Source: Halobacteriovoraceae bacterium | GTDB taxonomy: Bacteria; Bdellovibrionota; Bacteriovoracia; Bacteriovoracales; Bacteriovoracaceae | DNA length: 64,000 nt | Direction: 5' to 3' | Assembly (NCBI GenBank): GCA_002712005.1 | Contig: PASP01000014.1 | Coordinates: forward strand, 248,001-312,000 | The notes under the pieces: model-generated | Seen by the model: only the letters and a program-made list of their open reading frames with translations | The model's database searches: none | Told to the model about the DNA's origin: nothing | Translations under genes and position numbers: made by a program | Shown here: positions 1 through 64,000 of the stretch, piece by piece | Numbering within the stretch: position 1 is the stretch's first letter | Layout of the letters: each line of letters opens with the position of its first letter

Positions 1-714
1 GATGGTTTCAAACTTCGCCATAAGAAGATCGGGATTAATTGAAAATTTATTTGAAAAGTCAGCGACCACCTCAGAATAAATTTTAAAATGTTCATTCTTT
101 TGTCTTCTGAACCAACCAATTCGAGGGGTGGGTACGACTGGGGTTTTAAGAATATCCCACTCCACATTTAGAGGATTGGATTGATCATTATTTAGAATTG
201 CAAGATCAAGTTTATGCTCTCCTGCCCAAAGAACTCCTTCTTTAATTTGACCTTTGTAAATTTCAATCTGAAATTTAGAATGACTCATCAAAGTTAGGGC
301 AGATTCTTCTGCAAAAAGCTCTTCATCTAAACCAATGAAATAGACTTCAAAACCTGAATCGCTTAATGATTTTTGAAGAAATGCTAAGTGATCAAGATAG
401 AATAAGTTCTTGGTGTGAGACTCATGTATAATTCCTATTTTCTTTACTTCAAGTTGGGAAAACTGAGAATGGATCGTCTCTTTGAAAACACGGCTTGAAT
501 AATCGAGATCCATAAGACAAAGGTTGTTAAATCCAGCAGGATAAATATTCATATCCACAGGAGCAAACTTCGTTTTACTTTCTCTAATATCGACACTGGA
601 ATAAATTGGTGTCGGTAGGCTCATCATATTTTGATCAAGGTAATCGTTGACCTCATTCCAATGGGAGCTAATAAAAGCTTCGAGCTCTTCTTTTGTATTG
701 TATTGGTACTTCAT
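1..714 (-). CDS. gshA: Glutamate-cysteine ligase, GshA family (partial, C-terminus outside window)
   Basis: Glutathione synthesis, first step: ATP-dependent joining of glutamate and cysteine in the cytoplasm. The frame opens at an ATG at 714 and runs off the left edge, giving 238 residues of a protein whose family is usually over 400 residues. The stretch at residues 49-65 (KFAPVDMN, then PAGFNNL) is the signature I associate with the proteobacterial/Acidithiobacillus-type GshA family (PF08886), which is not related in sequence to E. coli GshA. The two ArsA-like ATPase genes lie just upstream on the same strand, 45 nt away, so it may be the last gene of that operon. The family call rests on remembered motif similarity. 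The gene cannot be judged complete from this window. Confidence 0.72.
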   Translation of the reverse strand, partial: MKYQYNTKEELEAFISSHWNEVNDYLDQNMMSLPTPIYSSVDIRESKTKFAPVDMNIYPAGFNNLCLMDLDYSSRVFKETIHSQFSQLEVKKIGIIHESHTKNLFYLDHLAFLQKSLSDSGFEVYFIGLDEELFAEESALTLMSHSKFQIEIYKGQIKEGVLWAGEHKLDLAILNNDQSNPLNVEWDILKTPVVPTPRIGWFRRQKNEHFKIYSEVVADFSNKFSINPDLLMAKFETI

Positions 715-759
715 TTTTAGTCCTTACTTAGATGAAAGGGGAGTAGGAATAGAGGGGGT

Positions 760-1815
760 TTATTTCCAATGCTGAGCAAGCTCTTTGACATGCGATTGGG
801 GCAGTGCGCCCAATACTTCAGGAAAGAAAATCTCTGCCTTATGTCCTACAGTTTTCGATAACTGTTTTATCTTATTTTCCCTATCTTTCATAGACTGTCT
901 AAGACGAATAAGTTCACTGTTTTGGTCGTTAGGCTGCCACTTTTCGAGGAAAGGACTAAGAGATTTATTGACTAGTAAATACGAGTCCTTATGCATGAAC
1001 TGATTGGCCTCTGTTTGAAGCTCTTTTGCTTCATCATGCTTGAATTGCTCCACGCTTGTCACAAGAAACCAGTTGGAATAAGACTCTTTTTTTAGATTCT
1101 CTTGAAACTCAAGGGCATCAAGGAAAGACTGGCGATTCAGATAAAGACCACTAATGGCCTCTATGAAGTCTTCAACAAAGTCGGCACCGGTTACTTTTTC
1201 TAGGTACTTAAGAAGCTTCTTGATTCCCGAGGTCACAATCAATGAGAGAAAACCCGATTTTTGTCCCTCTTCATTACGGTTAAACTTTTTACCCATATAT
1301 TTAAAGATTTCAACAAAGGACTTATCGAAGAATTGCTTAATCTTTTCACTGGATTGAAGAAAGTCGATGAAGTGTTTTCCTGGGGGAGTATCTAAGATAA
1401 TCGTATCAAATTCTTTTAGCGATAATTGATATTGAACTTCAATGATGGCCATAATTTCATTCATACCTCCATAAGGGCGGGTAAGAATATTAACAATAGG
1501 ATTATCGAGTTCACGCTCATTTTCAGACTTTTGGGCCATTCTTTGAAGAGTGGTTTTAGGGGACATTAATAGTGCACTAAATTCCACATTGGGTTCATCA
1601 AAAATGGCACAGTCAATTTTATGAAGGGCACCAATTTCTTTATCTTCTAATCCAAGAACTTGCTTAAGGCGTCGAGCAGGGTCAATGGTGATAAGAAGAA
1701 CTTTCTTTTTTTGTTTGGCCAGAAATAGGGCTCTACTTGTCGCTAGGGTTGTTTTCCCAACACCACCAGTTCCACAAAAAATCTCTATAGGCTTTAAACT
1801 TATTTCTTGAGTCAT
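760..1815 (-). CDS. ArsA/Get3-family ATPase, second of a pair (altered P-loop)
   Basis: Cytoplasmic P-loop ATPase of the SIMIBI class (ArsA/Get3/TRC40). The Walker A at residues 14-23 reads CGTGGVGKTT: the P-loop lysine (K21) is present, but the signature lysine that ArsA and Get3 carry two residues into the loop is a threonine (T16). DPARR (45-49) and DTPPGKH (142-148) match the family's A-loop and switch II positions. It has one ATPase domain in 351 residues, so it is half of an ArsA. Its ATG overlaps the stop of the upstream ArsA-like gene by four bases, so the two are translationally coupled and could form a heterodimer. Substrate is unknown; no arsenite genes are nearby, so arsenic export is not implied. 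Confidence 0.85.
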   Translation of the reverse strand: MTQEISLKPIEIFCGTGGVGKTTLATSRALFLAKQKKKVLLITIDPARRLKQVLGLEDKEIGALHKIDCAIFDEPNVEFSALLMSPKTTLQRMAQKSENERELDNPIVNILTRPYGGMNEIMAIIEVQYQLSLKEFDTIILDTPPGKHFIDFLQSSEKIKQFFDKSFVEIFKYMGKKFNRNEEGQKSGFLSLIVTSGIKKLLKYLEKVTGADFVEDFIEAISGLYLNRQSFLDALEFQENLKKESYSNWFLVTSVEQFKHDEAKELQTEANQFMHKDSYLLVNKSLSPFLEKWQPNDQNSELIRLRQSMKDRENKIKQLSKTVGHKAEIFFPEVLGALPQSHVKELAQHWK

Positions 1816-2708
1816 GATGGATTACCCCCATGATTAAGATAATGAACAATGGCGGTTACGAGATTTTTATTATTGGTTTCTGAAAAGTGAGCAATAGGAT
1901 TCCATGATTGATCGAGTTCCTTAAGAACTTCTAATTCAAGTTTACACTTCTCTTTTATGAATTGAGGTAGTTCGTCATTATTCTGGGAATGATCTTCATT
2001 GGTATTTTGAGAGTTTTGCACAGCTGAATTTAAATGAAGCAAATCATTGAGTATAAAAAGTGGGTCTTTTACATTTCTCTGTTCAAGTTCAACAGCGAGA
2101 TCCTTTGCCTCTTGCGTGGCCATTAATGTAGGAAGTGCTGCAATGAGAACTTGAAGATGTTTATTCTTAAAGAGAAAATCTTCCATTCGGTCGATATCAT
2201 TGACGATAAGCCCTGTTCTAAACATATCTCGAAAGTTAAGTGGGCTTTCGAACATGGTTATTGCATGCCCTGAACTTGGTGAGTCGATGACAATGGTGAG
2301 TTCAGGATCTTCTTCAAGCATATTGATAATATGGCCAAGTAGGATCATATGACCAAGTCCTGGTAACATATTAAATAGCGAGCTAAAGAAGGGAGTCTTC
2401 ATAATCCAGCCCGCAACAGTCTCCGAGTGTAGCTTTTTGCCAATATATTCTTTGGCCGAAGTGTCCATGCAAAGTTTGAAGTAGGGGATCGAAAGCTCTT
2501 TGAGCAAACCTTCTGGCAAAGGCTGATCAAAACTATTATAGAGAACTTTTCTAGAGTCAGAATCTTTTAGGTATTTGGCAAAGGCCATGGCAAGGGTTGT
2601 TTTTCCAACTCCACCCTTACCGGTAACTATAAAAAGACGTTTTTCTGGGTTTTCTTTACTGGAAAGTATAGAAGGCAGTAATAAGGAGTTTGTAGTATCT
2701 TCCTTCAA
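1812..2708 (-). CDS. ArsA/Get3-family ATPase, first of a pair
   Basis: Single-domain ArsA/Get3-like ATPase of 298 residues. The Walker A at residues 30-38 (GKGGVGKTT) is the full deviant P-loop with signature lysine K31. The switch II region is DSPSSGHA (142-149). The usual DPA motif after the second strand is replaced by NSFDQP (58-63). The start is a TTG at 2708 inside the end of the upstream barrel gene, overlapping it by 53 bases; no ATG, GTG or stronger ribosome binding site lies before the P-loop, so initiation may depend on translation of the upstream gene. The downstream partner lacks the signature lysine, so within the pair only this protein can supply that residue. Function is otherwise unknown. 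Confidence 0.83.
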   Translation of the reverse strand: MKEDTTNSLLLPSILSSKENPEKRLFIVTGKGGVGKTTLAMAFAKYLKDSDSRKVLYNSFDQPLPEGLLKELSIPYFKLCMDTSAKEYIGKKLHSETVAGWIMKTPFFSSLFNMLPGLGHMILLGHIINMLEEDPELTIVIDSPSSGHAITMFESPLNFRDMFRTGLIVNDIDRMEDFLFKNKHLQVLIAALPTLMATQEAKDLAVELEQRNVKDPLFILNDLLHLNSAVQNSQNTNEDHSQNNDELPQFIKEKCKLELEVLKELDQSWNPIAHFSETNNKNLVTAIVHYLNHGGNPS

Positions 2709-3303
2709 CTTGTGGACCTACTTCTTGTTTAACGTCAAAAGGATTATGGTATGAAGCATACAGCCCAACCGTCATTTTGTCATTTAACTTAAGGTCACCA
2801 CCACCACCTAAATGGTAGCCAAAGACTAATTTTGTCTTAGACTCAACTAAATCGTTACCGATTTGTCTTCTCACTTTAGGAGCATAGAATCCTAGTCCTG
2901 CCACAGCAAATGGTGAGAAGTTATCAATTTGATAGAATTTTGACTTAAATCCCATATTCAAACTAGTAAGTTGAGTATAGGTATTGGCAAAAGATTGTTT
3001 GGAGTGATGAAAGTCAACAAGGAGATCGAATGAATAACTTGCAGTGTAGTTATAAAGAAGATCCCAAGTGATTTTGTCTTCACCAGTATCCCCAAAGTCT
3101 CCAGCAACAAATGTCTGACCAACTCCAATTCCAACAGAATGTTTCTGAAGGTCAGAGTAGGAACTCATTTGGGTCGCTACCTGAGATGCGGACTCGCTAG
3201 AGGTTAAATTTTGGATTTTTGATTTGGCAAAAACAGAAATGCCAGTGGTCAAAAGAACCACTGGCATTAATATTTTTGTAACGAAATTAATTTTTGATTT
3301 CAT
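2656..3303 (-). CDS. Outer-membrane beta-barrel protein
   Basis: A 215-residue exported protein. Residues 1-26 form a signal peptide (lysines, hydrophobic core, cleavage near VFA-K). The mature part shows alternating hydrophobic/polar strands rich in Tyr, Phe and Gly, including two glycine runs (FAVAGLGFYAP and HLGGGGDL), and ends with ITAFYTFQ, typical of small eight-stranded barrels of the outer-membrane beta-barrel/OmpA-like type. Its 3' end overlaps the start of the ArsA-like gene by 53 bases, an unusual arrangement for an envelope protein and a cytoplasmic ATPase. No specific function can be assigned. Confidence 0.7.
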   Translation of the reverse strand: MKSKINFVTKILMPVVLLTTGISVFAKSKIQNLTSSESASQVATQMSSYSDLQKHSVGIGVGQTFVAGDFGDTGEDKITWDLLYNYTASYSFDLLVDFHHSKQSFANTYTQLTSLNMGFKSKFYQIDNFSPFAVAGLGFYAPKVRRQIGNDLVESKTKLVFGYHLGGGGDLKLNDKMTVGLYASYHNPFDVKQEVGPQVEGRYYKLLITAFYTFQ

Positions 3304-3355
3304 CTACTCAATCTCTATTTAGCAGGCTTTTTAATTAAAGCCGACACTTTTAATT

Positions 3356-3763
3356 TTAGTTTAAAGTGTTGCTAGTTTCAACTGTGGTAGTTGTTGTCGT
3401 AGTAGAGAACTCATTGTTGTTCATGAAAGGCTTGAATTCTTCATTAGCAGGCTTTTCTTCAACAACTGGTGCTTCAATTCCTTCAAGACCACGGATATAA
3501 CCAGTGAATGTCCCTTCAGTTGAGCGAATTACTCTCTTAAGAAGTTCTGTATCACCAGCTTTTGTAGATTTTTTCTCTTGATCAAAAAGAAGTTGAATTT
3601 GAGTTGTGTAAGTAATGTCGTTCTTAGTTTTGTTGTCAATTACTTGGATCTCATGCCCTTCACGGATGATTTGAGCAATTTCTTCCAATGTTACGTAACA
3701 ACTTTGGTGTGTATCGTAAAGTTTACGGTTTTGGTAGCGCTTGATGATTCTTACGTCATTCAT
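3356..3763 (-). CDS. phaR: PhaR-type polyhydroxyalkanoate regulator (DNA-binding domain protein)
   Basis: Small DNA-binding regulator. Residues 1-65 match the PHB/PHA accumulation regulator DNA-binding domain: the opening IIKRYQNRKLYDT, then the VTLEEIAQIIREG helix and the VIDNKTKNDITY segment are diagnostic. In PHA producers the family (PhaR/PhbF) represses phasin and synthesis genes and senses polymer. The second half (residues 70-135) is variable and ends in a low-complexity threonine run (about 120-127). No PHA synthase or phasin gene is in this window, so in this organism it may act more broadly. It is preceded by a purine-rich ribosome binding site (AGGGGAAACAAAG) and a 550-base intergenic region. 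Confidence 0.85.
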   Translation of the reverse strand: MNDVRIIKRYQNRKLYDTHQSCYVTLEEIAQIIREGHEIQVIDNKTKNDITYTTQIQLLFDQEKKSTKAGDTELLKRVIRSTEGTFTGYIRGLEGIEAPVVEEKPANEEFKPFMNNNEFSTTTTTTTVETSNTLN

Positions 3764-4316
3764 CTTTGTTTCCCCTATTTGTGTGAAGGATTAAAACTTA
3801 TCCTGTTATTATTTAATTAAAATTTATTAACTCTTTATAAAATTGCACTTATTTAGAGGCGCATGGCAAAAGTGCTCTGGTGCAAGTCTTATATCAACGT
3901 TTGATTAATTACTTAACACGCAGTGTAATATTTTCTTAAGAAGGTTATGGGATTTCAATAATTTTGCTTTTTTAGCCTCTGATTTCAGTTACTTAAAAAG
4001 CCGATATCGCCTTAAAATCGACATAATGCCTTGCTTAACTTTGCGAGGTCTATGGATAGCAGCATTAAAATGATGCTGTCAACCTAAATACAGGGAAAAA
4101 TCCTTACAGAAACCACTGTCAGGATTCAGATTTCGTGTTTTTGACTAGTTAGGTCGGAATCTCTCAAGCCCCTTAGGGCCGGTAAATATTGCTTGTATAA
4201 TAGAAACATCGCATTAACCCTAAGTTTCACGGAGGAAGAGGACGAAAAAGTCTAGAGAGCGAGAATGGTAATTCTCTAAAGCTCTTAAAGTTGAAATCAA
4301 GAGTAAGGTTGGATAA
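3764..4316. other. Long intergenic region with hairpins; possible structured RNA or leader
   Basis: 553 bases without a convincing coding frame between divergent genes. Three hairpins follow one another: 4029-4034 with 4043-4048; 4055-4065 with 4070-4080 (11-base arms, one mismatch, one G-T pair, TAAA loop); and 4099-4109 with 4116-4126 (11-base arms, one mismatch). A fourth, nested stem lies in the probable leader of the TPR gene (4256-4260 with 4281-4285, enclosing 4261-4266 with 4271-4276). No hairpin is followed by a clean T-run. I do not recognise a known RNA family; a small RNA or leader structure is an inference. Confidence 0.4.
4196..4201 (+). promoter_or_regulatory. Candidate -10 element for the TPR lipoprotein gene
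   Basis: A perfect TATAAT at 4196-4201. The matching -35 position (4173-4178, TTAGGG) is poor, so activation by another factor is possible. Transcription from here would give a leader of about 108 bases before the ATG at 4317, containing the nested stem at 4256-4285. Confidence 0.4.
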
Positions 4317-6188
4317 ATGAAATTAAATAAAACCGCCCCCGTATTACTACTAAGTCTCATTCTGGTAGGTTGTGCTACCGGTCATAGAGAGGGTCAGCAA
4401 AATTCTCCTGAAGAAAAGATTTCAAGTGCGTCCTCGAATGGAGAAAAAGAGCTAAGTGATGAAGAAGTTGCAAAAGCTTTTGATAATCTCGATAAGAGAA
4501 TGGAAGAGATGGTGGCCAGCGCAAAAAAAGAGGGTCCTGAAGCCGTAAAATTTGTAACAGATGATCTCTTTTTTAAGGCCAATGATGCATCGATGAGAGG
4601 TGATTCCCATACGGCAGCTTATATCTTTAAGCATCTTGTCGCTCTACAACCCAAAGACTTTTATATTCGAAAAAAATATGCGGTTGAACTTATCCGTATA
4701 GGAAGTCTTGAGGAATCAAAAGAAATTCTAGAACCTTTACTGGTTGAAAGTGATTATAAAGACGAGACTCTTGGATTAATTCTTGGAGGTGTTCAAACAG
4801 CACTCGAAGAGAAAGAAGAGGCGAGAGAAACTTATTCTAAAGTAATGGTGAAGCATCCTGGAAATGAAGAGGCATGTATTTTTCTTGCGAAGTCCTACGG
4901 AATGGAAGCGAAGTATAAGAAGTCTCATCATTTACTGGATAAATGTTTTAAGAAAAATAAGAGAGCAAGCTTTCTCTATTATAATGGGAAAGTATTTCTT
5001 AAAGAGGGAAAAATCTCTCTTGCCCAAAAGAAGTTTAAACACGCTTTGAAAGTTGACCCTACTTACTACCAAGCGGCAATGGCGATGGGACTTACAAAAG
5101 AAGATAAAGGCGATACAAAAGGAGCTATTAAAGTTTACAAAAACTTTCTCGAAGCTTCTCCTCAGTCTTTTCCTGTTCTTTCTCGTTTAGTACAGTTGAT
5201 GTTTTCAAAAGAAATGTTTGCAGAGGTCTTACCGTATGCTGAACGATTGAGCTCTTTAGATGCTAGTGATCTGAACTTAAAAGTTCGTTTAGGGATTCTT
5301 TATACTGATGCTAAATCTTTTGATAAAGCTATTGGAGTCTTTAAAGAAATTTTAGCGGCAGTCCCGTCTTCTGATAAAGTTCTCTACTACTTAGGAACTC
5401 TTTATCAAGAAGTAGAGAAACCAGAAATGGCGATGGACTATTTTGGACAAATTCCAGAAACAAGTAATCTCTATGCAGATAGCTCCCTTCAGATGGCTAA
5501 AATTATGCAAATTCTAGTTGAACTTGATCATAATAAATGGTCAAAAAACTATGTCAGCCACTTAGAAGAAAGAGGTCAAAAAGTAGAAGCTTTAAAAGTT
5601 GAGTTTCAGGTAATGATGGCCACTTACTATGAGTCTCAATACCAATACGGAGATGCTATTGCATCACTGGAAAAGGTTCGTGAAGTAAATGATTACACAG
5701 AAAATCACGATTACTACCTAGCCTCCCTATACGAAAAAAATAAAGACTATATATCTTCTCGTAAAATTATTAAGGCCATCTTGAATGATGATCCTAATAA
5801 TGCTGATGCTCTTAATTTCTTAGGATACTCTCTTCTAGAGAGTGGGGATGATATTGATGAAGCGTATCGTTTGATTACAAAAGCCGTTTCTCTTAAGCCT
5901 GAGGATGGCTATATTAGAGATAGCTTGGGTTGGTTTTATTATAAAACCGGAAAAATAGAGAAAGCTCTTGTTGAAATTCAAAAAGCCTTTGACTTAGTTA
6001 AGACAGATGTTGTCATCACGAAACATTTAGCTATTATTTATCGTGACCTAGAAAAATTTGATATGGCAAAGAAATACTTTGTAGAGGCGCTAAGAAATTG
6101 CAAACTAGAATCGGAAAGAAAAGATATTCTCGACTCCCTTGGACCTCTAAAGGATCTAAGGTTACCCGCTTCCTCTGTTGTGGATTAG
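4317..6188 (+). CDS. TPR-repeat lipoprotein
   Basis: A 623-residue lipoprotein made mostly of tetratricopeptide repeats. The signal peptide ends in a lipobox with the acylated cysteine at residue 19 (LVGC-A). After a charged, disordered linker (about 20-70), helical repeats run from about 80 to 610, with recognisable TPR signatures such as YYQAAMAMGL, LNFLGYSLLESG and IRDSLGWFYYKTG. This architecture resembles PilF/BamD-like or PelB-like scaffold lipoproteins that hold envelope complexes together, but no partner is identifiable here. The next lipoprotein gene begins inside its 3' end in another frame, so the two are probably co-translated. Function beyond periplasmic scaffolding is unknown. 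Confidence 0.85.
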   Translation: MKLNKTAPVLLLSLILVGCATGHREGQQNSPEEKISSASSNGEKELSDEEVAKAFDNLDKRMEEMVASAKKEGPEAVKFVTDDLFFKANDASMRGDSHTAAYIFKHLVALQPKDFYIRKKYAVELIRIGSLEESKEILEPLLVESDYKDETLGLILGGVQTALEEKEEARETYSKVMVKHPGNEEACIFLAKSYGMEAKYKKSHHLLDKCFKKNKRASFLYYNGKVFLKEGKISLAQKKFKHALKVDPTYYQAAMAMGLTKEDKGDTKGAIKVYKNFLEASPQSFPVLSRLVQLMFSKEMFAEVLPYAERLSSLDASDLNLKVRLGILYTDAKSFDKAIGVFKEILAAVPSSDKVLYYLGTLYQEVEKPEMAMDYFGQIPETSNLYADSSLQMAKIMQILVELDHNKWSKNYVSHLEERGQKVEALKVEFQVMMATYYESQYQYGDAIASLEKVREVNDYTENHDYYLASLYEKNKDYISSRKIIKAILNDDPNNADALNFLGYSLLESGDDIDEAYRLITKAVSLKPEDGYIRDSLGWFYYKTGKIEKALVEIQKAFDLVKTDVVITKHLAIIYRDLEKFDMAKKYFVEALRNCKLESERKDILDSLGPLKDLRLPASSVVD

Positions 6189-6820
6189 TTCTCGTTGGAC
6201 TAGCAACCACATCATCTTGTTCCCTCTTTCAAAAAAAATCTGATAAATCCCTTGTACAAAGTCTACAAGGGATTTGTTTAACAGGCTCTGGTAAGGGTCG
6301 TATCGAGTTTGAAGGGGGAAGACACCTCTTTAACTATGAATCTCTTTTAAAAGATAGAGAGCAAAGATGGGCTTTGGGCCTAAATCTTCCGATCATTGGT
6401 CAAGAAATTCTCGAATTAGATATTCCTCGTAAGTTGGGAGAGCCTTACAAGGTGAGAGGGACTTTCGCAAAACGACTCAAACTCGATATCAAGTCAAAAC
6501 GGGATCGCGTTCTCTTAGGGAAATTCTTTCAGCGTTTATCTGAATTTACTTGGGTGGTGAGTCATAAAGATACTTCTTCTGCTGAGGCCCATGGCTGGGG
6601 CTTCTACCATGATGGCGAAGATATTTTCGGAGAAGTGCAGATATCTAAAGAATTTACCTTTAAGTTTAAATCGTTCTCATTTAACCAAGATGAAAAGTTC
6701 TATGAACGTATTGGATTGTCGATAGCGAGAAACTCTAGCTCAAAAGGGTCACGCAAAGCTCAAGGATTTGAGAAAGACTACATTCAATTGCAGTTATTTG
6801 TTTCTAGTTGTGAACTCTAA
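6098..6820 (+). CDS. Lipoprotein of unknown function, overlapping the TPR gene
   Basis: A 240-residue predicted lipoprotein. It starts at a TTG (6098) with a GAGG ribosome site eight bases upstream, 91 bases inside the preceding gene; no later in-frame ATG, GTG or TTG precedes the signal sequence. Residues 24-41 form the hydrophobic segment and lipobox, with cysteine 41 as the lipidation site (TTSSC-S). The mature domain has alternating strand-like segments (GKGRIEFEGG, RWALGLNLPIIGQEILEL) that could fit a LolB-like half-barrel; similarity is weak and I do not assign LolB. The deep overlap suggests it works with the TPR lipoprotein. Confidence 0.7.
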   Translation: MQTRIGKKRYSRLPWTSKGSKVTRFLCCGLVLVGLATTSSCSLFQKKSDKSLVQSLQGICLTGSGKGRIEFEGGRHLFNYESLLKDREQRWALGLNLPIIGQEILELDIPRKLGEPYKVRGTFAKRLKLDIKSKRDRVLLGKFFQRLSEFTWVVSHKDTSSAEAHGWGFYHDGEDIFGEVQISKEFTFKFKSFSFNQDEKFYERIGLSIARNSSSKGSRKAQGFEKDYIQLQLFVSSCEL

Positions 6821-6936
6821 TTCTTGATGCGATGTGTTTCTATCATTTTCTTAATCCCTTTAAAATTAACAATTTTTCTTATATAAGAACCCCCTACAAT
6901 TGAATTTCAATGTATCTCAGGCAAAGGATTTTTTTC

Positions 6937-8727
6937 ATGATGAATATCGTCAAAACATTTTTAGTATTGCTTAGTGCTCTAAGTTTTGCTCTTGGCTTAA
7001 CTTCTTGTACGAAGAAAGAGAATTTCGATGGCAAAATGTTAAATATCGCAATTGTTTCTACGATCAAGGGTTATGACCCTATCTATGCGAATGACAGATA
7101 TTCTGCGAATGAAGTGGCGAGAGTTTATGAAGGCCTTCTCCAATACAATTACGTAAAAAGGCCATTTACTTTAATTCCTAATCTCGCTGAGTCACTTCCA
7201 AAAGTTTCTGAAGATGGCTTGGTTTATACTTTTAAAATTAAGAAAGGGATAAAATTCCAAGATGATGCAGCCTTTGCTGAAGGAAAGGGAAGAGAACTCG
7301 TTGCTGCTGACTTTGTTTATTCTTTAAAAAGATTAGCAGACCCTCGACTCCAAGGACTTGGCTGGTGGTTACTCCAAGGACGAATTAAAGGTCTTGATGA
7401 GTGGAGAGCAAAATATACTGAGCTACCTGAAACTGATTATAATGAAGAAGTTGAGGGGATGAAGGCCCTTGATAAATACACACTCCAATTTACTTTAAAC
7501 AAGAAGTTTCCTCAGTTCCTCTATGGACTGGCCATGCCCTTTACTTTTGTTGTGGCAAAAGAAGTTGTTGAAAAATACGGTAAGGAATTCTTGAACCATC
7601 CTGTTGGTACCGGCGCTTTTAAAATAGATGGCGGTGTTTTCAAGCAAAATAAAAAGATTCGCTATGTGAAGAGTCCTAATTATAGAGAGGAGACCTTTCC
7701 TTGTGATGCCTCTGAAGAATATGCTGAAATGGCCAAGAAATATTGTGGAAAGAAGCTTCCATTTGTCGATGCTATCACAGTAAAAGTAATGGAAGAGTCT
7801 CAGCCTCGTTGGCTTAACTTTCAAAAAGGACGAGTCGACTACTTAACTGTTCCAAAAGATAATTTTGATTCGGCCATACCTGATGCTAAAAACTTAGCTC
7901 CTGACTTTAAGGAAAAGGGGATTGAACTGATTGTTTCTCCTGCCCTGGATATTACTTACTCGGGATTCAATCACGACTTAGAAATCTTTAAGAATAAGAA
8001 ACTTAGACAGGCAATGTCTTTAGCCTACGATAATGTAACCGCGAATAAGCTTTTCTATAGTAATCAAGCTATTCCAGCTCAATCCATTGTTCCTCCTGGA
8101 ATCGCGGGACATATTGATACAATGGAAAATCCCTATAAAGGTAGAGGAAGAGCAGAGGATATTGAGAAAGCGAAGAAATTGCTAGCAGAAGCGGGATATC
8201 CAGAAGGAAAAGGGCTTCCTTCAATCACTTATGACTGTCCAGTAAGTACGACTTCATTCCAGATGGCCGAATTTTTTAGAGATCAAATGAAAAAAATTGG
8301 TATCAATATTCGAGTTATCCAAAACCCATTTCCTGAACTTCAAAGAAAAATCACAAGAAGAAGTATCATGATGTATGGAATCGCATGGGGAGCCGACTAC
8401 CCTGATGCTGAGAACTTCTTGCAGCTGCTCTATGGACCTAATCGTGCTCCTGGAGCTAACGGATCAGGATACGATAATCCTGAGTTCAATAGACTTTTCA
8501 AAATTGCCTCTACTATGCAGGATTCTCCTGAAAGAACGGCACTGTATGAAAAAATGAACAGGATGGCAGCAGAAGAGATGCCTTTGATGTATGGTGTTCA
8601 CCGTCAGACTTTTGTAGTTAAACATGGCTGGATTAAAAATTATGTAGCAACTGATTTTGATTCAGGTATTGGAAAATTCATCGATATCGATGAGGCAAAG
8701 AAAACTGAAATAATGGATAAGCTTTAA
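6937..8727 (+). CDS. Peptide-type ABC transporter substrate-binding lipoprotein
   Basis: Periplasmic solute-binding protein of family 5 (OppA/DppA type), 596 residues from the ATG at 6937. That start has AAAGGA eight bases upstream; an in-frame ATG at 6910 has no ribosome site. Residues 1-24 are a lipoprotein signal (LTSC, cysteine 24). The mature protein has the family order: an opening strand around YDPIYANDRYSANEV, a GLVYTFKIKKGIKFQDD segment with the typical KGVKFHDG-like turn, and a C-terminal YMNRMAAEEMP-like region near the end (EKMNRMAAEEMPLMYG). It is followed by two permease genes in one operon. Oligopeptide import is the likely role, suited to an organism feeding on protein; the actual substrate is unknown. 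Confidence 0.9.
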   Translation: MMNIVKTFLVLLSALSFALGLTSCTKKENFDGKMLNIAIVSTIKGYDPIYANDRYSANEVARVYEGLLQYNYVKRPFTLIPNLAESLPKVSEDGLVYTFKIKKGIKFQDDAAFAEGKGRELVAADFVYSLKRLADPRLQGLGWWLLQGRIKGLDEWRAKYTELPETDYNEEVEGMKALDKYTLQFTLNKKFPQFLYGLAMPFTFVVAKEVVEKYGKEFLNHPVGTGAFKIDGGVFKQNKKIRYVKSPNYREETFPCDASEEYAEMAKKYCGKKLPFVDAITVKVMEESQPRWLNFQKGRVDYLTVPKDNFDSAIPDAKNLAPDFKEKGIELIVSPALDITYSGFNHDLEIFKNKKLRQAMSLAYDNVTANKLFYSNQAIPAQSIVPPGIAGHIDTMENPYKGRGRAEDIEKAKKLLAEAGYPEGKGLPSITYDCPVSTTSFQMAEFFRDQMKKIGINIRVIQNPFPELQRKITRRSIMMYGIAWGADYPDAENFLQLLYGPNRAPGANGSGYDNPEFNRLFKIASTMQDSPERTALYEKMNRMAAEEMPLMYGVHRQTFVVKHGWIKNYVATDFDSGIGKFIDIDEAKKTEIMDKL

Positions 8728-8755
8728 TAGTTGAAATTCAAAAGGTGTATTTAAA

Positions 8756-9697
8756 GTGAATGTTTATTCCTACATACTAAGAAGATTATTGTATGTGATC
8801 CCAGTCCTACTAGGGGTTTGTTTTATAATCTTTATTCTATTCAATGTTGTTTCCCCTGACCCCACACTTATTATGTTGGGCAAGCACGCTTCAAAAGCAC
8901 AGATGCTTGAGCTTCGTACTGAGCTAGGATTAGATCGCGCATGGCATATCCAATATTTTGATATTGTTAAATCTGCCTTCACTTTCGACTTTGGGAGAAG
9001 TTGGTCTACCAAGCAGGATATTTTTGACATGATCAAAAATGGGGCTGTACCTTCAATGACAGTAACCATTCCTGCATTTACCTTATCTTTTCTGATTTCG
9101 ATTTCGATTAGTTTGCTCGTGTCGTTCTACAGAGGAAAGTTTATTGATAAGAGTGTGGTATTGTTCTGTGTTGCACTGATGAGTGTTTCCTCACTTGCTT
9201 ACATCCTCTTTGGACAATGGTTCTTTGCTTTTAAATTGGGATGGTTTGAGATTTCAGGCTATGAAGAGGGTTTTCCTGACTTTATCCCATATGTTCTCTT
9301 ACCCATTATTATTTGGGTAATCTTAACCGTTGGTCCAGATGTGCGTTTCTATAGAACGGTTATGTTAGATGAGATCTACCAAGATTATGTAAGAACAGCT
9401 CGTGCAAAAGGTCTCAATGAGAGAACGATTCTTTTTAAACATGTTTTAAAGAATGCGATGGTATCGATTATTACTTATGTAATTATTCAAATACCTTTTC
9501 TGATTATGGGCTCGATTCTAATTGAATCATTCTTTTCGATTCCAGGTCTTGGAGGGATAACTCTTAAGGCCATCAATACTTCAGACTTTCCTGTTCTCAA
9601 GGCCATGACTGTTTTAACCTCAGTGGCCTATATTATGTTCAGTGTTTTGACTGATTTTCTCTATACTTTAGTAGATCCAAGAGTGAGGTTAAAATAA
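8756..9697 (+). CDS. Peptide ABC transporter permease, OppB/DppB type
   Basis: Inner-membrane permease of 313 residues with six predicted membrane helices. The N-terminal segment YILRRLLYVIPVLLGV is typical of OppB/DppB. The EAA loop that docks with the ATPase is seen around residues 204-235 (YQDYVRTARAKGL, then KHVLKNAM). The C-terminal IESFFSIPGLG segment is also characteristic. It starts at GTG 8756 with AAAGG upstream. It lies 28 bases after the binding protein and overlaps the next permease by one base. It should form the channel with that permease. Confidence 0.92.
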   Translation: MNVYSYILRRLLYVIPVLLGVCFIIFILFNVVSPDPTLIMLGKHASKAQMLELRTELGLDRAWHIQYFDIVKSAFTFDFGRSWSTKQDIFDMIKNGAVPSMTVTIPAFTLSFLISISISLLVSFYRGKFIDKSVVLFCVALMSVSSLAYILFGQWFFAFKLGWFEISGYEEGFPDFIPYVLLPIIIWVILTVGPDVRFYRTVMLDEIYQDYVRTARAKGLNERTILFKHVLKNAMVSIITYVIIQIPFLIMGSILIESFFSIPGLGGITLKAINTSDFPVLKAMTVLTSVAYIMFSVLTDFLYTLVDPRVRLK

Positions 9698-10557
9698 TGG
9701 CATCAGGTTCTTCAAACTCATTATGGCAACATGCTTTAAAAACATTAATTAAAGATAAACTTGCTGTTACCTCTTTAATTATAGTTCTATTTTACTCTCT
9801 TCTGGCCGTACTTTCAGCGACTGGACTTATCGCTTCTGGTTGGTCTGAGGAAGTTGGGCCATCTTATGCTCCACCATCTGCCGATTATTTATTTGGTCTC
9901 GATATTTTTGGAAGAAGTGTTTTAGCAAAGACGATTAAAGGAACAGAGATTGCGATGTCTGTTGGTCTTGTCACTGGGTTGATATCCATGGTTATTGGAG
10001 TATTCCTTGGTGCCATTGCTGGCTACTATGGTGGAAAGGTTGATGAATTCATCGTTTGGTTTTATACGACTTTTACTTCCATTCCAACATTCATGCTTTT
10101 AGTTTCGATCACTTTTATATTAGGAAAAGGTATTCTCGCTGTTTATCTAGCATTAGGTCTCACAACTTGGGTTAGTCTATGTCGTCTTATACGTGGTGAG
10201 TTTATTAGGCACAAGGATAGGGACTATGTACAAGCTGCTTCTGCAATTGGTGGTGGAGATTTTAGAAAAATCTTCAAACATATTCTTACCAATGTATTTC
10301 ATATTGTGATTATTAATTTCTCGCTTCAGTTTCAAGTGGCCATTAAGTCTGAGGTAATTTTGAGTTATCTTGGTCTTGGGGTTCAGGGCAAACCTAGTTG
10401 GGGAATTATGATTAATGATGCTAAGCTTGAGCTGGCCCGTGGTAACTGGTGGCAATTGGCCGCAGCCACTGCAGCGATGATGATTGTTGTATTGGCCTTT
10501 AATATTTTAGGGGATGCTCTTCGAGATGCACTTGACCCTAAACTAAAAGGTAAATAA
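9697..10557 (+). CDS. Peptide ABC transporter permease, OppC/DppC type
   Basis: Second inner-membrane permease, 286 residues. It has a membrane helix near the N-terminus (about 20-45), a periplasmic loop with the family-typical segment YLFGLDIFGRSVLAKTI, then five further helices. The EAA loop is visible (DYVQAASAIGGGDFRKIF, about 168-185), as is YLGLGVQGKPSWG, a conserved OppC motif. Its ATG shares a base with the stop of the OppB-type gene. A strong terminator follows, so no OppD/OppF ATPase is encoded in this operon; the ATPases must come from elsewhere. Confidence 0.92.
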   Translation: MASGSSNSLWQHALKTLIKDKLAVTSLIIVLFYSLLAVLSATGLIASGWSEEVGPSYAPPSADYLFGLDIFGRSVLAKTIKGTEIAMSVGLVTGLISMVIGVFLGAIAGYYGGKVDEFIVWFYTTFTSIPTFMLLVSITFILGKGILAVYLALGLTTWVSLCRLIRGEFIRHKDRDYVQAASAIGGGDFRKIFKHILTNVFHIVIINFSLQFQVAIKSEVILSYLGLGVQGKPSWGIMINDAKLELARGNWWQLAAATAAMMIVVLAFNILGDALRDALDPKLKGK

Positions 10558-10570
10558 CCAAGTCTTTGGC

Positions 10571-10640
10571 TCGGTCATTTAAGAAGTGAAGGGTGTAACT
10601 TACTAATTTCACTTCTTGTAATGACCGACTTTTTCTTTTT
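10571..10640 (+). terminator. Rho-independent terminator after the ABC importer operon
   Basis: Long inverted repeat: arms 10571-10590 and about 10607-10628 (TCGGTCAT pairs with ATGACCGA at the base, and AAGTGAA with TTCACTT nearer the loop), followed by a T-rich tract from 10630. It lies 13 bases after the OppC-type stop codon. Confidence 0.88.
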
Positions 10641-10670
10641 CCTTTCCCTGAAAATACCATCCTCTACCTT

Positions 10671-10695
10671 TAAAAATTCTTAAATATTCCGATAA
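10671..10695 (+). promoter_or_regulatory. Candidate sigma-28 (FliA-type) promoter of the coiled-coil operon
   Basis: TCCGATAA at 10688-10695 matches seven of eight bases of the sigma-28 -10 consensus GCCGATAA. TAAA at 10671-10674 could be the -35, though the spacing (13) is two bases shorter than the usual 15. A transcript would start near 10703, about 20 bases before the AAGGAG ribosome site at 10721. Judged by eye only. Confidence 0.4.
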
Positions 10696-10732
10696 GTTAA
10701 GTGGATAATTCCCTAATTCCAAGGAGACTAGG

Positions 10733-11758
10733 ATCACTAACTATTGGGAACTAAAAACTTTCTTGAAAAAAAGAGAGGCAATAAAATTATTGCAGAGGCT
10801 TCCCTTTACTTTTTTTGACGTATTCTGGCTTAAGTCTAATGGAAAAAAACTTAAAATTCATAATAGAGGAAGTTATTTAACTTCTCGAGAAATCGAAAAA
10901 ATTTTAAAAAATCCTGAAGCGTTTGAAATGTCTTGGGAGATCGATATTGATTGGGTGTCAGAAGGGCTCCTGTTTTTTGAAAGGCTTCATGAATTAGAAA
11001 CAAAGAAGCCAATAGACTTAATAGAAGTTGATAATTGGAGAATCGAGTTTATTAATTGGTCTGCACCATCTCTTTGGCATGGTGATGAAGCTCAGAGAAG
11101 CTTTCTCGACTTTACGGCGCTAATGCTTTTAGGTTGTGATATTCAAAAGTCTGATTTCTATGAGAACTATGAAAACTTACCGATTGAAATTCAAGCTAGA
11201 AATATCCTACTCAGTTCAGTGATTGGATATTTTTCTACTCTAATGGGCTATGCGAGTCTCTCTGTAATGAGAGACTTATTCAAAGTATTTTTATATGCAG
11301 ATCCGCTTTATCAAACTAAAGATTGGTCTAATTCTGAAATGAAGATTCTTGATCAGATCAGTGAGAAGGGATGGTCATCTCTTAATGCTCAAGAACGTAA
11401 TATTTTGGAAAAAAATTATATTGAAAAATTAAAATCTTCTATTGAGAGATTGGAACAGCAACTTATAAATAGAGAATATGCACGTCTTCTTGAGTTTTCA
11501 ATAGAAGACTATTTTGGAAATGGGCTTCTAAGAAACGTAAAGATGAATGAATGTAATGATCTTGAGCTTCTTGTCATTCTTATTTCAAATAATATCAATA
11601 AAGAATCCTTCGCTCTAAGTGAATTAATTGAACGTAAGTTTAATGATTTATTTATTAGTGAAAAAAATAAGTCAGATCGAATAAGAAGAGTCATTTCTTC
11701 AACGGTTCATTCTGCGAGTGTTAAGAATAATAACTTTTTAAAGATTTCTGGACTGTAA
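10733..11758 (+). CDS. Unknown protein, first gene of the coiled-coil operon (start uncertain)
   Basis: Soluble protein I do not recognise. The open frame has a TTG at 10763 (331 residues) without a ribosome site. A perfect AAGGAG at 10721-10726 lies six bases before an in-frame ATC at 10733 (341 residues), and no ATG, GTG or TTG lies at a suitable distance, so I extend the gene to that rare start with low certainty. The protein has no signal peptide or clear membrane helix. It is mostly helical, rich in aromatics in the first half (PFTFFDVFWLKS, FINWSAPSLWHGDE) and charged in the second, with a possible coiled segment near IEKLKSSIERLEQQLINREYARL. The stop is directly followed by the GTG of the large coiled-coil gene, so the two probably act together. 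Confidence 0.72.
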   Translation: MTNYWELKTFLKKREAIKLLQRLPFTFFDVFWLKSNGKKLKIHNRGSYLTSREIEKILKNPEAFEMSWEIDIDWVSEGLLFFERLHELETKKPIDLIEVDNWRIEFINWSAPSLWHGDEAQRSFLDFTALMLLGCDIQKSDFYENYENLPIEIQARNILLSSVIGYFSTLMGYASLSVMRDLFKVFLYADPLYQTKDWSNSEMKILDQISEKGWSSLNAQERNILEKNYIEKLKSSIERLEQQLINREYARLLEFSIEDYFGNGLLRNVKMNECNDLELLVILISNNINKESFALSELIERKFNDLFISEKNKSDRIRRVISSTVHSASVKNNNFLKISGL

Positions 11759-11759
11759 G

Positions 11760-14360
11760 GTGAGTAAAGATTTTAAAATCTTATTTAATGGAAATATACC
11801 AACGGAGTTTAGAAACTCTATGGGGGATTATATTTCTAACTCGCCAAATGAATATATTTTTTCCTGTGGAGATGAGAATGAAAATCTCTTTTTCCAAGCA
11901 GTTGACTTAGATCACCTTGCTGGAGCTCCGTGTGCCTATGTTGATGATCAGATCTTCAAAAGTGAAGTCGCACAAATGATTATGCGTAGAGCGGCAGGGA
12001 ATGTAGGTTCACTGAATATAGATGATCTGAAAGATGATCTAATAGAGAAGAGTTTTACGGTTAAAGTTCTTAATGAATACTCAATAGGCCATATTTCAGA
12101 TATTGTTTTAAACTTTGCTTTAGAGAGGAAGGTCGATGCTCATGCTGTTAGACCCTTTGTTATAAATCTTTTAAGCTATTTAACTCTATTAAAGAAGTCT
12201 GAAATTATTAATTTTCCTGTTGAACTTGATTGTGGTTTCTCTGAAGATACTTTTTTCATTCAAGTACACTGTAAAAATAATGCATTTGTCTTTGATAATA
12301 TTAGAGATAGTCTCAATGAAAAATCAAAATATAGCTCTGAGCTCTTTAAAGATATCTTGAAATATACAGATTTACTAAATCTCTTCACAATCGATTCAAG
12401 TGAAAAATTAGTTGTAACAGGCTGTTGGTTCTATGAAGGGATATGGGAAAAACAGAAAGAATACAGCTCTCTAATTTTACATGATATAAAGTCTCTTGGT
12501 CTGGATAAGATCGAAGTCGAAAACTCGGTAAATACTTTTCTAAATCACTCTTTGACCAATATATCTAAGCATAGAGAAGTACAGGATAGACTTCCTAAGA
12601 AATATATTTCCAAAAAAGAAAGTCAGGGCATAGAGGCCGTCAATCCTGTTAAAATACGAGGGATTTATAAAGCTCTTAAGGATCACGTAAGAATTCCTGT
12701 TTCTGATCATTTTGATGCTGATGACCTGGATGATTTACTTTCAACTTATCCAAGACGAATACAATCTAATTCATTGAATAAAACTGAGAAAAAAGAATTA
12801 GTTAGACTTCTTAAAAGTGGAGTTAGTTTAGAAGAAGAGAAAAACCTTGATGAGGAAATTCGCAGAGTTAAGGGGAAGATCGATAATAAGGAATATGCTT
12901 CTCAGGTGATTAAAAGTGTTACCGAACTCTCTACAGATCAAGTAAGAAGAATTGCTGGAAGTAAAGAAGATCTATCTGAGGATATTATCAAAGTAAAAGG
13001 CTCTCTCTATGAGCAATTTGATGAAGGAATTCAAAAAGTATCTGGTGTAACAGAAGTCATTAAAGATGATGTTCGAGAGGTTGAATCTTCTGAGTCAAAA
13101 CCTAAGAATGATCAAGATGAAATAAATGAGAGAGTTAGAGCTTCACAGATATTCGATGATGAAGAAGTTTGGGAACTGAAGAGAAAGAATGTTCTTGAAA
13201 AAATGAATGTTGAGCTGTCTTCTCTCTCTGAAGATGATTTTGGCCACGATAAAGTCGATGAAAAAGTAGAAGGTATTTTCCAGTCTGAACTTGGAGTGAA
13301 TGAACAAGATAGTAAGCAGGTTGTAAAAGAATTGAGTGAAAGTGCTACTGAGCAATGGGTAGAGGAAAGTGTTGATGGTGTTAATCAAGAAATCAGGCAA
13401 AGATTTAGACTTGAGAAAGTAGAATCATTGCTTGAGGCAAGAATTAAGCAAGTTGATAAAATGAAGGAGTTGATCACTCGACTTAAAATAGAAAATGGAA
13501 ACTTAAATGTAAAAGTTAGAGAAATGGAAAAAGAAGCAAAGGTCTTGGATTTCCATGAGAGAAGAGCTGCGGATGCGGATATTGAGGGAGAAAGTCAATT
13601 TGATCAAGAAAGTCGCAATAGCGTGAATGAAGGTGCCGATCAGAGTGAAGAGTCTGCAAATGGACATCATTTACAATTAGAAGTAGAAAACGAAAAGCTT
13701 AAATCTCAAGTCGAATCTTTAAAGAAGAAAATTAATTATATGTACGAAAATTCTAAGGCCAATGCGGGAACTAATCTAGATACGAATGATATACAAGATA
13801 TGGCTGCTGAGAATGAAAGACTTAAGAAATCAATTGCTGGCTTTAATGCTGAAATAGAAAAAGTTAAGTCGGAAAAAAGGGATGCCGAAATTTTAGCGCA
13901 AAGACGAGAAAAGGAACTTGAAGCGAAAGAAAAGTTACTTGCAAAATATATAGAAGAAGGAAATCAAACTAGTCATAAAAAATCTCAAGAGGAAATTAGG
14001 CTTCTTAAAGAGACAATTAAAGATCTTAATCAGACTAATAAAGAATCTGTTCTTCATGCTAAGTCTTATGAGCAGAAGCTAAAATTTGTGAATGCTCAGC
14101 TTGAAAGATTTAAAAAGCAAGAGAAACGACGTGCGCAAGCTGGTGCAGGTTCGGGGGCTGTAGATCCTAAAGTTAAGAATAAAATTAAGAAAATGGAAAT
14201 CATGCAAGATAAGATGAAGCAGGCCCACTCTAAAGCCCAGAAAGAGCTGGCAGACAAGAAGACGGAGCTCCATAAAGTGACTTTAGAGAATAAGACCTTA
14301 AATGTTAAAGTTCGTGAGCTGGAAAGAAAGTTGGATGTTCTTGGAAGAAAGGCCTCTTAA
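11760..14360 (+). CDS. Large coiled-coil protein with an internal short-repeat region
   Basis: An 866-residue cytoplasmic protein starting at GTG 11760, one base after the previous stop. Residues 1-270 look globular and are unfamiliar. A middle section (about 365-445) contains a degenerate short repeat built on [IV]x[KR][VI]xG: IRRVKG, VRRIAGS, IIKVKGS, IQKVSG, VREVESS, spaced 14-19 residues apart. From about 545 to the end it is long coiled coil with heptad leucines, interrupted by acidic low-complexity linkers (about 605-640) and a short Gly/Ala segment near 795. There is no signal peptide or membrane helix. The shape suggests a scaffold or cytoskeletal adaptor, as with AglZ/FrzS-type polarity proteins, but no domain supports a specific assignment. 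Confidence 0.8.
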   Translation: MSKDFKILFNGNIPTEFRNSMGDYISNSPNEYIFSCGDENENLFFQAVDLDHLAGAPCAYVDDQIFKSEVAQMIMRRAAGNVGSLNIDDLKDDLIEKSFTVKVLNEYSIGHISDIVLNFALERKVDAHAVRPFVINLLSYLTLLKKSEIINFPVELDCGFSEDTFFIQVHCKNNAFVFDNIRDSLNEKSKYSSELFKDILKYTDLLNLFTIDSSEKLVVTGCWFYEGIWEKQKEYSSLILHDIKSLGLDKIEVENSVNTFLNHSLTNISKHREVQDRLPKKYISKKESQGIEAVNPVKIRGIYKALKDHVRIPVSDHFDADDLDDLLSTYPRRIQSNSLNKTEKKELVRLLKSGVSLEEEKNLDEEIRRVKGKIDNKEYASQVIKSVTELSTDQVRRIAGSKEDLSEDIIKVKGSLYEQFDEGIQKVSGVTEVIKDDVREVESSESKPKNDQDEINERVRASQIFDDEEVWELKRKNVLEKMNVELSSLSEDDFGHDKVDEKVEGIFQSELGVNEQDSKQVVKELSESATEQWVEESVDGVNQEIRQRFRLEKVESLLEARIKQVDKMKELITRLKIENGNLNVKVREMEKEAKVLDFHERRAADADIEGESQFDQESRNSVNEGADQSEESANGHHLQLEVENEKLKSQVESLKKKINYMYENSKANAGTNLDTNDIQDMAAENERLKKSIAGFNAEIEKVKSEKRDAEILAQRREKELEAKEKLLAKYIEEGNQTSHKKSQEEIRLLKETIKDLNQTNKESVLHAKSYEQKLKFVNAQLERFKKQEKRRAQAGAGSGAVDPKVKNKIKKMEIMQDKMKQAHSKAQKELADKKTELHKVTLENKTLNVKVRELERKLDVLGRKAS

Positions 14361-14403
14361 TTCCTAAAAATATTATAAAATAGTAAAAAATCTGACTTAG
14401 TTC

Positions 14404-14432
14404 TTGTCAATTTTGATCACATAGAGTAAAAA
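14404..14432 (+). promoter_or_regulatory. Candidate sigma-70 promoter of tRNA-Leu(UAG)
   Basis: TTGTCA at 14404-14409 (five of six matches to TTGACA), a 17-base spacer, then TAAAAA at 14427-14432. It lies about 25 bases upstream of the tRNA gene, a sensible distance. Confidence 0.45.
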
Positions 14433-14456
14433 TATCTCCACGTTTGATTCATAAAT

Positions 14457-14540
14457 GCCGCAGTGGTGAAATTGGTAGACACGCTAGACTTAGGATCTAG
14501 TGCCTTTGGCGTGGGGGTTCAAGTCCCTCCTGCGGCACCA
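14457..14540 (+). tRNA. tRNA-Leu, anticodon UAG
   Basis: The acceptor stem GCCGCAG (14457-14463) pairs with CTGCGGC (14530-14536), followed by an encoded ACCA end. The anticodon stem CTAGA/TCTAG encloses loop CTTAGGA with anticodon TAG at 14491-14493. A variable arm follows (TGCCTTTGGCGT), as expected for a class II leucine tRNA, and a GGTTCAAGTCC T-loop. Confidence 0.96.
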
Positions 14541-14550
14541 AAAATATTTT

Positions 14551-14578
14551 AAAAGCTAGTCACGAACTAGCTTTTTTT
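14551..14578 (+). terminator. Rho-independent terminator after tRNA-Leu
   Basis: AAAAGCTAGT and ACTAGCTTTT arms around a five-base loop, ending in a run of seven Ts. The A-run on the left makes it usable from the opposite strand too, where it would serve the ZIP transporter gene. Confidence 0.9.
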
Positions 14579-14605
14579 GTGCCTATTTTCCGATTTTTTA
14601 ATTTA

Positions 14606-15319
14606 TTATTGAGTAAGCATGTGACCAATCAGGCCCACAAGGAAGCCTAGAACTGCACCTAATGATGGTGCCCAGGATTTTTCAAGCTTGGATTGTGGCG
14701 CTACATCCTGAAAAATTAAATAGAGGATTCCTGAAGCAGAGAACATCATAATCGTAGATTTGATAAGAGGTTCTGTTTGAAGAAAGAAGTGGCCACTCAG
14801 CGCCGCTATAGGGCCTACCAATGCGAGGAGACAGAATAAAATAATCCATTTAGATTTGCTTACGTCGTTGTGCTCAGTTACTTCTCTATAAGCATTAAAG
14901 CTTTCTGGAATATTTTGAATTGCGATAAGAACGGCCATTAAGATAGCTGTGGCCTTGTTGTGAGCAAAGGAAGCTCCAAGGGCAAGGGCTTCTGGGATGA
15001 AATCTGTCATCATAGCAATCATATTGGCCACTGAGCCCCCACGTTTTTCAATAGAGCGATCTATGAGCATGAAGAAGACTCCACCCGTTAAGAAGCTAAT
15101 GACAGCGAGGGAGAGGGAGAGATTTTCAAGTCCCTCGGGGATCAAGACTAGGGATACTGCCGCTAAAAGAGCGCCACCGCCAAAGGAGAGGATAAAGTGG
15201 CGCAGTTCTTCCTTTAGCCATTGAGGTTGTATTTTGTTGATAAAGCCTAAAGCTGTACCGAGGGGGATTGAGGCACCTGCTGCTAAGGAAAGAAGAAATA
15301 TATTAATCCATTCGGGCAT
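14606..15319 (-). CDS. ZIP-family metal transporter
   Basis: Inner-membrane divalent metal transporter (zinc, iron or manganese uptake), 237 residues with about eight hydrophobic helices. The metal-binding helices are recognisable: DFIPEALALGASFAH in helix 4 and AIQNIPESFNAY in helix 5 correspond to the conserved H/N-x-x-P-E motifs of ZIP proteins. The variable cytoplasmic loop lacks the histidine cluster of many eukaryotic members, as is usual in bacteria (ZupT/GufA type). The ATG at 15319 has GGAA five bases upstream. It appears to be a single-gene unit that converges on the tRNA terminator. Metal specificity cannot be read from the sequence. Confidence 0.88.
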   Translation of the reverse strand: MPEWINIFLLSLAAGASIPLGTALGFINKIQPQWLKEELRHFILSFGGGALLAAVSLVLIPEGLENLSLSLAVISFLTGGVFFMLIDRSIEKRGGSVANMIAMMTDFIPEALALGASFAHNKATAILMAVLIAIQNIPESFNAYREVTEHNDVSKSKWIILFCLLALVGPIAALSGHFFLQTEPLIKSTIMMFSASGILYLIFQDVAPQSKLEKSWAPSLGAVLGFLVGLIGHMLTQ

Positions 15320-15426
15320 AGGGTTCCTTACTGAACGTTGAGAGGTCGGGATAAGTTGTCTAAATGACCAATTCTTTCTACAATTTTAATCACTTGCCCT
15401 AAGGCTGGCAAAAGTTGGAGTGTAGC

Positions 15427-16494
15427 TTGTCTAAGAATTCAAATTTTATATTTTGCGGTGGAGGAAGTGGAGGACATGTCCTTCCTGCCCTCACTCTTTT
15501 TCATTACCTCAAGAAAGAATGTCCTGATGCGAGATTTATTTCTATCGGAAGTAAGTCAGGGATAGAAAAAGAAATTTTCACAAAAAACTCGCTTGAGTAC
15601 TATAGCATTTCAACTGGTAAGTTGAGACGCTACTTCTCTTGGCAGAACTTTCTCGATATTTTGAGAATTATAAAGGGAACGGTTCAGTCTTTTTTCTTAT
15701 TGTTGAAGTGGAAGCGGGCTCATTCAGTTGTCATCGCTACAGGCGGATTTGTTACTGTCCCTGTGGTATTTGCAGCTTGGCTTCAGCGCAAGAAAATTAT
15801 CGTACACGAGCAAACGACACGAGTGGGACTGGCCAATAAAATATGTAGTTATTTTGCAGATATGGTGCTCGTCACATTTGAGGATTCTTTAAAATATTTT
15901 CCACAAAATAAAGTCAAGCATTTGGGATATCCTTTAAGGGAGGAGATCTTTACTCCTATTGCTGAGGAAACCAAGATCAAAGATTTTACTCTAAAGGATA
16001 TAGAGCGTCCTGTCCTCTTTTTGACGGGAGGGGGGAATGGCTCAAAACTACTCAATGATATTCTGGATCAGATTAGACCACAGATTGAAAATGAGTTCTT
16101 CATCGTTCATCAGTGTGGCAAAGCTTATGAAAGCGAATACCAAAGCAGAGAAACTCCATTTTATAAAGTTTACGGTTTTATCGGAAAAGAGATGATCGAT
16201 CTTATGAAGACTGCCGAAGTGATCATTTCACGCTCTGGAGCTGGGACTGTGGTTGAACTTATGTCGCTTGGAAAGGCATCTATATTTATACCTTTAAAAA
16301 TTGCTCAAAAAAATGAGCAATATCATAACGCCATTTCTGCGCATCAAATATTAGGAAGTAAGGTTATTGAGGAAGATGAACTAAGTGCAGAAAGTCTGCT
16401 TGAGGCCATTGAGGAAGTTAGGAAAATAGGTAAAAAAAGTTGGGTTAAAAATAACCCCACTCATGTCATTGGAAATTTAATCAAAGACTTTTAA
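15427..16494 (+). CDS. murG: MurG-family glycosyltransferase (GT28)
   Basis: Membrane-associated UDP-GlcNAc transferase of the MurG type, which makes lipid II from lipid I on the cytoplasmic face. The N-terminal glycine loop GGGSGGHVLPAL (about 10-21), HEQTTRVGLANK (about 125-136), GGGNGSKLLN (about 203-212) and SRSGAGTVVEL (about 272-282) line up with the MurG motifs. I choose TTG 15427, with GGAG six bases upstream, over TTG 15415, which has no ribosome site; this gives 355 residues. The donor-binding segment reads KNEQYHNA where MurG usually has DHQ-x-x-NA, and the second glycine loop lacks the usual GGSxGA form. The gene stands alone, not among mur/fts genes, so a divergent paralogue is possible. 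Confidence 0.8.
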   Translation: MSKNSNFIFCGGGSGGHVLPALTLFHYLKKECPDARFISIGSKSGIEKEIFTKNSLEYYSISTGKLRRYFSWQNFLDILRIIKGTVQSFFLLLKWKRAHSVVIATGGFVTVPVVFAAWLQRKKIIVHEQTTRVGLANKICSYFADMVLVTFEDSLKYFPQNKVKHLGYPLREEIFTPIAEETKIKDFTLKDIERPVLFLTGGGNGSKLLNDILDQIRPQIENEFFIVHQCGKAYESEYQSRETPFYKVYGFIGKEMIDLMKTAEVIISRSGAGTVVELMSLGKASIFIPLKIAQKNEQYHNAISAHQILGSKVIEEDELSAESLLEAIEEVRKIGKKSWVKNNPTHVIGNLIKDF

Positions 16495-16497
16495 TTA

Positions 16498-17055
16498 CTA
16501 TTCTTTCCCAAGAAGCTCATCTCCTAAGCGCTCATCTCTAGCATTGATAAACCAAATGCTAAGTAAGGCCTTTGAAAAGGCTTTGTCGCCAATAAAAGGA
16601 TGCTTTTGTCCTTTCACTGAAACTTGGACTCCTTGATCTAGAAAATTGATAAGGATGCTATCACCTTCTTCTACATCTTTCATCGTAGCATTAAACTTTT
16701 TAAATGCTTCCATCATCGGTTTACGATTTTCTTCAGATACTGCAGCTTTAAAGCCTTCAAGCCATGCATCTTGTAAATCCTCAGCATCTACACTTCTTAC
16801 AAACTTCATAGTGATATGCTTCGGATTTTCAGCATTAATGATTTCATTTGCGTCTTGTGACTTTTTCAATACATAAAGTCCACCTACGTAAACTTTAACA
16901 TTGAAAATAGTGGCTCTTCTAATCCCGATACCGTTTAGTACCAGCTCTTTTCCGGCAAGATTCATATTGTCGGGAAGCTCAACATCTGCTTTTTTAGCAG
17001 CAAATGAATGAGAGATAAAAAGGAATAAACTAAGTATTAGGGATAGATTTTTCAA
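16498..17055 (-). CDS. Chalcone isomerase-like exported protein
   Basis: Exported protein of 185 residues with a signal peptide ending near SFA-A (residue 19-20). The mature region matches bacterial chalcone isomerase-like proteins (PF16036 type): the LVLNGIGIRRATIFNVKVYV strand, then GLYVL, the helix with DAWLEGF, and a lipid-cavity strand pattern. Bacterial members are not flavonoid enzymes and are thought to bind fatty acids or similar ligands. The start is a TTG at 17055 with AAGGAG five bases upstream. It lies nine bases downstream of the bipA stop codon on the opposite end of the same strand group, and converges on murG with a three-base gap. Specific role unknown. Confidence 0.8.
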   Translation of the reverse strand: MKNLSLILSLFLFISHSFAAKKADVELPDNMNLAGKELVLNGIGIRRATIFNVKVYVGGLYVLKKSQDANEIINAENPKHITMKFVRSVDAEDLQDAWLEGFKAAVSEENRKPMMEAFKKFNATMKDVEEGDSILINFLDQGVQVSVKGQKHPFIGDKAFSKALLSIWFINARDERLGDELLGKE

Positions 17056-17064
17056 AACGACTCC

Positions 17065-18888
17065 TTACTTTCTGATAACGCTTCTTTTATTAGACTCGAG
17101 AACTTTCTTTCTAATTCTAATCGATTCTGGGGTTACTTCAACCCATTCATCATTATCAATCCAATCAAGTGCCCAATCAAGTGTTCTAGGCTGAACAGGA
17201 GGTAAAGAGATATTCACATCTTTACCTGCAGTACGCATACTTGAGAGGTGTTTTTCTCTAACCGCATTAACGTTCGTATCGTTTGTCTTGTTATATTCAC
17301 CAATTACCATACCCTCGTAGCACTTTTCACCTGGCTTAACGAATTGTTGTCCAAGATTAAGCAAATTAAAAAGTGCATAGGGAGTTAGTTTTCCTGGTCT
17401 GTCTGCAATGATAGCTCCATTTTGACGGGCCAACATATCTCCAGCATAAGGACGATAACCAAGGTATTCAGAACTCATAATCCCTTCACCACGAGTATCT
17501 GTTAAGAAGCGTGAACGGTATCCAATAAGCCCTCTTGAAGGAATGCTGAATTCCATTCTTGTACGAGTATCTCCAATTGGAATCATTCCTTCCATGATCC
17601 CTTTTCTCATGGCCAGTTTTTCTGTAACTGCACCAGTTGAGTCTGAAGGAATATCAAGAACAAGCTTCTCATAAGGTTCTGTCTTTTGACCTTCTTCTTC
17701 TCTGAAGAGAACTTCTGGACGAGAGAGCATGAACTCAAAGCCTTCTCTTCTTAACTCTTCAAAAACGATGGCCAATTGTAGCTCACCACGACCCATTAAT
17801 TTATAAACTTTAGGATCGTCAGTGGATTCATACTTCAATGAAACATTGTGACGACAACTATCTTCAAGAAATTCTTCAAGCTTACGTGAAGTTAAGTATT
17901 CACCTTCTTGACCACTAAGTGGAGATGTATTTACAGAAACAAAAACTCCAACCGTTGGAGGTTCAACTTCAATTCTTTCTAGAGCCTCATTGTCTTTATG
18001 AGTACAAACAGTATCACCAATTTCGGCACCTTCGATCCCTGAGAGGATTACGATTTCGCCAGCCTCAGCATTGTCCACCTCTGAAGTACCAAGCTTATCG
18101 TAAACTTGAATGCTCGTAACTTTGAAATTTTTTGAATTATCTCTTCCTTTGATGGCCGCTTGCTGATGTTTCGCAACTTTACCTTCTTGGATACGTCCAA
18201 TAAGTAATGAACCAAGATAGGAAGAATAAGAAAGATTAGTAACAAGAAGCTTCAGATCAGTTTCAGTATTGAACTTCGGAACTGGGAAATAATCACTGGC
18301 CATGAAGTCGAGAAGAACGGTTAGGTTATCTGTTTTTTCATCAGGAGATTCACTACACCAACCATCTTTACCTGAAGAGTAGAGGAAAGGAATATCGAGA
18401 TCAAAGTCTTCAATTTCTAAGAATGTTGCAAGCTCAAGTAGGAGATCTTCAATTTCCTCTTTTACTTCAGCAACTCTTTGGTCAGGACGATCTACTTTAT
18501 TAACGACAACACCAATTTTAATTCCTCTTTGCATCGCTTTTGAGAGAACAAACCTTGTCTGAGGAAGACAACCCTCAGCTGCATCAACAAGGAGAAGAAT
18601 ACCATCTACCATCATTAAACTTCTTTCTACTTCTCCACCGAAGTCGGCGTGTCCCGGAGTATCAAGAAGATTGATTTTTACATCATTCCAAAAAATAGCA
18701 CAGTTCTTGGCCTTAATGGTGATCCCTCTTTCTTTTTCCAGCTCTCCAGAGTCCATAACTCTTTCTTGGATCTCATCTCTTTCACCGTAAGTTCCAGATT
18801 GTTGAAGAAGTCCATCAACCATAGTAGTTTTTCCATGGTCAACGTGGGCCACAACGGCAATGTTTTTTAAAAATTTGTAAGGTGTCAT
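17065..18888 (-). CDS. bipA: Ribosome-associated GTPase BipA/TypA
   Basis: Translational GTPase that binds the 70S ribosome near the EF-G site and supports 50S assembly and stress or cold adaptation. At 607 residues it is full length. The G domain motifs are AHVDHGKTT (G1), RGITI (G2), DTPGHADF (G3) and NKVDRPD (G4). The later segments GRGELQLAIVFEELRREGFE and SRGLIGYRSRFLTDTRGEG are BipA-specific domain III/V and C-terminal features. I take ATG 18888, with AAAGG seven bases upstream, rather than the TTG one codon earlier. It is divergent from the ABC-F gene; both act on the ribosome. Confidence 0.97.
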   Translation of the reverse strand: MTPYKFLKNIAVVAHVDHGKTTMVDGLLQQSGTYGERDEIQERVMDSGELEKERGITIKAKNCAIFWNDVKINLLDTPGHADFGGEVERSLMMVDGILLLVDAAEGCLPQTRFVLSKAMQRGIKIGVVVNKVDRPDQRVAEVKEEIEDLLLELATFLEIEDFDLDIPFLYSSGKDGWCSESPDEKTDNLTVLLDFMASDYFPVPKFNTETDLKLLVTNLSYSSYLGSLLIGRIQEGKVAKHQQAAIKGRDNSKNFKVTSIQVYDKLGTSEVDNAEAGEIVILSGIEGAEIGDTVCTHKDNEALERIEVEPPTVGVFVSVNTSPLSGQEGEYLTSRKLEEFLEDSCRHNVSLKYESTDDPKVYKLMGRGELQLAIVFEELRREGFEFMLSRPEVLFREEEGQKTEPYEKLVLDIPSDSTGAVTEKLAMRKGIMEGMIPIGDTRTRMEFSIPSRGLIGYRSRFLTDTRGEGIMSSEYLGYRPYAGDMLARQNGAIIADRPGKLTPYALFNLLNLGQQFVKPGEKCYEGMVIGEYNKTNDTNVNAVREKHLSSMRTAGKDVNISLPPVQPRTLDWALDWIDNDEWVEVTPESIRIRKKVLESNKRSVIRK

Positions 18889-19027
18889 CAATAAGCCTTT
18901 TGTGCATCCAAATGAGAGCGTAAATTATCTCATTCGGATAATGTTATGTAGCGTCATTTATCACTTTATCTATTGTGTAAATACCGCTAATCTGTCCATT
19001 AATATTTACTCAGAGAATCTACTAAAA

Positions 19028-20788
19028 ATGATCCAGTTGCAAGAAATAAGTAAGTCATTTGGCGAAAGAATCCTATTTAAAGACGTTAATATTGTCTTAG
19101 GTCCAAAAGAGCGTGTGGGGCTCGTTGGTCGAAATGGAATGGGGAAATCTACGCTCTTTAAAATTATTCAAGGTGAGGAGACTTCCGACACTGGTGAAAT
19201 GGCCATACCTAAGAATTATCGACTTGGAGCCCTTGAACAACACCTTGAATTTACTGGAAAAACAATTCTTGAAGAAGTGATTCAAGCGCTACCTCAAGAG
19301 CATATTTATGATCATTGGAGAGGTGAAAAGATTTTATTTGGTTTAGGATTTAATGATGAAGATCTAAATCGAGCACCCGCTGAGTTTTCGGGTGGTTTTC
19401 AAATTAGGGTTAAGTTGGCGAAGGTACTTGTTTCTAATCCAAACCTATTGCTTTTGGATGAACCCACTAACTATCTTGATATTGTATCGCTTAACTGGTT
19501 GGCCCAGTTTCTAAGAGACTTCCCTGGAGAAGTTCTAATGATTACCCACGATCGTGGATTCATGAATAAAGTTTGCACCCACATCATGGGTATCCATCGT
19601 CAAAGAGTAAAAAAAATAAAAGGTGACACTAATAAATATTATGAACAACTTTTAGCTGATGAAGAAATCTATGAACAAACACGCTTAAATCAGGAAAAGA
19701 AAAAGAAAGAGTTAGAAAACTTTATAGAAAGATTTAGTGCAAAAGCTTCAAAGGCAAGACAGGCCAATAGTAAGAAGAAAATTATTGATAAGATGGATGA
19801 AATTGAAATGCTTGAAGAGTTACCTGAACTCAAGTTTTCATTTCACTACAAAGATATTCCTTCGAAGTTTCCAATGGAAGTTAAAAACTTAACCTTTGGA
19901 TACGACGAAAATGAACCCTTATTTTCAGACCTTTCCTTTTCCGTAGGAAAGAATGATCGTATAGGTATTATTGGTAAAAATGGAAAAGGGAAATCAACCT
20001 TACTTAATGTTTTGGCCGGGGAACTCACTGCTTGGGAGGGTTCTATTTGGACTGCTCCAGGTGTATCCATGGGGCACTTTGGTCAAACGAATGTTGAGAG
20101 ACTTCATGCTACTAATAATATTATTCAAGAAATCATGAGTGCGAATGAGTCCCTTTCTATGACAGAGGTTCGAGGACTTTGTGGTGCGATGATGTTTCCT
20201 GGTAATGATGCTGAAAAAGAAGTTCAGGTGCTATCAGGGGGTGAGAAAGCAAGAGTCATGTTGGGAAAAATCTTGGCCACTCCTGCAAATATCTTGATGC
20301 TTGATGAGCCTACAAACCATCTTGATATGGAATCCATTGAAGTCCTGACTTCGGAAATTGAAAAGTTTCCAGGTGTGGTATTTGTCGTTACTCACTCCGA
20401 ATTGCTCTTAAGTAATGTTGTTAATAAATTGATCGTTTTTAGAAATGGTGAGGCTTCGCTATTTGATGGAAATTACCAAGACTTCTTAGATAAAATTGGT
20501 TGGGATAGTGAAGAGTACGATGCCCAAGCTACGGTTGAGACTTCTCCTAAGAATACTCGTAAAAAAGTAAAGATAAGTGAGAGTGAGACCTCTAAGAAGA
20601 AGCCAACAAGACCTATCGAAGAAGTAGAGGAAGAAATAATAAAGTTAGAAGAACTCATCTCGAAGTATGAGAAAATCTGCCAGGATAAGTCTTTTGCTGG
20701 GGAAGATATTTCTGATTTATCTCAAACATTGGCCAAACTTCAAGAAAAGGTTGATGAGAAATTTGTAGAGTTAGAGCTATACGAATAG
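19028..20788 (+). CDS. ABC-F family ATPase (ribosome-associated)
   Basis: Soluble tandem-ATPase protein of the ABC-F group, 586 residues from ATG 19028; the open frame extends upstream to 18902 but that part has no domain and lies in the promoter region. Both halves are complete: Walker A GRNGMGKST and GKNGKGKST, signatures FSGGFQIRV and LSGGEKARV, Walker B LLLLDEPTNYLD and ILMLDEPTNHLD. The linker between them (about 225-285) is the helical P-site tRNA interaction motif region, rich in lysine. A C-terminal coiled coil (about 510-586) resembles that of Uup/YheS-type members. There are no membrane segments, so it is a translation factor rather than a transporter. The subfamily is not certain. 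Confidence 0.92.
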   Translation: MIQLQEISKSFGERILFKDVNIVLGPKERVGLVGRNGMGKSTLFKIIQGEETSDTGEMAIPKNYRLGALEQHLEFTGKTILEEVIQALPQEHIYDHWRGEKILFGLGFNDEDLNRAPAEFSGGFQIRVKLAKVLVSNPNLLLLDEPTNYLDIVSLNWLAQFLRDFPGEVLMITHDRGFMNKVCTHIMGIHRQRVKKIKGDTNKYYEQLLADEEIYEQTRLNQEKKKKELENFIERFSAKASKARQANSKKKIIDKMDEIEMLEELPELKFSFHYKDIPSKFPMEVKNLTFGYDENEPLFSDLSFSVGKNDRIGIIGKNGKGKSTLLNVLAGELTAWEGSIWTAPGVSMGHFGQTNVERLHATNNIIQEIMSANESLSMTEVRGLCGAMMFPGNDAEKEVQVLSGGEKARVMLGKILATPANILMLDEPTNHLDMESIEVLTSEIEKFPGVVFVVTHSELLLSNVVNKLIVFRNGEASLFDGNYQDFLDKIGWDSEEYDAQATVETSPKNTRKKVKISESETSKKKPTRPIEEVEEEIIKLEELISKYEKICQDKSFAGEDISDLSQTLAKLQEKVDEKFVELELYE

Positions 20789-20799
20789 CGATTACTCTC

Positions 20800-21309
20800 T
20801 TATTTCATTTCTCCCTTTTTTGAGTCAGTTTCACTTTTTTCGTTCTCAACATGAATGAGTGCTGGAGAATTCACACAGTATCTAAGACCTGTAGGTTTGG
20901 GGCCATCTTCAAAGACATGACCGAGGTGTGCTCCACATCGTGAGCATATGACTTCTGTACGACTCATGAAAAAACTTGAGTCATCTCGAGTTTCAACATT
21001 TCCTTTTTTAGCAACATCACTAAAGCTCGGCCATCCCGAGCCACTGTCGTATTTATGTTCCGATGAAAAAAGGACTTGCCCACAATTGGAACATTTATAG
21101 ACACCTTCTTTATAAAACTTATTATATTTTCCCGAAAAGGACCTTTCTGTACCACCTTCTCTTGTTATTTCGTACTGTTCAGGTGTGAGTACTTTCTTCC
21201 AGTAGTCGTTTGATTTACTTTTGTAATCAATTTCTTCGGCCATAAGGGACGAACAAAGAAGTAGAGAAAGTAGTGAAAATATAGAAATGAATGGAGAAGC
21301 GATCTTCAT
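20800..21309 (-). CDS. msrB: Peptide-methionine (R)-S-oxide reductase, exported
   Basis: MsrB repairs methionine-R-sulfoxide in proteins using a thioredoxin-type donor. The zinc site is complete (CSNCG and CSRCG), and the catalytic cysteine lies in RYCVNSPAL. Unlike the usual cytoplasmic enzyme, this 169-residue form begins with a signal peptide (residues 1-24, ending near LMA-E), so it probably works in the periplasm. The substrate-binding segments YDSGSGWPSF and GAHLGHVFEDGP are intact. The C-terminal tail (about 153-169) is charged and variable. It converges on the ABC-F gene with an 11-base gap. Confidence 0.95.
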   Translation of the reverse strand: MKIASPFISIFSLLSLLLCSSLMAEEIDYKSKSNDYWKKVLTPEQYEITREGGTERSFSGKYNKFYKEGVYKCSNCGQVLFSSEHKYDSGSGWPSFSDVAKKGNVETRDDSSFFMSRTEVICSRCGAHLGHVFEDGPKPTGLRYCVNSPALIHVENEKSETDSKKGEMK

Positions 21310-21385
21310 AAAATCTCCTTTTTTCTATTTTATATGGATTTCGATCTTTGGGTCAAAGAAAGAAGCTTATACGCCCTTGTTTCGG

Positions 21386-21928
21386 CTACTTAGAGTTTTT
21401 AAGCCGCTTTCTTCGATAGATCATAATTGCAGACATTAAAACTGCGATCAGCAGAACGAGTCCTATAAGTCCTTGTCCCATGGCCAAGATACTTTTGAGA
21501 ACAACGAGAAACACAATCGCTATTAGAAAAATGGTTGAGACTTCATTCCAAATACGCAGTTGTGTGCTGGTGTAGGAGCTCGTTCCTAATTCTTGTTTTT
21601 TGCGGATATGGCCTAAGCTTAAATGATAAAGAAATAAAAAGAGGACAAAGCCAAGCTTTACAATTAACCAAGGGCTGTCACTAAGGGGAAACCAATTATG
21701 AATCATACTAAGACCGAAAAGTAGGGTGAGAACACAAGATGGCCAAGTAATTCCATACCAAAGCCTCTTTTGCATGATGATAAATTGAGCTTGTAATATT
21801 CTCTTTTCGACTTCAGGTTTCTGTTCTGCTTCTGCAAAGTAAATACATAATCTAGGAAGGTAGAATAGACCTGCAAACCAGGTCACTACAAAAATAATAT
21901 GTATTGCTTTGAAGTAGAGATAAGACAT
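21386..21928 (-). CDS. hemJ: Protoporphyrinogen IX oxidase HemJ
   Basis: Integral membrane protein of the UPF0093/HemJ family that oxidises protoporphyrinogen IX to protoporphyrin IX late in haem synthesis. The opening YFKAIHIIFVVTWFAGLFYLPRL holds the conserved histidine in helix 1 and the arginine after it; the LIVKLGFV and HLSLGHIRK segments in the third helix region carry other conserved residues. At 180 residues it exceeds the common length (about 140-150) because of a fifth hydrophobic segment at the C-terminus (about 150-170) followed by a basic tail. The family is distantly related to CopD; the motif fit favours HemJ. Confidence 0.87.
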   Translation of the reverse strand: MSYLYFKAIHIIFVVTWFAGLFYLPRLCIYFAEAEQKPEVEKRILQAQFIIMQKRLWYGITWPSCVLTLLFGLSMIHNWFPLSDSPWLIVKLGFVLFLFLYHLSLGHIRKKQELGTSSYTSTQLRIWNEVSTIFLIAIVFLVVLKSILAMGQGLIGLVLLIAVLMSAIMIYRRKRLKNSK

Positions 21929-21977
21929 GGCGGAAATCTATCTTTTTTTTACTCACACTTCAAGATAAAATAGATTT

Positions 21978-22580
21978 ATGAAATTTTACCTATTTAGACA
22001 TGGTCAAACAGACTGGAATAAAGAAAGAAGAATTCAGGGGCATTCAAATATTCCTTTGAATAAAACGGGCCAAGAGCAGGCATTGAAGTTGAGAGAGATA
22101 CTTTCTCATCTTGAATTAGATATTATTTATTCTAGTGATTTAGACCGTGCTTTTGAGACAGCTGTTATTGGTATTGGTGATACCGATATCAAAGTAGAAA
22201 AAGATATTCGTCTTCGGGAGGCTCACTTTGGAGAAGCTGAAGGAATGCTCCTTGGTGATATCGTAAGTAAGTTTGGAGAGGATACTTGGAATAAGTTCAT
22301 GACTTTAGATCCCGATGATCTTGAAATTTCCTTTCCTGGAGGAGAGTCTAGAAAGTCTTCCATTGTGAGAATGCGAGCAGTAATTGATGAGCTAAGAAGG
22401 GATAATAATTTTGAAAGGGTGGGGATATCTACTCATGGGGGAGTCGTAAGAAATCTCCTGGCGAGCTACTTAATCGAAAGTGGTAAACAAGGAAAATTTG
22501 ATATACCCATTCCTAATTGTGTCGTCTATGAGCTTGATTTTTCTACTGGTGAGGCCATTGTCTCAGGCCCTATTGAGTAA
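21978..22580 (+). CDS. Histidine phosphatase family protein (phosphoglycerate mutase-like)
   Basis: A 200-residue soluble phosphatase of the histidine phosphatase superfamily. The catalytic RHG lies in FRHGQTDWNKERRIQG (residues 6-21); the second histidine is in ISTHGGVVRNLL (about 151-162), and the acid residue in LREAHFGEAEG (about 75-85). This pattern is shared by CobC-type phosphatases, GpmB-like enzymes and broad phosphatases; the substrate cannot be told from the sequence. It is transcribed divergently from hemJ across 49 bases. Confidence 0.85.
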   Translation: MKFYLFRHGQTDWNKERRIQGHSNIPLNKTGQEQALKLREILSHLELDIIYSSDLDRAFETAVIGIGDTDIKVEKDIRLREAHFGEAEGMLLGDIVSKFGEDTWNKFMTLDPDDLEISFPGGESRKSSIVRMRAVIDELRRDNNFERVGISTHGGVVRNLLASYLIESGKQGKFDIPIPNCVVYELDFSTGEAIVSGPIE

Positions 22581-22646
22581 GTGCCGCAATTTAGGGCATC
22601 ACCTAAGGGTATAATATCTCCCTGATGCATTAACTTCTGAACTTCA

Positions 22647-22664
22647 AACCTGTATAGTCAGGTT
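22647..22664. promoter_or_regulatory. Inverted repeat upstream of the cytochrome c gene
   Basis: AACCTG and CAGGTT, a perfect six-base inverted repeat with a six-base spacer, lie 25 bases before the cytochrome start codon and downstream of a TATAAT at 22610-22615. Its place just before the ribosome site fits an operator or a small leader hairpin. No known binding protein is implied. Confidence 0.3.
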
Positions 22665-22689
22665 ACATTATCAATTAAGGGAGTGTTAT

Positions 22690-23049
22690 ATGAATAAAGT
22701 AATTTTATTAATTGTTGCCTTTGTACTAGGTTCTTCAATTTACGCTGGTGATGCTAAAAAAGGAGCAAAGGTTTTTAAGAAAATTAACTGTGCTCTTTGC
22801 CACAAAGCTGACGGAATGGGGAAAGCAAAAAATGGGAAGCTTTCAATTTTAAAAGCTCCAAGAATTGCAGGTCTATCTGAGAAGTATATTATTGAGCAAG
22901 TTACAGCGATTCAATCGAAGAAAAGAAAAACGGCATATACTTCAATGATGTATTCTAAAGTTAGAAAACTTAGTAAGCAGGACATCGCTGATGTTGCAGC
23001 TTATGTTTCTGGTCTTTCTAAAGACAAGCATAAGGGAATGAAAGAATAG
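22690..23049 (+). CDS. Periplasmic cytochrome c, class I
   Basis: Small exported cytochrome of 119 residues. Residues 1-20 are a signal peptide. The haem-binding CALCH motif is at 34-38, followed by KADGMGKAKNG; a methionine at 86 or 87 (TSMMYSK) is the likely sixth ligand. This is the short class I type (cytochrome c553/c5-like) that shuttles electrons in the periplasm or feeds a terminal oxidase. AAGGGAG before the ATG is a good ribosome site. A terminator follows the gene. Confidence 0.9.
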   Translation: MNKVILLIVAFVLGSSIYAGDAKKGAKVFKKINCALCHKADGMGKAKNGKLSILKAPRIAGLSEKYIIEQVTAIQSKKRKTAYTSMMYSKVRKLSKQDIADVAAYVSGLSKDKHKGMKE

Positions 23050-23076
23050 ATTGAAATTGAAATTAAGAAGAAATAA

Positions 23077-23107
23077 AAAAGGCCTCTTTCGAGGCCTTTT
23101 GTTTTTT
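23077..23107. terminator. Bidirectional terminator between cytochrome c and pckA
   Basis: AAAGGCCTC and GAGGCCTTT arms with a four-base TTTC loop, A-rich on the left and T-rich on the right, so it can stop transcription from either side. It lies in the gap between the two convergent genes. Confidence 0.92.
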
Positions 23108-24692
23108 ATGCTTTGTAAGTTGGAGCACCATCAATATTCGTTTGATAGAAGTCTCCAAAGTTTTCCATTTGCTTATGGAAAGAAGCCGCAAGCTCTTTAG
23201 CTTTTTTATCAAAGGCTTCTGGGTCTTTCCAAGTTTGTCTTGGATGAAGGAATGAAGTGGGAACATTTTTAACCGCTTCAGGAACGTCGAAGCCAAAATA
23301 TTCATCTTTTTGAGTTGGAACGTTATTCAGTGTGTTTGCCTGTACCGTTCTAATGATTTCTCTAGTGATATGTAGAGGGAATCTTTGACCTTCACCATAA
23401 GCTCCCCCTGTCCATCCAGTGTTCACAAGCCATACTTTGATGTCGTGACGATCAAGAAGATTACCAAGAAGTTCAGCATAAACAGAAGGATGTCTCATCA
23501 TGAAAGGAGCTCCAAAACATGGAGAGAAAGTCGCTTGAGGCTCTTTTACTCCAATTTCTGTACCTGCTACTTTTGCTGTATACCCAAGAACAAAATAGAA
23601 CATCGCTTGCTCTTTTGTTAGACGAGCAATTGGAGGAAGGACACCAAAGGCATCCGCGCATAGGAAGAACATATGCTTGGGAATTCCACCTTTTGAAGTG
23701 GGCTCAAGCTCTTTAATAAAACTTAGAGGATAGGAACAACGACCATTTTCAGTAAGGCTATTGTTAAAGAAATCAGGCTCTCCAGTTGTTTCGGTTAGAA
23801 CAACGTTTTCTAAAATAGCTCCAAAAGTAGAAGCAGCATCAAAAATTTCTGGCTCACCTTTCTTAGTTAACTTATATGTTTTAGCGTAGCAACCACCTTC
23901 AAAGTTAAAAAGACCGTCATCAGATAGTCCGTGCTCGTCATCACCAATAAGAAGAGTTCCTTCGTCAGTTGAAAGAGTCGTTTTGCCTGTTCCAGATAGA
24001 CCAAAGAAAACAGATGTATCTTCATTTTGTAGCTTGTTAGCCCCTGCATGCATAGGAAGTACATTTACATCTGGTAGGAGATAGTTCATTACACAGAACA
24101 TACTCTTCTTAATTTCACCTGCGTAAAAGGTTCCTACAATAATAGTGGTATTAGTATCAAAACAAGTGGTAACGATTGTTTCACTCTTTGTTCCATATTC
24201 GTTGGGATCAACTGTTAGATCTGGAGCATGAAGGATAGTGAAGTCTTTATCACTCATTTCCTTCATAGGGTAACGAAATAGGTATTTTGAGAAGAGTGAA
24301 TGCTGAGGACGGTTTGTAATCGTTCTTACACCGATATTTGTTTCAGCATCAGCACCAACACTTCTTTCTGTTATATAGAGATGATTTTCACCATTTAAAT
24401 GATTGATTACTTTTTCTTTAAGTTTAGAGAAAGTTTCTGGAGTCATTTCTGATAAAGAGTTGTCCCACCAAATTCTTTCTTCTGTTGAAGCAGAACGAAC
24501 AATATATTTGTCTTTTGCAGAACGACCAGTGTGCTTTCCTGTTGTGACAGTAAGAGCACCTTCTTTACTTAGCTTTCCTTCACCTGAAAGGATTGCATTT
24601 TCAACAAGAGTGTTAAGGGGAGCGTCTTTATAGACACGATAAGGGGCACGTTCGGTTTTTAAGCCTAAATTCTCGTAGTACTGGAAATCCAT
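23106..24692 (-). CDS. pckA: Phosphoenolpyruvate carboxykinase (ATP)
   Basis: ATP-dependent PEPCK, converting oxaloacetate to phosphoenolpyruvate at the start of gluconeogenesis. At 528 residues it is full length. The P-loop GLSGTGKTT (about 233-241), the metal and substrate segment FNFEGGCYAK, TGKHTGRSAKDK near the N-terminus and NTGWTGGAYGEG are diagnostic of the ATP form. The ATG at 24692 has GGAAGAA upstream. With malic enzyme elsewhere in the window, it fits growth on amino acids, where C4 acids must be turned into sugars. Confidence 0.97.
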   Translation of the reverse strand: MDFQYYENLGLKTERAPYRVYKDAPLNTLVENAILSGEGKLSKEGALTVTTGKHTGRSAKDKYIVRSASTEERIWWDNSLSEMTPETFSKLKEKVINHLNGENHLYITERSVGADAETNIGVRTITNRPQHSLFSKYLFRYPMKEMSDKDFTILHAPDLTVDPNEYGTKSETIVTTCFDTNTTIIVGTFYAGEIKKSMFCVMNYLLPDVNVLPMHAGANKLQNEDTSVFFGLSGTGKTTLSTDEGTLLIGDDEHGLSDDGLFNFEGGCYAKTYKLTKKGEPEIFDAASTFGAILENVVLTETTGEPDFFNNSLTENGRCSYPLSFIKELEPTSKGGIPKHMFFLCADAFGVLPPIARLTKEQAMFYFVLGYTAKVAGTEIGVKEPQATFSPCFGAPFMMRHPSVYAELLGNLLDRHDIKVWLVNTGWTGGAYGEGQRFPLHITREIIRTVQANTLNNVPTQKDEYFGFDVPEAVKNVPTSFLHPRQTWKDPEAFDKKAKELAASFHKQMENFGDFYQTNIDGAPTYKA

Positions 24693-24832
24693 AATTCTTC
24701 CTTAAGTCTATTTGCATACTAGCTACAAATGCTGGTTTATCATGATTTAAAACTACTTGAGTTTAAATCATAGCCCTACCTTGTGCCAAGACTACAGGGG
24801 AAATAAATAGAATGGATTTTTAAATAATTTAC

Positions 24833-25582
24833 TTATTGAACTGCGTAAAGATGCTGTTTGGCCTTATAAAGAATGGCCTTGTGAGTTGCATCCCACATTT
24901 TACATCGCATTCTCAAGGATTGAACTCCAGCGTATTGAGCTCTAAGTGTTTTCGTTTCATTGTTACCACAGATCTCTTTAAGACATTTCATGGCCAACGG
25001 GCCGTGACTATAGCCATCTACTTCAATATGACGCTCAAAGTAGTATAGGAGAGTAGGGCACTCAATATTTTCTGATTTTAATACTTTAACCATTTCACGA
25101 AAGACATCAGGTAAGAGCTTTTCTCTTCCATAGAAGAAAGATGCCGCAACTTCTTCGATTCTTCCATTCATCGCTAAGTCTAGATTGAACTCTACGAATT
25201 CTCTAGCGCCTGATGGAATCAGTTCTGTATTAAAAGTATTGAGGAAGTCTTTGATAGCCGCAGTATTGGCTCCAACTTCTTCCATGGCCCTTAAATAGAG
25301 TTCAAAGTGGCTGCAAGGTTCGCCAAATTGATCAACATCGCTTTCTTCACCTAGGACGATTTCGTTGATCATACGTACAACTTCCGCGGAATAAGAGCTT
25401 GGCTTCCAAGGAACGCTAGTGCACGTGACTTTATTTTGGATAGATTTTAAAAGACTCATAAAGTCCCATACAGCAAATACGTGAAATTCCATGAAAGTAC
25501 GAATATCATCGATATTTTTTAGGGACCGGTACACGGGGTGAGCGATAAGCTCATTATGATGTTCTGCAATAATCTTTTCCAT
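24833..25582 (-). CDS. DUF3050 family protein (haem-oxygenase-like fold)
   Basis: A 249-residue soluble protein matching DUF3050: HPVYRSLKNIDDIRTFMEFHVFAVWDFMSLLK near the N-terminus, then an acidic INEIVLGEESDVD helix, FYGREKLLPDVF, and YYFERHIEVDGYSHGPLA. Conserved histidines and acidic residues in helices suggest a di-iron or haem-oxygenase-like helical bundle, as in related TenA/CADD-type proteins; the reaction is unknown. I use the ATG at 25582, which has AGGG eight bases upstream, rather than the GTG three codons earlier. It is a single gene between pckA and the guanine deaminase. Confidence 0.8.
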   Translation of the reverse strand: MEKIIAEHHNELIAHPVYRSLKNIDDIRTFMEFHVFAVWDFMSLLKSIQNKVTCTSVPWKPSSYSAEVVRMINEIVLGEESDVDQFGEPCSHFELYLRAMEEVGANTAAIKDFLNTFNTELIPSGAREFVEFNLDLAMNGRIEEVAASFFYGREKLLPDVFREMVKVLKSENIECPTLLYYFERHIEVDGYSHGPLAMKCLKEICGNNETKTLRAQYAGVQSLRMRCKMWDATHKAILYKAKQHLYAVQ

Positions 25583-25710
25583 AATCAGCACCCTATCAAA
25601 CAGTTTTTGAAGCCGCTACTGGAAAATGCGCAACACAGTAAAAATTAGAAAATATCTAGGATATTTCAAAATATCCATGTAAAAGAAGAGAAATTAATGG
25701 AGTTTTAAAT

Positions 25711-27009
25711 ATGCATAAGTGGATCCTAATTAAAGGGATGATTCTCAATCCCCAATCTGATAAGTCGTGCGAGTTTATTAAAGAGGGTGTCCTTATCCTA
25801 AAGAAGGGAAAGGATAAATATACAATTGCAGACTATGGTAGACGAAGTCTTATCAATGACTATGAAAAGAAACGCTCTCTCAAAGTTGTTGATCATAGCG
25901 ACAGCCTAATTATTCCAGGCCTTCTTGATCTTCATTTTCACTGGGTACAAAAAGATGTCACCTCTATGCCAAAAGATAATCTTCTAAAATGGCTTGAGAA
26001 TTTTACATGGCCCACGGAAGCTAACTTTAAAGATAAGAAATATTGCAACTCTGAAGCAAAAGAATTTTCTTACGAACTTATTCGTAATGGAACATTAGGA
26101 GGAGCTTGCTACGGATCGATTCACTCTCATTCTGTAGATGCAGCTTTTAAATATTTCAAAGGAGATTACTTCGTTGGAAATGTTCTAATGACGATGAATT
26201 CACCTGAGTATCTAATTCAAACTCAAAAACAAGCTAAAACATTACTTGATAAATTATCTGCAAAGTATAAGAAGAATTACGTAGTTACTCCACGCTTCGC
26301 TCCAACTACTGACGAAGAAGTTATGAGACATGGAAGTAAAGTTCAAAAGAAGTGTAAAGGTCTGATTCAATCCCACTTATGTGAAACAAAGAATGAGATT
26401 GATTGGGTTCTTTCAATTTATAGAGAGAGAAAAGGTTTTGAAGATGTAACATCCTACAGTGATATATATCATCGTTGTGGACTACTTGGTGAGAAAACCA
26501 TAATGGGACATGGTATTTATCTTTCTAAGGAAGATATGCAACTTCTGAAAAAAACGAATACAGCCATTGCCCATTGCCCAACCTCAAATGCTCCAGTCAA
26601 AGACAAAGGTCTTGGATCAGGTTTATTTGACTTTAAACAAGCTGAGAAGAATAAGCTCCGCTGGGGACTTGGTAGTGACATTGGTGCTGGGCCATTTGTT
26701 TCGATGCTTGATGTAATGGATAGCTTTGTTAAGCAGAACAAGAAAATAGGGAATAAAGCGGCGACTTATACAAAAGCCTTATATCGATCGACTTTAAAAA
26801 ATGCTGAGATTTTAGGTATAGACCAGAATACTGGAAATTTTGATTTAGGGAAGAGGGCCAATTTGGTTGTATTAAAACCATTAAAGCTTTCAGCTTCAAT
26901 CAAGACTTCTGAACAGGCCTTAAATGAGTTTTTTAAAGCCATCAAAAGTAGAGAAGAGTTTAGGCAAGCTGTGACTGAAGTCTTCTATGAAGGCCAAGTG
27001 ATTTCTTAA
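25711..27009 (+). CDS. Guanine deaminase-like amidohydrolase
   Basis: Metal-dependent amidohydrolase of the guanine deaminase/chlorohydrolase branch, probably turning guanine into xanthine. Metal ligands are visible: HFHW (residues 76-79; most family members have HxH here), SHLCE (about 220-224), MGHGIYL (about 263-269), and GSDIGAG (about 324-330). HCPTSN is the family's substrate-pocket segment. At 432 residues it is the usual length. GGAG lies eight bases before the ATG. Purine salvage from prey or environmental nucleic acids would fit. The exact substrate is inferred from motif resemblance. Confidence 0.8.
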   Translation: MHKWILIKGMILNPQSDKSCEFIKEGVLILKKGKDKYTIADYGRRSLINDYEKKRSLKVVDHSDSLIIPGLLDLHFHWVQKDVTSMPKDNLLKWLENFTWPTEANFKDKKYCNSEAKEFSYELIRNGTLGGACYGSIHSHSVDAAFKYFKGDYFVGNVLMTMNSPEYLIQTQKQAKTLLDKLSAKYKKNYVVTPRFAPTTDEEVMRHGSKVQKKCKGLIQSHLCETKNEIDWVLSIYRERKGFEDVTSYSDIYHRCGLLGEKTIMGHGIYLSKEDMQLLKKTNTAIAHCPTSNAPVKDKGLGSGLFDFKQAEKNKLRWGLGSDIGAGPFVSMLDVMDSFVKQNKKIGNKAATYTKALYRSTLKNAEILGIDQNTGNFDLGKRANLVVLKPLKLSASIKTSEQALNEFFKAIKSREEFRQAVTEVFYEGQVIS

Positions 27010-27497
27010 ATTAAGAAATATTCTAGCCATAGAAGATTTATGAAGCTGATCCCTGTGGTCATCCTATAAATGGTCTTATCTTCATTTATCCATAAGTAAG
27101 TAGGAGTCGCTCTAATATTAAGAGATTCTTCTAACTTAGGCTTTGTCGTAATAAAATGAAATGGGTAGCTATTCTTTGTTATAAAGTTCTTGATGACATC
27201 TTCATTTTCGAAAGGATTATAGGCCCAGACTCTTTCTTGAGGTAGGTCTCCATCCTTAATCGCACTTTTTAATCTTTTCATTTCGAGTTTACAAGGAGCG
27301 CACCACGTAGCCCAAAATAAAACGACATGGGTACCTTGGGGAGGAAAAGAGATAGTCTTGGATGAAATGATTTCTGTGGCATTCAATTTTTCTAGCCTCT
27401 TTCCTTGTTGTTGGAAATTATTAACTAGATTTGGTCCAATTGTAATTCCAAGAAATACAAGAAGAAGTAAACTAAAAAAGAGGTTTTGCTTTTTCAT
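27006..27497 (-). CDS. Thioredoxin-fold protein, TlpA/ResA-like
   Basis: Membrane-anchored or exported thioredoxin-like protein of 163 residues. Residues 6-24 form an N-terminal hydrophobic segment. The active site WCAPC is at 65-69, within the ALFWATWCAPCK-type strand; PTYLWI supplies the cis-proline (about 140). Such proteins reduce disulfides in the periplasm, often for cytochrome c maturation or for reductases; the exported MsrB in this window would need a periplasmic reductant, but this gene is not linked to it. Its last four bases overlap the convergent guanine deaminase gene. Confidence 0.82.
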   Translation of the reverse strand: MKKQNLFFSLLLLVFLGITIGPNLVNNFQQQGKRLEKLNATEIISSKTISFPPQGTHVVLFWATWCAPCKLEMKRLKSAIKDGDLPQERVWAYNPFENEDVIKNFITKNSYPFHFITTKPKLEESLNIRATPTYLWINEDKTIYRMTTGISFINLLWLEYFLI

Positions 27498-27538
27498 TAA
27501 ATCAGCTTAATCGAATTGAAGTCAGTTGGGAAGTTAGA

Positions 27539-27584
27539 CCAAGCCAGCTCTTATTATTAGACTAAAAGATATAAGCTGGCTTGG
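27539..27584. other. Strong hairpin after the hibernation-factor-like operon
   Basis: Perfect 11-base inverted repeat CCAAGCCAGCT / AGCTGGCTTGG (27539-27549 and 27574-27584) seven bases after the stop of the small gene at 27591. No T-run follows on the minus strand, so it is not a standard terminator; it may protect the mRNA 3' end or work with Rho. Confidence 0.6.
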
Positions 27585-27590
27585 GGTAGA

Positions 27591-27911
27591 TTAAGCGATA
27601 GTTTTGCTTAATTGCTGAGGGTATAGCCAAGTAGGATAGTTAGAAAAATCTGTGATTTCTTTGATATGAGATACACAGAATTCTTCTCTTTTAGAATAGT
27701 TTCTCGAATACTTGAAATGGCCACGCAGCTGAACCCTCTTGTTAATAAGTTTAGAAAATTTCTTTTTCCATTTATTTCTAAATTGAAGAATGATTTCTTC
27801 ATCATTATCTAAGAATAGACTGTAGCGACTTATCTCGTTTGATTCGTTCCATTCAATAGGGGTTAGTACTCCTTCAAAGGTTGTATCAAGATAAGGGATA
27901 AACTCTTTCAT
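27591..27911 (-). CDS. Small conserved-looking protein, partner of the hibernation-factor-like gene
   Basis: A 106-residue basic protein I do not recognise. Its ATG overlaps the stop of the preceding gene (ATGA) and GGAGGT lies five bases upstream, so it is translated together with that gene. The pattern of short strands (TFEGVLTPIEW, YSLFLDNDEEIILQF, KRVQLRGHFKY, EEFCVSHIKEI) suggests a small OB-like beta-barrel, a fold often used for RNA or protein binding. It has no signal peptide. A role in modifying the partner's ribosome binding is speculation. Confidence 0.7.
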   Translation of the reverse strand: MKEFIPYLDTTFEGVLTPIEWNESNEISRYSLFLDNDEEIILQFRNKWKKKFSKLINKRVQLRGHFKYSRNYSKREEFCVSHIKEITDFSNYPTWLYPQQLSKTIA

Positions 27912-28300
27912 AGTACCTCCTGTTTTTTTACTAATGAAGGGTGGTTAAGAATTTGGACTTGAGGAAATCGAGACTTCTTCCACTGTTCTATCTGAAAGAG
28001 TATGTCTCGTTGTAACTCTATGAAGCAACTAAGCGGATTTGCACCTTTTGTTGATGTTCTAAATATTTTTCCAGGAGAAGTAATGGATAAATGGGTCTTA
28101 ATCCCTTGTTCTTCCGATTGATGATCTTTTATAAAGACTAATGTGATAAATGAATTATACGGAGAGATTTGGTATAGGCTTTCAAGCTTTTTCTGTATCA
28201 AGTTTCTTTGAGCCTGATTGAGTTGAATACCAAACTCTTTAATAGAGACACTTATGTCATCTTGATCAAAGTATCTAGATTTAATTAAACTACTCGACAT
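27908..28300 (-). CDS. HPF/RaiA-like ribosome hibernation factor (probable)
   Basis: A 130-residue cytoplasmic protein. The start is the ATG at 28300, with a perfect AAGGAGG seven bases upstream; an in-frame ATG six codons earlier lacks one. The arrangement of two strands and two helices (IQLNQAQRNLIQKKLESLYQ, FITLVFIKD, KTHLSITSPG, CFIELQRDILFQIEQWKKSRF) resembles the sigma-54-modulation/HPF family, whose members bind the 30S subunit and hold ribosomes inactive. It is about the length of short HPF or RaiA. The fit is by pattern only. The following small gene is translationally coupled to it. Confidence 0.62.
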   Translation of the reverse strand: MSSSLIKSRYFDQDDISVSIKEFGIQLNQAQRNLIQKKLESLYQISPYNSFITLVFIKDHQSEEQGIKTHLSITSPGKIFRTSTKGANPLSCFIELQRDILFQIEQWKKSRFPQVQILNHPSLVKKQEVL

Positions 28301-28519
28301 CTTAAAACCTCCTTGCATAAGAAAATTAAAAGAAAATAATTTTAAAAAAGTGTTAAAGTAAATTATGCTAAAACTAGCCTGATTGAAGATAGGTCTATCC
28401 TCAAATATATAATGCCATGATTGGAAAAGTTGTCAATAATGGGAATTTATGATTTTACAAAAAAATGACATATTGAAAAGGCCATAACAGACTCATTACG
28501 ATAACTACCGGAAAATAAA

Positions 28520-29677
28520 ATGTATAAAAAATTATTTCTTAGCTGCATCTTCTCCTTATTAGCAATATGCCCAATTTTGGCCAATGGGGAGCTCGATTCC
28601 TGTGAGAGTGAAGTAAAGAGGCTATGCCAAAATCAGACAGAGAGTATTAAGAAAACCTTGGCCTGCCTTAAGAAGAATCACAAGTCTCTTAGCATTCAAT
28701 GTCGGAAAGAAATAGAAAGAGGCGTGAAGCAAGAAGTACAAACAAAACCACCAACGGGGATGCTATTTAGTGGGGGCGGTGGTCTTGGCGGTCGTTTTAG
28801 TTTTATTCCTCTTATTAAGTATCAAGGAGAGAACTTTGGGCCTTTAGGTTCAGATGATGAAGATAAGAAAACAAGACTTAGAAGGCAGTCAGTGGAAGGA
28901 TCTACTCCAATCGGTAAAATTGGGGGAGGTTTTATTTCAACTTCAGTTCGTTATGGAGTTACTCGTTTCAAAGAAGATCAGTTTTTGAATAATGGTACAA
29001 AGGTTAACGATAAATTAGAACAATTGGAATTGGGAATCAATTTCAATCGTCCTCTCGAAAATAAAAAGAATATTAATATTAGGGCTCAGTATGGATATCG
29101 AGGAGATAGAATAGGGGGGAGTGACTATAACTATTCACTTATGACAGGCTATTCTCATCCAACGGAATCAGGTAGAGGGAGATGGCAATACTTTTTAATG
29201 TTTAGTAATAATGGGCCACTTGGTAGCAATATCCCAATCCCAGGAGTGATGTATTTTTATCGTACTTCTACAATGAACTTATTATTAGGGCTTCCTGTTC
29301 TTTCTTTTCAATGGACTCCAGAGAATACATTATTTAGTTTATCCCTCTCAACATTCGGACCATTTTATAATCTTGAAGTGAATTACGGTCTCGTAGACCA
29401 AGTACAATACTTTATTTTTTCACGCTGGAAACAAGAAAACTTTTTTCTTTCTGAGAGAAGATTTGAAGAAGACAGACTCAATTTATATGAAAAAGTTTCT
29501 GGTGTTGGTATGAGGTCTGCACTAATGAAAAGTAGTGTTGGTCTTGAATTAAGAGCTGGTTATTCAAGTGACCGCAAGCTTTATCTTGGAGATGGTCTCT
29601 TTAATAATGATCGTGGCTCATTAGACCTTTCAGACACTCTCTTCTTAAAACTCATGCTTACTAAGGCGTTTCGGTAG
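28520..29677 (+). CDS. Exported protein with cysteine-rich N-terminal domain and beta-barrel
   Basis: A 385-residue exported protein. Signal peptide at residues 1-21. Residues 25-65 carry four cysteines (28, 36, 49, 61) in a pattern like the cysteine-rich repeat of Golgi apparatus protein 1 (PF00839): C-x7-C-x12-C-x11-C with the CLKKNHKSLSIQC ending. After a glycine-rich linker (about 80-95) the rest looks like an outer-membrane barrel with alternating strands (about 130-385), ending in LKLMLTKAFR rather than a C-terminal aromatic. The combination suggests an outer-membrane protein with a disulfide-bonded periplasmic domain. Function unknown. Confidence 0.72.
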   Translation: MYKKLFLSCIFSLLAICPILANGELDSCESEVKRLCQNQTESIKKTLACLKKNHKSLSIQCRKEIERGVKQEVQTKPPTGMLFSGGGGLGGRFSFIPLIKYQGENFGPLGSDDEDKKTRLRRQSVEGSTPIGKIGGGFISTSVRYGVTRFKEDQFLNNGTKVNDKLEQLELGINFNRPLENKKNINIRAQYGYRGDRIGGSDYNYSLMTGYSHPTESGRGRWQYFLMFSNNGPLGSNIPIPGVMYFYRTSTMNLLLGLPVLSFQWTPENTLFSLSLSTFGPFYNLEVNYGLVDQVQYFIFSRWKQENFFLSERRFEEDRLNLYEKVSGVGMRSALMKSSVGLELRAGYSSDRKLYLGDGLFNNDRGSLDLSDTLFLKLMLTKAFR

Positions 29678-29795
29678 AAAAAGCCCATTCCGAGTGTAGA
29701 GCATCTTTTTAACGATAAATATTGACTGAAATCAAGATAAGGCATAAACCTATATAGAGGATTTTGAGAGAATTATTTCTTTCAAAAGGATAAAA

Positions 29796-30539
29796 ATGAA
29801 GCCAAAATCTCAATTTCGTAATCTAGAAGTTGTATCCACTTGTGAGCTTTCACAACATTTAAAAAGAATTGTTTTTACGGGAGAGGATCTTGAGGATTTT
29901 CCCTCAGACTATGAAGGTGGATATGTAAATGTCATCCTCCTTGAGGATAAGTCTCTAATTCAAGAGGGTGAAAGACCCAAAATGCGCTCTTATACAATAG
30001 CCGAATTTGACACAAGTAAGAAGCAGTTAACAATCGATTTCATGATCAACCATCACAATGGGCATACATCTGTATGGGCCAGTCGTACTAAAGTTGGAGA
30101 TAGAATTGTTATAGCTGGACCTGGTCCAAGGAAATTAGATAACTTTAAATCTAATAAATATTTATTTTTTGGTGATCTTACTTCCGTAAATGCGGTTAGA
30201 GGCTCAGTTAATAAACTGAGTAAAGAATCTAAGGTAGAGATAAATCTCTTTGTTCCCACTAAAGATGATTTTTTTGATCTCAATCTAAAGAATCCCTTTT
30301 CCGTGAATTGGATTGTTGCCGATGAAAGTGACTATTTGACTGATGCAGCTAGAAAGAGTCAATTGCTCGATAGTAAAACAATTGTTTTTGCTGCAAGTGA
30401 AGCCAAAAGAATTAAATCATTAAGAGACTATCTAACGAAGGAAAGAGGACTTGTGAATGATTCTCTTTTTATTTCTGGATATTGGCGTGAAGGATTAACA
30501 GACGAACAATATAGAGCAGAAAAGCATAAATATAAGTAG
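29796..30539 (+). CDS. Siderophore-interacting-protein family flavoprotein
   Basis: Cytoplasmic FAD-dependent ferric-siderophore reductase type, 247 residues. The FAD-binding part has RPKMRSYTIAEF (about 65-76), a form of the family's RxYT motif, followed by FMINHHNGHTSVWASRTKVGD, matching the family's HGxxGPAxxWA region. The second half holds the NAD(P)H-binding-like domain (LFFGDLTSVNAV) and the C-terminal FISGYWREGLTDEQYR typical of SIP proteins. AAAGGA lies before the ATG. No siderophore uptake genes are nearby, so its substrate is open. Confidence 0.87.
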   Translation: MKPKSQFRNLEVVSTCELSQHLKRIVFTGEDLEDFPSDYEGGYVNVILLEDKSLIQEGERPKMRSYTIAEFDTSKKQLTIDFMINHHNGHTSVWASRTKVGDRIVIAGPGPRKLDNFKSNKYLFFGDLTSVNAVRGSVNKLSKESKVEINLFVPTKDDFFDLNLKNPFSVNWIVADESDYLTDAARKSQLLDSKTIVFAASEAKRIKSLRDYLTKERGLVNDSLFISGYWREGLTDEQYRAEKHKYK

Positions 30540-30554
30540 GGCAATGCCCTACTT
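30534..30554. terminator. Hairpin between convergent genes
   Basis: Perfect nine-base inverted repeat AAGTAGGGC / GCCCTACTT with an AAT loop, spanning the stop codon of the flavoprotein gene and ending two bases before the end of the convergent gene. A proper T-run is missing on both strands. Confidence 0.45.
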
Positions 30555-30556
30555 CG

Positions 30557-32506
30557 TTAAAATTTAAAAAGCTTCTTAAGTTTTTTCTTACTTTTTTCTA
30601 AAGCTTTATTTGTTTTATTTTTGAGTTGCGACTTTGATTTATTAGAAACAGAATCCGTTAACTCTTTGATCTTTTGATTGGCCTTCTCTTTCTCTGCATT
30701 GATTTTAGACTTGTACTGATTTTCAAGTTTATTGATTTTTTCTTTGAGTTTGTTCTTTTGTTTCTCAACTTTACTTTCCACTGACTCTCTCAATTTACGC
30801 TTAAGTTTTGCAATTTTTTCCTTTAAGAGACCACGGAAAGATTGAGCGATTTGTTGTCCAATATTCGAAGAAATATCCCATTTGAGATCAGATGCTTTAC
30901 CACTGGCTTTTGCGCTCAGATAAGAACTATTAATATCATTCAAAATATCTTCTAATATGGACTTTGTTTTATCAGAACTTGACTCAACTTTAAATTTTGT
31001 GCTGTTAAAATTGTTTCGTAAGTTAAGGGTCACATGGCCTTCGGTGTGTTGGCCCTGAAGATTGAAATTTGAATCTGCTTTGCTCATCGTAATTTTTACT
31101 TTAGAAGAGTCAGATAGTTTTACTCCTTTTATAGGGTAATTTCCAATTGAGAAAGCGAAAGTTTCAAACTCTTTCTTTGTATGATGATTTGCTTGAATTC
31201 TAAGTTTAACTCCACTAAAACCTTGTTTAGGGAAATTTCCACTTAATTCAAAAGTTGCAGGCTTCTTAATATATTGGGGATTATCCGTAATATGGGTAAC
31301 CATCCCCGAAAGATCTCCGCTGAATCCGGGACCTTTTGAAGACTTAGAAGAGATTACAGATTTTTTTAACCAGAATTTAGGATATCCTGTTGTAACGGGG
31401 AATTTTATATCAACGCCTTCTCCTCTTTCTCTGGACTTAATTTTTTCTTCTTTATTTTTTTGTACTGTTTCTTTTTCGGGAAGATATTCTTTGGCAAGAC
31501 CGACGTATTTTCGAACTTCTTCTTCATTTTGACCGATCATCTTTGAAAAAAAGGCCAACGAAAGTGATGTCGGATCAATATCAGGAATATTATATCGGCT
31601 TTCTAGGCTCTTAACATCTTGTTCTATTACATCATCTATTGATTTATATTGGGTCTCAACAATCTTAATATCTTTTTCAAGTTGAGAAACTGCATCTGAA
31701 TATTGCTTAACTTTATTTTTACCTTCTTTTATGGTTTGAGACAGCTCTTTTATTTGCTTGGCGGCTTTTAAGGGGTTTTTATCAAGCTTAGTATCTTTTA
31801 CATCTGATATTAATTTTTTAAACTCTTCTTCCTTGGGTAAGCTTTTAATTCTCTTGTCCCAATGTTCTTCTTTTTCATCAACAAGATTTTCGATCTCTTT
31901 GATTTTTTTCTCTGTAGCTAAGTTATCTTTAATTTCTTCAGTATAGGTTTTAGTGTCCGTTCCATCTAATAATGAAGCAATGTCACCTAGAGCATTTTGG
32001 TTGAATTTTTCTTTCGCTACATCAAGTGCATTATCTCTACCTTCTTTTAAGGTTTCACTTTTTTGAATGAGGGAATTTTCATCTTCTGGGAGAATTTCGC
32101 CTGGATATGATCTTTCTGTATATATTGCAATTTGCTTAATAGAAGATTCATCTATAACAATCTTTCCTCTAAGAATAGCATCCCACAGTAGCTTGAATCG
32201 AATTGAATCTATCTGGAGGATATTGAGCTTAGGCTCATCTTTATTTGTGAATTGTATATTTTCGATAAGAAGATCTGCTCGAGTAAAGCTTGTTGTAAGG
32301 TCTTCTACATTAACCTCTGCACCGTGAATATGGGTTAATGTCCACTCCAGTGCAGATTTAAGATTTCGGTCAAATAAAAATTTGAAGTATAAAAAGCTTG
32401 CCGTGAAAATAAAGACGAGCGCTACAATGAGTCCTGTTCGAAAAGGACCTTTTGGTTTCTTCTTTTTAGATACTTCTTCGGCTTTTTTATCCATAGAGGC
32501 TGTCAT
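30557..32506 (-). CDS. TIGR03545 family protein (AsmA-like)
   Basis: A 649-residue protein with a short cytoplasmic start, one membrane helix (about 26-45) and a large periplasmic part. The segment HGAEVNVEDLTTSF, then LLIENIQF and KIVIDESSIKQIAIYTER, follows the AsmA/DUF748-like pattern of repeated beta-strands; a charged coiled coil fills about 180-310, then more strands (YPKFWLKKSVISS; FSGVKLRIQANHH), then a very lysine-rich coiled tail (about 575-649). I recognise it as the TIGR03545 family, normally encoded next to TIGR03546, as here (20-base overlap). AsmA-like proteins bridge membranes and carry lipids; that role is inference. Confidence 0.82.
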   Translation of the reverse strand: MTASMDKKAEEVSKKKKPKGPFRTGLIVALVFIFTASFLYFKFLFDRNLKSALEWTLTHIHGAEVNVEDLTTSFTRADLLIENIQFTNKDEPKLNILQIDSIRFKLLWDAILRGKIVIDESSIKQIAIYTERSYPGEILPEDENSLIQKSETLKEGRDNALDVAKEKFNQNALGDIASLLDGTDTKTYTEEIKDNLATEKKIKEIENLVDEKEEHWDKRIKSLPKEEEFKKLISDVKDTKLDKNPLKAAKQIKELSQTIKEGKNKVKQYSDAVSQLEKDIKIVETQYKSIDDVIEQDVKSLESRYNIPDIDPTSLSLAFFSKMIGQNEEEVRKYVGLAKEYLPEKETVQKNKEEKIKSRERGEGVDIKFPVTTGYPKFWLKKSVISSKSSKGPGFSGDLSGMVTHITDNPQYIKKPATFELSGNFPKQGFSGVKLRIQANHHTKKEFETFAFSIGNYPIKGVKLSDSSKVKITMSKADSNFNLQGQHTEGHVTLNLRNNFNSTKFKVESSSDKTKSILEDILNDINSSYLSAKASGKASDLKWDISSNIGQQIAQSFRGLLKEKIAKLKRKLRESVESKVEKQKNKLKEKINKLENQYKSKINAEKEKANQKIKELTDSVSNKSKSQLKNKTNKALEKSKKKLKKLFKF

Positions 32507-33011
32507 ATTTGTAATACCATTTGTAAAAGGAGGTTGCTTTTAATGCTTTAAAGAATTTTGTATCTTTAAAGCGTTCAACAACAGATTTCCTATATTTAAC
32601 AATTAAGATTTTTGAAGTGATAAAGACAAAAGGAGAAAGGATAATCGAAATGACTCCGGATCCCATGACAAGGGTATTGTAGAATCGAGTCATTGGAATA
32701 ATGGGAAGATTATAGAGTGTTGTAAATATTCCCTGAAGTGAATCTAGTTGGAGTACAAATAGTCCTGCACTATGAAAAAGAGGATCTAAGATAAAAGCTA
32801 TAAATGAGAAGAAAAATAGAGAAACAAACATCGCTCCTAGTTGAATTCTAAATAGTAAACATAGAAAAAAGATAAGGAGAGTCTGAAGAGATAAAGCAGG
32901 TGTCATACCTAAAATAAAACCAAAGCTTACTCCTGCTGCAATTTGATTTGTTTCTGTCTCAGAGTTGAGGAGTTTTAAGAGTGTAAATATTTGTTTTAGT
33001 ATTAAAGTCAT
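32487..33011 (-). CDS. TIGR03546 family membrane protein (DUF2062-like)
   Basis: A 174-residue inner-membrane protein with three to four helices. The SFGFILGMTPALSLQTLLIFFLC segment (about 30-52) resembles the DUF2062 motif GxFIGxxPxxGxQ. It is the usual partner of TIGR03545. AGGAAG lies before the ATG, and the end overlaps the partner by 20 bases, so expression is coupled. Function is not known for the family; a shared role in the envelope is likely from the conserved pairing. Confidence 0.82.
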   Translation of the reverse strand: MTLILKQIFTLLKLLNSETETNQIAAGVSFGFILGMTPALSLQTLLIFFLCLLFRIQLGAMFVSLFFFSFIAFILDPLFHSAGLFVLQLDSLQGIFTTLYNLPIIPMTRFYNTLVMGSGVISIILSPFVFITSKILIVKYRKSVVERFKDTKFFKALKATSFYKWYYKYDSLYG

Positions 33012-33055
33012 ACTTCTTCCTGGTCACCACATGGGAAACAATAAACAATTTTCTT

Positions 33056-33568
33056 CTAAATCATCCTCTTAGTTGTCCAATCTTTCAAGTCATCTGGAAC
33101 AATTAAACTTTGACGATCAAAACCAAGAGGGTCGAGATATTCTTCTGGTGTTATATTTTGTCTGCCCTTTCGAATTGTGCTTTTGATAAGGGCTCGGGCC
33201 ATCTCTTTTTCTCCGCTCCATACTCTTTGCAGCATATAAAGCCACTTTTCTTCAAATCCAATAAATTGAGTAGTGACTTCAAATTCTTGAAAAAGGGTTA
33301 AGGGACGATAATAGTCCAGCTGGACATGGGATAGGGGACCGATCCATCCTTTTTTCAACGCGAGCTTCAAAAAGCCACTTCTCACTTGAAGATCCCAGCG
33401 AGCAGCTTCAAGATAATTTAAGTATTTTGCGTGGTTCATATGTCTATAGACATCAATATCGATTGGTAAAACTCTAAACTTATGACGAGTAATGTGATTG
33501 ATATCTTTTATAGGCTTTCTGAATTTTGATCTTAGTAGTGTTTGAATAGTTCTGATAAATAAAGTCAT
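33056..33568 (-). CDS. Acyl-CoA thioesterase (hotdog fold, 4HBT type)
   Basis: A 170-residue hotdog-fold thioesterase. The helix and turn VYRHMNHAKYLNYLEAARWDL (about 38-58) contains the MNHxxYxxYxE pattern seen in YbgC/FadM-like and THEM6-like members, and LDYYRPLTLFQEFEVTTQ forms the central strands. It probably hydrolyses acyl-CoA in the cytoplasm; chain length is unknown. It lies 44 bases upstream of the TIGR03546 gene on the same strand and may be co-transcribed. The ATG at 33568 has no clear ribosome site. Confidence 0.85.
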   Translation of the reverse strand: MTLFIRTIQTLLRSKFRKPIKDINHITRHKFRVLPIDIDVYRHMNHAKYLNYLEAARWDLQVRSGFLKLALKKGWIGPLSHVQLDYYRPLTLFQEFEVTTQFIGFEEKWLYMLQRVWSGEKEMARALIKSTIRKGRQNITPEEYLDPLGFDRQSLIVPDDLKDWTTKRMI

Positions 33569-33718
33569 TAAGAAATTCTACTTAAAGATAAGCATTTGGC
33601 CATAAAATACCTGATCACTAAAATAGGTTGAATCATTAAATCTTTGCCTAATCAAATCTTCATTTCCCTAAATTATGAAAATGCGAGAAACTGTTGCAAA
33701 AAATAAATTGGAGTTTTT

Positions 33719-34993
33719 ATGCGTTATAAAATGATGATCTCTTTAGGTCTTATTTCTCTTTTTACATCTTGTCAGTTAGGGCGTTCACACAAAGCAGTCG
33801 TTGCTAAAAATGCCATACTTTTTGTAGGAGATGGAATGGGGATAGCCCAGATGACTTCAGGAAGGCTCTATGCTGGAGGAAGCTTTCACCAGATGAATTA
33901 TGAGCAGTTCAAATATACTGGATTTTCCAAAACGTATTCTTCTGATAATTACACAACAGATTCTGCAGCAGGAGCAACCGCATTGGCTGCGGGTGTAAAG
34001 TCTTACAATGGTGCCATTTCTATGACTGACCCTAAATGGGAATCAGATCATAAATCTAAGAAGCTTCAAACCTTATCTGATCTTGCAAAATCCTCAGGAA
34101 AGTCGGTTGGGATTATCACGACAACTAGAATCACTCATGCAACCCCTGCCTGTTTCTATGCACACGTACTCAATAGAAATAGTGAATCAGAAATTGCTGA
34201 GCAAGTATTAAAGTCAAATGTTGATCTTTGGATCGGTGGTGGAAGAGAATTTTTCTTACCAAAGAAAAGGGGAGGAAAGAGGCCTGACGAAAGAAATATT
34301 TTGGACGAAATGACAAGTAAAGGAAATGTTGTTCTAGATAATATTAAAGACCTTAAGAAGTATGGAAACTTAGATAAGCCTATTCTTGCTCTTCTTGCGG
34401 ACTCTCATGTTGGATATTATCAAGAAGGTAAAGCTGAGTCTTCACTTGATCAAATGGTAAAAGAGGCCGTGAGGCTTTTATCAAAGAATCCAAACGGTTT
34501 TTTCCTATTAGTTGAAGGAGGGCGAGTCGATCATGCTTCTCATATTAACCAAGAAGAAAAAATGATGGCGGAAATGGTCGAATTAGATAAGGCCATCGGA
34601 TCAGTATTCAGACTAACAGATAGTGATGAAACTTTAGTCGTTCTAACTGCAGACCATGAGACAGCTGGACTTGCTATTAATGGATATGGACCTCATTCCA
34701 TTGCTAAAGGAAAAAGAATTCTAGGTAAAACTATAGCAAGACATCCTAAAGAAAAAACAAGACCTATTATAACTTGGTCAACTGGTCCCGGAAGATCTTT
34801 ATATGAAATGCACTCGGCAGCCCATACAGCAGTGGATGTACCGATTGCAGCGAAAGGACCTGGAGCAGAGAATTTTTCTGGTTGGATGGACAATACAGAA
34901 ATAGCGATTAGAATAGCAAGAAATCTTGGACTTGAGTTCGTTGAATCTACTAATCTGCGCTCAATGAGATACTTAAACAATCTAAAAAAATAA
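33719..34993 (+). CDS. phoA: Alkaline phosphatase, lipoprotein form
   Basis: Periplasmic or surface alkaline phosphatase of the PhoA type, 424 residues. The signal sequence ends in a lipobox (FTSC-Q, cysteine 18). FVGDGMGIAQM holds the first metal aspartate; the phosphoserine is in TTDSAAGATALAAG; VEGGRVDHASH and LTADHETAGL give the other zinc ligands, and MHSAAHTAVDVP the last histidine. It releases phosphate from organic esters outside the cytoplasm. GGAG lies five bases before the ATG. It converges on the radical SAM gene with a two-base gap. No obvious PhoB box is visible. Confidence 0.95.
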   Translation: MRYKMMISLGLISLFTSCQLGRSHKAVVAKNAILFVGDGMGIAQMTSGRLYAGGSFHQMNYEQFKYTGFSKTYSSDNYTTDSAAGATALAAGVKSYNGAISMTDPKWESDHKSKKLQTLSDLAKSSGKSVGIITTTRITHATPACFYAHVLNRNSESEIAEQVLKSNVDLWIGGGREFFLPKKRGGKRPDERNILDEMTSKGNVVLDNIKDLKKYGNLDKPILALLADSHVGYYQEGKAESSLDQMVKEAVRLLSKNPNGFFLLVEGGRVDHASHINQEEKMMAEMVELDKAIGSVFRLTDSDETLVVLTADHETAGLAINGYGPHSIAKGKRILGKTIARHPKEKTRPIITWSTGPGRSLYEMHSAAHTAVDVPIAAKGPGAENFSGWMDNTEIAIRIARNLGLEFVESTNLRSMRYLNNLKK

Positions 34994-34995
34994 AG

Positions 34996-35892
34996 TTACA
35001 TTTGATGGGGTCTTGGGGGATAGACTCCGTCAGGTGTATTTGAAATCCATTCTTTAAGCTTATGGACGATTCCTTTTTGATCCCGAGGCAGTGTTCCCGC
35101 CAGAGGGTTTTGATTGGATACATGGTTGGCCCTAAAGATGACAGGGTTGAGTTCAAATGAGCTTTGTTCAATAATATCATGCATCTCAGTGAATAACTCT
35201 TTAGAGGTAAGGGGCTCAATGAGTCCCATTTGTTCCATCTTGTGATAGGGAGTTCCCGGTACAGAAAATGTTGTTAAGAACGAGAAATATTCAGGACAGG
35301 TTGCACTTAAGATTTTAGCTGTTCCTTCAATATGTTGCTTTGAATATTTTCTACCACCAACCCCTAGCATAGCTATTGTTGAAAGTTTAAAACCACATCT
35401 TTTAATCTTTAAACTCGCATCTTCCATTTCTTTTGAAGAGTTACCTTTAACAATCATATGAAGAACTTTATCATCACCACTTTCAAGCCCTAAATAAGCT
35501 ATGGTTAAACCCAGAGAGGATAGAAGTTTTAATTCGTCTTCAGTTTTTTCGAGGATATTTTCTGCAGTTGCGTACACTCCGACTCTTCTAATATTAGGGA
35601 ATAATTTTTTAATCTCTTCCAGTGTTGCAACAAGTGTCTCCATGGGAGCTCCAAGAGCATCACCATCACAAAGAAAAATTTTTTCAGGAGACATACCAGA
35701 TTGATAACATTTTCTGAGGTCTTCTTTAATTTGTTCAATTGGTTTAACTCGATAGGTCTTGGAGCGATACATATCGCAATAAGTACATTTATTATTAGAA
35801 CAGCCAATGGTTACCTGGATAAGGAGTGATCTCCACTCAGAAGGTGGACGATAAACAGGTTCTTCATAGGAAATAGGGAAGTTAAAGAGCAT
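34996..35892 (-). CDS. Radical SAM protein
   Basis: Radical SAM enzyme of 298 residues. The cluster-binding cysteines are at 31, 36 and 39 (CSNNKCTYC), a C-x4-C-x2-C spacing rather than the standard C-x3-C-x2-C; I have seen this in a group of small Elp3/YgiQ-like radical SAM proteins with the same NKCTxCxMY context. LGLESGDDKVL (about 135-145) is the usual SAM-contact region. There is no accessory domain to show a substrate. It is the last gene downstream of the glycan cluster, 20 bases away, but need not belong to it functionally. Confidence 0.87.
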   Translation of the reverse strand: MLFNFPISYEEPVYRPPSEWRSLLIQVTIGCSNNKCTYCDMYRSKTYRVKPIEQIKEDLRKCYQSGMSPEKIFLCDGDALGAPMETLVATLEEIKKLFPNIRRVGVYATAENILEKTEDELKLLSSLGLTIAYLGLESGDDKVLHMIVKGNSSKEMEDASLKIKRCGFKLSTIAMLGVGGRKYSKQHIEGTAKILSATCPEYFSFLTTFSVPGTPYHKMEQMGLIEPLTSKELFTEMHDIIEQSSFELNPVIFRANHVSNQNPLAGTLPRDQKGIVHKLKEWISNTPDGVYPPRPHQM

Positions 35893-35912
35893 AAGGAATA
35901 TTTAACATAATC

Positions 35913-36836
35913 TTAGGTTGAAATCGAAGAAAATTCTGGGCTTTTATAGAATTTAGGAATTCCTTCTTGAAAGAAGAAGGGTCTGAAAAAACCAGGGTAA
36001 TGCTTGCAAACCGTTTCGTCAGTAAGACCTGGAGTTGTTGAAACAATATAATTCTTCGGGAGTAAGTGTACCCCATCTCGGTGGTGAGCAGAGAGCATGG
36101 CGTGTAAAGTTTGTTCTGTAACCCATTTATTTTGATAAAGTTGCTCATTTTTTAGCCATTGCTCAATTTGTTCTGCATTAAAAATATCGTGAGCAACATT
36201 AAAAAGGCCGGAATTAATCTTTTCAGGAATTTTTAGAGAAAAGTTTTTTTCAATATCTTCCACAGTCATACTATAAGCAAACTGTAAGTCTTCATTATAA
36301 TAATTCTTTTTTATATCTTTCGAGATAATGAGATCAGGTTTTTGAAAGAAAATAATATCAGAATCAATAGAGATGATTCTTTGAGCTTTAGACATAATGA
36401 AGTAGTCCCAAAGCTTTACCGTGGCAATATTGGATTGTCTGTAGGCTTTAGATAAAGGGAGATTGTTTTGTTCAAAAAAGAGATTTACTTTCTGATCAGC
36501 CTCATCTTTATCAATGATATGAGCCTGAGGGAAATGATAGAGGAGTACTCTTATATGACTCTCAAAGAGACCCCCGTCATGAATATACAAGGGATAGTCA
36601 ACTTGAGAAGTCGAATAGAAGCTTTTTAAAGCCCATATCAAATTGATATAATCTTTCCTCCAAGTAAGAACTCTAATCTCAATTTCACCATCCTTAGCAG
36701 TCGTTATCGGTTTTGTTTTCAGAATTTTTCTTTGGATACGTAATCTTTTCCAAGAATTGAGAAGTCCTTCTCTCATTGCTTCCCGTAAAACTATATAGAG
36801 ATGGAATTTTCTTAAAATGAATCGTAATATTTTCAT
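35913..36836 (-). CDS. Probable glycosyltransferase with DxD motif
   Basis: A 307-residue protein of the GT-A type. IISIDSDIIFFQKPDLII (about 157-174) holds the DxD metal and nucleotide-sugar motif after a Rossmann-like start (IRVLTWRKDYINLIWALKSFY). KINSGLFNVAH fits the acceptor-side NxGxF pattern of GT8-like enzymes. The ATG at 36836 has AAGGA nine bases upstream, better than a GTG two codons earlier that overlaps the previous stop. It sits at the end of the glycan cluster and probably adds a sugar to LPS or another surface glycan. Donor and acceptor are unknown. Confidence 0.75.
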   Translation of the reverse strand: MKILRFILRKFHLYIVLREAMREGLLNSWKRLRIQRKILKTKPITTAKDGEIEIRVLTWRKDYINLIWALKSFYSTSQVDYPLYIHDGGLFESHIRVLLYHFPQAHIIDKDEADQKVNLFFEQNNLPLSKAYRQSNIATVKLWDYFIMSKAQRIISIDSDIIFFQKPDLIISKDIKKNYYNEDLQFAYSMTVEDIEKNFSLKIPEKINSGLFNVAHDIFNAEQIEQWLKNEQLYQNKWVTEQTLHAMLSAHHRDGVHLLPKNYIVSTTPGLTDETVCKHYPGFFRPFFFQEGIPKFYKSPEFSSIST

Positions 36837-36838
36837 TT

Positions 36839-38065
36839 TCACTCTTCCTTTTTTATGGCGAGGTGAGGATAATTGCTATGAATATAATGAATGACCTCTA
36901 AAGGCCCTGTTTCTCTTAAGCATTTAGCTTCTTTATATATACACTTAGGCCAATATGGAGAGAAATCTCTATTCTTATGACATGGCCAACACTCTAAATT
37001 AGAATGAAAGAACTTTATATGTGTATGGCTCTGGGGAGCTATTTTATAGGGGTTGGTTGCACCAAACAGTGAGATAGTTGGTCTTGTTGCAGCAGTCGCT
37101 AAATGAAGTATAGAAGTATCGCCAGTCATGATTAAAGAACATTTCTCTATTAAATGATAGAGTTCTTTAATTGAAAATTGACCAGCAGTGAGAATTAAAT
37201 CCTCAGTGTCACACATATTGATTAAGTTTTGGCAAAGATCTACTTCAGAAGGTCCACCTGAAATAAGTATTTTATTTTTAGGGCTTTGATTAAGATAAGA
37301 AATAATTTGCTGGTAATATTCATCGGGCCATTTCTTTGTCGCCATTCCATAGCCTGCAACCATGGGGTGTATCAGTATTAAGTTATGATTGAGTAACTCA
37401 TTAGATGCTAACCATCGCTGAATCTTTTCTTCGGCCTGGGGACAAGGATAGATTTTAAGTGCTGGTTCTTCGGTATATATCTTATCTGTAAGGGGCTCAA
37501 TAACTTTAAGAAAGTAGTGAGGCCACCACAGAGGAGAATGATCCGAGTTAGGTCTAGGCTGATTATGAGATAGTTTTTTTAGAATTCCTAATTCAGAGCT
37601 TATGATATATTTAGCTTTTAAACGATGGGCTATAATTTTCAAGTTATCACTTGGTCTTACACCCATTTCCAGAATAAGGAATAAATCAATATTTCTTCCT
37701 GAAAGTTCAGAGATTTCTAAGTGGAAATGAATTCTATTATAAAAAGTAGTGGGGTTGATATCGATGATTTCATCAATATAGGGATTATTTGAAAATATAT
37801 CTAAGCAAATCCTGTTACAGACTAAGGTTATCTTTGCATTGGGATATCGCTCTCTAAGTTCTTTGAAAACTGGCGTCACCCATATCGAGTCTCCTAAGGA
37901 GTCAAGATTGGCGACAACAATGTCCTTAACCGTTTGTTCTTTAATTTCTAAAGAGCGCTCAGGAAGGAATAAGTTTATTGTAAAGGGCAAGTATTCGGAA
38001 ATGAATTTACCTATAAAGTAACGTTGATATAAAAATATTAGTTTGTTTTTAATTCTAGCGATCAC
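36839..38065 (-). CDS. Glycosyltransferase family 9 (heptosyltransferase-like)
   Basis: GT-B enzyme of family GT9, 408 residues, like WaaF/WaaC that add heptose to the LPS core. The first domain starts VANLDSLGDSIWVTPVFKEL, the family's acceptor-side opening; the second has LIHPMVAGYGMATKKWP and the donor-site segment MTGDTSILHLATAATRPTISLFG. A C-terminal CWPCHKNRDFSPYWPKC segment with four to five cysteines could bind a metal. GTG start at 38065 with AGGA seven bases upstream; it overlaps the flippase gene by 11 bases. It is likely part of lipopolysaccharide or related glycan synthesis; heptose specificity is unproven. Confidence 0.88.
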   Translation of the reverse strand: MIARIKNKLIFLYQRYFIGKFISEYLPFTINLFLPERSLEIKEQTVKDIVVANLDSLGDSIWVTPVFKELRERYPNAKITLVCNRICLDIFSNNPYIDEIIDINPTTFYNRIHFHLEISELSGRNIDLFLILEMGVRPSDNLKIIAHRLKAKYIISSELGILKKLSHNQPRPNSDHSPLWWPHYFLKVIEPLTDKIYTEEPALKIYPCPQAEEKIQRWLASNELLNHNLILIHPMVAGYGMATKKWPDEYYQQIISYLNQSPKNKILISGGPSEVDLCQNLINMCDTEDLILTAGQFSIKELYHLIEKCSLIMTGDTSILHLATAATRPTISLFGATNPYKIAPQSHTHIKFFHSNLECWPCHKNRDFSPYWPKCIYKEAKCLRETGPLEVIHYIHSNYPHLAIKKEE

Positions 38066-39539
38066 GAAGCGATCCTAGTTTATTAATTAAATAAGTTCGA
38101 TCTGTAGTATCTAAAAGTAAGTAAAAAGAAATAAGTGCACTTGAAAACGTAATAAAAAATCCTGAGAAAATAAAGTTAAGTGGAGACAATATTGCTTCAT
38201 GAGGAAAGAAGAAATAGTACAGAATTATATTGATCAGGAGATAAATAAAAGAGGGGGTAGAAGATCGAAGTAACTCTTTTACTGTAATCTTAAAGAGCTT
38301 TTTTAATATGAATATATTGATTATCAAGGTGATGGATATACTTGTTACAAGGGTTCCTAGAATAGGACCTATTAATCCTAAAACTTTAGTGAATATAATC
38401 GATAATGTAAGATTTGAAATAGTGGAGAGAATAAGGTTTTTTCTCGCTAACTGAGTGTTGTTAGTGGAAGAGATAAGCCATCCCCATAGACTCATTAGAC
38501 TTTGAATAAAACAATTTAAAACAATAATAATATTAAAAGTAGTGCCCGCTTGGAATTCCTTTCCCACCCATAGAGATATAAATGGCGAGTTTAAATAGAG
38601 TATAGGTATGAGAAAAAATAGAGCGACATAAGAGCTAAGTCTTGTAGAAAAAAGAATCTGTTTTCTTAGATTGTCCCACTCTTTATTAAAATACATATTA
38701 CTTAGGGCCGGCCAAAGAGCATTGGATATTCCAAATATAAAGCTGGATACAATTCCTACAAGTCTTTGTGAAAGATAAAAAATAGTTACCATTTCAATAT
38801 TAACGAACCACGAGAGAATAATAGAGTCAGAGGAAAGATTAATCTTCCCTGCTAGGTCAAATAGAAATATGTCAGATCTTGTCGTTCCTTTGTTTACTGA
38901 GAGTTGAGGCTTGAAAATATCTGAAAGGGAAATGTCTGATTTTAAAAAAATGAATATATGACTTGCTAGATGAGAAATGAAAAGTACGAGAAAGAACGTA
39001 TGGAGTTCAATTTTTATAAATACAAATATTATAATGAGTAAAATATTAAGAGCTTTATTTATGAAACTTGCCGTCTCGGTTAAATAACCCTTTTGCTCTG
39101 CTTCCATCTTAGCTTTTAAAGTGGTTATGGGGAGAAGGGTAAAAATAAGAGAGATATATAAAGCAATGGGCAGTAGTTGATCGTCGCTAATTTGATTAAT
39201 TTGCGAAATATAGGCTTTAAAATAATAAAGAGTCCATAGACTGATAAGTGATATGAGAGAGGTAATGATAAATTGTATGAAACTGTATTGAATTACAGAA
39301 AGAACTTTTTCTTTGCTCTGAGTTAGAGATTCACTGACGAGAATTCTTGTTGTTGAGTAGAGACCAAATTCAAGTAATCCAAAGTATCCAATATATTCTA
39401 AGAGTAAGCGATACTGTCCGTAGACTGTTTTACCGACAGCATCTAGAATAAACGGAGTGGCGCAAAAGCTCAGAATCATCAAAATGATGGATGAAGTACT
39501 CTGGGTGAAATATGTGAGTATTGATCTTTTGGCCCTCAT
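38055..39539 (-). CDS. Polysaccharide flippase, Wzx/MATE-like
   Basis: A 494-residue integral membrane protein with about 12-14 helices, of the oligosaccharide flippase family (PF01943/PF13440 type) that moves lipid-linked glycan units across the inner membrane. The opening region FCATPFILDAVGKTVYGQYRLLLEYIGYF shows the family's first two helices and GxxxYGxY loop. It lies between a methyltransferase and a heptosyltransferase-like gene. No Wzy polymerase or Wzz is recognised in the cluster, so a short glycan is possible. Very rich in Ile, Leu and Phe. Confidence 0.85.
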   Translation of the reverse strand: MRAKRSILTYFTQSTSSIILMILSFCATPFILDAVGKTVYGQYRLLLEYIGYFGLLEFGLYSTTRILVSESLTQSKEKVLSVIQYSFIQFIITSLISLISLWTLYYFKAYISQINQISDDQLLPIALYISLIFTLLPITTLKAKMEAEQKGYLTETASFINKALNILLIIIFVFIKIELHTFFLVLFISHLASHIFIFLKSDISLSDIFKPQLSVNKGTTRSDIFLFDLAGKINLSSDSIILSWFVNIEMVTIFYLSQRLVGIVSSFIFGISNALWPALSNMYFNKEWDNLRKQILFSTRLSSYVALFFLIPILYLNSPFISLWVGKEFQAGTTFNIIIVLNCFIQSLMSLWGWLISSTNNTQLARKNLILSTISNLTLSIIFTKVLGLIGPILGTLVTSISITLIINIFILKKLFKITVKELLRSSTPSFIYLLINIILYYFFFPHEAILSPLNFIFSGFFITFSSALISFYLLLDTTDRTYLINKLGSLRDR

Positions 39540-39561
39540 CTAGAGTGGTCCTTTAAAGTCG

Positions 39562-40080
39562 TTAGACCTTCTTAAGCTTGAAATCAAGATAGCAAGCGGG
39601 AAAAATCCAACACCATTTTTGTTCATAATTCCAAGGGTTTTTATTCGCCCATTTTTCTAAGATTTTTTTGATCGATTTTCTGCGATCAAAGTAGAGATAG
39701 CGCTGTTCAACAGAGAATCTAGCTTTAGAGTAATAGAACCTTTCATGAGAAGGATCAAAGAAGTCAAAAGAGTAATAACCCAGATGATGTTGATGAGTTG
39801 GATCGGTATAACTATTTGCTGATGAAAAATGAGGTGTGGTGATATGAAATTTACCGCCTTTTTTTAAAATGCGATAACACTCATTCATAACATCGATAAC
39901 ATTATCAATGTGTTCTATTACATCATACATTTGGATCTGATCAAAAGAATCATCCTCAAAAGGGTAGGGGAACTCGTTAAGATTCCAGACGACATCTGGT
40001 TTCGTTTCAGGAGCTATATCAAGTGTTGTTGTGTTTTCGTCTCGCTCGTCAAAGCCAGATCCTAAAGATAGTGTTTTCAT
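39562..40080 (-). CDS. SAM-dependent methyltransferase (class I)
   Basis: A 172-residue class I methyltransferase. SLGSGFDERDENTTTLDI (about 5-22) is the SAM-binding loop and acidic strand, and YDVIEHIDNVIDVMNECYRILKKGGKFHITTPHF (about 55-88) is the typical motif III-IV helix and strand of Methyltransf_11 proteins. In a glycan cluster it may methylate a sugar or a lipid-linked intermediate; the substrate is not visible. It is 22 bases upstream of the flippase on the same strand. Confidence 0.87.
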   Translation of the reverse strand: MKTLSLGSGFDERDENTTTLDIAPETKPDVVWNLNEFPYPFEDDSFDQIQMYDVIEHIDNVIDVMNECYRILKKGGKFHITTPHFSSANSYTDPTHQHHLGYYSFDFFDPSHERFYYSKARFSVEQRYLYFDRRKSIKKILEKWANKNPWNYEQKWCWIFPACYLDFKLKKV

Positions 40081-40123
40081 AGACTTATTATAATTGAGAA
40101 GACCTATTTATGGGCAGGGGGTA

Positions 40124-41962
40124 TTATTTAACTTGTTTCAAAAGCTGAGAAAAAATAGGGTCTTTCTGCGCTATTTGATAGAGAGATTGGAAGATTTTAT
40201 CATAATTTGGGTCGTTAGTTTTTTTGAGTGGATTGAGTAGAAGAGGATCATCCTCTACATTGAAGAGCCTAAGCCCTTTTGTACTGGAAAAGTTTAATCG
40301 ATAATTACCTTTGATTATACTAAAGGCTTTCTTGTTCCAATCTCTAAAGTCATTGATTGTTGAAACTTTTATCATACGTTGGTGATCAATTTTATTTAAG
40401 AGACTTATGCCATCAAGTATAACGGTTCGATCATCTTTAAGGTTTAGGTCTAGGTCCGGATGAAGTATGTCTATTATTGTAGGTAGGATATCTACATTTG
40501 AAATATTCTTAGTTCGATTTTCTTTTAAATTCTTAAAAAGACCAGGATGTTGTTGCTCCCAATTTTTTGGAATATAGAGTGAAAAAGGAATATTTATGAA
40601 ATCTTCGTGTGGTGAATTAATCCTTGCCAATTCGTTGGCGACAGGATCTTTTTCTCCATGATCTGAGGTGAAGAAAATAAAAGTATTCTCCAGTAAGTGA
40701 TTTCTTCTTAGAAAAGAATAAAGCTGGCCCATGGCATGATCAACAATATAAGCAGATTTTTCATAAGGAGTTAGATTTGAGGGGGCTGTAACAAATTCGC
40801 TTTCTTGTTGAAATGGCGCATGCATTCCATTTGAATTGAAAATTCCTAGAAACGGACTTTTTATAAGGGCCATGTTCTTATTAAAGAGTTGAGTAGAGAT
40901 ATGGTCATCGATTCCAATGTCATGAATAACTGGTGAGTTAGAATTTTCAGCTGTAATAAATTGGTCTGGAGGAGAGGAGAGAAAAAATTGATCGAATTTG
41001 GCCCATTTGAATCTCTGTGAACTTACAAGAAGAGAATTTAAACCTAATGCTTTAGTCCACTGCCATAATAGAGGTACTTGATGAAAGTCTTTTGAAGAGC
41101 GAGTTGAATAGAGCCCTGTTAAAAGGGAGGGTACGCTTAGATCTGTAGCTGTTGAAGCAGTATAGGCTTTCCTGAATTGAATGACATTTTCTTGATTTCG
41201 CTTTATGAAGTCGAAGTAATGGGGCATGATATGCGGACTTAGTGTGCTCTTTCCCCATGATTCATGATAAATCAAAATAATATTATAATTATCTTTGATT
41301 TCTCTTTGTCTTTTTTCTTTATATTCTATAGGGGGATTCGTTCTTATCGAACTGTATAAGAATGAATTCTTATTTATCTGAGATAATCCTCTTTTTAATG
41401 CCACAAGAGTTGAACTTAAATAATCTGTAGAAGAGTAATCTTCTTTCCAGGTAAGTCTATTGATTAGACTCCAGCCCATTCCAATAAGGGAGAAGAAAAT
41501 AATAAAAGTGAGAACTTTAGATCTTCCGTTAAGTTTATTTGAATAGGGCTTCGTTTCTCTAAAAGCTAAGTAATTTCCAATTAGTATTCCAAGAAGGCCA
41601 AAAATGGACATGGGTCTAAGAAGATACGTTTTAGTTAAATCAATAATACTACTTATGTCACTTTTTAAGTAGAAGAGCATTTCATAGGTCAGATATTCAT
41701 GGAAATTTTGAACAACAACCATATTTACAAAAAGAATAAGTCCTATAAAAAGAGTGAGGAATACTTTGAATAATTCCGTCGCATTTTTAGAGATAGAGGA
41801 AAGTAGCGAATAAAGAGTTTCTAGGGCGCAAATAAAGACAAGTGTCGTTAAAAAAGACATGACACCTGTACTTAATTTGGGAGCCTCCTTAATAAAGAAT
41901 CGTCCCCATAGATTGATGAGAATAGATGTCGTTAAGATTAGAGTTGATATTCTTAAATTCAA
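40124..41962 (-). CDS. Membrane sulfatase-superfamily transferase
   Basis: A 612-residue protein with about five N-terminal membrane helices (residues 1-190) and a periplasmic alkaline-phosphatase/sulfatase-type domain (about 225-560). Metal-site motifs are visible: ILIYHESWG (first acid residue), the nucleophile region TASTATDLSVPSLLTG, NSNGMHAPF, and FFTSDHGEKDP. This architecture is shared by lipoteichoic-acid synthase-like, phosphoethanolamine transferases and OpgB-type enzymes that move phospholipid head groups onto glycans. Its TTG start (41962) shares bases with the stop of the GDPD-like gene. Which head group it moves is unknown. Confidence 0.83.
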   Translation of the reverse strand: MNLRISTLILTTSILINLWGRFFIKEAPKLSTGVMSFLTTLVFICALETLYSLLSSISKNATELFKVFLTLFIGLILFVNMVVVQNFHEYLTYEMLFYLKSDISSIIDLTKTYLLRPMSIFGLLGILIGNYLAFRETKPYSNKLNGRSKVLTFIIFFSLIGMGWSLINRLTWKEDYSSTDYLSSTLVALKRGLSQINKNSFLYSSIRTNPPIEYKEKRQREIKDNYNIILIYHESWGKSTLSPHIMPHYFDFIKRNQENVIQFRKAYTASTATDLSVPSLLTGLYSTRSSKDFHQVPLLWQWTKALGLNSLLVSSQRFKWAKFDQFFLSSPPDQFITAENSNSPVIHDIGIDDHISTQLFNKNMALIKSPFLGIFNSNGMHAPFQQESEFVTAPSNLTPYEKSAYIVDHAMGQLYSFLRRNHLLENTFIFFTSDHGEKDPVANELARINSPHEDFINIPFSLYIPKNWEQQHPGLFKNLKENRTKNISNVDILPTIIDILHPDLDLNLKDDRTVILDGISLLNKIDHQRMIKVSTINDFRDWNKKAFSIIKGNYRLNFSSTKGLRLFNVEDDPLLLNPLKKTNDPNYDKIFQSLYQIAQKDPIFSQLLKQVK

Positions 41963-42711
41963 TTTCTTGCCTGTGGACGGAGAAGTTCTACTTTATCAGT
42001 GAGTACGACTTTCAATTCATCGAGATCTTCAAATTTTTCAAATTCTTCTATTTGATTGAGAGTGAAAAGAAAGAGGGGGATATTTTCAAAAGTATTCAGA
42101 ACTCTCTTGTTGACGAGAGAATGATCCATCGAAATTCCAATGAAATCAGATGAAAGGATAATGAATTTGTTTTTTAGATTGTAAAAATAATGGGCACGCG
42201 TATTAGGATAAGGATAAATCCAGAAGAGTGATTGAATATTCGCATGGGAAAGCTCTCTAAGGGCCCATCCGTTTTGTGACTCAATATGAGAGCGCGGTCT
42301 AAGATTAAATTGGGTATCTAATTCGTTGAATCGATCAGTCACGAGCTTAATATTTTTTTTGGTTAAGTTTTTTAAATCTAGCCATAAATTAAAGTCAGTA
42401 GGAATCGTTTTTAAAAAATCTTCTAAAGTGAGTTTTGAGTTCTCTGTAGGTGATTCATGAGTAACAAGAAATTTTTGATTTTTAAAATAAAGATCGATTT
42501 CAATTCCCTTGAAACCTTGTTGAATTGTTTGCTCTAAATGATCAATGCTATTTACTCTATGTTTCCATATATCCTTATGAAAAGAGGGCTCTGGGAAGTC
42601 CTTAGAGGAATAGAGGTATTCCAAGGAGCCAAGACCTAAAGTGAGTAAGAAGCTGAATGTGATACAGCAAATGATAAAATACTTGATTATAGTATTCAGT
42701 TTAGTTTTCAT
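41959..42711 (-). CDS. Membrane-anchored glycerophosphodiester phosphodiesterase-like protein
   Basis: A 250-residue protein with an N-terminal membrane anchor (about 10-32) and a periplasmic TIM-barrel domain of the GDPD type. Visible catalytic positions: HR at 51-52, GIEIDL with E71 and D73, and THE at 84-86; DLKN (about 112-115) is a further conserved strand. In known GDPDs the HR, E-x-D and HH/HD positions bind metal and cleave glycerophosphodiesters; here the second His position is THE, slightly divergent, so activity is not certain. The ATG at 42711 (AGG eight bases upstream) is preferred over GTG 42720. It precedes and overlaps the sulfatase-type gene by four bases. Confidence 0.72.
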   Translation of the reverse strand: MKTKLNTIIKYFIICCITFSFLLTLGLGSLEYLYSSKDFPEPSFHKDIWKHRVNSIDHLEQTIQQGFKGIEIDLYFKNQKFLVTHESPTENSKLTLEDFLKTIPTDFNLWLDLKNLTKKNIKLVTDRFNELDTQFNLRPRSHIESQNGWALRELSHANIQSLFWIYPYPNTRAHYFYNLKNKFIILSSDFIGISMDHSLVNKRVLNTFENIPLFLFTLNQIEEFEKFEDLDELKVVLTDKVELLRPQARN

Positions 42712-42870
42712 AAAATACACCTATTCTGTCTTCTTATTTTAGCAAAATGAAATTTATTAATAAAAGGAGGTAAATAAAGACGTATAGAAGACTTAAGGGC
42801 CCTTATATATTTTGCCAGCTTTATTTCATTAGGCGATAGGATTTATAATTAAATAAAAAAGGAGTTATTC

Positions 42871-43194
42871 ATGTTTAAAACCACTATTAGTTTTCTATTT
42901 GTAATATTGTCAATAAGCCTCATGGCCTCAGAAGAATATCCCCAAACATGTATAACTCATGGAGAATGTCAGAAATCTCTAGGCACCGTAACTTCTCCGA
43001 TGTGTTTAATTGTAAATACTGGGACTAATGCTAGTGGAGAGGTGACGTGTACAGTTCGTTGTATTTCTGCTGTTGCAGGGTCGTATTGCGATAAACCTGA
43101 TGACTACCAGTATGGATTCTGTATGAGAGAAACATTCGATATGCCGAATTTTGATCCATCAAATCCTGATTGTAGTCGGGCCGTAGAACTTTAA
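42871..43194 (+). CDS. Small secreted eight-cysteine protein
   Basis: A 107-residue exported protein. Residues 1-20 are a signal peptide (LMA-S). The mature chain (about 87 residues) has eight cysteines spaced like a disulfide-rich domain: THGEC, PMC, VTCTVRC, SYC, YGFC and SNPDC, plus one near the start. AAAAAAGGAG lies six to seven bases before the ATG. I recognise no family. Disulfide-rich secreted proteins often act outside the cell as inhibitors, toxins or adhesins; none of these can be chosen here. It is a single gene between minus-strand neighbours. Confidence 0.75.
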   Translation: MFKTTISFLFVILSISLMASEEYPQTCITHGECQKSLGTVTSPMCLIVNTGTNASGEVTCTVRCISAVAGSYCDKPDDYQYGFCMRETFDMPNFDPSNPDCSRAVEL

Positions 43195-43204
43195 AGATTG
43201 CTCT

Positions 43205-43999
43205 TTAATTTAAATCAATCTTTCTATAAAGACCTTCGACTCCGCTATAAATGGAGAATGAAAGTAAACCAAGCGAAAGAGTAATAATAAGGAGGTCTCC
43301 ATAGGGGAGGCTTCCTAGAAAATTCCAAGTTTGATCTAATCCACCTGATTTATCTGAGTCCTCTGTAATTCCTGCAAAGGTGATGAATCCACCAATGAGA
43401 ACTAAAATGAGGCCTTTTGAACAAAGTCCGATTTGAGAGATTGTATTTACGAATGTTAAATTCTTATCCAGCTCCATATATTTTAAATATTTCTTCTTAT
43501 AGGCTCGTATGAATTGAGAGATACCTGTCATCAAAACAGAAACGCCGATTATGATGACAATCGCCATACCCAGTGGAAGAGAAATAATATATTCGATATT
43601 TTCTTTCATTGAATCGCTATTGCCTCCTTCGGAGAGCCCTGTAAATACTATTTTGAAACAGCTATAGGCTAAAAGAGCGTGTGTTAACGAACTAACAAGT
43701 AAGGCCGATCGAATAATGATTCCTCGGAAGTTGAGTTTATGGTTATCTATATCGGCAATGGACTGTATAAATCGCCACAAGGCATAAGAAGTTAATCCAC
43801 ACGCAAGAATAAATAAAAGTATTGGGCCAAATTCAGAGTTTAATAGAGTTGTGATCGCTCCTTTGGAATTGGTTGCTTTACCCTCTATATGGGGTAAGGG
43901 AATAATAGAGCTTAATGCTAATATACTGATCAAGAAATAAATAAATGCTCGAGAAAAATAACCCATTTTTGCAGCGAAAATTAAACAGCTTTCTTTCAC
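43205..43999 (-). CDS. DUF1206 membrane protein
   Basis: A 264-residue inner-membrane protein with six hydrophobic helices in three similar pairs, the usual DUF1206 form. Each repeat begins with a pattern like AKMGYFSRAFIYFLISILAL or ISQIGLCSKGLILVLIGGFI. The family has no known function. The GTG at 43999 has GGAG five bases upstream. It stands upstream of a gene-free stretch that holds the csbD promoter in the other direction. It converges on the eight-cysteine gene with a ten-base gap. Confidence 0.82.
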   Translation of the reverse strand: MKESCLIFAAKMGYFSRAFIYFLISILALSSIIPLPHIEGKATNSKGAITTLLNSEFGPILLFILACGLTSYALWRFIQSIADIDNHKLNFRGIIIRSALLVSSLTHALLAYSCFKIVFTGLSEGGNSDSMKENIEYIISLPLGMAIVIIIGVSVLMTGISQFIRAYKKKYLKYMELDKNLTFVNTISQIGLCSKGLILVLIGGFITFAGITEDSDKSGGLDQTWNFLGSLPYGDLLIITLSLGLLSFSIYSGVEGLYRKIDLN

Positions 44000-44313
44000 A
44001 ATAACTCCATTTCAAAAATCGTAAAAGTTAATTGAATTAATGAAATTATAGAACGATTTGAATATTTATTATTCTAGAGAATCTCAAATGATTGTTTACC
44101 TTTGTTCACATCATAATAGAGATAGGGAGCTATTTTGGATTTAAAGATTATTTAGAAGATGTTATGCGAATTACACAAAAATTTCATTTTTTCAAAAACT
44201 AATCTCGTGCAACTTATATTAAATTTAATTCAAAGATAAGTAAGAAAACTTATCTGAATTACAGTTAATATAAATGTGCTTTAGTAGGCACTTAATTTTT
44301 TAAGGAGATTGTT
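44000..44313. other. Intergenic region between DUF1206 gene and csbD
   Basis: 314 bases without a coding frame. An inverted repeat lies at 44234-44255 and a TATAAA-like element shortly after it; the csbD ribosome site AAGGAG is at 44302-44307. Nothing else is recognised. Confidence 0.5.
44234..44255. promoter_or_regulatory. Inverted repeat upstream of csbD
   Basis: AGATAAGT and ACTTATCT, perfect eight-base arms with a six-base spacer. It lies about 60 bases before the csbD start, overlapping the probable -35 region, so an operator for a stress regulator is plausible. Confidence 0.4.
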
Positions 44314-44472
44314 ATGAACAAAGATCAAGTAAAAGGTAAAGCAAAAGAAGTTTCTGGAAAAGCTAAAGAGAAATTGGGTGAAGCTCGTAATGATAAAGAG
44401 CAACAAGCAAAAGGAAAAGTCGAAAAGACTGAAGGTAAAGTACAAAAGAAATATGGAGATCTAAAGGACTAA
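44314..44472 (+). CDS. csbD: CsbD-family stress protein
   Basis: A 52-residue hydrophilic protein, very rich in Lys, Glu, Gly and Ala, with the repeated helix pattern of CsbD: QVKGKAKEVSGKAKEKLGEA followed by QQAKGKVEKTEGKVQKKYGDL. CsbD-like proteins are made in large amounts in general stress and stationary phase; their action is not known. AAGGAG lies six bases before the ATG, and a strong terminator follows, so this is a well-expressed single gene. Confidence 0.9.
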   Translation: MNKDQVKGKAKEVSGKAKEKLGEARNDKEQQAKGKVEKTEGKVQKKYGDLKD

Positions 44473-44530
44473 TTTAGATTAATTTGATTTTTAGCTTTTG
44501 ATTTTCAAGTAATTCAAAAGATAAAATATA

Positions 44531-44577
44531 AAGAGCTGATCATAACAATTTATTGTTTGATCAGCTCTTTTTTTTTT
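44531..44577 (+). terminator. Rho-independent terminator after csbD
   Basis: Twelve-base perfect arms AAGAGCTGATCA / TGATCAGCTCTT with further A-T pairing inside, followed by seven or more Ts. It lies between csbD and the convergent mscS-type gene and could serve both, since an A-rich stretch precedes it. Confidence 0.93.
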
Positions 44578-44595
44578 GTGTGCAATTTTGATTTT

Positions 44596-45621
44596 CTATT
44601 CGATAGTTTCCTTATTAAGAAGATCGGGCTTATTCAGTTCTTGTTTGGCCTGTTTCCTGACAAAATCAATTTCATTAGTTTGAGTAGACATAAGACTTTC
44701 TATATTCTTGAGTTCAGAATTCTCTAAATTCAATGTTGAAGATGTTGAAGATGATTCTTGCTCTATATTTTTGATTTTAATAATGTAGCTAGGGTCAGGG
44801 ATTTCAATACCGTGATCTTCAATTGATTCTTTGACTGCTCCAACAGCTAAACTTCTCACTTGGTAAAAGTCACTCTTGTCTTGATCTACCCAGCCATAGA
44901 AAACTAATACAATAGAGGAATCTCCTATGGATTCGATATGGGCCAAAGGAGGTGGAGTATCCAGAACATCATTTAAGTCTGTTAAAACTTTTAGCCCTAT
45001 TTTTCGAGCAAAGTTTGGATCAGCGTCTGGATTGATTCCAATCTTGAATTCAAATCTACGCTCTGGAATAATGGAAAAGTTTATGATCACAGATTTAAAT
45101 ATCGTTGCATTTGGAATAGAGACATTATTCCCATCAAAAGATTTAATCATCGTCATTCTGGTAGTCATTCGCAGTACAATTCCCTCATGGTCAGCCACCA
45201 GAATGTGGTCCCCTTTGCGAAAAGGTTGCCTTATACTGAGAATAATTCCTGCAATATAGTTTTCGATAATATCTTTAAAAGCAAAACTAATCGCAAGACC
45301 AAAAACACCAGCAGTTCCTATTATGAGTCCTACAATTGATTCTGCCCCAAGAATATATAATGTTATAACAATCGCTGTTACTCGTATAAAAATGGCGAGT
45401 GATTGAGCAAGGAGATCAGCAAGGAGTTGCGTTTCTCCTGTAAGACGGTAGAACCATTGCTTATTTCTTGTGATTGAGTTTGAGACACTAAAAAAGAGAA
45501 AGAGCACAACTAAACTTACCAAAATAAGGATAAGAACTTGAATCCAAGGATTTAAGCCTTCAATTAGTCCATTGAGTGATAGGCTGATATTTCTATTAAT
45601 TGTTTCGAATACTTCTTTCAT
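44596..45621 (-). CDS. mscS: Mechanosensitive channel, MscS family
   Basis: A 341-residue inner-membrane channel that opens under tension to release solutes. Three hydrophobic helices (about 25-50, 72-92, 98-130) are followed by the MscS beta-domain: AISFAFKDIIENYIAGIILSIRQPFRKGD is the pore-lining TM3 end and upper beta-domain, the most conserved part of the family. The C-terminal alpha/beta part (about 190-280) is present. A charged, Ser/Thr-rich extension of about 60 residues follows (280-341). Its start is an ATG at 45621. Confidence 0.93.
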   Translation of the reverse strand: MKEVFETINRNISLSLNGLIEGLNPWIQVLILILVSLVVLFLFFSVSNSITRNKQWFYRLTGETQLLADLLAQSLAIFIRVTAIVITLYILGAESIVGLIIGTAGVFGLAISFAFKDIIENYIAGIILSIRQPFRKGDHILVADHEGIVLRMTTRMTMIKSFDGNNVSIPNATIFKSVIINFSIIPERRFEFKIGINPDADPNFARKIGLKVLTDLNDVLDTPPPLAHIESIGDSSIVLVFYGWVDQDKSDFYQVRSLAVGAVKESIEDHGIEIPDPSYIIKIKNIEQESSSTSSTLNLENSELKNIESLMSTQTNEIDFVRKQAKQELNKPDLLNKETIE

Positions 45622-45775
45622 AAAGAGCTCTTTTTTTAGTTGAAGGCAAAGATGACCATATTTTACAAGAGAGCTTTTTCTAATATTTCAAATATTTGAT
45701 TAGAGAATGTGTATTTTTGTTCAAGAGAAGGGAGGAAAGAAGTTAGAGTAGGAAAATCTAGAAATGAGAAAGATT

Positions 45776-45861
45776 TGGTGCCTCGGGGGGGACTTGACCC
45801 CCCACGCCCGTGAAGGCAACGGATTTTGAATCCGTCGTGTCTACCATTCCACCACCAAGGC
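45776..45861 (-). tRNA. tRNA-Leu, anticodon CAA
   Basis: Read on the minus strand, the acceptor stem GCCTTGG pairs with CCGAGGC, followed by encoded ACCA. The anticodon stem ACGGA/TCCGT encloses TTCAAAA, with anticodon CAA. A variable arm (TGCCTTCACGGGCGT) and a GGTCAAGTCC T-loop follow. It is the second leucine tRNA in the window. Confidence 0.96.
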
Positions 45862-45931
45862 ATAGAAGCTAAAATTTAATACAATATCGGAGTTATGTCT
45901 ATTGAATTCAAAGTCGCAAAGCGTTGTATTA

Positions 45932-46900
45932 CTAGTCAAGTTTCGAAATGGTTAAGGCCTCTTTTGTTTTATAGCGGAAGAGATCTGGACCTAACTGGGA
46001 TTTGAGAAGTTCATTGTCGATTATGCAGGAATACTTTAAGTAATCGATAAAGTAACGTGGTAACGACCATGCCATCGCCTGAGCTAGGCGATTACTAAAT
46101 TTTAAAAGAAAACTAGGAATAGGTGTGGTCGGTATATTGAGAACCTTCTTTGCTTCTTTTAAGGAAATACATTCATCCGGGGCAACATTGTAAATGCCGG
46201 AAGATAAATCATGTAAAGTTCGAGTTAAGATGCTGGCCATATCGAATTCATGAATGAACTGGTACATAGGGTTAAAGTCAGCACATACTGACATATAAGG
46301 CGTTAACAAATAACGAGTCATCGTATTTTTGATTTGGGGGCCAATAATGGTTGCAGGCCTTAATACGACAGTTTCTATTTTCCTTTGGTTTTTCCATAAC
46401 CAATTCGTCGCTATTTGATCCATTTCTACAACATCTCTTAATTCAGGATATTTAATGGAAGCTCGAAGCGGATTATCTTCCTGAAGAAATGCAGGATTAT
46501 CATGAAGGGCCCCATAAACATGATAGGTACTTAAGATAATCACTTTTTTAACATTGAATTTTAACGAGAGATCTAGAATCCTCTTTGTTTCAATAAGATT
46601 AAGGTCGAGTCGATCTTCCATGCTACTGAGTAGATGGTCTTTCCCGTGAGTTAATCGTCCTAAATGATAAACGGCATCGAATTGATTATCACGAAAAAGC
46701 CTTTCAAAGCTTCCTCGTGTGTAGCGAATCTTCTTGAACTCAATCCCTTCCATTTGGGTTGTGTTGCCTCTTGGAGATCTTTGATCCACTCCCGTAATTT
46801 TAATTCCCGGAAATTTCATGAGAAGGATTTTTGCCGTAATATTTGCCAATCCACCGGCCATTCCAATGATTAATATATGTTTATAAGGTTCACTGCTCAT
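45932..46900 (-). CDS. NAD-dependent epimerase/dehydratase family protein
   Basis: An extended short-chain dehydrogenase of 322 residues. The nucleotide loop is IIGMAGGLANI (about 10-20), a G-x-x-G-x-x pattern; VIILSTYHVYG carries the usual serine near the active site, but the YxxxK pair is not clear (the later YPELRDVVEMDQIA segment lacks the lysine four residues on), so it may be catalytically altered. RPATIIGPQ and a DMASILTRTL helix match the family's later part. Its ATG follows the stop of the acyltransferase gene directly, so both are one operon. Substrate unknown; a sugar or sterol-like substrate is possible. Confidence 0.82.
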   Translation of the reverse strand: MSSEPYKHILIIGMAGGLANITAKILLMKFPGIKITGVDQRSPRGNTTQMEGIEFKKIRYTRGSFERLFRDNQFDAVYHLGRLTHGKDHLLSSMEDRLDLNLIETKRILDLSLKFNVKKVIILSTYHVYGALHDNPAFLQEDNPLRASIKYPELRDVVEMDQIATNWLWKNQRKIETVVLRPATIIGPQIKNTMTRYLLTPYMSVCADFNPMYQFIHEFDMASILTRTLHDLSSGIYNVAPDECISLKEAKKVLNIPTTPIPSFLLKFSNRLAQAMAWSLPRYFIDYLKYSCIIDNELLKSQLGPDLFRYKTKEALTISKLD

Positions 46901-47809
46901 TTAGATATTACCTTTTTGATTGGCGAAAAAAGGTCTTCTTTTTTGAAGTCCCTGTTCTATTAAATATTGAATTTCTTTTTTTACTTGCTGAACATATACT
47001 TCAATTTCACGATCTGGCGCATCTGCTGATAATCCCTCTGGGAGTTCGATAGGCTGACCAATATGGATATCTACTGGACTCGGAAGAGGTAAATATAGTG
47101 GGCTGATCGGAAGAGCTGGTGTACCTAGGAATTTGGAAAGACCTTTTGCTTGATAAACCCAAGGGAAGATTTCTTCGCAACCAACCACAGCTAAGGGAAG
47201 AATCTTTGTCCGAGTTGAAAGGGCCATACGCAAAAAGCCATGAGTAAATTTTTGCAGCTCATAGTAATCCTTGGTACTTTTTGCTACTCCAGTAACGCCC
47301 TCTGGAAAGGCAAGAATGGATTGCCCTCGCGTGAGAAGATTATGTCCGTTTTGGCGATCACCTAAAACAGCCCCACCACCTGCTGCAGCTGTTGCTATCC
47401 AAGGGAGAGCAGTAAAAAAACGATCAACCATAGAGCGCAATATGCGTGGAGGTTTTATTTCTGAGGCAAAGGCCGTTGAGATTAACATTCCGTCAATTGC
47501 AATTTGACCAGAATGATTCGAAATAATGATATAGGGCTCATCGGCAACATTTTCTTGCCCAAAGATTCTCGTCTTAAAATAATGTTTATAAAGTGGCCAT
47601 ACCACTTTGAGTGTTGACTCCGCTTGCTTTAAATTTAAGCCCCATGGATCTTCTCCATCGGGATAACGTTGTTGAAGATGGCCCATGATTTCAGAGATTT
47701 GTTCCTCTGAAATGTTAAGACCAAGTTCTTTTATCAGCTTTTTGAAAACCACGACATATTCTTTGGTTGGAGTATTTTTATATGATAACAAAAAAAGTAT
47801 TCTTCTCAA
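46901..47809 (-). CDS. PlsC-like acyltransferase
   Basis: A 302-residue membrane-associated acyltransferase of the lysophosphatidic-acid acyltransferase type. SNHSGQIAIDGMLI (about 97-110) is motif I, with His and Asp separated by six residues instead of the usual four; AFPEGVTGVAKS (about 174-185) is the FPEGTRS-type motif. The front 85 residues are mainly soluble and variable. The frame opens at a TTG (47809) without a good ribosome site; a GTG or the ATG at about residue 42 are alternatives, so the start is uncertain. It is followed with no gap by the epimerase-like gene, suggesting a joint role in envelope lipid modification. Confidence 0.8.
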   Translation of the reverse strand: MRRILFLLSYKNTPTKEYVVVFKKLIKELGLNISEEQISEIMGHLQQRYPDGEDPWGLNLKQAESTLKVVWPLYKHYFKTRIFGQENVADEPYIIISNHSGQIAIDGMLISTAFASEIKPPRILRSMVDRFFTALPWIATAAAGGGAVLGDRQNGHNLLTRGQSILAFPEGVTGVAKSTKDYYELQKFTHGFLRMALSTRTKILPLAVVGCEEIFPWVYQAKGLSKFLGTPALPISPLYLPLPSPVDIHIGQPIELPEGLSADAPDREIEVYVQQVKKEIQYLIEQGLQKRRPFFANQKGNI

Positions 47810-47863
47810 TCGGTAAAAGATGAAGTCATGCTATAATTCCATTGTATTTTTTAGTGAGGAAAT

Positions 47864-48211
47864 ATGGAAAAGAACTCTGATTGGAAATTAAAATTCAATG
47901 AAATCTTTCAAATCTGCCAAGGCGAGCTGAAAAAAACAACAGATATTGGTAAGAAGATGCTTTCTGCATCTAAAACCAATTCTACTTTGAATGAATCATA
48001 TGAAGAATTGGGACGAATGGTGACCAGGGCTTTAAATGATAATGAGATAGAATGGGAGAATCCTCGGGTTCAAGAAATCCTTAAAACGATCGAAGGATGT
48101 AAAAAAGATCTCGAAAAAATGGAAGAAGAGGTTAACGATATTCGCTTTTCTGATGAAAAGACCTCTGACCCTGAAGCTAATGAAGACGTGGATAATCCTA
48201 AAGAAAAATAA
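47864..48211 (+). CDS. Small coiled-coil protein of unknown function
   Basis: A 115-residue acidic, hydrophilic protein, helical throughout, with heptad-like segments (IFQICQGELKKTTDIGKKML and VQEILKTIEGCKKDLEKMEEE) and an acidic, disordered tail (about 95-115). GAGGAAAT lies just before the ATG. It is transcribed divergently from the acyltransferase and converges on engB with a six-base gap. I recognise no family. Confidence 0.72.
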   Translation: MEKNSDWKLKFNEIFQICQGELKKTTDIGKKMLSASKTNSTLNESYEELGRMVTRALNDNEIEWENPRVQEILKTIEGCKKDLEKMEEEVNDIRFSDEKTSDPEANEDVDNPKEK

Positions 48212-48217
48212 GAAGCC

Positions 48218-48904
48218 TTATTCAGATTCTACCGAATTCTTCTGGTTTTGCTTACCTAGTTCTTCTAGTAAGAAGGCAAGGATACCTTGTTCAAGTTGGT
48301 CGATACCTTGTCCATTCTCAGCAGAAGTAAAATGAATTTGCTTAACCCATTTATAACGAGTCATTAATTCCTTTTTCTTCTTTTGAAGTTGGGCTTTCTC
48401 TTTTTGTTTTTTAAACTTATCAACCTTATTGAAGGCAACCATCGTGAAGTGAGGTGCAGTTTCTAAGAATTGATGAAATTGCTGATCTGACTTTTGGTCA
48501 GGATGTCTAGCATCTTGAATATTGAGTAAGGAAACACTAGTGGGAAGTTTTTCGAAGAAAGTTCCCATGAGAATTTGCCAATTACGTTGCATTTCCCTTG
48601 AAACTTCAGCGAATCCATATCCTGGTAAATCGAATAGGAAAAAAGGGGGAATTGATTCGTCAGCACCTTTATTATCCCCAACTTGAAAAGAGAAAACATT
48701 TATCTCTCTTGTTCTTCCAGGAGTTTTAGATGTACGAGCTGTTTTTTTTCCGTAGAGGGTATTGATTAAACTCGACTTTCCAACATTAGAACGACCGACA
48801 AAGGCCACTCCAATCATGTTGGGGTTTTTTTCAAATAATTTTGCGACTTGTTCGGCCTGATCCAGACCAAGCTGAAAGTGGGCACTACCTCTAATAAATT
48901 CCAT
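48218..48904 (-). CDS. engB: Ribosome biogenesis GTPase EngB/YsxC
   Basis: Small GTPase needed for late 50S subunit assembly, 228 residues. G1 is GRSNVGKSS (about 38-46), G3 is DLPGYGFAEV (about 94-103), G4 is NKVDKFKK (about 160-167), and TSAENGQGIDQL gives G5. SRSNVG and KTPGRTREINVF are typical of EngB. A lysine-rich helix at about 165-182 and a C-terminal extension of some 20 residues are mild differences from the common length (about 195-210). Confidence 0.95.
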   Translation of the reverse strand: MEFIRGSAHFQLGLDQAEQVAKLFEKNPNMIGVAFVGRSNVGKSSLINTLYGKKTARTSKTPGRTREINVFSFQVGDNKGADESIPPFFLFDLPGYGFAEVSREMQRNWQILMGTFFEKLPTSVSLLNIQDARHPDQKSDQQFHQFLETAPHFTMVAFNKVDKFKKQKEKAQLQKKKKELMTRYKWVKQIHFTSAENGQGIDQLEQGILAFLLEELGKQNQKNSVESE

Positions 48905-49065
48905 GGGCTATCTTTACCTTGTTTTAAGGTGAGCTACAAGCAAACAATTGGAATTATGAAATCTTTGCTCTTTTTTATGACCTCTAAAGGCATATTTTAT
49001 AGCTTTTGCGACCGAGAGAAGACTCTCTATCTAAAAAAAATCACGACTAGTATAGAGGAGGAGAT

Positions 49066-50277
49066 TTGAGCTGGGATAAAGCACTTCAAAGTAAGGCCAT
49101 AAAGATTGGGGACTATTTAGAATTTGTGACTTCGGATGGCAGAAATGCAAGATTTCGACTAAATAGAAAAGTCATAAAACTTACCTTAAAGCGTAATCAA
49201 ATAAGTAAATTTACTACTCATCACATATACTTACCGGCTATTCATCAGGTTGGGGAGTACGAACTTAGATGGGATGAGCAGTGGAACTGTTATCGTTTTA
49301 AAGGATGCTCAGGAAGTTTATTTATTCACAATCGTGCATGTTCCGAATCAAGTTTGATCTTGGAAGGCGATGAGTTAAGCCTCGATTACAATCTGATTCG
49401 AGTAAAACGAGTTGAAACGATAAAGAAAAAACAGGATTTTTCCTTTCGTTGGCCAGAAGGGGTACCTATTTTACTTGAGGGAGAAACGGGTACAGGTAAG
49501 TCTAGTCTTGCGAGAAAGTTACATCATCTTCACGTGGGAGAAGATAAACCCTTTGTAGGAATTAATCTTTCTTCACTCAATCCTTCCCTTATTGAAAGTG
49601 AGCTCTTTGGTCATGAGAGAGGAGCCTTTACTGGAGCAATTAGGGATAAACTTGGGGCTGTCGAATTGGCCAAAGGAGGAACCCTTTTTCTAGATGAGAT
49701 GGATAGTCTCGATCGAAGTATGCAAGTTAAACTCCTTACATTCTTAGATGATCTACGTTTCAGGAGGGTCGGAGGAGAAAAAGAGCTTCAAACAAATTGT
49801 CGTTTAATCTTCGCAACGGGGAGATGTTTGAAGAGTCTCGTTGAGCGCGATCAATTTAGGGCAGACCTTCTTTACAGAATATGTTCTGGAGTTGTGGAAA
49901 AACTCCCGGCCCTAAGAGAAAAACCTGAACTCATTGTACGGGAAGTTTCTAAGTTTGCTTCTGAGAGGCACCTCTTTATTGATCAAAAATTAATTGAACT
50001 TTATCAAACTTGCTTGTGGCCAGGGAATTACCGCCAACTCCATTCTCATCTCCAGAGAAAAGAGATGATCCATTATAAGAAAAGAAGATTAGGGGTTTGT
50101 CTTTTGGATCATGAACTTGAGAGAAAAGGATTTGATGAAACTTTGGAGCATGACTCTTTAGATGAGATGAAGAGATTCCACTGCCGTAAAATTTATTTGG
50201 AAAGTCATGGAAATATGACTGTAGCTGCTCAAAGGCTTCAAATCTCTAAAAATACATTAAAGAAGATTATGGATTAA
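49066..50277 (+). CDS. Sigma-54-dependent activator with FHA-like N-terminus
   Basis: Bacterial enhancer-binding protein of 403 residues. The AAA+ domain (about 125-330) has Walker A GETGTGKSS, the sigma-54 loop ESELFGHERGAFTGA, Walker B GGTLFLDEMDSL and an arginine-finger region (RRVGGEKELQ, then RADLLYRI). The C-terminus holds a Fis-type helix-turn-helix (NMTVAAQRLQISKNTLKK). The first 120 residues contain strands ending in LILEGDELSLDYNLIRVKR, close to the closing part of an FHA domain, so it may sense phosphothreonine rather than act in a two-component pair. The TTG start has AGGAGG upstream. The regulon is unknown. Confidence 0.9.
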   Translation: MSWDKALQSKAIKIGDYLEFVTSDGRNARFRLNRKVIKLTLKRNQISKFTTHHIYLPAIHQVGEYELRWDEQWNCYRFKGCSGSLFIHNRACSESSLILEGDELSLDYNLIRVKRVETIKKKQDFSFRWPEGVPILLEGETGTGKSSLARKLHHLHVGEDKPFVGINLSSLNPSLIESELFGHERGAFTGAIRDKLGAVELAKGGTLFLDEMDSLDRSMQVKLLTFLDDLRFRRVGGEKELQTNCRLIFATGRCLKSLVERDQFRADLLYRICSGVVEKLPALREKPELIVREVSKFASERHLFIDQKLIELYQTCLWPGNYRQLHSHLQRKEMIHYKKRRLGVCLLDHELERKGFDETLEHDSLDEMKRFHCRKIYLESHGNMTVAAQRLQISKNTLKKIMD

Positions 50278-50370
50278 GGTGAGCTTCTTAGTAATTTTTT
50301 ACATAACAGAGTTGCCACTCCCTTATGACCTCGATATGAGAGGGGACCCTAACATTTTTTGGAGAACCCC

Positions 50371-50736
50371 ATGATCAAAAATCTGTCCCTACTATTTCTT
50401 TTATTATTTCTTTTTCCATTGAGTACGAGAGCTTATTCTCCCTTGAAGGATACTCTCATGTATCGTTGTCAAAACGCTGCTTGGGCCTTAGGCGGTTTTG
50501 ATGAGTACTATGTTGAAGTTAGTATTGATAAGGTTTCTGTGACTGAAGAGGCTCTATTTGAATTCTTTCAATTTACTGAAAGTTCTTTAAAAGTGAAAAG
50601 TTCTCGTGAGATCAATCACCGTACTCATTTGGTGGTAAGAGCCGAAAATTTAGTCGATTGGGATGTTGTAGCAGTAGAGTTGGAAGAGTTTTTAAAACTT
50701 GATGGATTCTATGGAAATTGCCATCTTGATCTTTAA
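50371..50736 (+). CDS. Small exported protein of unknown function
   Basis: A 121-residue protein with a strong signal peptide (residues 1-21, LSTRA-Y). The ATG at 50371 has GGAG six bases upstream; a TTG four codons earlier lies on the ribosome site itself and is rejected. The mature part of about 100 residues has alternating strands and helices (YYVEVSIDKVSVTEEALFEFF, HLVVRAENLVDWDVVAVELEEF) and two cysteines. I recognise no family. It is convergent with the FliL-like gene with a two-base gap. Confidence 0.7.
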   Translation: MIKNLSLLFLLLFLFPLSTRAYSPLKDTLMYRCQNAAWALGGFDEYYVEVSIDKVSVTEEALFEFFQFTESSLKVKSSREINHRTHLVVRAENLVDWDVVAVELEEFLKLDGFYGNCHLDL

Positions 50737-50738
50737 GT

Positions 50739-51608
50739 CTACCCACCGATCATAGAGTGAATATAGACGTTCTTGATTTCACCTTTTATTTTAAGGCGTT
50801 TGAGTAGAGCGTTCATTTCACTCTTAATTTTATCTTTTACAATAATCTTTCCTTCTGTCTCTAAGGGAAAGTTAATGGAAATAGGCTCAAGGTTAGAATT
50901 GAGTGTATCTTGGATTAAATGTGGATTTTGCCACATATATTGTTTGATATATTTATTGGAAGATTCAAAAGTAAAGTCGATAACAAGTTTTTTTAGAGGG
51001 CCATCACTTTTTAAGTAAGCCGGTAGGATAATATTTGTTATCTGAAATTGTTTTTCTATTTTTTTGAAGTATGCAGGTCTTCTACTTACTTCTGTTGCTT
51101 TTTCCACTTCTTCTACGAGTTCTGAAGCCGGTGCACGATTCGCTTTTTCTGATATTTTATTTGACTGAACATAGATATTCACTGAAGCCAGAGTTCCAAT
51201 GGTAGCAAGGGCTACACCTGTAGCAATGGTAGTGGGCTTTAAGCTTAAGTACCATATCTTTAGTTTCTTTAGAGGAGGGAGCAAGACCGCTGCAATTGCG
51301 ATCATTATCTTTTGAAAACTTAAAGAACGAATATCGGTTTGCCTTGCTTGATCTACCACTTCCAAAGATTTGTTTTTTAAGTGATCTACTTTTTGTTTGG
51401 ACTCAATTAAGGTGCTAACAGACTTTGACTTCAGATCTTCGGCTTTGACTTTAATTTCCAGTTTTGTCTTCTTGGAAATCGCCTTACCTTTAGTAATCGT
51501 TCTCTTTATTTTCTTTGGAGTTAGCGATTCAATGCCCTTTTTCATAGCAAAGGTTAAGGACATGATCAGTCTATTGATTAAATCTTCTATATTTTGAAAA
51601 CGGTTCAA
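50739..51608 (-). CDS. FliL-like membrane protein (probable)
   Basis: A 289-residue protein. The N-terminal 95 residues are lysine-rich and helical, without a signal peptide. Two hydrophobic segments follow (about 100-120 and 130-150 counted from the TTG at 51608). The periplasmic C-terminus (about 205-289) resembles FliL: a strand like LVIDFTFESSNKYIKQYM, then NPHLIQDTLNSNL, then IIVKDKIKSEMNALLKRL and the closing KNVYIHSMIGG, following FliL's order of strand, RD-type helix, Lys-Glu helix and VYF-type strand. FliL acts at the flagellar motor and stator. TTG 51608 has GGAG six bases upstream, so I prefer it to TTG 51620. Confidence 0.6.
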   Translation of the reverse strand: MNRFQNIEDLINRLIMSLTFAMKKGIESLTPKKIKRTITKGKAISKKTKLEIKVKAEDLKSKSVSTLIESKQKVDHLKNKSLEVVDQARQTDIRSLSFQKIMIAIAAVLLPPLKKLKIWYLSLKPTTIATGVALATIGTLASVNIYVQSNKISEKANRAPASELVEEVEKATEVSRRPAYFKKIEKQFQITNIILPAYLKSDGPLKKLVIDFTFESSNKYIKQYMWQNPHLIQDTLNSNLEPISINFPLETEGKIIVKDKIKSEMNALLKRLKIKGEIKNVYIHSMIGG

Positions 51609-51639
51609 TGAAAACTCCAACTCAGTAATTCCACTTACT

Positions 51640-51666
51640 TTATCGGATCGTTTTACTCAGAGCTAA
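51640..51666 (-). promoter_or_regulatory. Candidate sigma-28 promoter of the FliL-like gene
   Basis: On the minus strand TCCGATAA (51647-51640) matches seven of eight bases of the FliA -10 element GCCGATAA, 32 bases before the TTG start. The -35 region (TTAG at about 51666-51663) is a poor match to TAAA. Confidence 0.4.
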
Positions 51667-51780
51667 AGGGAAAATCAGAATATTAAAGAAGTTAAGGTGC
51701 TGAAATCACATGACAGGCTCGGGTTTAGCATAGACGTGAGGTAACTTCTTCCGCTTACGAGATAAAAGAGTATACGAGAT

Positions 51781-51807
51781 CAAAGGCCTTTACTTAAGCA
51801 CCGATAG
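51781..51807 (+). promoter_or_regulatory. Candidate sigma-28 promoter of the BamE-like lipoprotein gene
   Basis: CAAA at 51781-51784, a 15-base spacer, then ACCGATAG at 51800-51807: three of four and six of eight matches to TAAA-N15-GCCGATAA. It lies 42 bases before the ATG and points the opposite way to the site at 51640. Confidence 0.35.
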
Positions 51808-51848
51808 GGAGTTGAGAGTTCACAAGGGATGCTAAAGGAGTCAATCTC

Positions 51849-52496
51849 ATGCCCACAAAAATGTTGTTAATTTTATCTATGTTGAGCCTATTTTCTGGAT
51901 GTGCAGAGCTTCTCCAGCGCAGATCTTTTATTGATGAAATGGATCATCAAGATGATGAACTCTTTGTGGCAGGAAGGGACTTTCCAACAGTAGCGGGAGA
52001 CTCTGGGGAAGCCTATCGTTCACAAGAAGAAATCAATGAAAGAACCCCAGCTTCAGAAATGGAAATAGCCCAAAGAGCAGAAGAGCGCTCTATTCATAGA
52101 GAACTCTCGATTAAAGAAAGTACGTTAACTCCTTATCAACAATCGCTCTATCGAGTTGCTGGTCAGTATCTCCACTCGCCATCTGAAAAAATATATTTCC
52201 TCAATCTCTCAGATGAGGAAAAGGTCGAATATCTAGATTCTAGAAGTTTGAGAAACTATAATACAAACCGCTCTGGTGCAGGAAGAGGGCTTGCTTCTCT
52301 TCAGCCCATTTACAGCAATGCCCTAAGTTTAGGTATGACTAAAGATCAGGTTGTCCAAACCTGGGGGAGACCGGCAAGGGTTGATGTCGCTGGAAATCCC
52401 ATAAATGAAAATGAGCGTTGGGCGTTCTATGGTAATGGCGGTGTGCGCTATGTTTTCTTTGAGTCTGGTCGTGTGGAAGGCTGGAACTTACAGTAA
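51849..52496 (+). CDS. Lipoprotein with BamE-like C-terminal domain
   Basis: A 215-residue lipoprotein (lipobox FSGC-A, cysteine 18). A long charged linker (about 25-110) precedes a domain (about 155-215) with LGMTKDQVVQTWGRPARVD, then ERWAFYGNGGVRYVFFESGRVEGW. This follows the BamE/SmpA pattern (GMTxxxVxxxxGxP, then W.Y and a V.F strand), although BamE proper is shorter and lacks the linker. BamE binds the BAM outer-membrane assembly complex; whether this one does is unknown. AAAGGAG is eight bases before the ATG. Confidence 0.72.
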   Translation: MPTKMLLILSMLSLFSGCAELLQRRSFIDEMDHQDDELFVAGRDFPTVAGDSGEAYRSQEEINERTPASEMEIAQRAEERSIHRELSIKESTLTPYQQSLYRVAGQYLHSPSEKIYFLNLSDEEKVEYLDSRSLRNYNTNRSGAGRGLASLQPIYSNALSLGMTKDQVVQTWGRPARVDVAGNPINENERWAFYGNGGVRYVFFESGRVEGWNLQ

Positions 52497-52664
52497 TTCA
52501 TTGTATTTTTAAAATCTGCAAAAAAAGAGATATTCGCTCGGATATCTAATGTATTTTCAGTAGTTTATATTGTAGGCTTGACGGTCAAAGCATTGTTTTC
52601 TCGATTAAATTTTTATAAGGTTGCGGGAAAATAATTTTATTCAAAAAACCGTCGAGGTGGACAT

Positions 52665-53669
52665 ATGAGCGATCTGTTAAACGATTTTACCCTTGAATTT
52701 GAAAAGCCAGTAAAGGCCCTCGAAAAGCAAATTGAAGAACTCCAAGAAGCTGAGAAGAAATCTGAAATCGATATTTCTAAAGAGATTAAAGCTCTTCAGA
52801 AGAAAGTAAATTCTTTAGTTCATGAGATTTACTCCAATCTTACTTCATGGGAAAGAGTACAGCTTTCTCGTCACCCAAAAAGACCTCACACCATAGATTA
52901 TATCAATGCTCTTGTTACTGACTTCCATGAAGTTGCCGGAGATCGTTACTTTGCGAATGATCAGGCCATGATCGGTGGCTTTGGCTATATTGGAGATAAA
53001 AAAGTTTGTGTGATTGGAATTGAAAAAGGAAGAAAGACTAAGGAAAAGGTAACTCATAACTTTGGAATGCCTAGACCTGAAGGCTATCGCAAGGCCATCC
53101 GCTTAATGAAAACAGCATCACGCTTTGATATTCCAGTGGTTACTTTTGTAGATACTCCTGGTGCTTATCCTGGAATTGGCGCTGAAGAGCGTGGACAATC
53201 AAGTGCTATTGCTGAGAACCTAGCTGAAATGTTTGATATTGAAGTGCCGATTCTCTCTCTCGTCATTGGAGAAGGTGGTTCTGGTGGAGCTCTCGGAATC
53301 GCTATCGCAGATAGAGTTTTGATGATGGAGTACTCAATCTATTCTGTTATTTCTCCTGAATCATGTGCATCTATTCTATGGGCGGATCCTAAGAAAGCAG
53401 AAGTTGCTGCAAACTCATTGGATATTGGACCCAACCGTGCTTTAGAGCTTGGTGTGATTGACGATATCGTTGCTGAGCCAAGTGGTGGTGCTCATAAAGA
53501 TCCCGAAGCAAATTTTGAAAATGTAAAAAAAGTTCTCGTCAAAGAAATTAAGGCCCTTCAAAAGTTAAGCAAGAAAAAGCTTATGGATGCTCGATTTCAT
53601 AAATCTAGAAAAATGGGGAACCAGACCATTGATACAATGGAAGATGGTGACTTCAAAGTTTATCAATAG
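52665..53669 (+). CDS. accA: Acetyl-CoA carboxylase carboxyltransferase subunit alpha
   Basis: AccA forms the carboxyltransferase with AccD and makes malonyl-CoA for fatty acid synthesis. At 334 residues it is close to the usual length (about 320). The N-terminal coiled helix (FEKPVKALEKQIEELQEA) is typical; IGIEKGRKTKEKVTHNFGMPRPEGYRKA, the FVDTPGAYPGIGAEERGQSSAIA region and the GEGGSGGALGI oxyanion segment are diagnostic. GAGGTGG precedes the ATG. accD is not adjacent. It leads a block with yicC, gmk and spoT. Confidence 0.97.
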   Translation: MSDLLNDFTLEFEKPVKALEKQIEELQEAEKKSEIDISKEIKALQKKVNSLVHEIYSNLTSWERVQLSRHPKRPHTIDYINALVTDFHEVAGDRYFANDQAMIGGFGYIGDKKVCVIGIEKGRKTKEKVTHNFGMPRPEGYRKAIRLMKTASRFDIPVVTFVDTPGAYPGIGAEERGQSSAIAENLAEMFDIEVPILSLVIGEGGSGGALGIAIADRVLMMEYSIYSVISPESCASILWADPKKAEVAANSLDIGPNRALELGVIDDIVAEPSGGAHKDPEANFENVKKVLVKEIKALQKLSKKKLMDARFHKSRKMGNQTIDTMEDGDFKVYQ

Positions 53670-53689
53670 GGATAAAGCCCAAGCGAGGA

Positions 53690-54562
53690 ATGATGACTAT
53701 TTATTCAATGACAGGATTTGGTCGTGGTGAAGAAGAGAGTGATAAGTATATTGTCACTGTTGAGATTAAATCCGTTAATCACCGTTTTAAAGATACTCGT
53801 TTTAAAATGTCCTCGCTCTTTAATTCATTAGAGTTAGATTTAAAAAAAGCTCTTTTTAATAAAGTAAAAAGAGGTAGCTTTGATATTTACATCAACTTTA
53901 AACGAGCAGAATCAACCTCTAAATTTGATGATATCGATGAATCGAAGGTTAAAGACTTTGTTGATAAAATGAAGTCAATGCTCTCTGGTGAATCATTAAT
54001 GATAAAACCAACTGACTTTTTAAGAAGTGAGTTTCTCTTAGAGCAGGATCTATCTAAAGATACTGAATTAAGCGACATGGTGGTTAAGGCTTTTGATAAG
54101 AGTCTAGATAATCTCATGCTCTCTCGAGAGTCAGAAGGTAAAAAACTTAAAGAGGTTATGTCTAAGCATAAAAGTGCTTACGAGGATTACTACTCGAAGA
54201 TTGAAAAGCTCTCTGTAACTTTTCAAGCTAATGTTGAAGAGAAGTTACGCAAACGATTTGAAGAGTATAAATCTGAAATGCAAATCGATCAGCCTCGATT
54301 TCTACAAGAAGTGGTTTTTTATTTAGAAAAGCTTGATATCCATGAAGAAATCAATCGAATTCAGGCCCATCTCGAAAAATTAGACGGAATTATTCAAGGT
54401 GGCGGTGAAGTTGGCCGACAAATAGACTTTCTCATTCAAGAATTAAATAGAGAAACGAATACGATAGGTTCGAAGTCTTCTGTGAAAGAGATTTCGGACT
54501 GTGTAGTACAGATGAAAGTTCAGTTAGAGAAGATTAGAGAGCAAGGTCTTAATCTAGAGTAA
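53690..54562 (+). CDS. yicC: YicC-family endoribonuclease
   Basis: A 290-residue protein opening with the family signature SMTGFGRGE and then IKSVNHRFKDTRFKM; the C-terminus holds the DUF1732 part (EKLDIHEEINRIQAHLEKL, then GRQIDFLIQELNRETNTIGSKS), the most conserved block. E. coli YicC is an endoribonuclease involved in small-RNA turnover. The usual neighbour is gmk, as here (13-base gap). Two ATGs stand at the start, and GAGGA lies just upstream. Confidence 0.95.
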   Translation: MMTIYSMTGFGRGEEESDKYIVTVEIKSVNHRFKDTRFKMSSLFNSLELDLKKALFNKVKRGSFDIYINFKRAESTSKFDDIDESKVKDFVDKMKSMLSGESLMIKPTDFLRSEFLLEQDLSKDTELSDMVVKAFDKSLDNLMLSRESEGKKLKEVMSKHKSAYEDYYSKIEKLSVTFQANVEEKLRKRFEEYKSEMQIDQPRFLQEVVFYLEKLDIHEEINRIQAHLEKLDGIIQGGGEVGRQIDFLIQELNRETNTIGSKSSVKEISDCVVQMKVQLEKIREQGLNLE

Positions 54563-54575
54563 AGGAATTGAGGAT

Positions 54576-55145
54576 ATGACGGAAAGAGGCAAGATTATTA
54601 TTATCGTAGCCCCCTCAGGTACAGGTAAATCCACCTTGATCAAGCGCTTAAAAGAAGAATTTCGCGACCTCCACTGGTCAGTCAGCTTTACTACGAGAAA
54701 GATGAGACCTGGTGAAGTTGATGGTAAACACTATTTCTATATCTCTAGAGATGAGTTTCTTAATAAAAAAGAAAAAGGTGATTTTATAGAATGGGCTGAG
54801 GTACATGGAAACTTCTATGGTACCTCTAAAGGCTTTGTAGAATCTAAGGTAAGTCATGGCTATGGCCTTCTTTTTGATCTCGATGTTCAAGGAACAGATA
54901 AGATGAAAGAGATCTATGGTGATGAGGCAAGGGCCATTTTCATTGCTCCCCCAAGTATTGACACCCTTGAAAAAAGGTTAAAGGGTAGAGGTACGGATTC
55001 TGATGATGTGATAAGATTAAGACTGAATAATGCCAAAGAAGAGCTTAATCGTAAGAATGATTACGATTATCTGGTGATAAACGATGATCTTGAAAAGGCT
55101 TATGCCGATTTGAAAGAAGTTGTTACTGAAATTCTAGGTAGCTAA
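54576..55145 (+). CDS. gmk: Guanylate kinase
   Basis: GMP kinase, making GDP from GMP with ATP. At 189 residues it is standard length. The P-loop APSGTGKST (about 12-20), the GMP-binding segment SFTTRKMRPGEVDGKHYFYIS and FIEWAEVHGNFYGTS, and the lid and C-terminal region RLKGRGTDSDDVIRLRL are all present. GAGGAT lies before the ATG. It supplies GDP/GTP, the precursor for the (p)ppGpp made by the next gene, 16 bases downstream. Confidence 0.97.
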   Translation: MTERGKIIIIVAPSGTGKSTLIKRLKEEFRDLHWSVSFTTRKMRPGEVDGKHYFYISRDEFLNKKEKGDFIEWAEVHGNFYGTSKGFVESKVSHGYGLLFDLDVQGTDKMKEIYGDEARAIFIAPPSIDTLEKRLKGRGTDSDDVIRLRLNNAKEELNRKNDYDYLVINDDLEKAYADLKEVVTEILGS

Positions 55146-55161
55146 GTAAAGGAAATCATTA

Positions 55162-57357
55162 GTGTTTAAGTCCCTGGATTTTTCCCACGAAAGAGATATT
55201 ACTGTCGAAGATGTCATTCGAAAGGTTCAGACCTATTATCCTGAAGCTGACTTCGATTTAATGAGGAAAGCATTTGCTTTAGCCGAAGAATCTCATAAGG
55301 GCCAAATGAGAAGCTCCGGGGAAGAATATATTATTCACCCCATAAATGTGGCCATGACTCTGGCAAAATTGAGAATGGATGCAGATTCCATTATGGCCGG
55401 CTTCCTTCACGATGTTGTTGAAGATTGTGACGTTCTACCTACTGACATTGAGAAAGAAATTAATCCCTCTGTGGCCATGATTGTTGTTGGTCTGACTAAA
55501 ATTAGTAAAATTAATTTTCGCTCTAAAGAGGAAGGTCAAGCCGAAAACTTTCGTAAAATGATCGTGGCCATGGCCAAAGATATTCGAGTTGTTATCGTCA
55601 AGCTTGCTGATCGAATGCATAATATGCGTACGCTTCAATATGTTTCCGATGCAAAACAAAAGAAAATAGCGCAAGAGACCTTAGATATTTATGTTCCGTT
55701 GGCCAGTCGTTTAGGGATTAACTCCGTAAAGTCGGAGCTAGAAGATCTTTGCTTACGCTTTATGCATCCTGATATTTACTATCGTCTTGCTGAAAAAGTG
55801 GCGATGAAAAAGTCAGAGCGTGATGACTATATTGGGGACACCATTGAAATTCTAAGAGAAAAACTTTTAGATCATGGAATGAAGTCTGAAATTAAAGGAC
55901 GTCCTAAGCATTTCTATTCTATTTATAAAAAGATGACTGCACGAGGTGTGGATTTTGAACAGATTCACGATATCTTAGCGTTTCGTGTAATCGTGAGTAA
56001 TATTACTCAATGTTATAAAACATTGGGAATTATTCACTCTGCATTTACACCGATTCCAGGTCGCTTTAAAGATTATATTGCTATCCCAAAAGTGAATGGC
56101 TACCAATCTCTCCACACCATGGTGATTGGGCCCAAAGCTGAGCGAATTGAGATTCAGATTAGAACAGATGAAATGGATGAAGTCGCTGAAACAGGGGTTG
56201 CTGCTCACTGGAAGTATAAAGAAGGAATTCATTCTGGAAGAGCGAAGCTTGACTGGGTTGAACAGCTTCTCGAGTTTAATCAAAATGTTACCAATAATTC
56301 TGAGTTCATGGATGTCGTAAAAAATGATCTCAATGTGGGAGGAGTTTTTATCTTCACACCAAGAGGGGATGTATTTGAATTACGTCATGGTGCCACTCCT
56401 TTAGATTTTGCATTTGCTATTCACTCTGAAGTGGGAAGTCGATGTGTAGGAGCTAAAGTAAATGGAAAAATGGTACCTCTTCGATATACTTTACGTTCTG
56501 GTGACACTGTTGAAGTTCTTACGAGTAAGAATCAAACTCCAAGTAAAGACTGGCTTAATATTGTTAAGTCATCTCGTGCGAAGACAAAAATCAAACAGCA
56601 TCTTTTAAAAGTAGAAAGAGAAAATCACAAAGAGATTGGAAAAGAACTTTTAGAAAAGGCCTTTCGAAAATACGACACTTCAACCAAGGCCCTAGAAAAA
56701 GCTGGAGAGTTGGATAAGGCCTATCAAGGATCAAGTCTTTCTAATGTCGATGAGATGTTCATTAATGTGGGCTCGGGAAAGTCTACTGTTCATCAAATTT
56801 TAAAACATATTCCTTCGCTAAAGGCGAAGCTATTAGAAGAGCAAAAGAGTAAAGAAGAGCTTTCTGATATCGATCAATATTCACAAAAACTCTCACAGGC
56901 GGCTAGACGCAAATCTCATAAAGATAATGCAGTCATTGTTGATGGTCTTGACGATATAATGGTGAGAATCGCAAGATGTTGTAATCCTATCCCTGGAGAT
57001 CCTATCAAAGGTTATATCACTCGAGGACGTGGAATTACTGTTCACACTGCTGCTTGTACTCGTATGGACCAAGGGGAAATGGGAAGGGACGTACATGTTG
57101 AATGGAACCCTGACTTTAACTTTAATCATCCCGTTAATATTCGAGTGATAACTCATGATAAGCCCGGAATTTTGTCGACAATTTCTAAGACGATCAATAA
57201 TTCAGGTGTGAATATCCGATCAGCTCTGGCCAAATCACTTCCTGATCGAAAAGGTTCCTTTATCTTTGAAATCGAAGTTAAGGACTATTCAGAGCTACTT
57301 AAAATATGTTCCCAAGTCGAAAGTCATGAAGAAGTTATCTCTGTAGGAAGAGTATAA
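55162..57357 (+). CDS. spoT: RelA/SpoT bifunctional (p)ppGpp synthase/hydrolase
   Basis: Long RSH enzyme of 731 residues that makes and breaks the stringent-response alarmone. Domains in order: HD hydrolase (about 20-200; FLHDVVEDC and KLADRMHNMRTL are intact, so hydrolysis is expected), synthetase (about 235-350; FKDYIAIPKVNGYQSLHT and an RTDEMDEVAETGVAAHW segment), TGS (about 395-455), a zinc-finger/helical linker with CCNP (about 610-620), and ACT (about 655-731). Start is GTG 55162 with AAGGAAAT upstream. The rpoZ gene often found between gmk and spoT is absent here. Confidence 0.96.
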   Translation: MFKSLDFSHERDITVEDVIRKVQTYYPEADFDLMRKAFALAEESHKGQMRSSGEEYIIHPINVAMTLAKLRMDADSIMAGFLHDVVEDCDVLPTDIEKEINPSVAMIVVGLTKISKINFRSKEEGQAENFRKMIVAMAKDIRVVIVKLADRMHNMRTLQYVSDAKQKKIAQETLDIYVPLASRLGINSVKSELEDLCLRFMHPDIYYRLAEKVAMKKSERDDYIGDTIEILREKLLDHGMKSEIKGRPKHFYSIYKKMTARGVDFEQIHDILAFRVIVSNITQCYKTLGIIHSAFTPIPGRFKDYIAIPKVNGYQSLHTMVIGPKAERIEIQIRTDEMDEVAETGVAAHWKYKEGIHSGRAKLDWVEQLLEFNQNVTNNSEFMDVVKNDLNVGGVFIFTPRGDVFELRHGATPLDFAFAIHSEVGSRCVGAKVNGKMVPLRYTLRSGDTVEVLTSKNQTPSKDWLNIVKSSRAKTKIKQHLLKVERENHKEIGKELLEKAFRKYDTSTKALEKAGELDKAYQGSSLSNVDEMFINVGSGKSTVHQILKHIPSLKAKLLEEQKSKEELSDIDQYSQKLSQAARRKSHKDNAVIVDGLDDIMVRIARCCNPIPGDPIKGYITRGRGITVHTAACTRMDQGEMGRDVHVEWNPDFNFNHPVNIRVITHDKPGILSTISKTINNSGVNIRSALAKSLPDRKGSFIFEIEVKDYSELLKICSQVESHEEVISVGRV

Positions 57358-57364
57358 TTCATAT

Positions 57365-57398
57365 TGCGCTCCTATCTTAAATAAAGGATAGAAGCGCA
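57365..57398. terminator. Weak terminator-like hairpin after spoT
   Basis: TGCGC and GCGCA at the base and CTATC/GATAG inside, with small internal loops. It lies between spoT and a convergent gene; the tail is A-T rich but without a clean T-run. Confidence 0.45.
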
Positions 57399-57406
57399 TA
57401 TCTATT

Positions 57407-57898
57407 TTATATAAGGTCCCAAGCAAATTCTAAATAAGTTTTACCAGTGGTTTCGTCACATTCACTAGTGAAGGACTTGGGGATGTGAACGGATAAGTAG
57501 GCATTGAATTTTACATGATAACTAAAGCCATCTTCTAGCAGCTGATCTAAATATTCTTTCATATCACTACAGGCTAAATCGTCATTTATCTTAGATTCAT
57601 AAAAGCTCGTTTTAATCTCTCCTTTTTTACGCGTAAAAAGAGCTGAGTAATGACATATTTGATCGACTGATTGAAAATTTATTTTTGCAAGTCTCGTGTT
57701 CTTAGTGATATCGAGGCCTAAAGCTAAATAACCTTTTTGATTGAGCTCAACACGAGAGGCATCTTTTTTTGAAAAGCGAGTACAAGAGTAATTTTTAAAT
57801 TTAGTTTTAAAAACAAATTTAGGTGCACGAGGTCCACCAGCTGTAAATGATGAAGAAGATAGAAGGAAAATAAATAAAGTTGTAATCAGTTTGGACAT
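57407..57898 (-). CDS. Exported protein of unknown function
   Basis: A 163-residue protein with a signal peptide (residues 1-20). The mature chain has four or five cysteines (YSC, QIC, LAC, SEC) and many strand-like segments, with an acidic end and a helix near the middle. I do not recognise a family. AAGGAAC lies before the ATG. It stands alone, convergent with spoT. Confidence 0.7.
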   Translation of the reverse strand: MSKLITTLFIFLLSSSSFTAGGPRAPKFVFKTKFKNYSCTRFSKKDASRVELNQKGYLALGLDITKNTRLAKINFQSVDQICHYSALFTRKKGEIKTSFYESKINDDLACSDMKEYLDQLLEDGFSYHVKFNAYLSVHIPKSFTSECDETTGKTYLEFAWDLI

Positions 57899-58018
57899 GG
57901 AAGTTCCTTTTAGTTAAAAAACCTCCTCATATAGACCCTGAATTTGAATAAGTAAGAAATAGGTGAGAGCTCTCTAAACGTCAATGAGAGAGAATAAAGA
58001 GTGAATATAATTCATAGA

Positions 58019-58669
58019 TTAAAGAGAATACTCTGAAGTGTCCCAGATCATAAGGAAGGCGTAGGTACGAATATACTTATAGACTTCCGTATAAAGGATT
58101 TTGAGATTCTTCCAATCAGTATAGTCACTACTTACGCCAGAATAGAAAAGTTCAAAATGATCGTCATCGGCCATAATGGAGTGAAAAATGGTTTTGATTC
58201 TAGGAATGTGATAGTCGTGACTAATGACTAAGATATTCTTAAATCCTTTTTTCTCTCTTAGATAGCGTAGGGTTGAAATACAGTTTTCCACTGTATTTCT
58301 TGCGTAGTAATCAATCTCAAGTAAGTTGTGATCAATTTTGTCTTCTAATTCGAGAGGGGCTAAAAGCGTCTGAACAGAGTTCTTCTCATAAACCCCTGTG
58401 ATGAAAATATTAGACTGATCAAATTTTTTGGCCAAGGACATTCCATAGGGGATGCGGCCTGATTGACCGGTAAAGATGACAATGAGGTCTGGAGAGTCTT
58501 TGAAAAAACGTTGTTGAGAACGGTCATTTTCATTAGCGCTGAAGAGAACAAAGAAATAACCGCAGATAAGATAGATGAAGAAGAAAGTAAACAAGAGGAT
58601 AAAAGCATTTCGAGTATATCGAAGTGTTCTTGTTCCTCTTGTTTCAAAAATATACTGTGGTCCAAACAT
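58019..58669 (-). CDS. DUF218 (YdcF/SanA/ElyC-type) membrane protein
   Basis: A 216-residue protein with one N-terminal membrane helix (about 22-45) and a DUF218 domain: LIVIFTGQSGRIPYGMSLAKKF, then the acidic YYARNTVENCISTLRYL segment, then NILVISHDYHIPRIKTIF. The family includes SanA and ElyC, which affect envelope integrity and peptidoglycan precursor lipids; exact activity is unknown. The E/N-T-x-E-N and SHDYHxPR motifs are intact. The ridA gene lies upstream on the same strand in the 3' to 5' direction of the window, separated from this gene by 14 bases. Confidence 0.87.
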   Translation of the reverse strand: MFGPQYIFETRGTRTLRYTRNAFILLFTFFFIYLICGYFFVLFSANENDRSQQRFFKDSPDLIVIFTGQSGRIPYGMSLAKKFDQSNIFITGVYEKNSVQTLLAPLELEDKIDHNLLEIDYYARNTVENCISTLRYLREKKGFKNILVISHDYHIPRIKTIFHSIMADDDHFELFYSGVSSDYTDWKNLKILYTEVYKYIRTYAFLMIWDTSEYSL

Positions 58670-58683
58670 AGAGTTATTTTACC

Positions 58684-59073
58684 CTATTTCTTGGCTGCAA
58701 TCACCTCTATTTCTACAAGGGCTCCCTTGGGAAGAGCAGGTACTTGTACACAACTTCTTGCAGGGTAGGGCTCTGAAAAATAAGCTACATACGCCTTATT
58801 CACCAGATCAAAGTTTCCAAGATCTGTAACGAAAATTGAGGTTTTAATGATATGTTCACGAGTTAAACTTTGTGATTCAAGTAAACCATCAATATTTTTC
58901 ATAATCTGATCAATCTGTGATTGAAAATCAGACTCCATAGTCATTGTTTTTGGATCGAGCCCAATTTGACCAGAAAAATAATAAACACCTGCATGCTCTA
59001 CTCCTTGAGAGTAAGTTCCTACGGCTTCAGGTGCTAAATCTGTACTAACAATATTCTTCGTAAATCCGCTCAT
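58684..59073 (-). CDS. ridA: RidA family enamine/imine deaminase
   Basis: RidA hydrolyses reactive enamine and imine intermediates from amino acid enzymes. At 129 residues it is standard. GTYSQGVEHAGVYYFSGQIGLDP and RSCVQVPALPKGALVEIEVIA carry the active-site Arg and Glu (R107 region and E120-type position). AAGGAAC lies before the ATG. It sits 10 bases downstream of the malic enzyme gene on the same strand, probably one operon. Confidence 0.95.
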   Translation of the reverse strand: MSGFTKNIVSTDLAPEAVGTYSQGVEHAGVYYFSGQIGLDPKTMTMESDFQSQIDQIMKNIDGLLESQSLTREHIIKTSIFVTDLGNFDLVNKAYVAYFSEPYPARSCVQVPALPKGALVEIEVIAAKK

Positions 59074-59083
59074 TGTAAGTTCC

Positions 59084-61393
59084 TTATTTTAAATTTAAAT
59101 GCTCTGCTTGGGTTTGAAGAGCTGTTAAGTTACACATATTGATAATTTCTGCTACTGGAGCTGTTCTCTGAATGATATTAACGGCACCATTCATGGGAAC
59201 AAGGATAGGTCCAATTGCATTGGCTTCGGAAAGCTGACTTAATAATTTGTAACTAATATTGGCAGAATTTAAGTCTGGAAAAACAAGAATATCGGTTTCA
59301 CCACTAAGCGTGTGAAAGTCGAATAGCTTATCTAGAATATTCTTATTAACAGCAACATCCGCCTGCATTTCTCCATCAACAATCATATTTGGATATCTTG
59401 ATTTAGTAACCGATACCGCTCTTCTTACTTTTCTTGCCTCTGGATGTTTATTCGAACCAAAGTTAGAAAAGCTTAAGAAAGAAACCCTAGGCTCACGTTT
59501 CATAAGGAAACGAAAGAGCTCTGCAGAATTGGCTGCAATCTCTGCTAGATCTTCAGAACTGGGATTGATCTGCGATGTACAGTCAGTTAAGAAGAGAACT
59601 CTATTTTTAAATACCATAATGTAAATACCACTTGAGCGTGAGCTGTCTTTAGTCCCAAGTACATTTACAATTGGCATAAGGTTTGAAGCGTAGTCTAAAG
59701 TCGGTCCTGCGATGAAAGAATCCACAAGATTATTCTTAACTAACATAGAGCCAAAGTAGTTTTCTTGTACCATAACATCTTCAGCGTGATAGAGACTCAC
59801 ACCATTTCTTTGGCTAGCTGCTGAGTACTGGCGGTAGAAGTCTTCAAAATACTTAGACTCATTTGGCTGAATAATTTCAAGATCACTTAAACTATCAGAG
59901 AGTCCAAGATGATCCATCTTTGCTAAAATTTGTTTTTTATTACCCAGAAGGATGGGCTCAATTCTTCCTTCTTCTTGAAGGATTTTTGCGGCTTTAAGAA
60001 TTCTAGTATTAGCTCCTTCTGCAAAGGCCATTTTTATTTTATTACCGCGCTTGTTTACTGTCGCAGTTAAACGATCTCTTAAAGACTTCATGAAAGAAGC
60101 TGTTGTTCCGAGTCTGTTTTGCAGATTGGCAGCATATTCTCTTAGGTCAGAAATTTCTTTTCTAGCAACTCCAGACTTCATAGCCGCTTCGGCTACAGCA
60201 GGAGTAACTGTTGTCAAAACACGAGAGTCAAATGGTTTAGGAATGATATAGTTAGGACCAAAGGTAAAGTCTTCATTACCATAAGCGAGTCTAACTTCTT
60301 CAGTTACTTCTTGTTTGGCCAGCTCTGCAATAGCTCTAACGGCAGCAATCTTCATTTCTTCGTTAATAGCAGAGGCATGAACATCTAGAGCTCCACGGAA
60401 AATGAAAGGGAATCCGAGAACATTATTCACTTGATTTGGAAAGTCACTTCTTCCAGTGGCCATAATTGCATCATCTCTTACTTCTGCAACTTCATCTGGA
60501 TAAATTTCTGGCTCAGGGTTGGCCATGGCAAAGATAATAGGCTTTTTGGCCATGGTCTTAACCATATCTTTTGTAAGAACTCCACGGGCACTCACTCCCA
60601 TGAATGCATCGGCATTTTTCATGGCATCGGCAAGAGTTCTCGCTTGAGTATCAATTGCGAATTCATCTTTATATTTATTCATTCCCTCGGCACGACCTTT
60701 GTAGATAACTCCTTTAGAGTCACACATCATTAGGTTTTTAGAAGGAACACCAAGACTTTTGAAAAGTCGAGCACAGGCAACAGCAGCAGCTCCAGCACCA
60801 CTGAAAACAACTTTTACATCTTGGATTTTCTTTCCTGTTATTTCCAATGCATTGAGAAAACCTGCACAAGCAATAATTGCAGTACCATGTTGATCATCGT
60901 GAAATACAGGAATATCCATGATCTCTTTTAACTGCTCTTCAACTTCGAAACATTCTGGAGCTTTGATATCTTCTAAATTAATTCCTCCAAAAGTTGGGCC
61001 AAGTGATTTAATGACTCGAACCATTCCCTCTACTGAATCTTCGTCGATCTCAATATCAAATACATCGATGTCAGCAAACTTTTTGAAGAGAATCCCTTTT
61101 CCTTCCATAACAGGTTTACCTGCAGCCGGACCAATATTTCCAAGTCCAAGAACAGCGGAACCGTTAGAGATAACACCGACAAGATTTCCTTTTGCTGTAT
61201 ATTTATAAACATCATCTGGATTTTTAGAAATTTCAAGACATGGCCATGCCACACCTGGGCTATATGCTTTAGCTAGATCAGAGCTTCCGATAGTTGATTT
61301 AGTAGATACGATTTCAATTTTACCTGGGCGTCCTTGCATGTGATATTCAAGGGCGGCTTTCTTTTGTGCTTCACGTTGATCAGTCACAATCAT
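59084..61393 (-). CDS. maeB: NADP-type malic enzyme with phosphotransacetylase domain
   Basis: MaeB-type enzyme, 769 residues: an N-terminal malic enzyme (about 1-430) that turns malate into pyruvate and CO2, and a C-terminal phosphotransacetylase-like domain (about 440-769) that is probably regulatory. [28 protein letters not shown]-like segments and [11 protein letters not shown] carry metal and substrate residues; [12 protein letters not shown] is the nucleotide loop. The ATG at 61393 has no ribosome site at a proper distance; GTG 61387, six bases after AAGGA, may be the real start. With pckA it links C4 acids with pyruvate and PEP, useful for amino acid-based growth. Confidence 0.93.
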
Positions 61394-61485
61394 TCCTTGG
61401 TTAATTCAATTTAATGCCCCCAAGAATAACTTAAAAGTTAAGGCTCTGTAACCTTTGTCCTGCGGAGATATAAGATTATTATGAA

Positions 61486-62904
61486 TTAAGAACGGCTGGA
61501 TTTGTGCTGTGTGTGAATTAGTCCATCTCCAAATAAAAATAGGGAAGTGCTTAGGACACCGATATAGAGGGAGTCTATCTCTGCCCAGATTCCTGAACGG
61601 GGTGAAAAACTCCAGATTGTCATAGTGACAACCCCTGTTAAGCAAGAGGTTACAAAGCTTTTGTCAGCGATTGTTCGCTTTGTGAAATGTCCATAGAGAA
61701 CGGGGAAGAGGAAGCATCCCGCAGAATAACTCCCTAGAGTTTTCCAAACCATTTTAATATTGCCTGAAAAGAGGTTCGCCATCAGGATGCTGATTATGGC
61801 CACGATGAGAATTCCGAGAGAATGAAGATACGGATATTTTTTAGCATTCCTAGGATTTAAATCGTAGCTTAAGGTTGCTCCAGCAAGAAAGAGGTAGCTA
61901 TCAAGTGTAGAGAGTATGGTGGCGAGTATTCCTGCGAGAAAGAATCCCTTAAGGCCTTGAGGGAGGAGTTGAAGAGCATAGATTAAATAGCCTTGGGATG
62001 AGGAAGCCTCAGGAATGACTGCACGAGCATACATGGCACCAAGTGTTGTACAAATATCAAAGCAAAACCAAATAAGAGTCGAAATAATAATCCCTTTTTT
62101 AGCTACCTTTGGGGATTGAGCGGCAAAGCAGCGTTGATAGAAGTTGGGGTCGACAAGTGTGCTCAAGGAGATGAGGCCCCATACCAACATAGGTAAATAT
62201 CCTACATCTGAGGTTATTGAGAAGTAGTGCTCAGGTAGCTTTTCTTGTAAAAAATCGAAGCCACCGTATTTAAAAAGGGAGAAGGCCAAGACAGCAAAAA
62301 CACCTCCACACATCGTATAAAATTGAATCATATCGGAAAGCACGACAGAGCGAAGGCCTCCCTTTAGTGAGTAGGTCAAAACCACAATTAAACCCACGGC
62401 CATAGAAATATTTAAACTCCAGCCTGAGAGTGAGCTGATAAAGAGACCAATACTGATGGTATAAGCGATAGGTAAAACATTAAAGAAGTTAAATAGTGAA
62501 GCTAACTTTGCAGACTTTGGCCCAAACATTTTTCCAATAAGATCTGGTAATGTGAGCGCTTCGTAGTGACTGACTTTTCCAACGAGAAAGAATGCAAATA
62601 TAAGATAAGAGATATACCAAAAGAGACCTTGAGTAATAAAATTATAAATTCCTTTTTCAAAGGCAATTTGGGTAACGCCAAATATACCCCCATACCAAGT
62701 GGCCACTAGAGTTCCTATAAAAAGAGGAAGAGTGAGTTGGCGACCCATAACGAGGTGATCAAGTGTACTTTGAACATCATTATGCGATTGATGCTTTTTA
62801 TAGTTTCCAATAAGAACAAAAGTAAATGTAAGTATAAGAATGAGAGAGAATACAATCCAATCAAGAAGAAAAATCTCTTGAGAGATATCAAACACTGAAT
62901 TCAA
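61486..62904 (-). CDS. Sodium:solute symporter (SSS family)
   Basis: A 472-residue inner-membrane symporter of the SSS/PutP family with about 12-13 helices. ATWYGGIFGVTQIAFEKG (about 63-80) is the first core helix break, YSLKGGLRSVVLSDMIQF (about 184-201) is the SSS-specific amphipathic/TM motif, and FLAGILATILSTLDSYLFLAGATL (about 317-340) holds the paired serines of the sodium site. The TTG start at 62904 has AAGGAG five bases upstream. The substrate (an amino acid, carboxylate or other solute) cannot be told. A weak relation to maeB, 92 bases downstream, suggests carboxylate use. Confidence 0.9.
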   Translation of the reverse strand: MNSVFDISQEIFLLDWIVFSLILILTFTFVLIGNYKKHQSHNDVQSTLDHLVMGRQLTLPLFIGTLVATWYGGIFGVTQIAFEKGIYNFITQGLFWYISYLIFAFFLVGKVSHYEALTLPDLIGKMFGPKSAKLASLFNFFNVLPIAYTISIGLFISSLSGWSLNISMAVGLIVVLTYSLKGGLRSVVLSDMIQFYTMCGGVFAVLAFSLFKYGGFDFLQEKLPEHYFSITSDVGYLPMLVWGLISLSTLVDPNFYQRCFAAQSPKVAKKGIIISTLIWFCFDICTTLGAMYARAVIPEASSSQGYLIYALQLLPQGLKGFFLAGILATILSTLDSYLFLAGATLSYDLNPRNAKKYPYLHSLGILIVAIISILMANLFSGNIKMVWKTLGSYSAGCFLFPVLYGHFTKRTIADKSFVTSCLTGVVTMTIWSFSPRSGIWAEIDSLYIGVLSTSLFLFGDGLIHTQHKSSRS

Positions 62905-63009
62905 GGCATCTCCTTACGAGCGTCTTAGCGCTTTCAAGTTCTTAGGGTCGTGCCTACACAATGAGGTACCTCTCAGCTAATTAGCTCCCCTGACCTTTTT
63001 TATTATAGA

Positions 63010-63981
63010 TTAAGCAACTTCTTTTAAAAACTCTATTGAACGATCTTCAGCCCAGAAAGACAAACCTTTATTAAAGTACATAAATCCCACATGACCGCCT
63101 GTAGGTGTTATTTCCAAGAATAAGTTTTTATTCTGTCTCGCTTGCCGAAGAGGAAAGCATTCTTTAGTGAGAAAAGGATCATCTTTTGATTGAACAAAAA
63201 GAGTAGGTATTTTTGTTTTATGAATAACATTTATCGCGCTTGCTTCTTCATAGTATTCGTGAGCATCTTTAAAACCATGAAGGGGGGCAGTAATTAAATT
63301 ATCAAAGTCGATAAAGTTCCTACAGGCTCTAATTCGCTCAGGGTCTATATCAAGAATTCCTAATCTCTGCTTTTCTAGAGCTTTCTTTCTCATGGTTACG
63401 AGAAAGCTTTCAGAATAAAAATTACCAATTTGGGTATTGTGCAATTTTTTAATACTGGATTCAAGGTGAATAGGACTAGAGAAAATCGTAGCTGAACAAA
63501 CTTGAGAAATCTCACGATTTCCAAACTGTGAGGCATAGAAAGCGGTTAGATTTCCTCCGAGACTAAAACCTATCAAATGAATTTTCTTATAGTTTTTACG
63601 AGAAAGAGCATGGAGAAGAACTGCATTGAGATCACCGCAAGAAGCTGCATGGTAGAACTTGTCTCTTCGGTTGAGCTCCCCTGAACAACTTCTCATATTC
63701 CAAGCAACTACATCATAGTTATGCATTTCACCAAGATGCTTGGCCATTCCTCGAATATAACCTGTATTAGATGATCCCTCTAGGCCATGGGAGAGAACCA
63801 CGAGTTCATCTGATTCGCCTACAAGATAATCAACGTCAATAAAGTCACCATCTTTAAGATCGATTCGGTCTCTTTGAAGAGTTACAGCAGGTATTTTTCT
63901 AAAAAAATAGGGGTAAAGAGTTTGTAAGTGACCATTATTAAGGAAAGTATTTACTGGAAACTTTGAATCGACCAAGGGCAT
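63010..63981 (-). CDS. YheT-type alpha/beta hydrolase
   Basis: A 323-residue alpha/beta hydrolase of the YheT/ABHD group. NGHLQTLYPYFFR near the start is the group's typical opening; LSHGLEGSSNTGYIRGMAKHL carries the oxyanion HG, and GFSLGGNL (about 142-149) is the nucleophile elbow with serine. The aspartate is in FVQSKDDPFL and the histidine in TPTGGHVGF. Esterase activity on lipids or carboxyl esters is likely; the substrate is unknown. GGAGATAC lies before the ATG. It is upstream of the symporter gene by about 105 bases, on the same strand. Confidence 0.9.
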   Translation of the reverse strand: MPLVDSKFPVNTFLNNGHLQTLYPYFFRKIPAVTLQRDRIDLKDGDFIDVDYLVGESDELVVLSHGLEGSSNTGYIRGMAKHLGEMHNYDVVAWNMRSCSGELNRRDKFYHAASCGDLNAVLLHALSRKNYKKIHLIGFSLGGNLTAFYASQFGNREISQVCSATIFSSPIHLESSIKKLHNTQIGNFYSESFLVTMRKKALEKQRLGILDIDPERIRACRNFIDFDNLITAPLHGFKDAHEYYEEASAINVIHKTKIPTLFVQSKDDPFLTKECFPLRQARQNKNLFLEITPTGGHVGFMYFNKGLSFWAEDRSIEFLKEVA

Positions 63982-64000
63982 TGTATCTCCTCCATTGAGT

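Follow-up and report, generated by a model that had tools for sequence, protein, structure and literature searches.

A predicted degenerate HD-GYP protein and its coiled-coil partner, a candidate attack-phase gene pair of Bacteriovoracaceae

Gene structure, neighbourhood and spread of the pair

The window, by which we mean the whole stretch of 64,000 nucleotides that was analysed, carries two genes, here called P1 and P2, whose adjacency the initial annotation had described correctly: both ORFs lie on the + strand and are separated by a single base. The features of the locus are as follows.

10571..10641, + strand: Rho-independent terminator after oppC; hairpin at about 10571-10628, then a T tract
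10669..10673, + strand: weak -35-like element TTTAA, with a spacer of 15 to CCGATA; 3 of 5 positions match TTAAG
10688..10695, + strand: sigma-28/FliA-like -10 element TCCGATAA; CCGATA tops the hexamer enrichment in the upstream regions of 37 orthologues
10763-11758, + strand: gene 1 (P1), TTG start, 331 aa; predicted degenerate HD-GYP protein with two domains as in Bd1817; position of the start codon uncertain
11297..11302, + strand: P1 residues 179-180, former HD motif, here A-D (alignment of 37 orthologues)
11498..11506, + strand: P1 residues 246-248, former HHE motif, here S-I-E (alignment of 37 orthologues)
11760-14360, + strand: gene 2 (P2), GTG start, 866 aa; scaffold-like protein
12042..12434, + strand: P2 residues 95-225, tentative degenerate GHKL (RsbW/SpoIIAB-like) domain (AF2 model and Foldseek)
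12936..13094, + strand: P2 residues 393-445, acidic [VI]xGsxEDlxE repeats, degenerate here (motif count)
13377..14357, + strand: P2 residues 540-866, coiled coil with a break at about 600-630 (heptad periodicity)
14346..14357, + strand: P2 C-terminal tail, here R-K-A-S; conserved pattern K-x(0-2)-A-[AS]-COOH

Among the listed starts of P1 the TTG at 10763 comes first, but the best Shine-Dalgarno-like stretch (AAGGAG, 10721-10726) lies farther upstream. The strong terminator downstream of oppC was found by folding (-31.9 kcal/mol for the folded stretch); a simple hairpin scan missed it, probably owing to its loop. Since it separates oppC from P1, the two genes probably form one transcription unit of their own, apart from the opp genes.

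The usual gene order at this locus is a divergent PhaR-like gene, a TPR protein, a LolB-like lipoprotein, oppA, oppB, oppC, (oppD, oppF), P1 and P2. While oppD and oppF follow oppC in many relatives, they are absent from the window locus (10558-10762) and from several relatives (L032, L041 and L042).

P1 and P2 are adjacent in all 37 family loci examined. By sequence, P2 was found in 17 of the 39 sampled genomes, all from one family, and the named records with the pair are titled Bacteriovoracaceae; a permease-based scan of named genomes yielded at least two unambiguous family loci that contain both genes, besides one that is shorter and more distant. Within the family, a profile of the P2 N-terminal part matches 98 of 129 genomes (about three quarters), all of which are flagellin-positive. 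The pair is absent from all five flagellin-less family genomes, which represent two genera only, and 26 flagellated family genomes also lack P2; the link to flagellin is loose. A shorter, similar pair occurs in more distant relatives (L193, L198, L199 and L050) in similar or partly similar settings. The suggestion that the system is lineage-specific is supported: so far, the pair has been found only in predatory-type Bacteriovoracaceae and near relatives.

Sequence relationships of P1 and P2

Both products had originally been described as devoid of recognisable domains. Single-sequence Pfam, NCBIfam and PHROGs scans of the pair gave nothing usable and neither protein shows clear homology to a housekeeping family, but for P1 the description fails once profiles are compared. 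HD_5 (Pfam) matches appear in 6 of 17 P1 orthologues, and a PDB search with the P1 profile yields V-cGAP3, matched at the HHExxDGxGYP motif (E 6e-4), as well as a weak match to the N-terminus of Bd1817 (E 0.014). When the 37-sequence P1 profile was aligned by hhalign with 13 same-genome HD_5 candidates, the match reached 99.2% (E 2.8e-19) over 264 columns, as compared to less than 0.2% for controls with reversed or shuffled columns; own-genus members alone gave 95.5%. In a phylum-wide search with the P1 profile, several matches ranking below the true orthologues coincide with HD_5 matches in the genome of the window. Descent of P1 from HD-GYP proteins is well supported by these profiles, on which its identity rests because the AF2 model built from 4 sequences was poor and a fold search of that model came back empty. 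A DUF6576 match was treated as incidental, being sub-threshold and overlapping the HD-GYP region, and PDB matches of the P1 profile to Prp8 and phosphoserine aminotransferase were taken as chance.

The metal ligands have been lost to different extents. The HD motif has lost its His in 37/37 orthologues and kept its Asp in 29; the HHE histidines persist in 20-24 of the 37 and are lost in the window's genus. The G-Y/F-P signature, intact in many other members, reads G-L-L in the window's P1, which also lacks the HP histidine. Replacing metal ligands by alanine impaired c-di-GMP hydrolysis in PmGH; taken with the ligand losses, this makes catalysis by P1 very unlikely, and the P1 lineage is very probably dead as an enzyme, with no c-di-GMP hydrolysis expected. 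The closest parallel is Bd1817 of Bdellovibrio bacteriovorus (PDB 3tm8), which, like P1, comprises about 330 residues with an N-terminal domain followed by HD-GYP, and which is enzymatically inactive yet binds two irons (PMC4159591). P1 differs in that the HD His is lost in every member, with further ligands gone in the window's genus, and in that its gene is locked to that of a coiled-coil partner. With P1, the HD-GYP proteins would gain a clear example of a lineage that has abandoned catalysis and stays tied to one scaffold-like partner.

About a third of P1 members end in a conserved [YF]hxhxGL-type tail (window 11729-11755), mainly the closer ones (L032-L040, L172 and L181); it is possibly a partner-binding tail. 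Other HD-GYP paralogues of the same genome also look degenerate (L195:7814-8812, L133 and L139), the HHE stretch being replaced by, for example, HEENLQG, or HEENPDG in L195.

For P2 the description holds as far as sequence goes: no domain is recognisable in the N-terminal part, which matches neither the sequence libraries nor any PDB chain. In a 24-sequence alignment, G110, D114 and P153 are invariant within residues 95-225. An AF2 model of P2 from four sequences is of low confidence (mean pLDDT 46; about 58-72 at residues about 90-170 and about 37-48 at 171-225), and Foldseek on this low-confidence model returns RsbW/SpoIIAB/UsfX as top matches (probability 1.00, target TM 0.63-0.77), all six matches with E < 0.001 being anti-sigma-factor complexes (RsbW, UsfX). 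Comparison with GHKL/RsbW-type sequences by hhalign, in a set with few RsbW-type sequences, gave 0.3%, that is, no profile support; we therefore call the degenerate GHKL fold of residues 95-225 tentative. While the modelled fold resembles that of the GHKL anti-sigma kinases RsbW and SpoIIAB, P2 lacks a recognised ATP-binding motif, and its domain is fused to repeats and a coiled coil. A receiver domain at residues 1-95 was considered and rejected (hhalign against receiver domains 0.3%, within controls), with the proviso that this sequence-only comparison would let a very diverged fold escape.

Acidic [VI]xGsxEDlxE repeats, varying in number (0-12 motif matches per orthologue), separate the N-terminal part from the coiled coil, and the orthologues vary strongly in length, from 681 to 1787 aa. 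The C-terminal coiled coil is present as initially annotated, although its extent, given as over 300 residues, is better put at roughly 300 in two stretches. Heptad periodicity scores z = 3.5 for residues 540-866, though 250-540 also reaches 3.9, and the P2 profile matches coiled coils in the PDB. Conservation amounts to 29% in the last 110 residues versus 22% in the first 260. The protein ends in a short, basic, conserved tail: 31 of 34 complete members terminate in K-x(0-2)-AA/AS/VA, as compared to 15 of 666 background ORFs, a background that itself contains two pieces of P2.

The promoter element upstream of P1

The sigma-28-like -10 element proposed upstream of P1, in the + orientation, proved to be conserved across orthologues and above chance. 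Of all hexamers in the 150 bases ahead of P1, CCGATA is the most enriched (18/37 loci vs 0.84 expected), followed by CCGAAA (14 loci vs 0.82 expected), and CCGATA[AGT] or CCGAAAA is present at 29 of 37 loci, with about one occurrence in shuffles and none on the opposite strand; these 37 regions come from related loci and are hence not 37 independent events. For most of the orthologous proteins, however, identity to those of the window is only about 15-30%. Four of the window's closest relatives (L032, L035, L036 and L037) have CCGAAAA in place of CCGATAA, the upstream sequence reading CCGAAAAG where the window has CCGATAAG.

On the -35 side, TAAA is found at the window locus at 10671-10674 with a gap of 13 bases to TCCGATAA, the textbook sigma-28 spacer between a -35 TAAA and the -10 element being 15 bases; judged by the Bdellovibrio consensus, TTTAA at a spacer of 15 is the best -35 there. 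Several orthologues match TTAAG at N16 in 4-5 of 5 positions, and that of L171 matches TTAAG-N16-CCGATA exactly. This is the motif found in 66% of B. bacteriovorus attack-phase promoters and assigned to FliA (Karunker 2013, PMC3627812). The P1-P2 upstream regions share its CCGATA core, although the window copy has a weak -35. A sigma-28 (FliA)-type promoter in front of P1 is well supported by the conservation of its -10 element, and with such a promoter P1 and P2 would probably be made in the motile attack phase. The FliA-type attack-phase regulon, as mapped in Bdellovibrio, may by this token extend to Bacteriovoracaceae.

Across the same genome, TAAA-N14-16-NCCGATAA is present 26 times as compared to 9 for the control; most of these sites directly precede an ORF, and an MCP and an HD-GYP protein are among the products. 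For TAAG-N15-17-CCGATA there is no enrichment in this genome (26 vs 20), and the local -35 consensus may therefore be nearer TAAA than TAAG. Sigma-28-like elements at L210, L204, L224 and L221 precede genes for an HD-GYP protein and an MCP (the latter by Pfam), as well as for a probable PilB/GspE-type ATPase and a probable FHA protein (both by eye). Flagellin loci yielded little, one flagellin of the same genome having CCGATA just upstream.

Possible roles of the pair

We consider an attack-phase scaffold, with P1 as a non-catalytic adaptor and P2 as a coiled-coil organiser, the most likely reading, with a probability of roughly 0.55; a scaffold role, complex formation, location, a c-di-GMP link and proteolysis are what we infer for P1/P2. 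A sigma-28 (FliA)-type promoter would drive the unit in the motile attack phase. P1, a pseudo-HD-GYP protein that keeps the two-domain build, would most likely act as a nucleotide-responsive or purely protein-binding adaptor, and P2, its co-encoded partner, would bring motility or predation proteins together as an oligomeric scaffold, perhaps at a pole; its N-terminal part would serve for interaction, with the acidic repeats as a flexible linker ahead of the long coiled coil. The invasive pole of Bdellovibrio harbours both the hub protein RomR and c-di-GMP proteins, which makes a similar polar role for P1-P2 plausible by analogy, while being no evidence for the pair itself. The opp peptide-transport neighbours speak against the scaffold reading insofar as by themselves they suggest no motility role. 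This reading turns an anonymous gene pair into a defined and testable candidate component of the attack-phase machinery in Bacteriovoracaceae, which is less known than its counterpart in Bdellovibrio.

The scaffold would be analogous, not homologous, to FrzS and AglZ of Myxococcus xanthus. Localisation of FrzS depends on three parts, namely a degenerate signalling domain at the N-terminus, a long coiled coil and the extreme C-terminal tail, and AglZ is of similar build (PMC1974792). P2 shares the long coiled coil and the conserved tail; it differs in its N-terminus, which has neither a PDB sequence match nor a receiver-domain profile match, and in having a pseudo-HD-GYP protein as its partner. 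The P2 tail also resembles the ClpXP degrons ssrA (ALAA) and MuA (RRKKAI). By analogy it may be a FrzS-like localisation tail, tagging a pole or a partner, or equally a ClpXP-type degron that would clear the scaffold on the switch to growth. An elaboration in which two dead enzymes, a pseudo-HD-GYP and a pseudo-GHKL protein, form a FliA-controlled attack-phase scaffold of the predator lineage, removed through a C-terminal degron at the growth switch is speculative and rather doubtful.

The structural matches of the P2 model could instead be taken at face value, its RsbW/SpoIIAB-like part binding a sigma factor or STAS protein, with P1 as modulator and the coiled coil serving only for oligomerisation. 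Such an anti-sigma or partner-switch-like regulator would fit both the top matches to anti-sigma kinases and the alternative-sigma promoter in front of the operon; we nonetheless regard it as unlikely, given the low confidence of the model, the missing profile support and the N-box Asn, which is not conserved among P2 members in their alignment. Anti-sigma kinases are, moreover, not known to carry a coiled coil of such length, about 300 residues. A long coiled coil in a fast-diverging protein of such variable length would equally suit a structural cytoskeletal or envelope component with no link to motility or c-di-GMP signalling, P1 being a chaperone or adaptor only, and yet the conserved FliA-like element and the derivation of P1 from a c-di-GMP enzyme family render this improbable. 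Position at the locus, downstream of the TPR, LolB-like and oppABC genes in most cases, would favour a regulator or assembly factor for the peptide transporter or for the TPR/LolB-like envelope genes; against it stand the separate terminator and promoter of P1-P2 and the two loci (L043 and L182) that have the pair without adjacent opp genes, and of the alternatives it appears the least probable.

As to the flanks of the locus, window positions 1-6820 hold a conserved divergent block in which genes for a GshA-like ligase, two ATPases of the ArsA family, an outer-membrane protein and the PhaR-like regulator face those for the TPR protein and the lipoprotein (LolB-like by eye only). Directly downstream of P2, with no clear terminator in between, lies a tRNA-Leu (anticodon tag) at 14457-14540.
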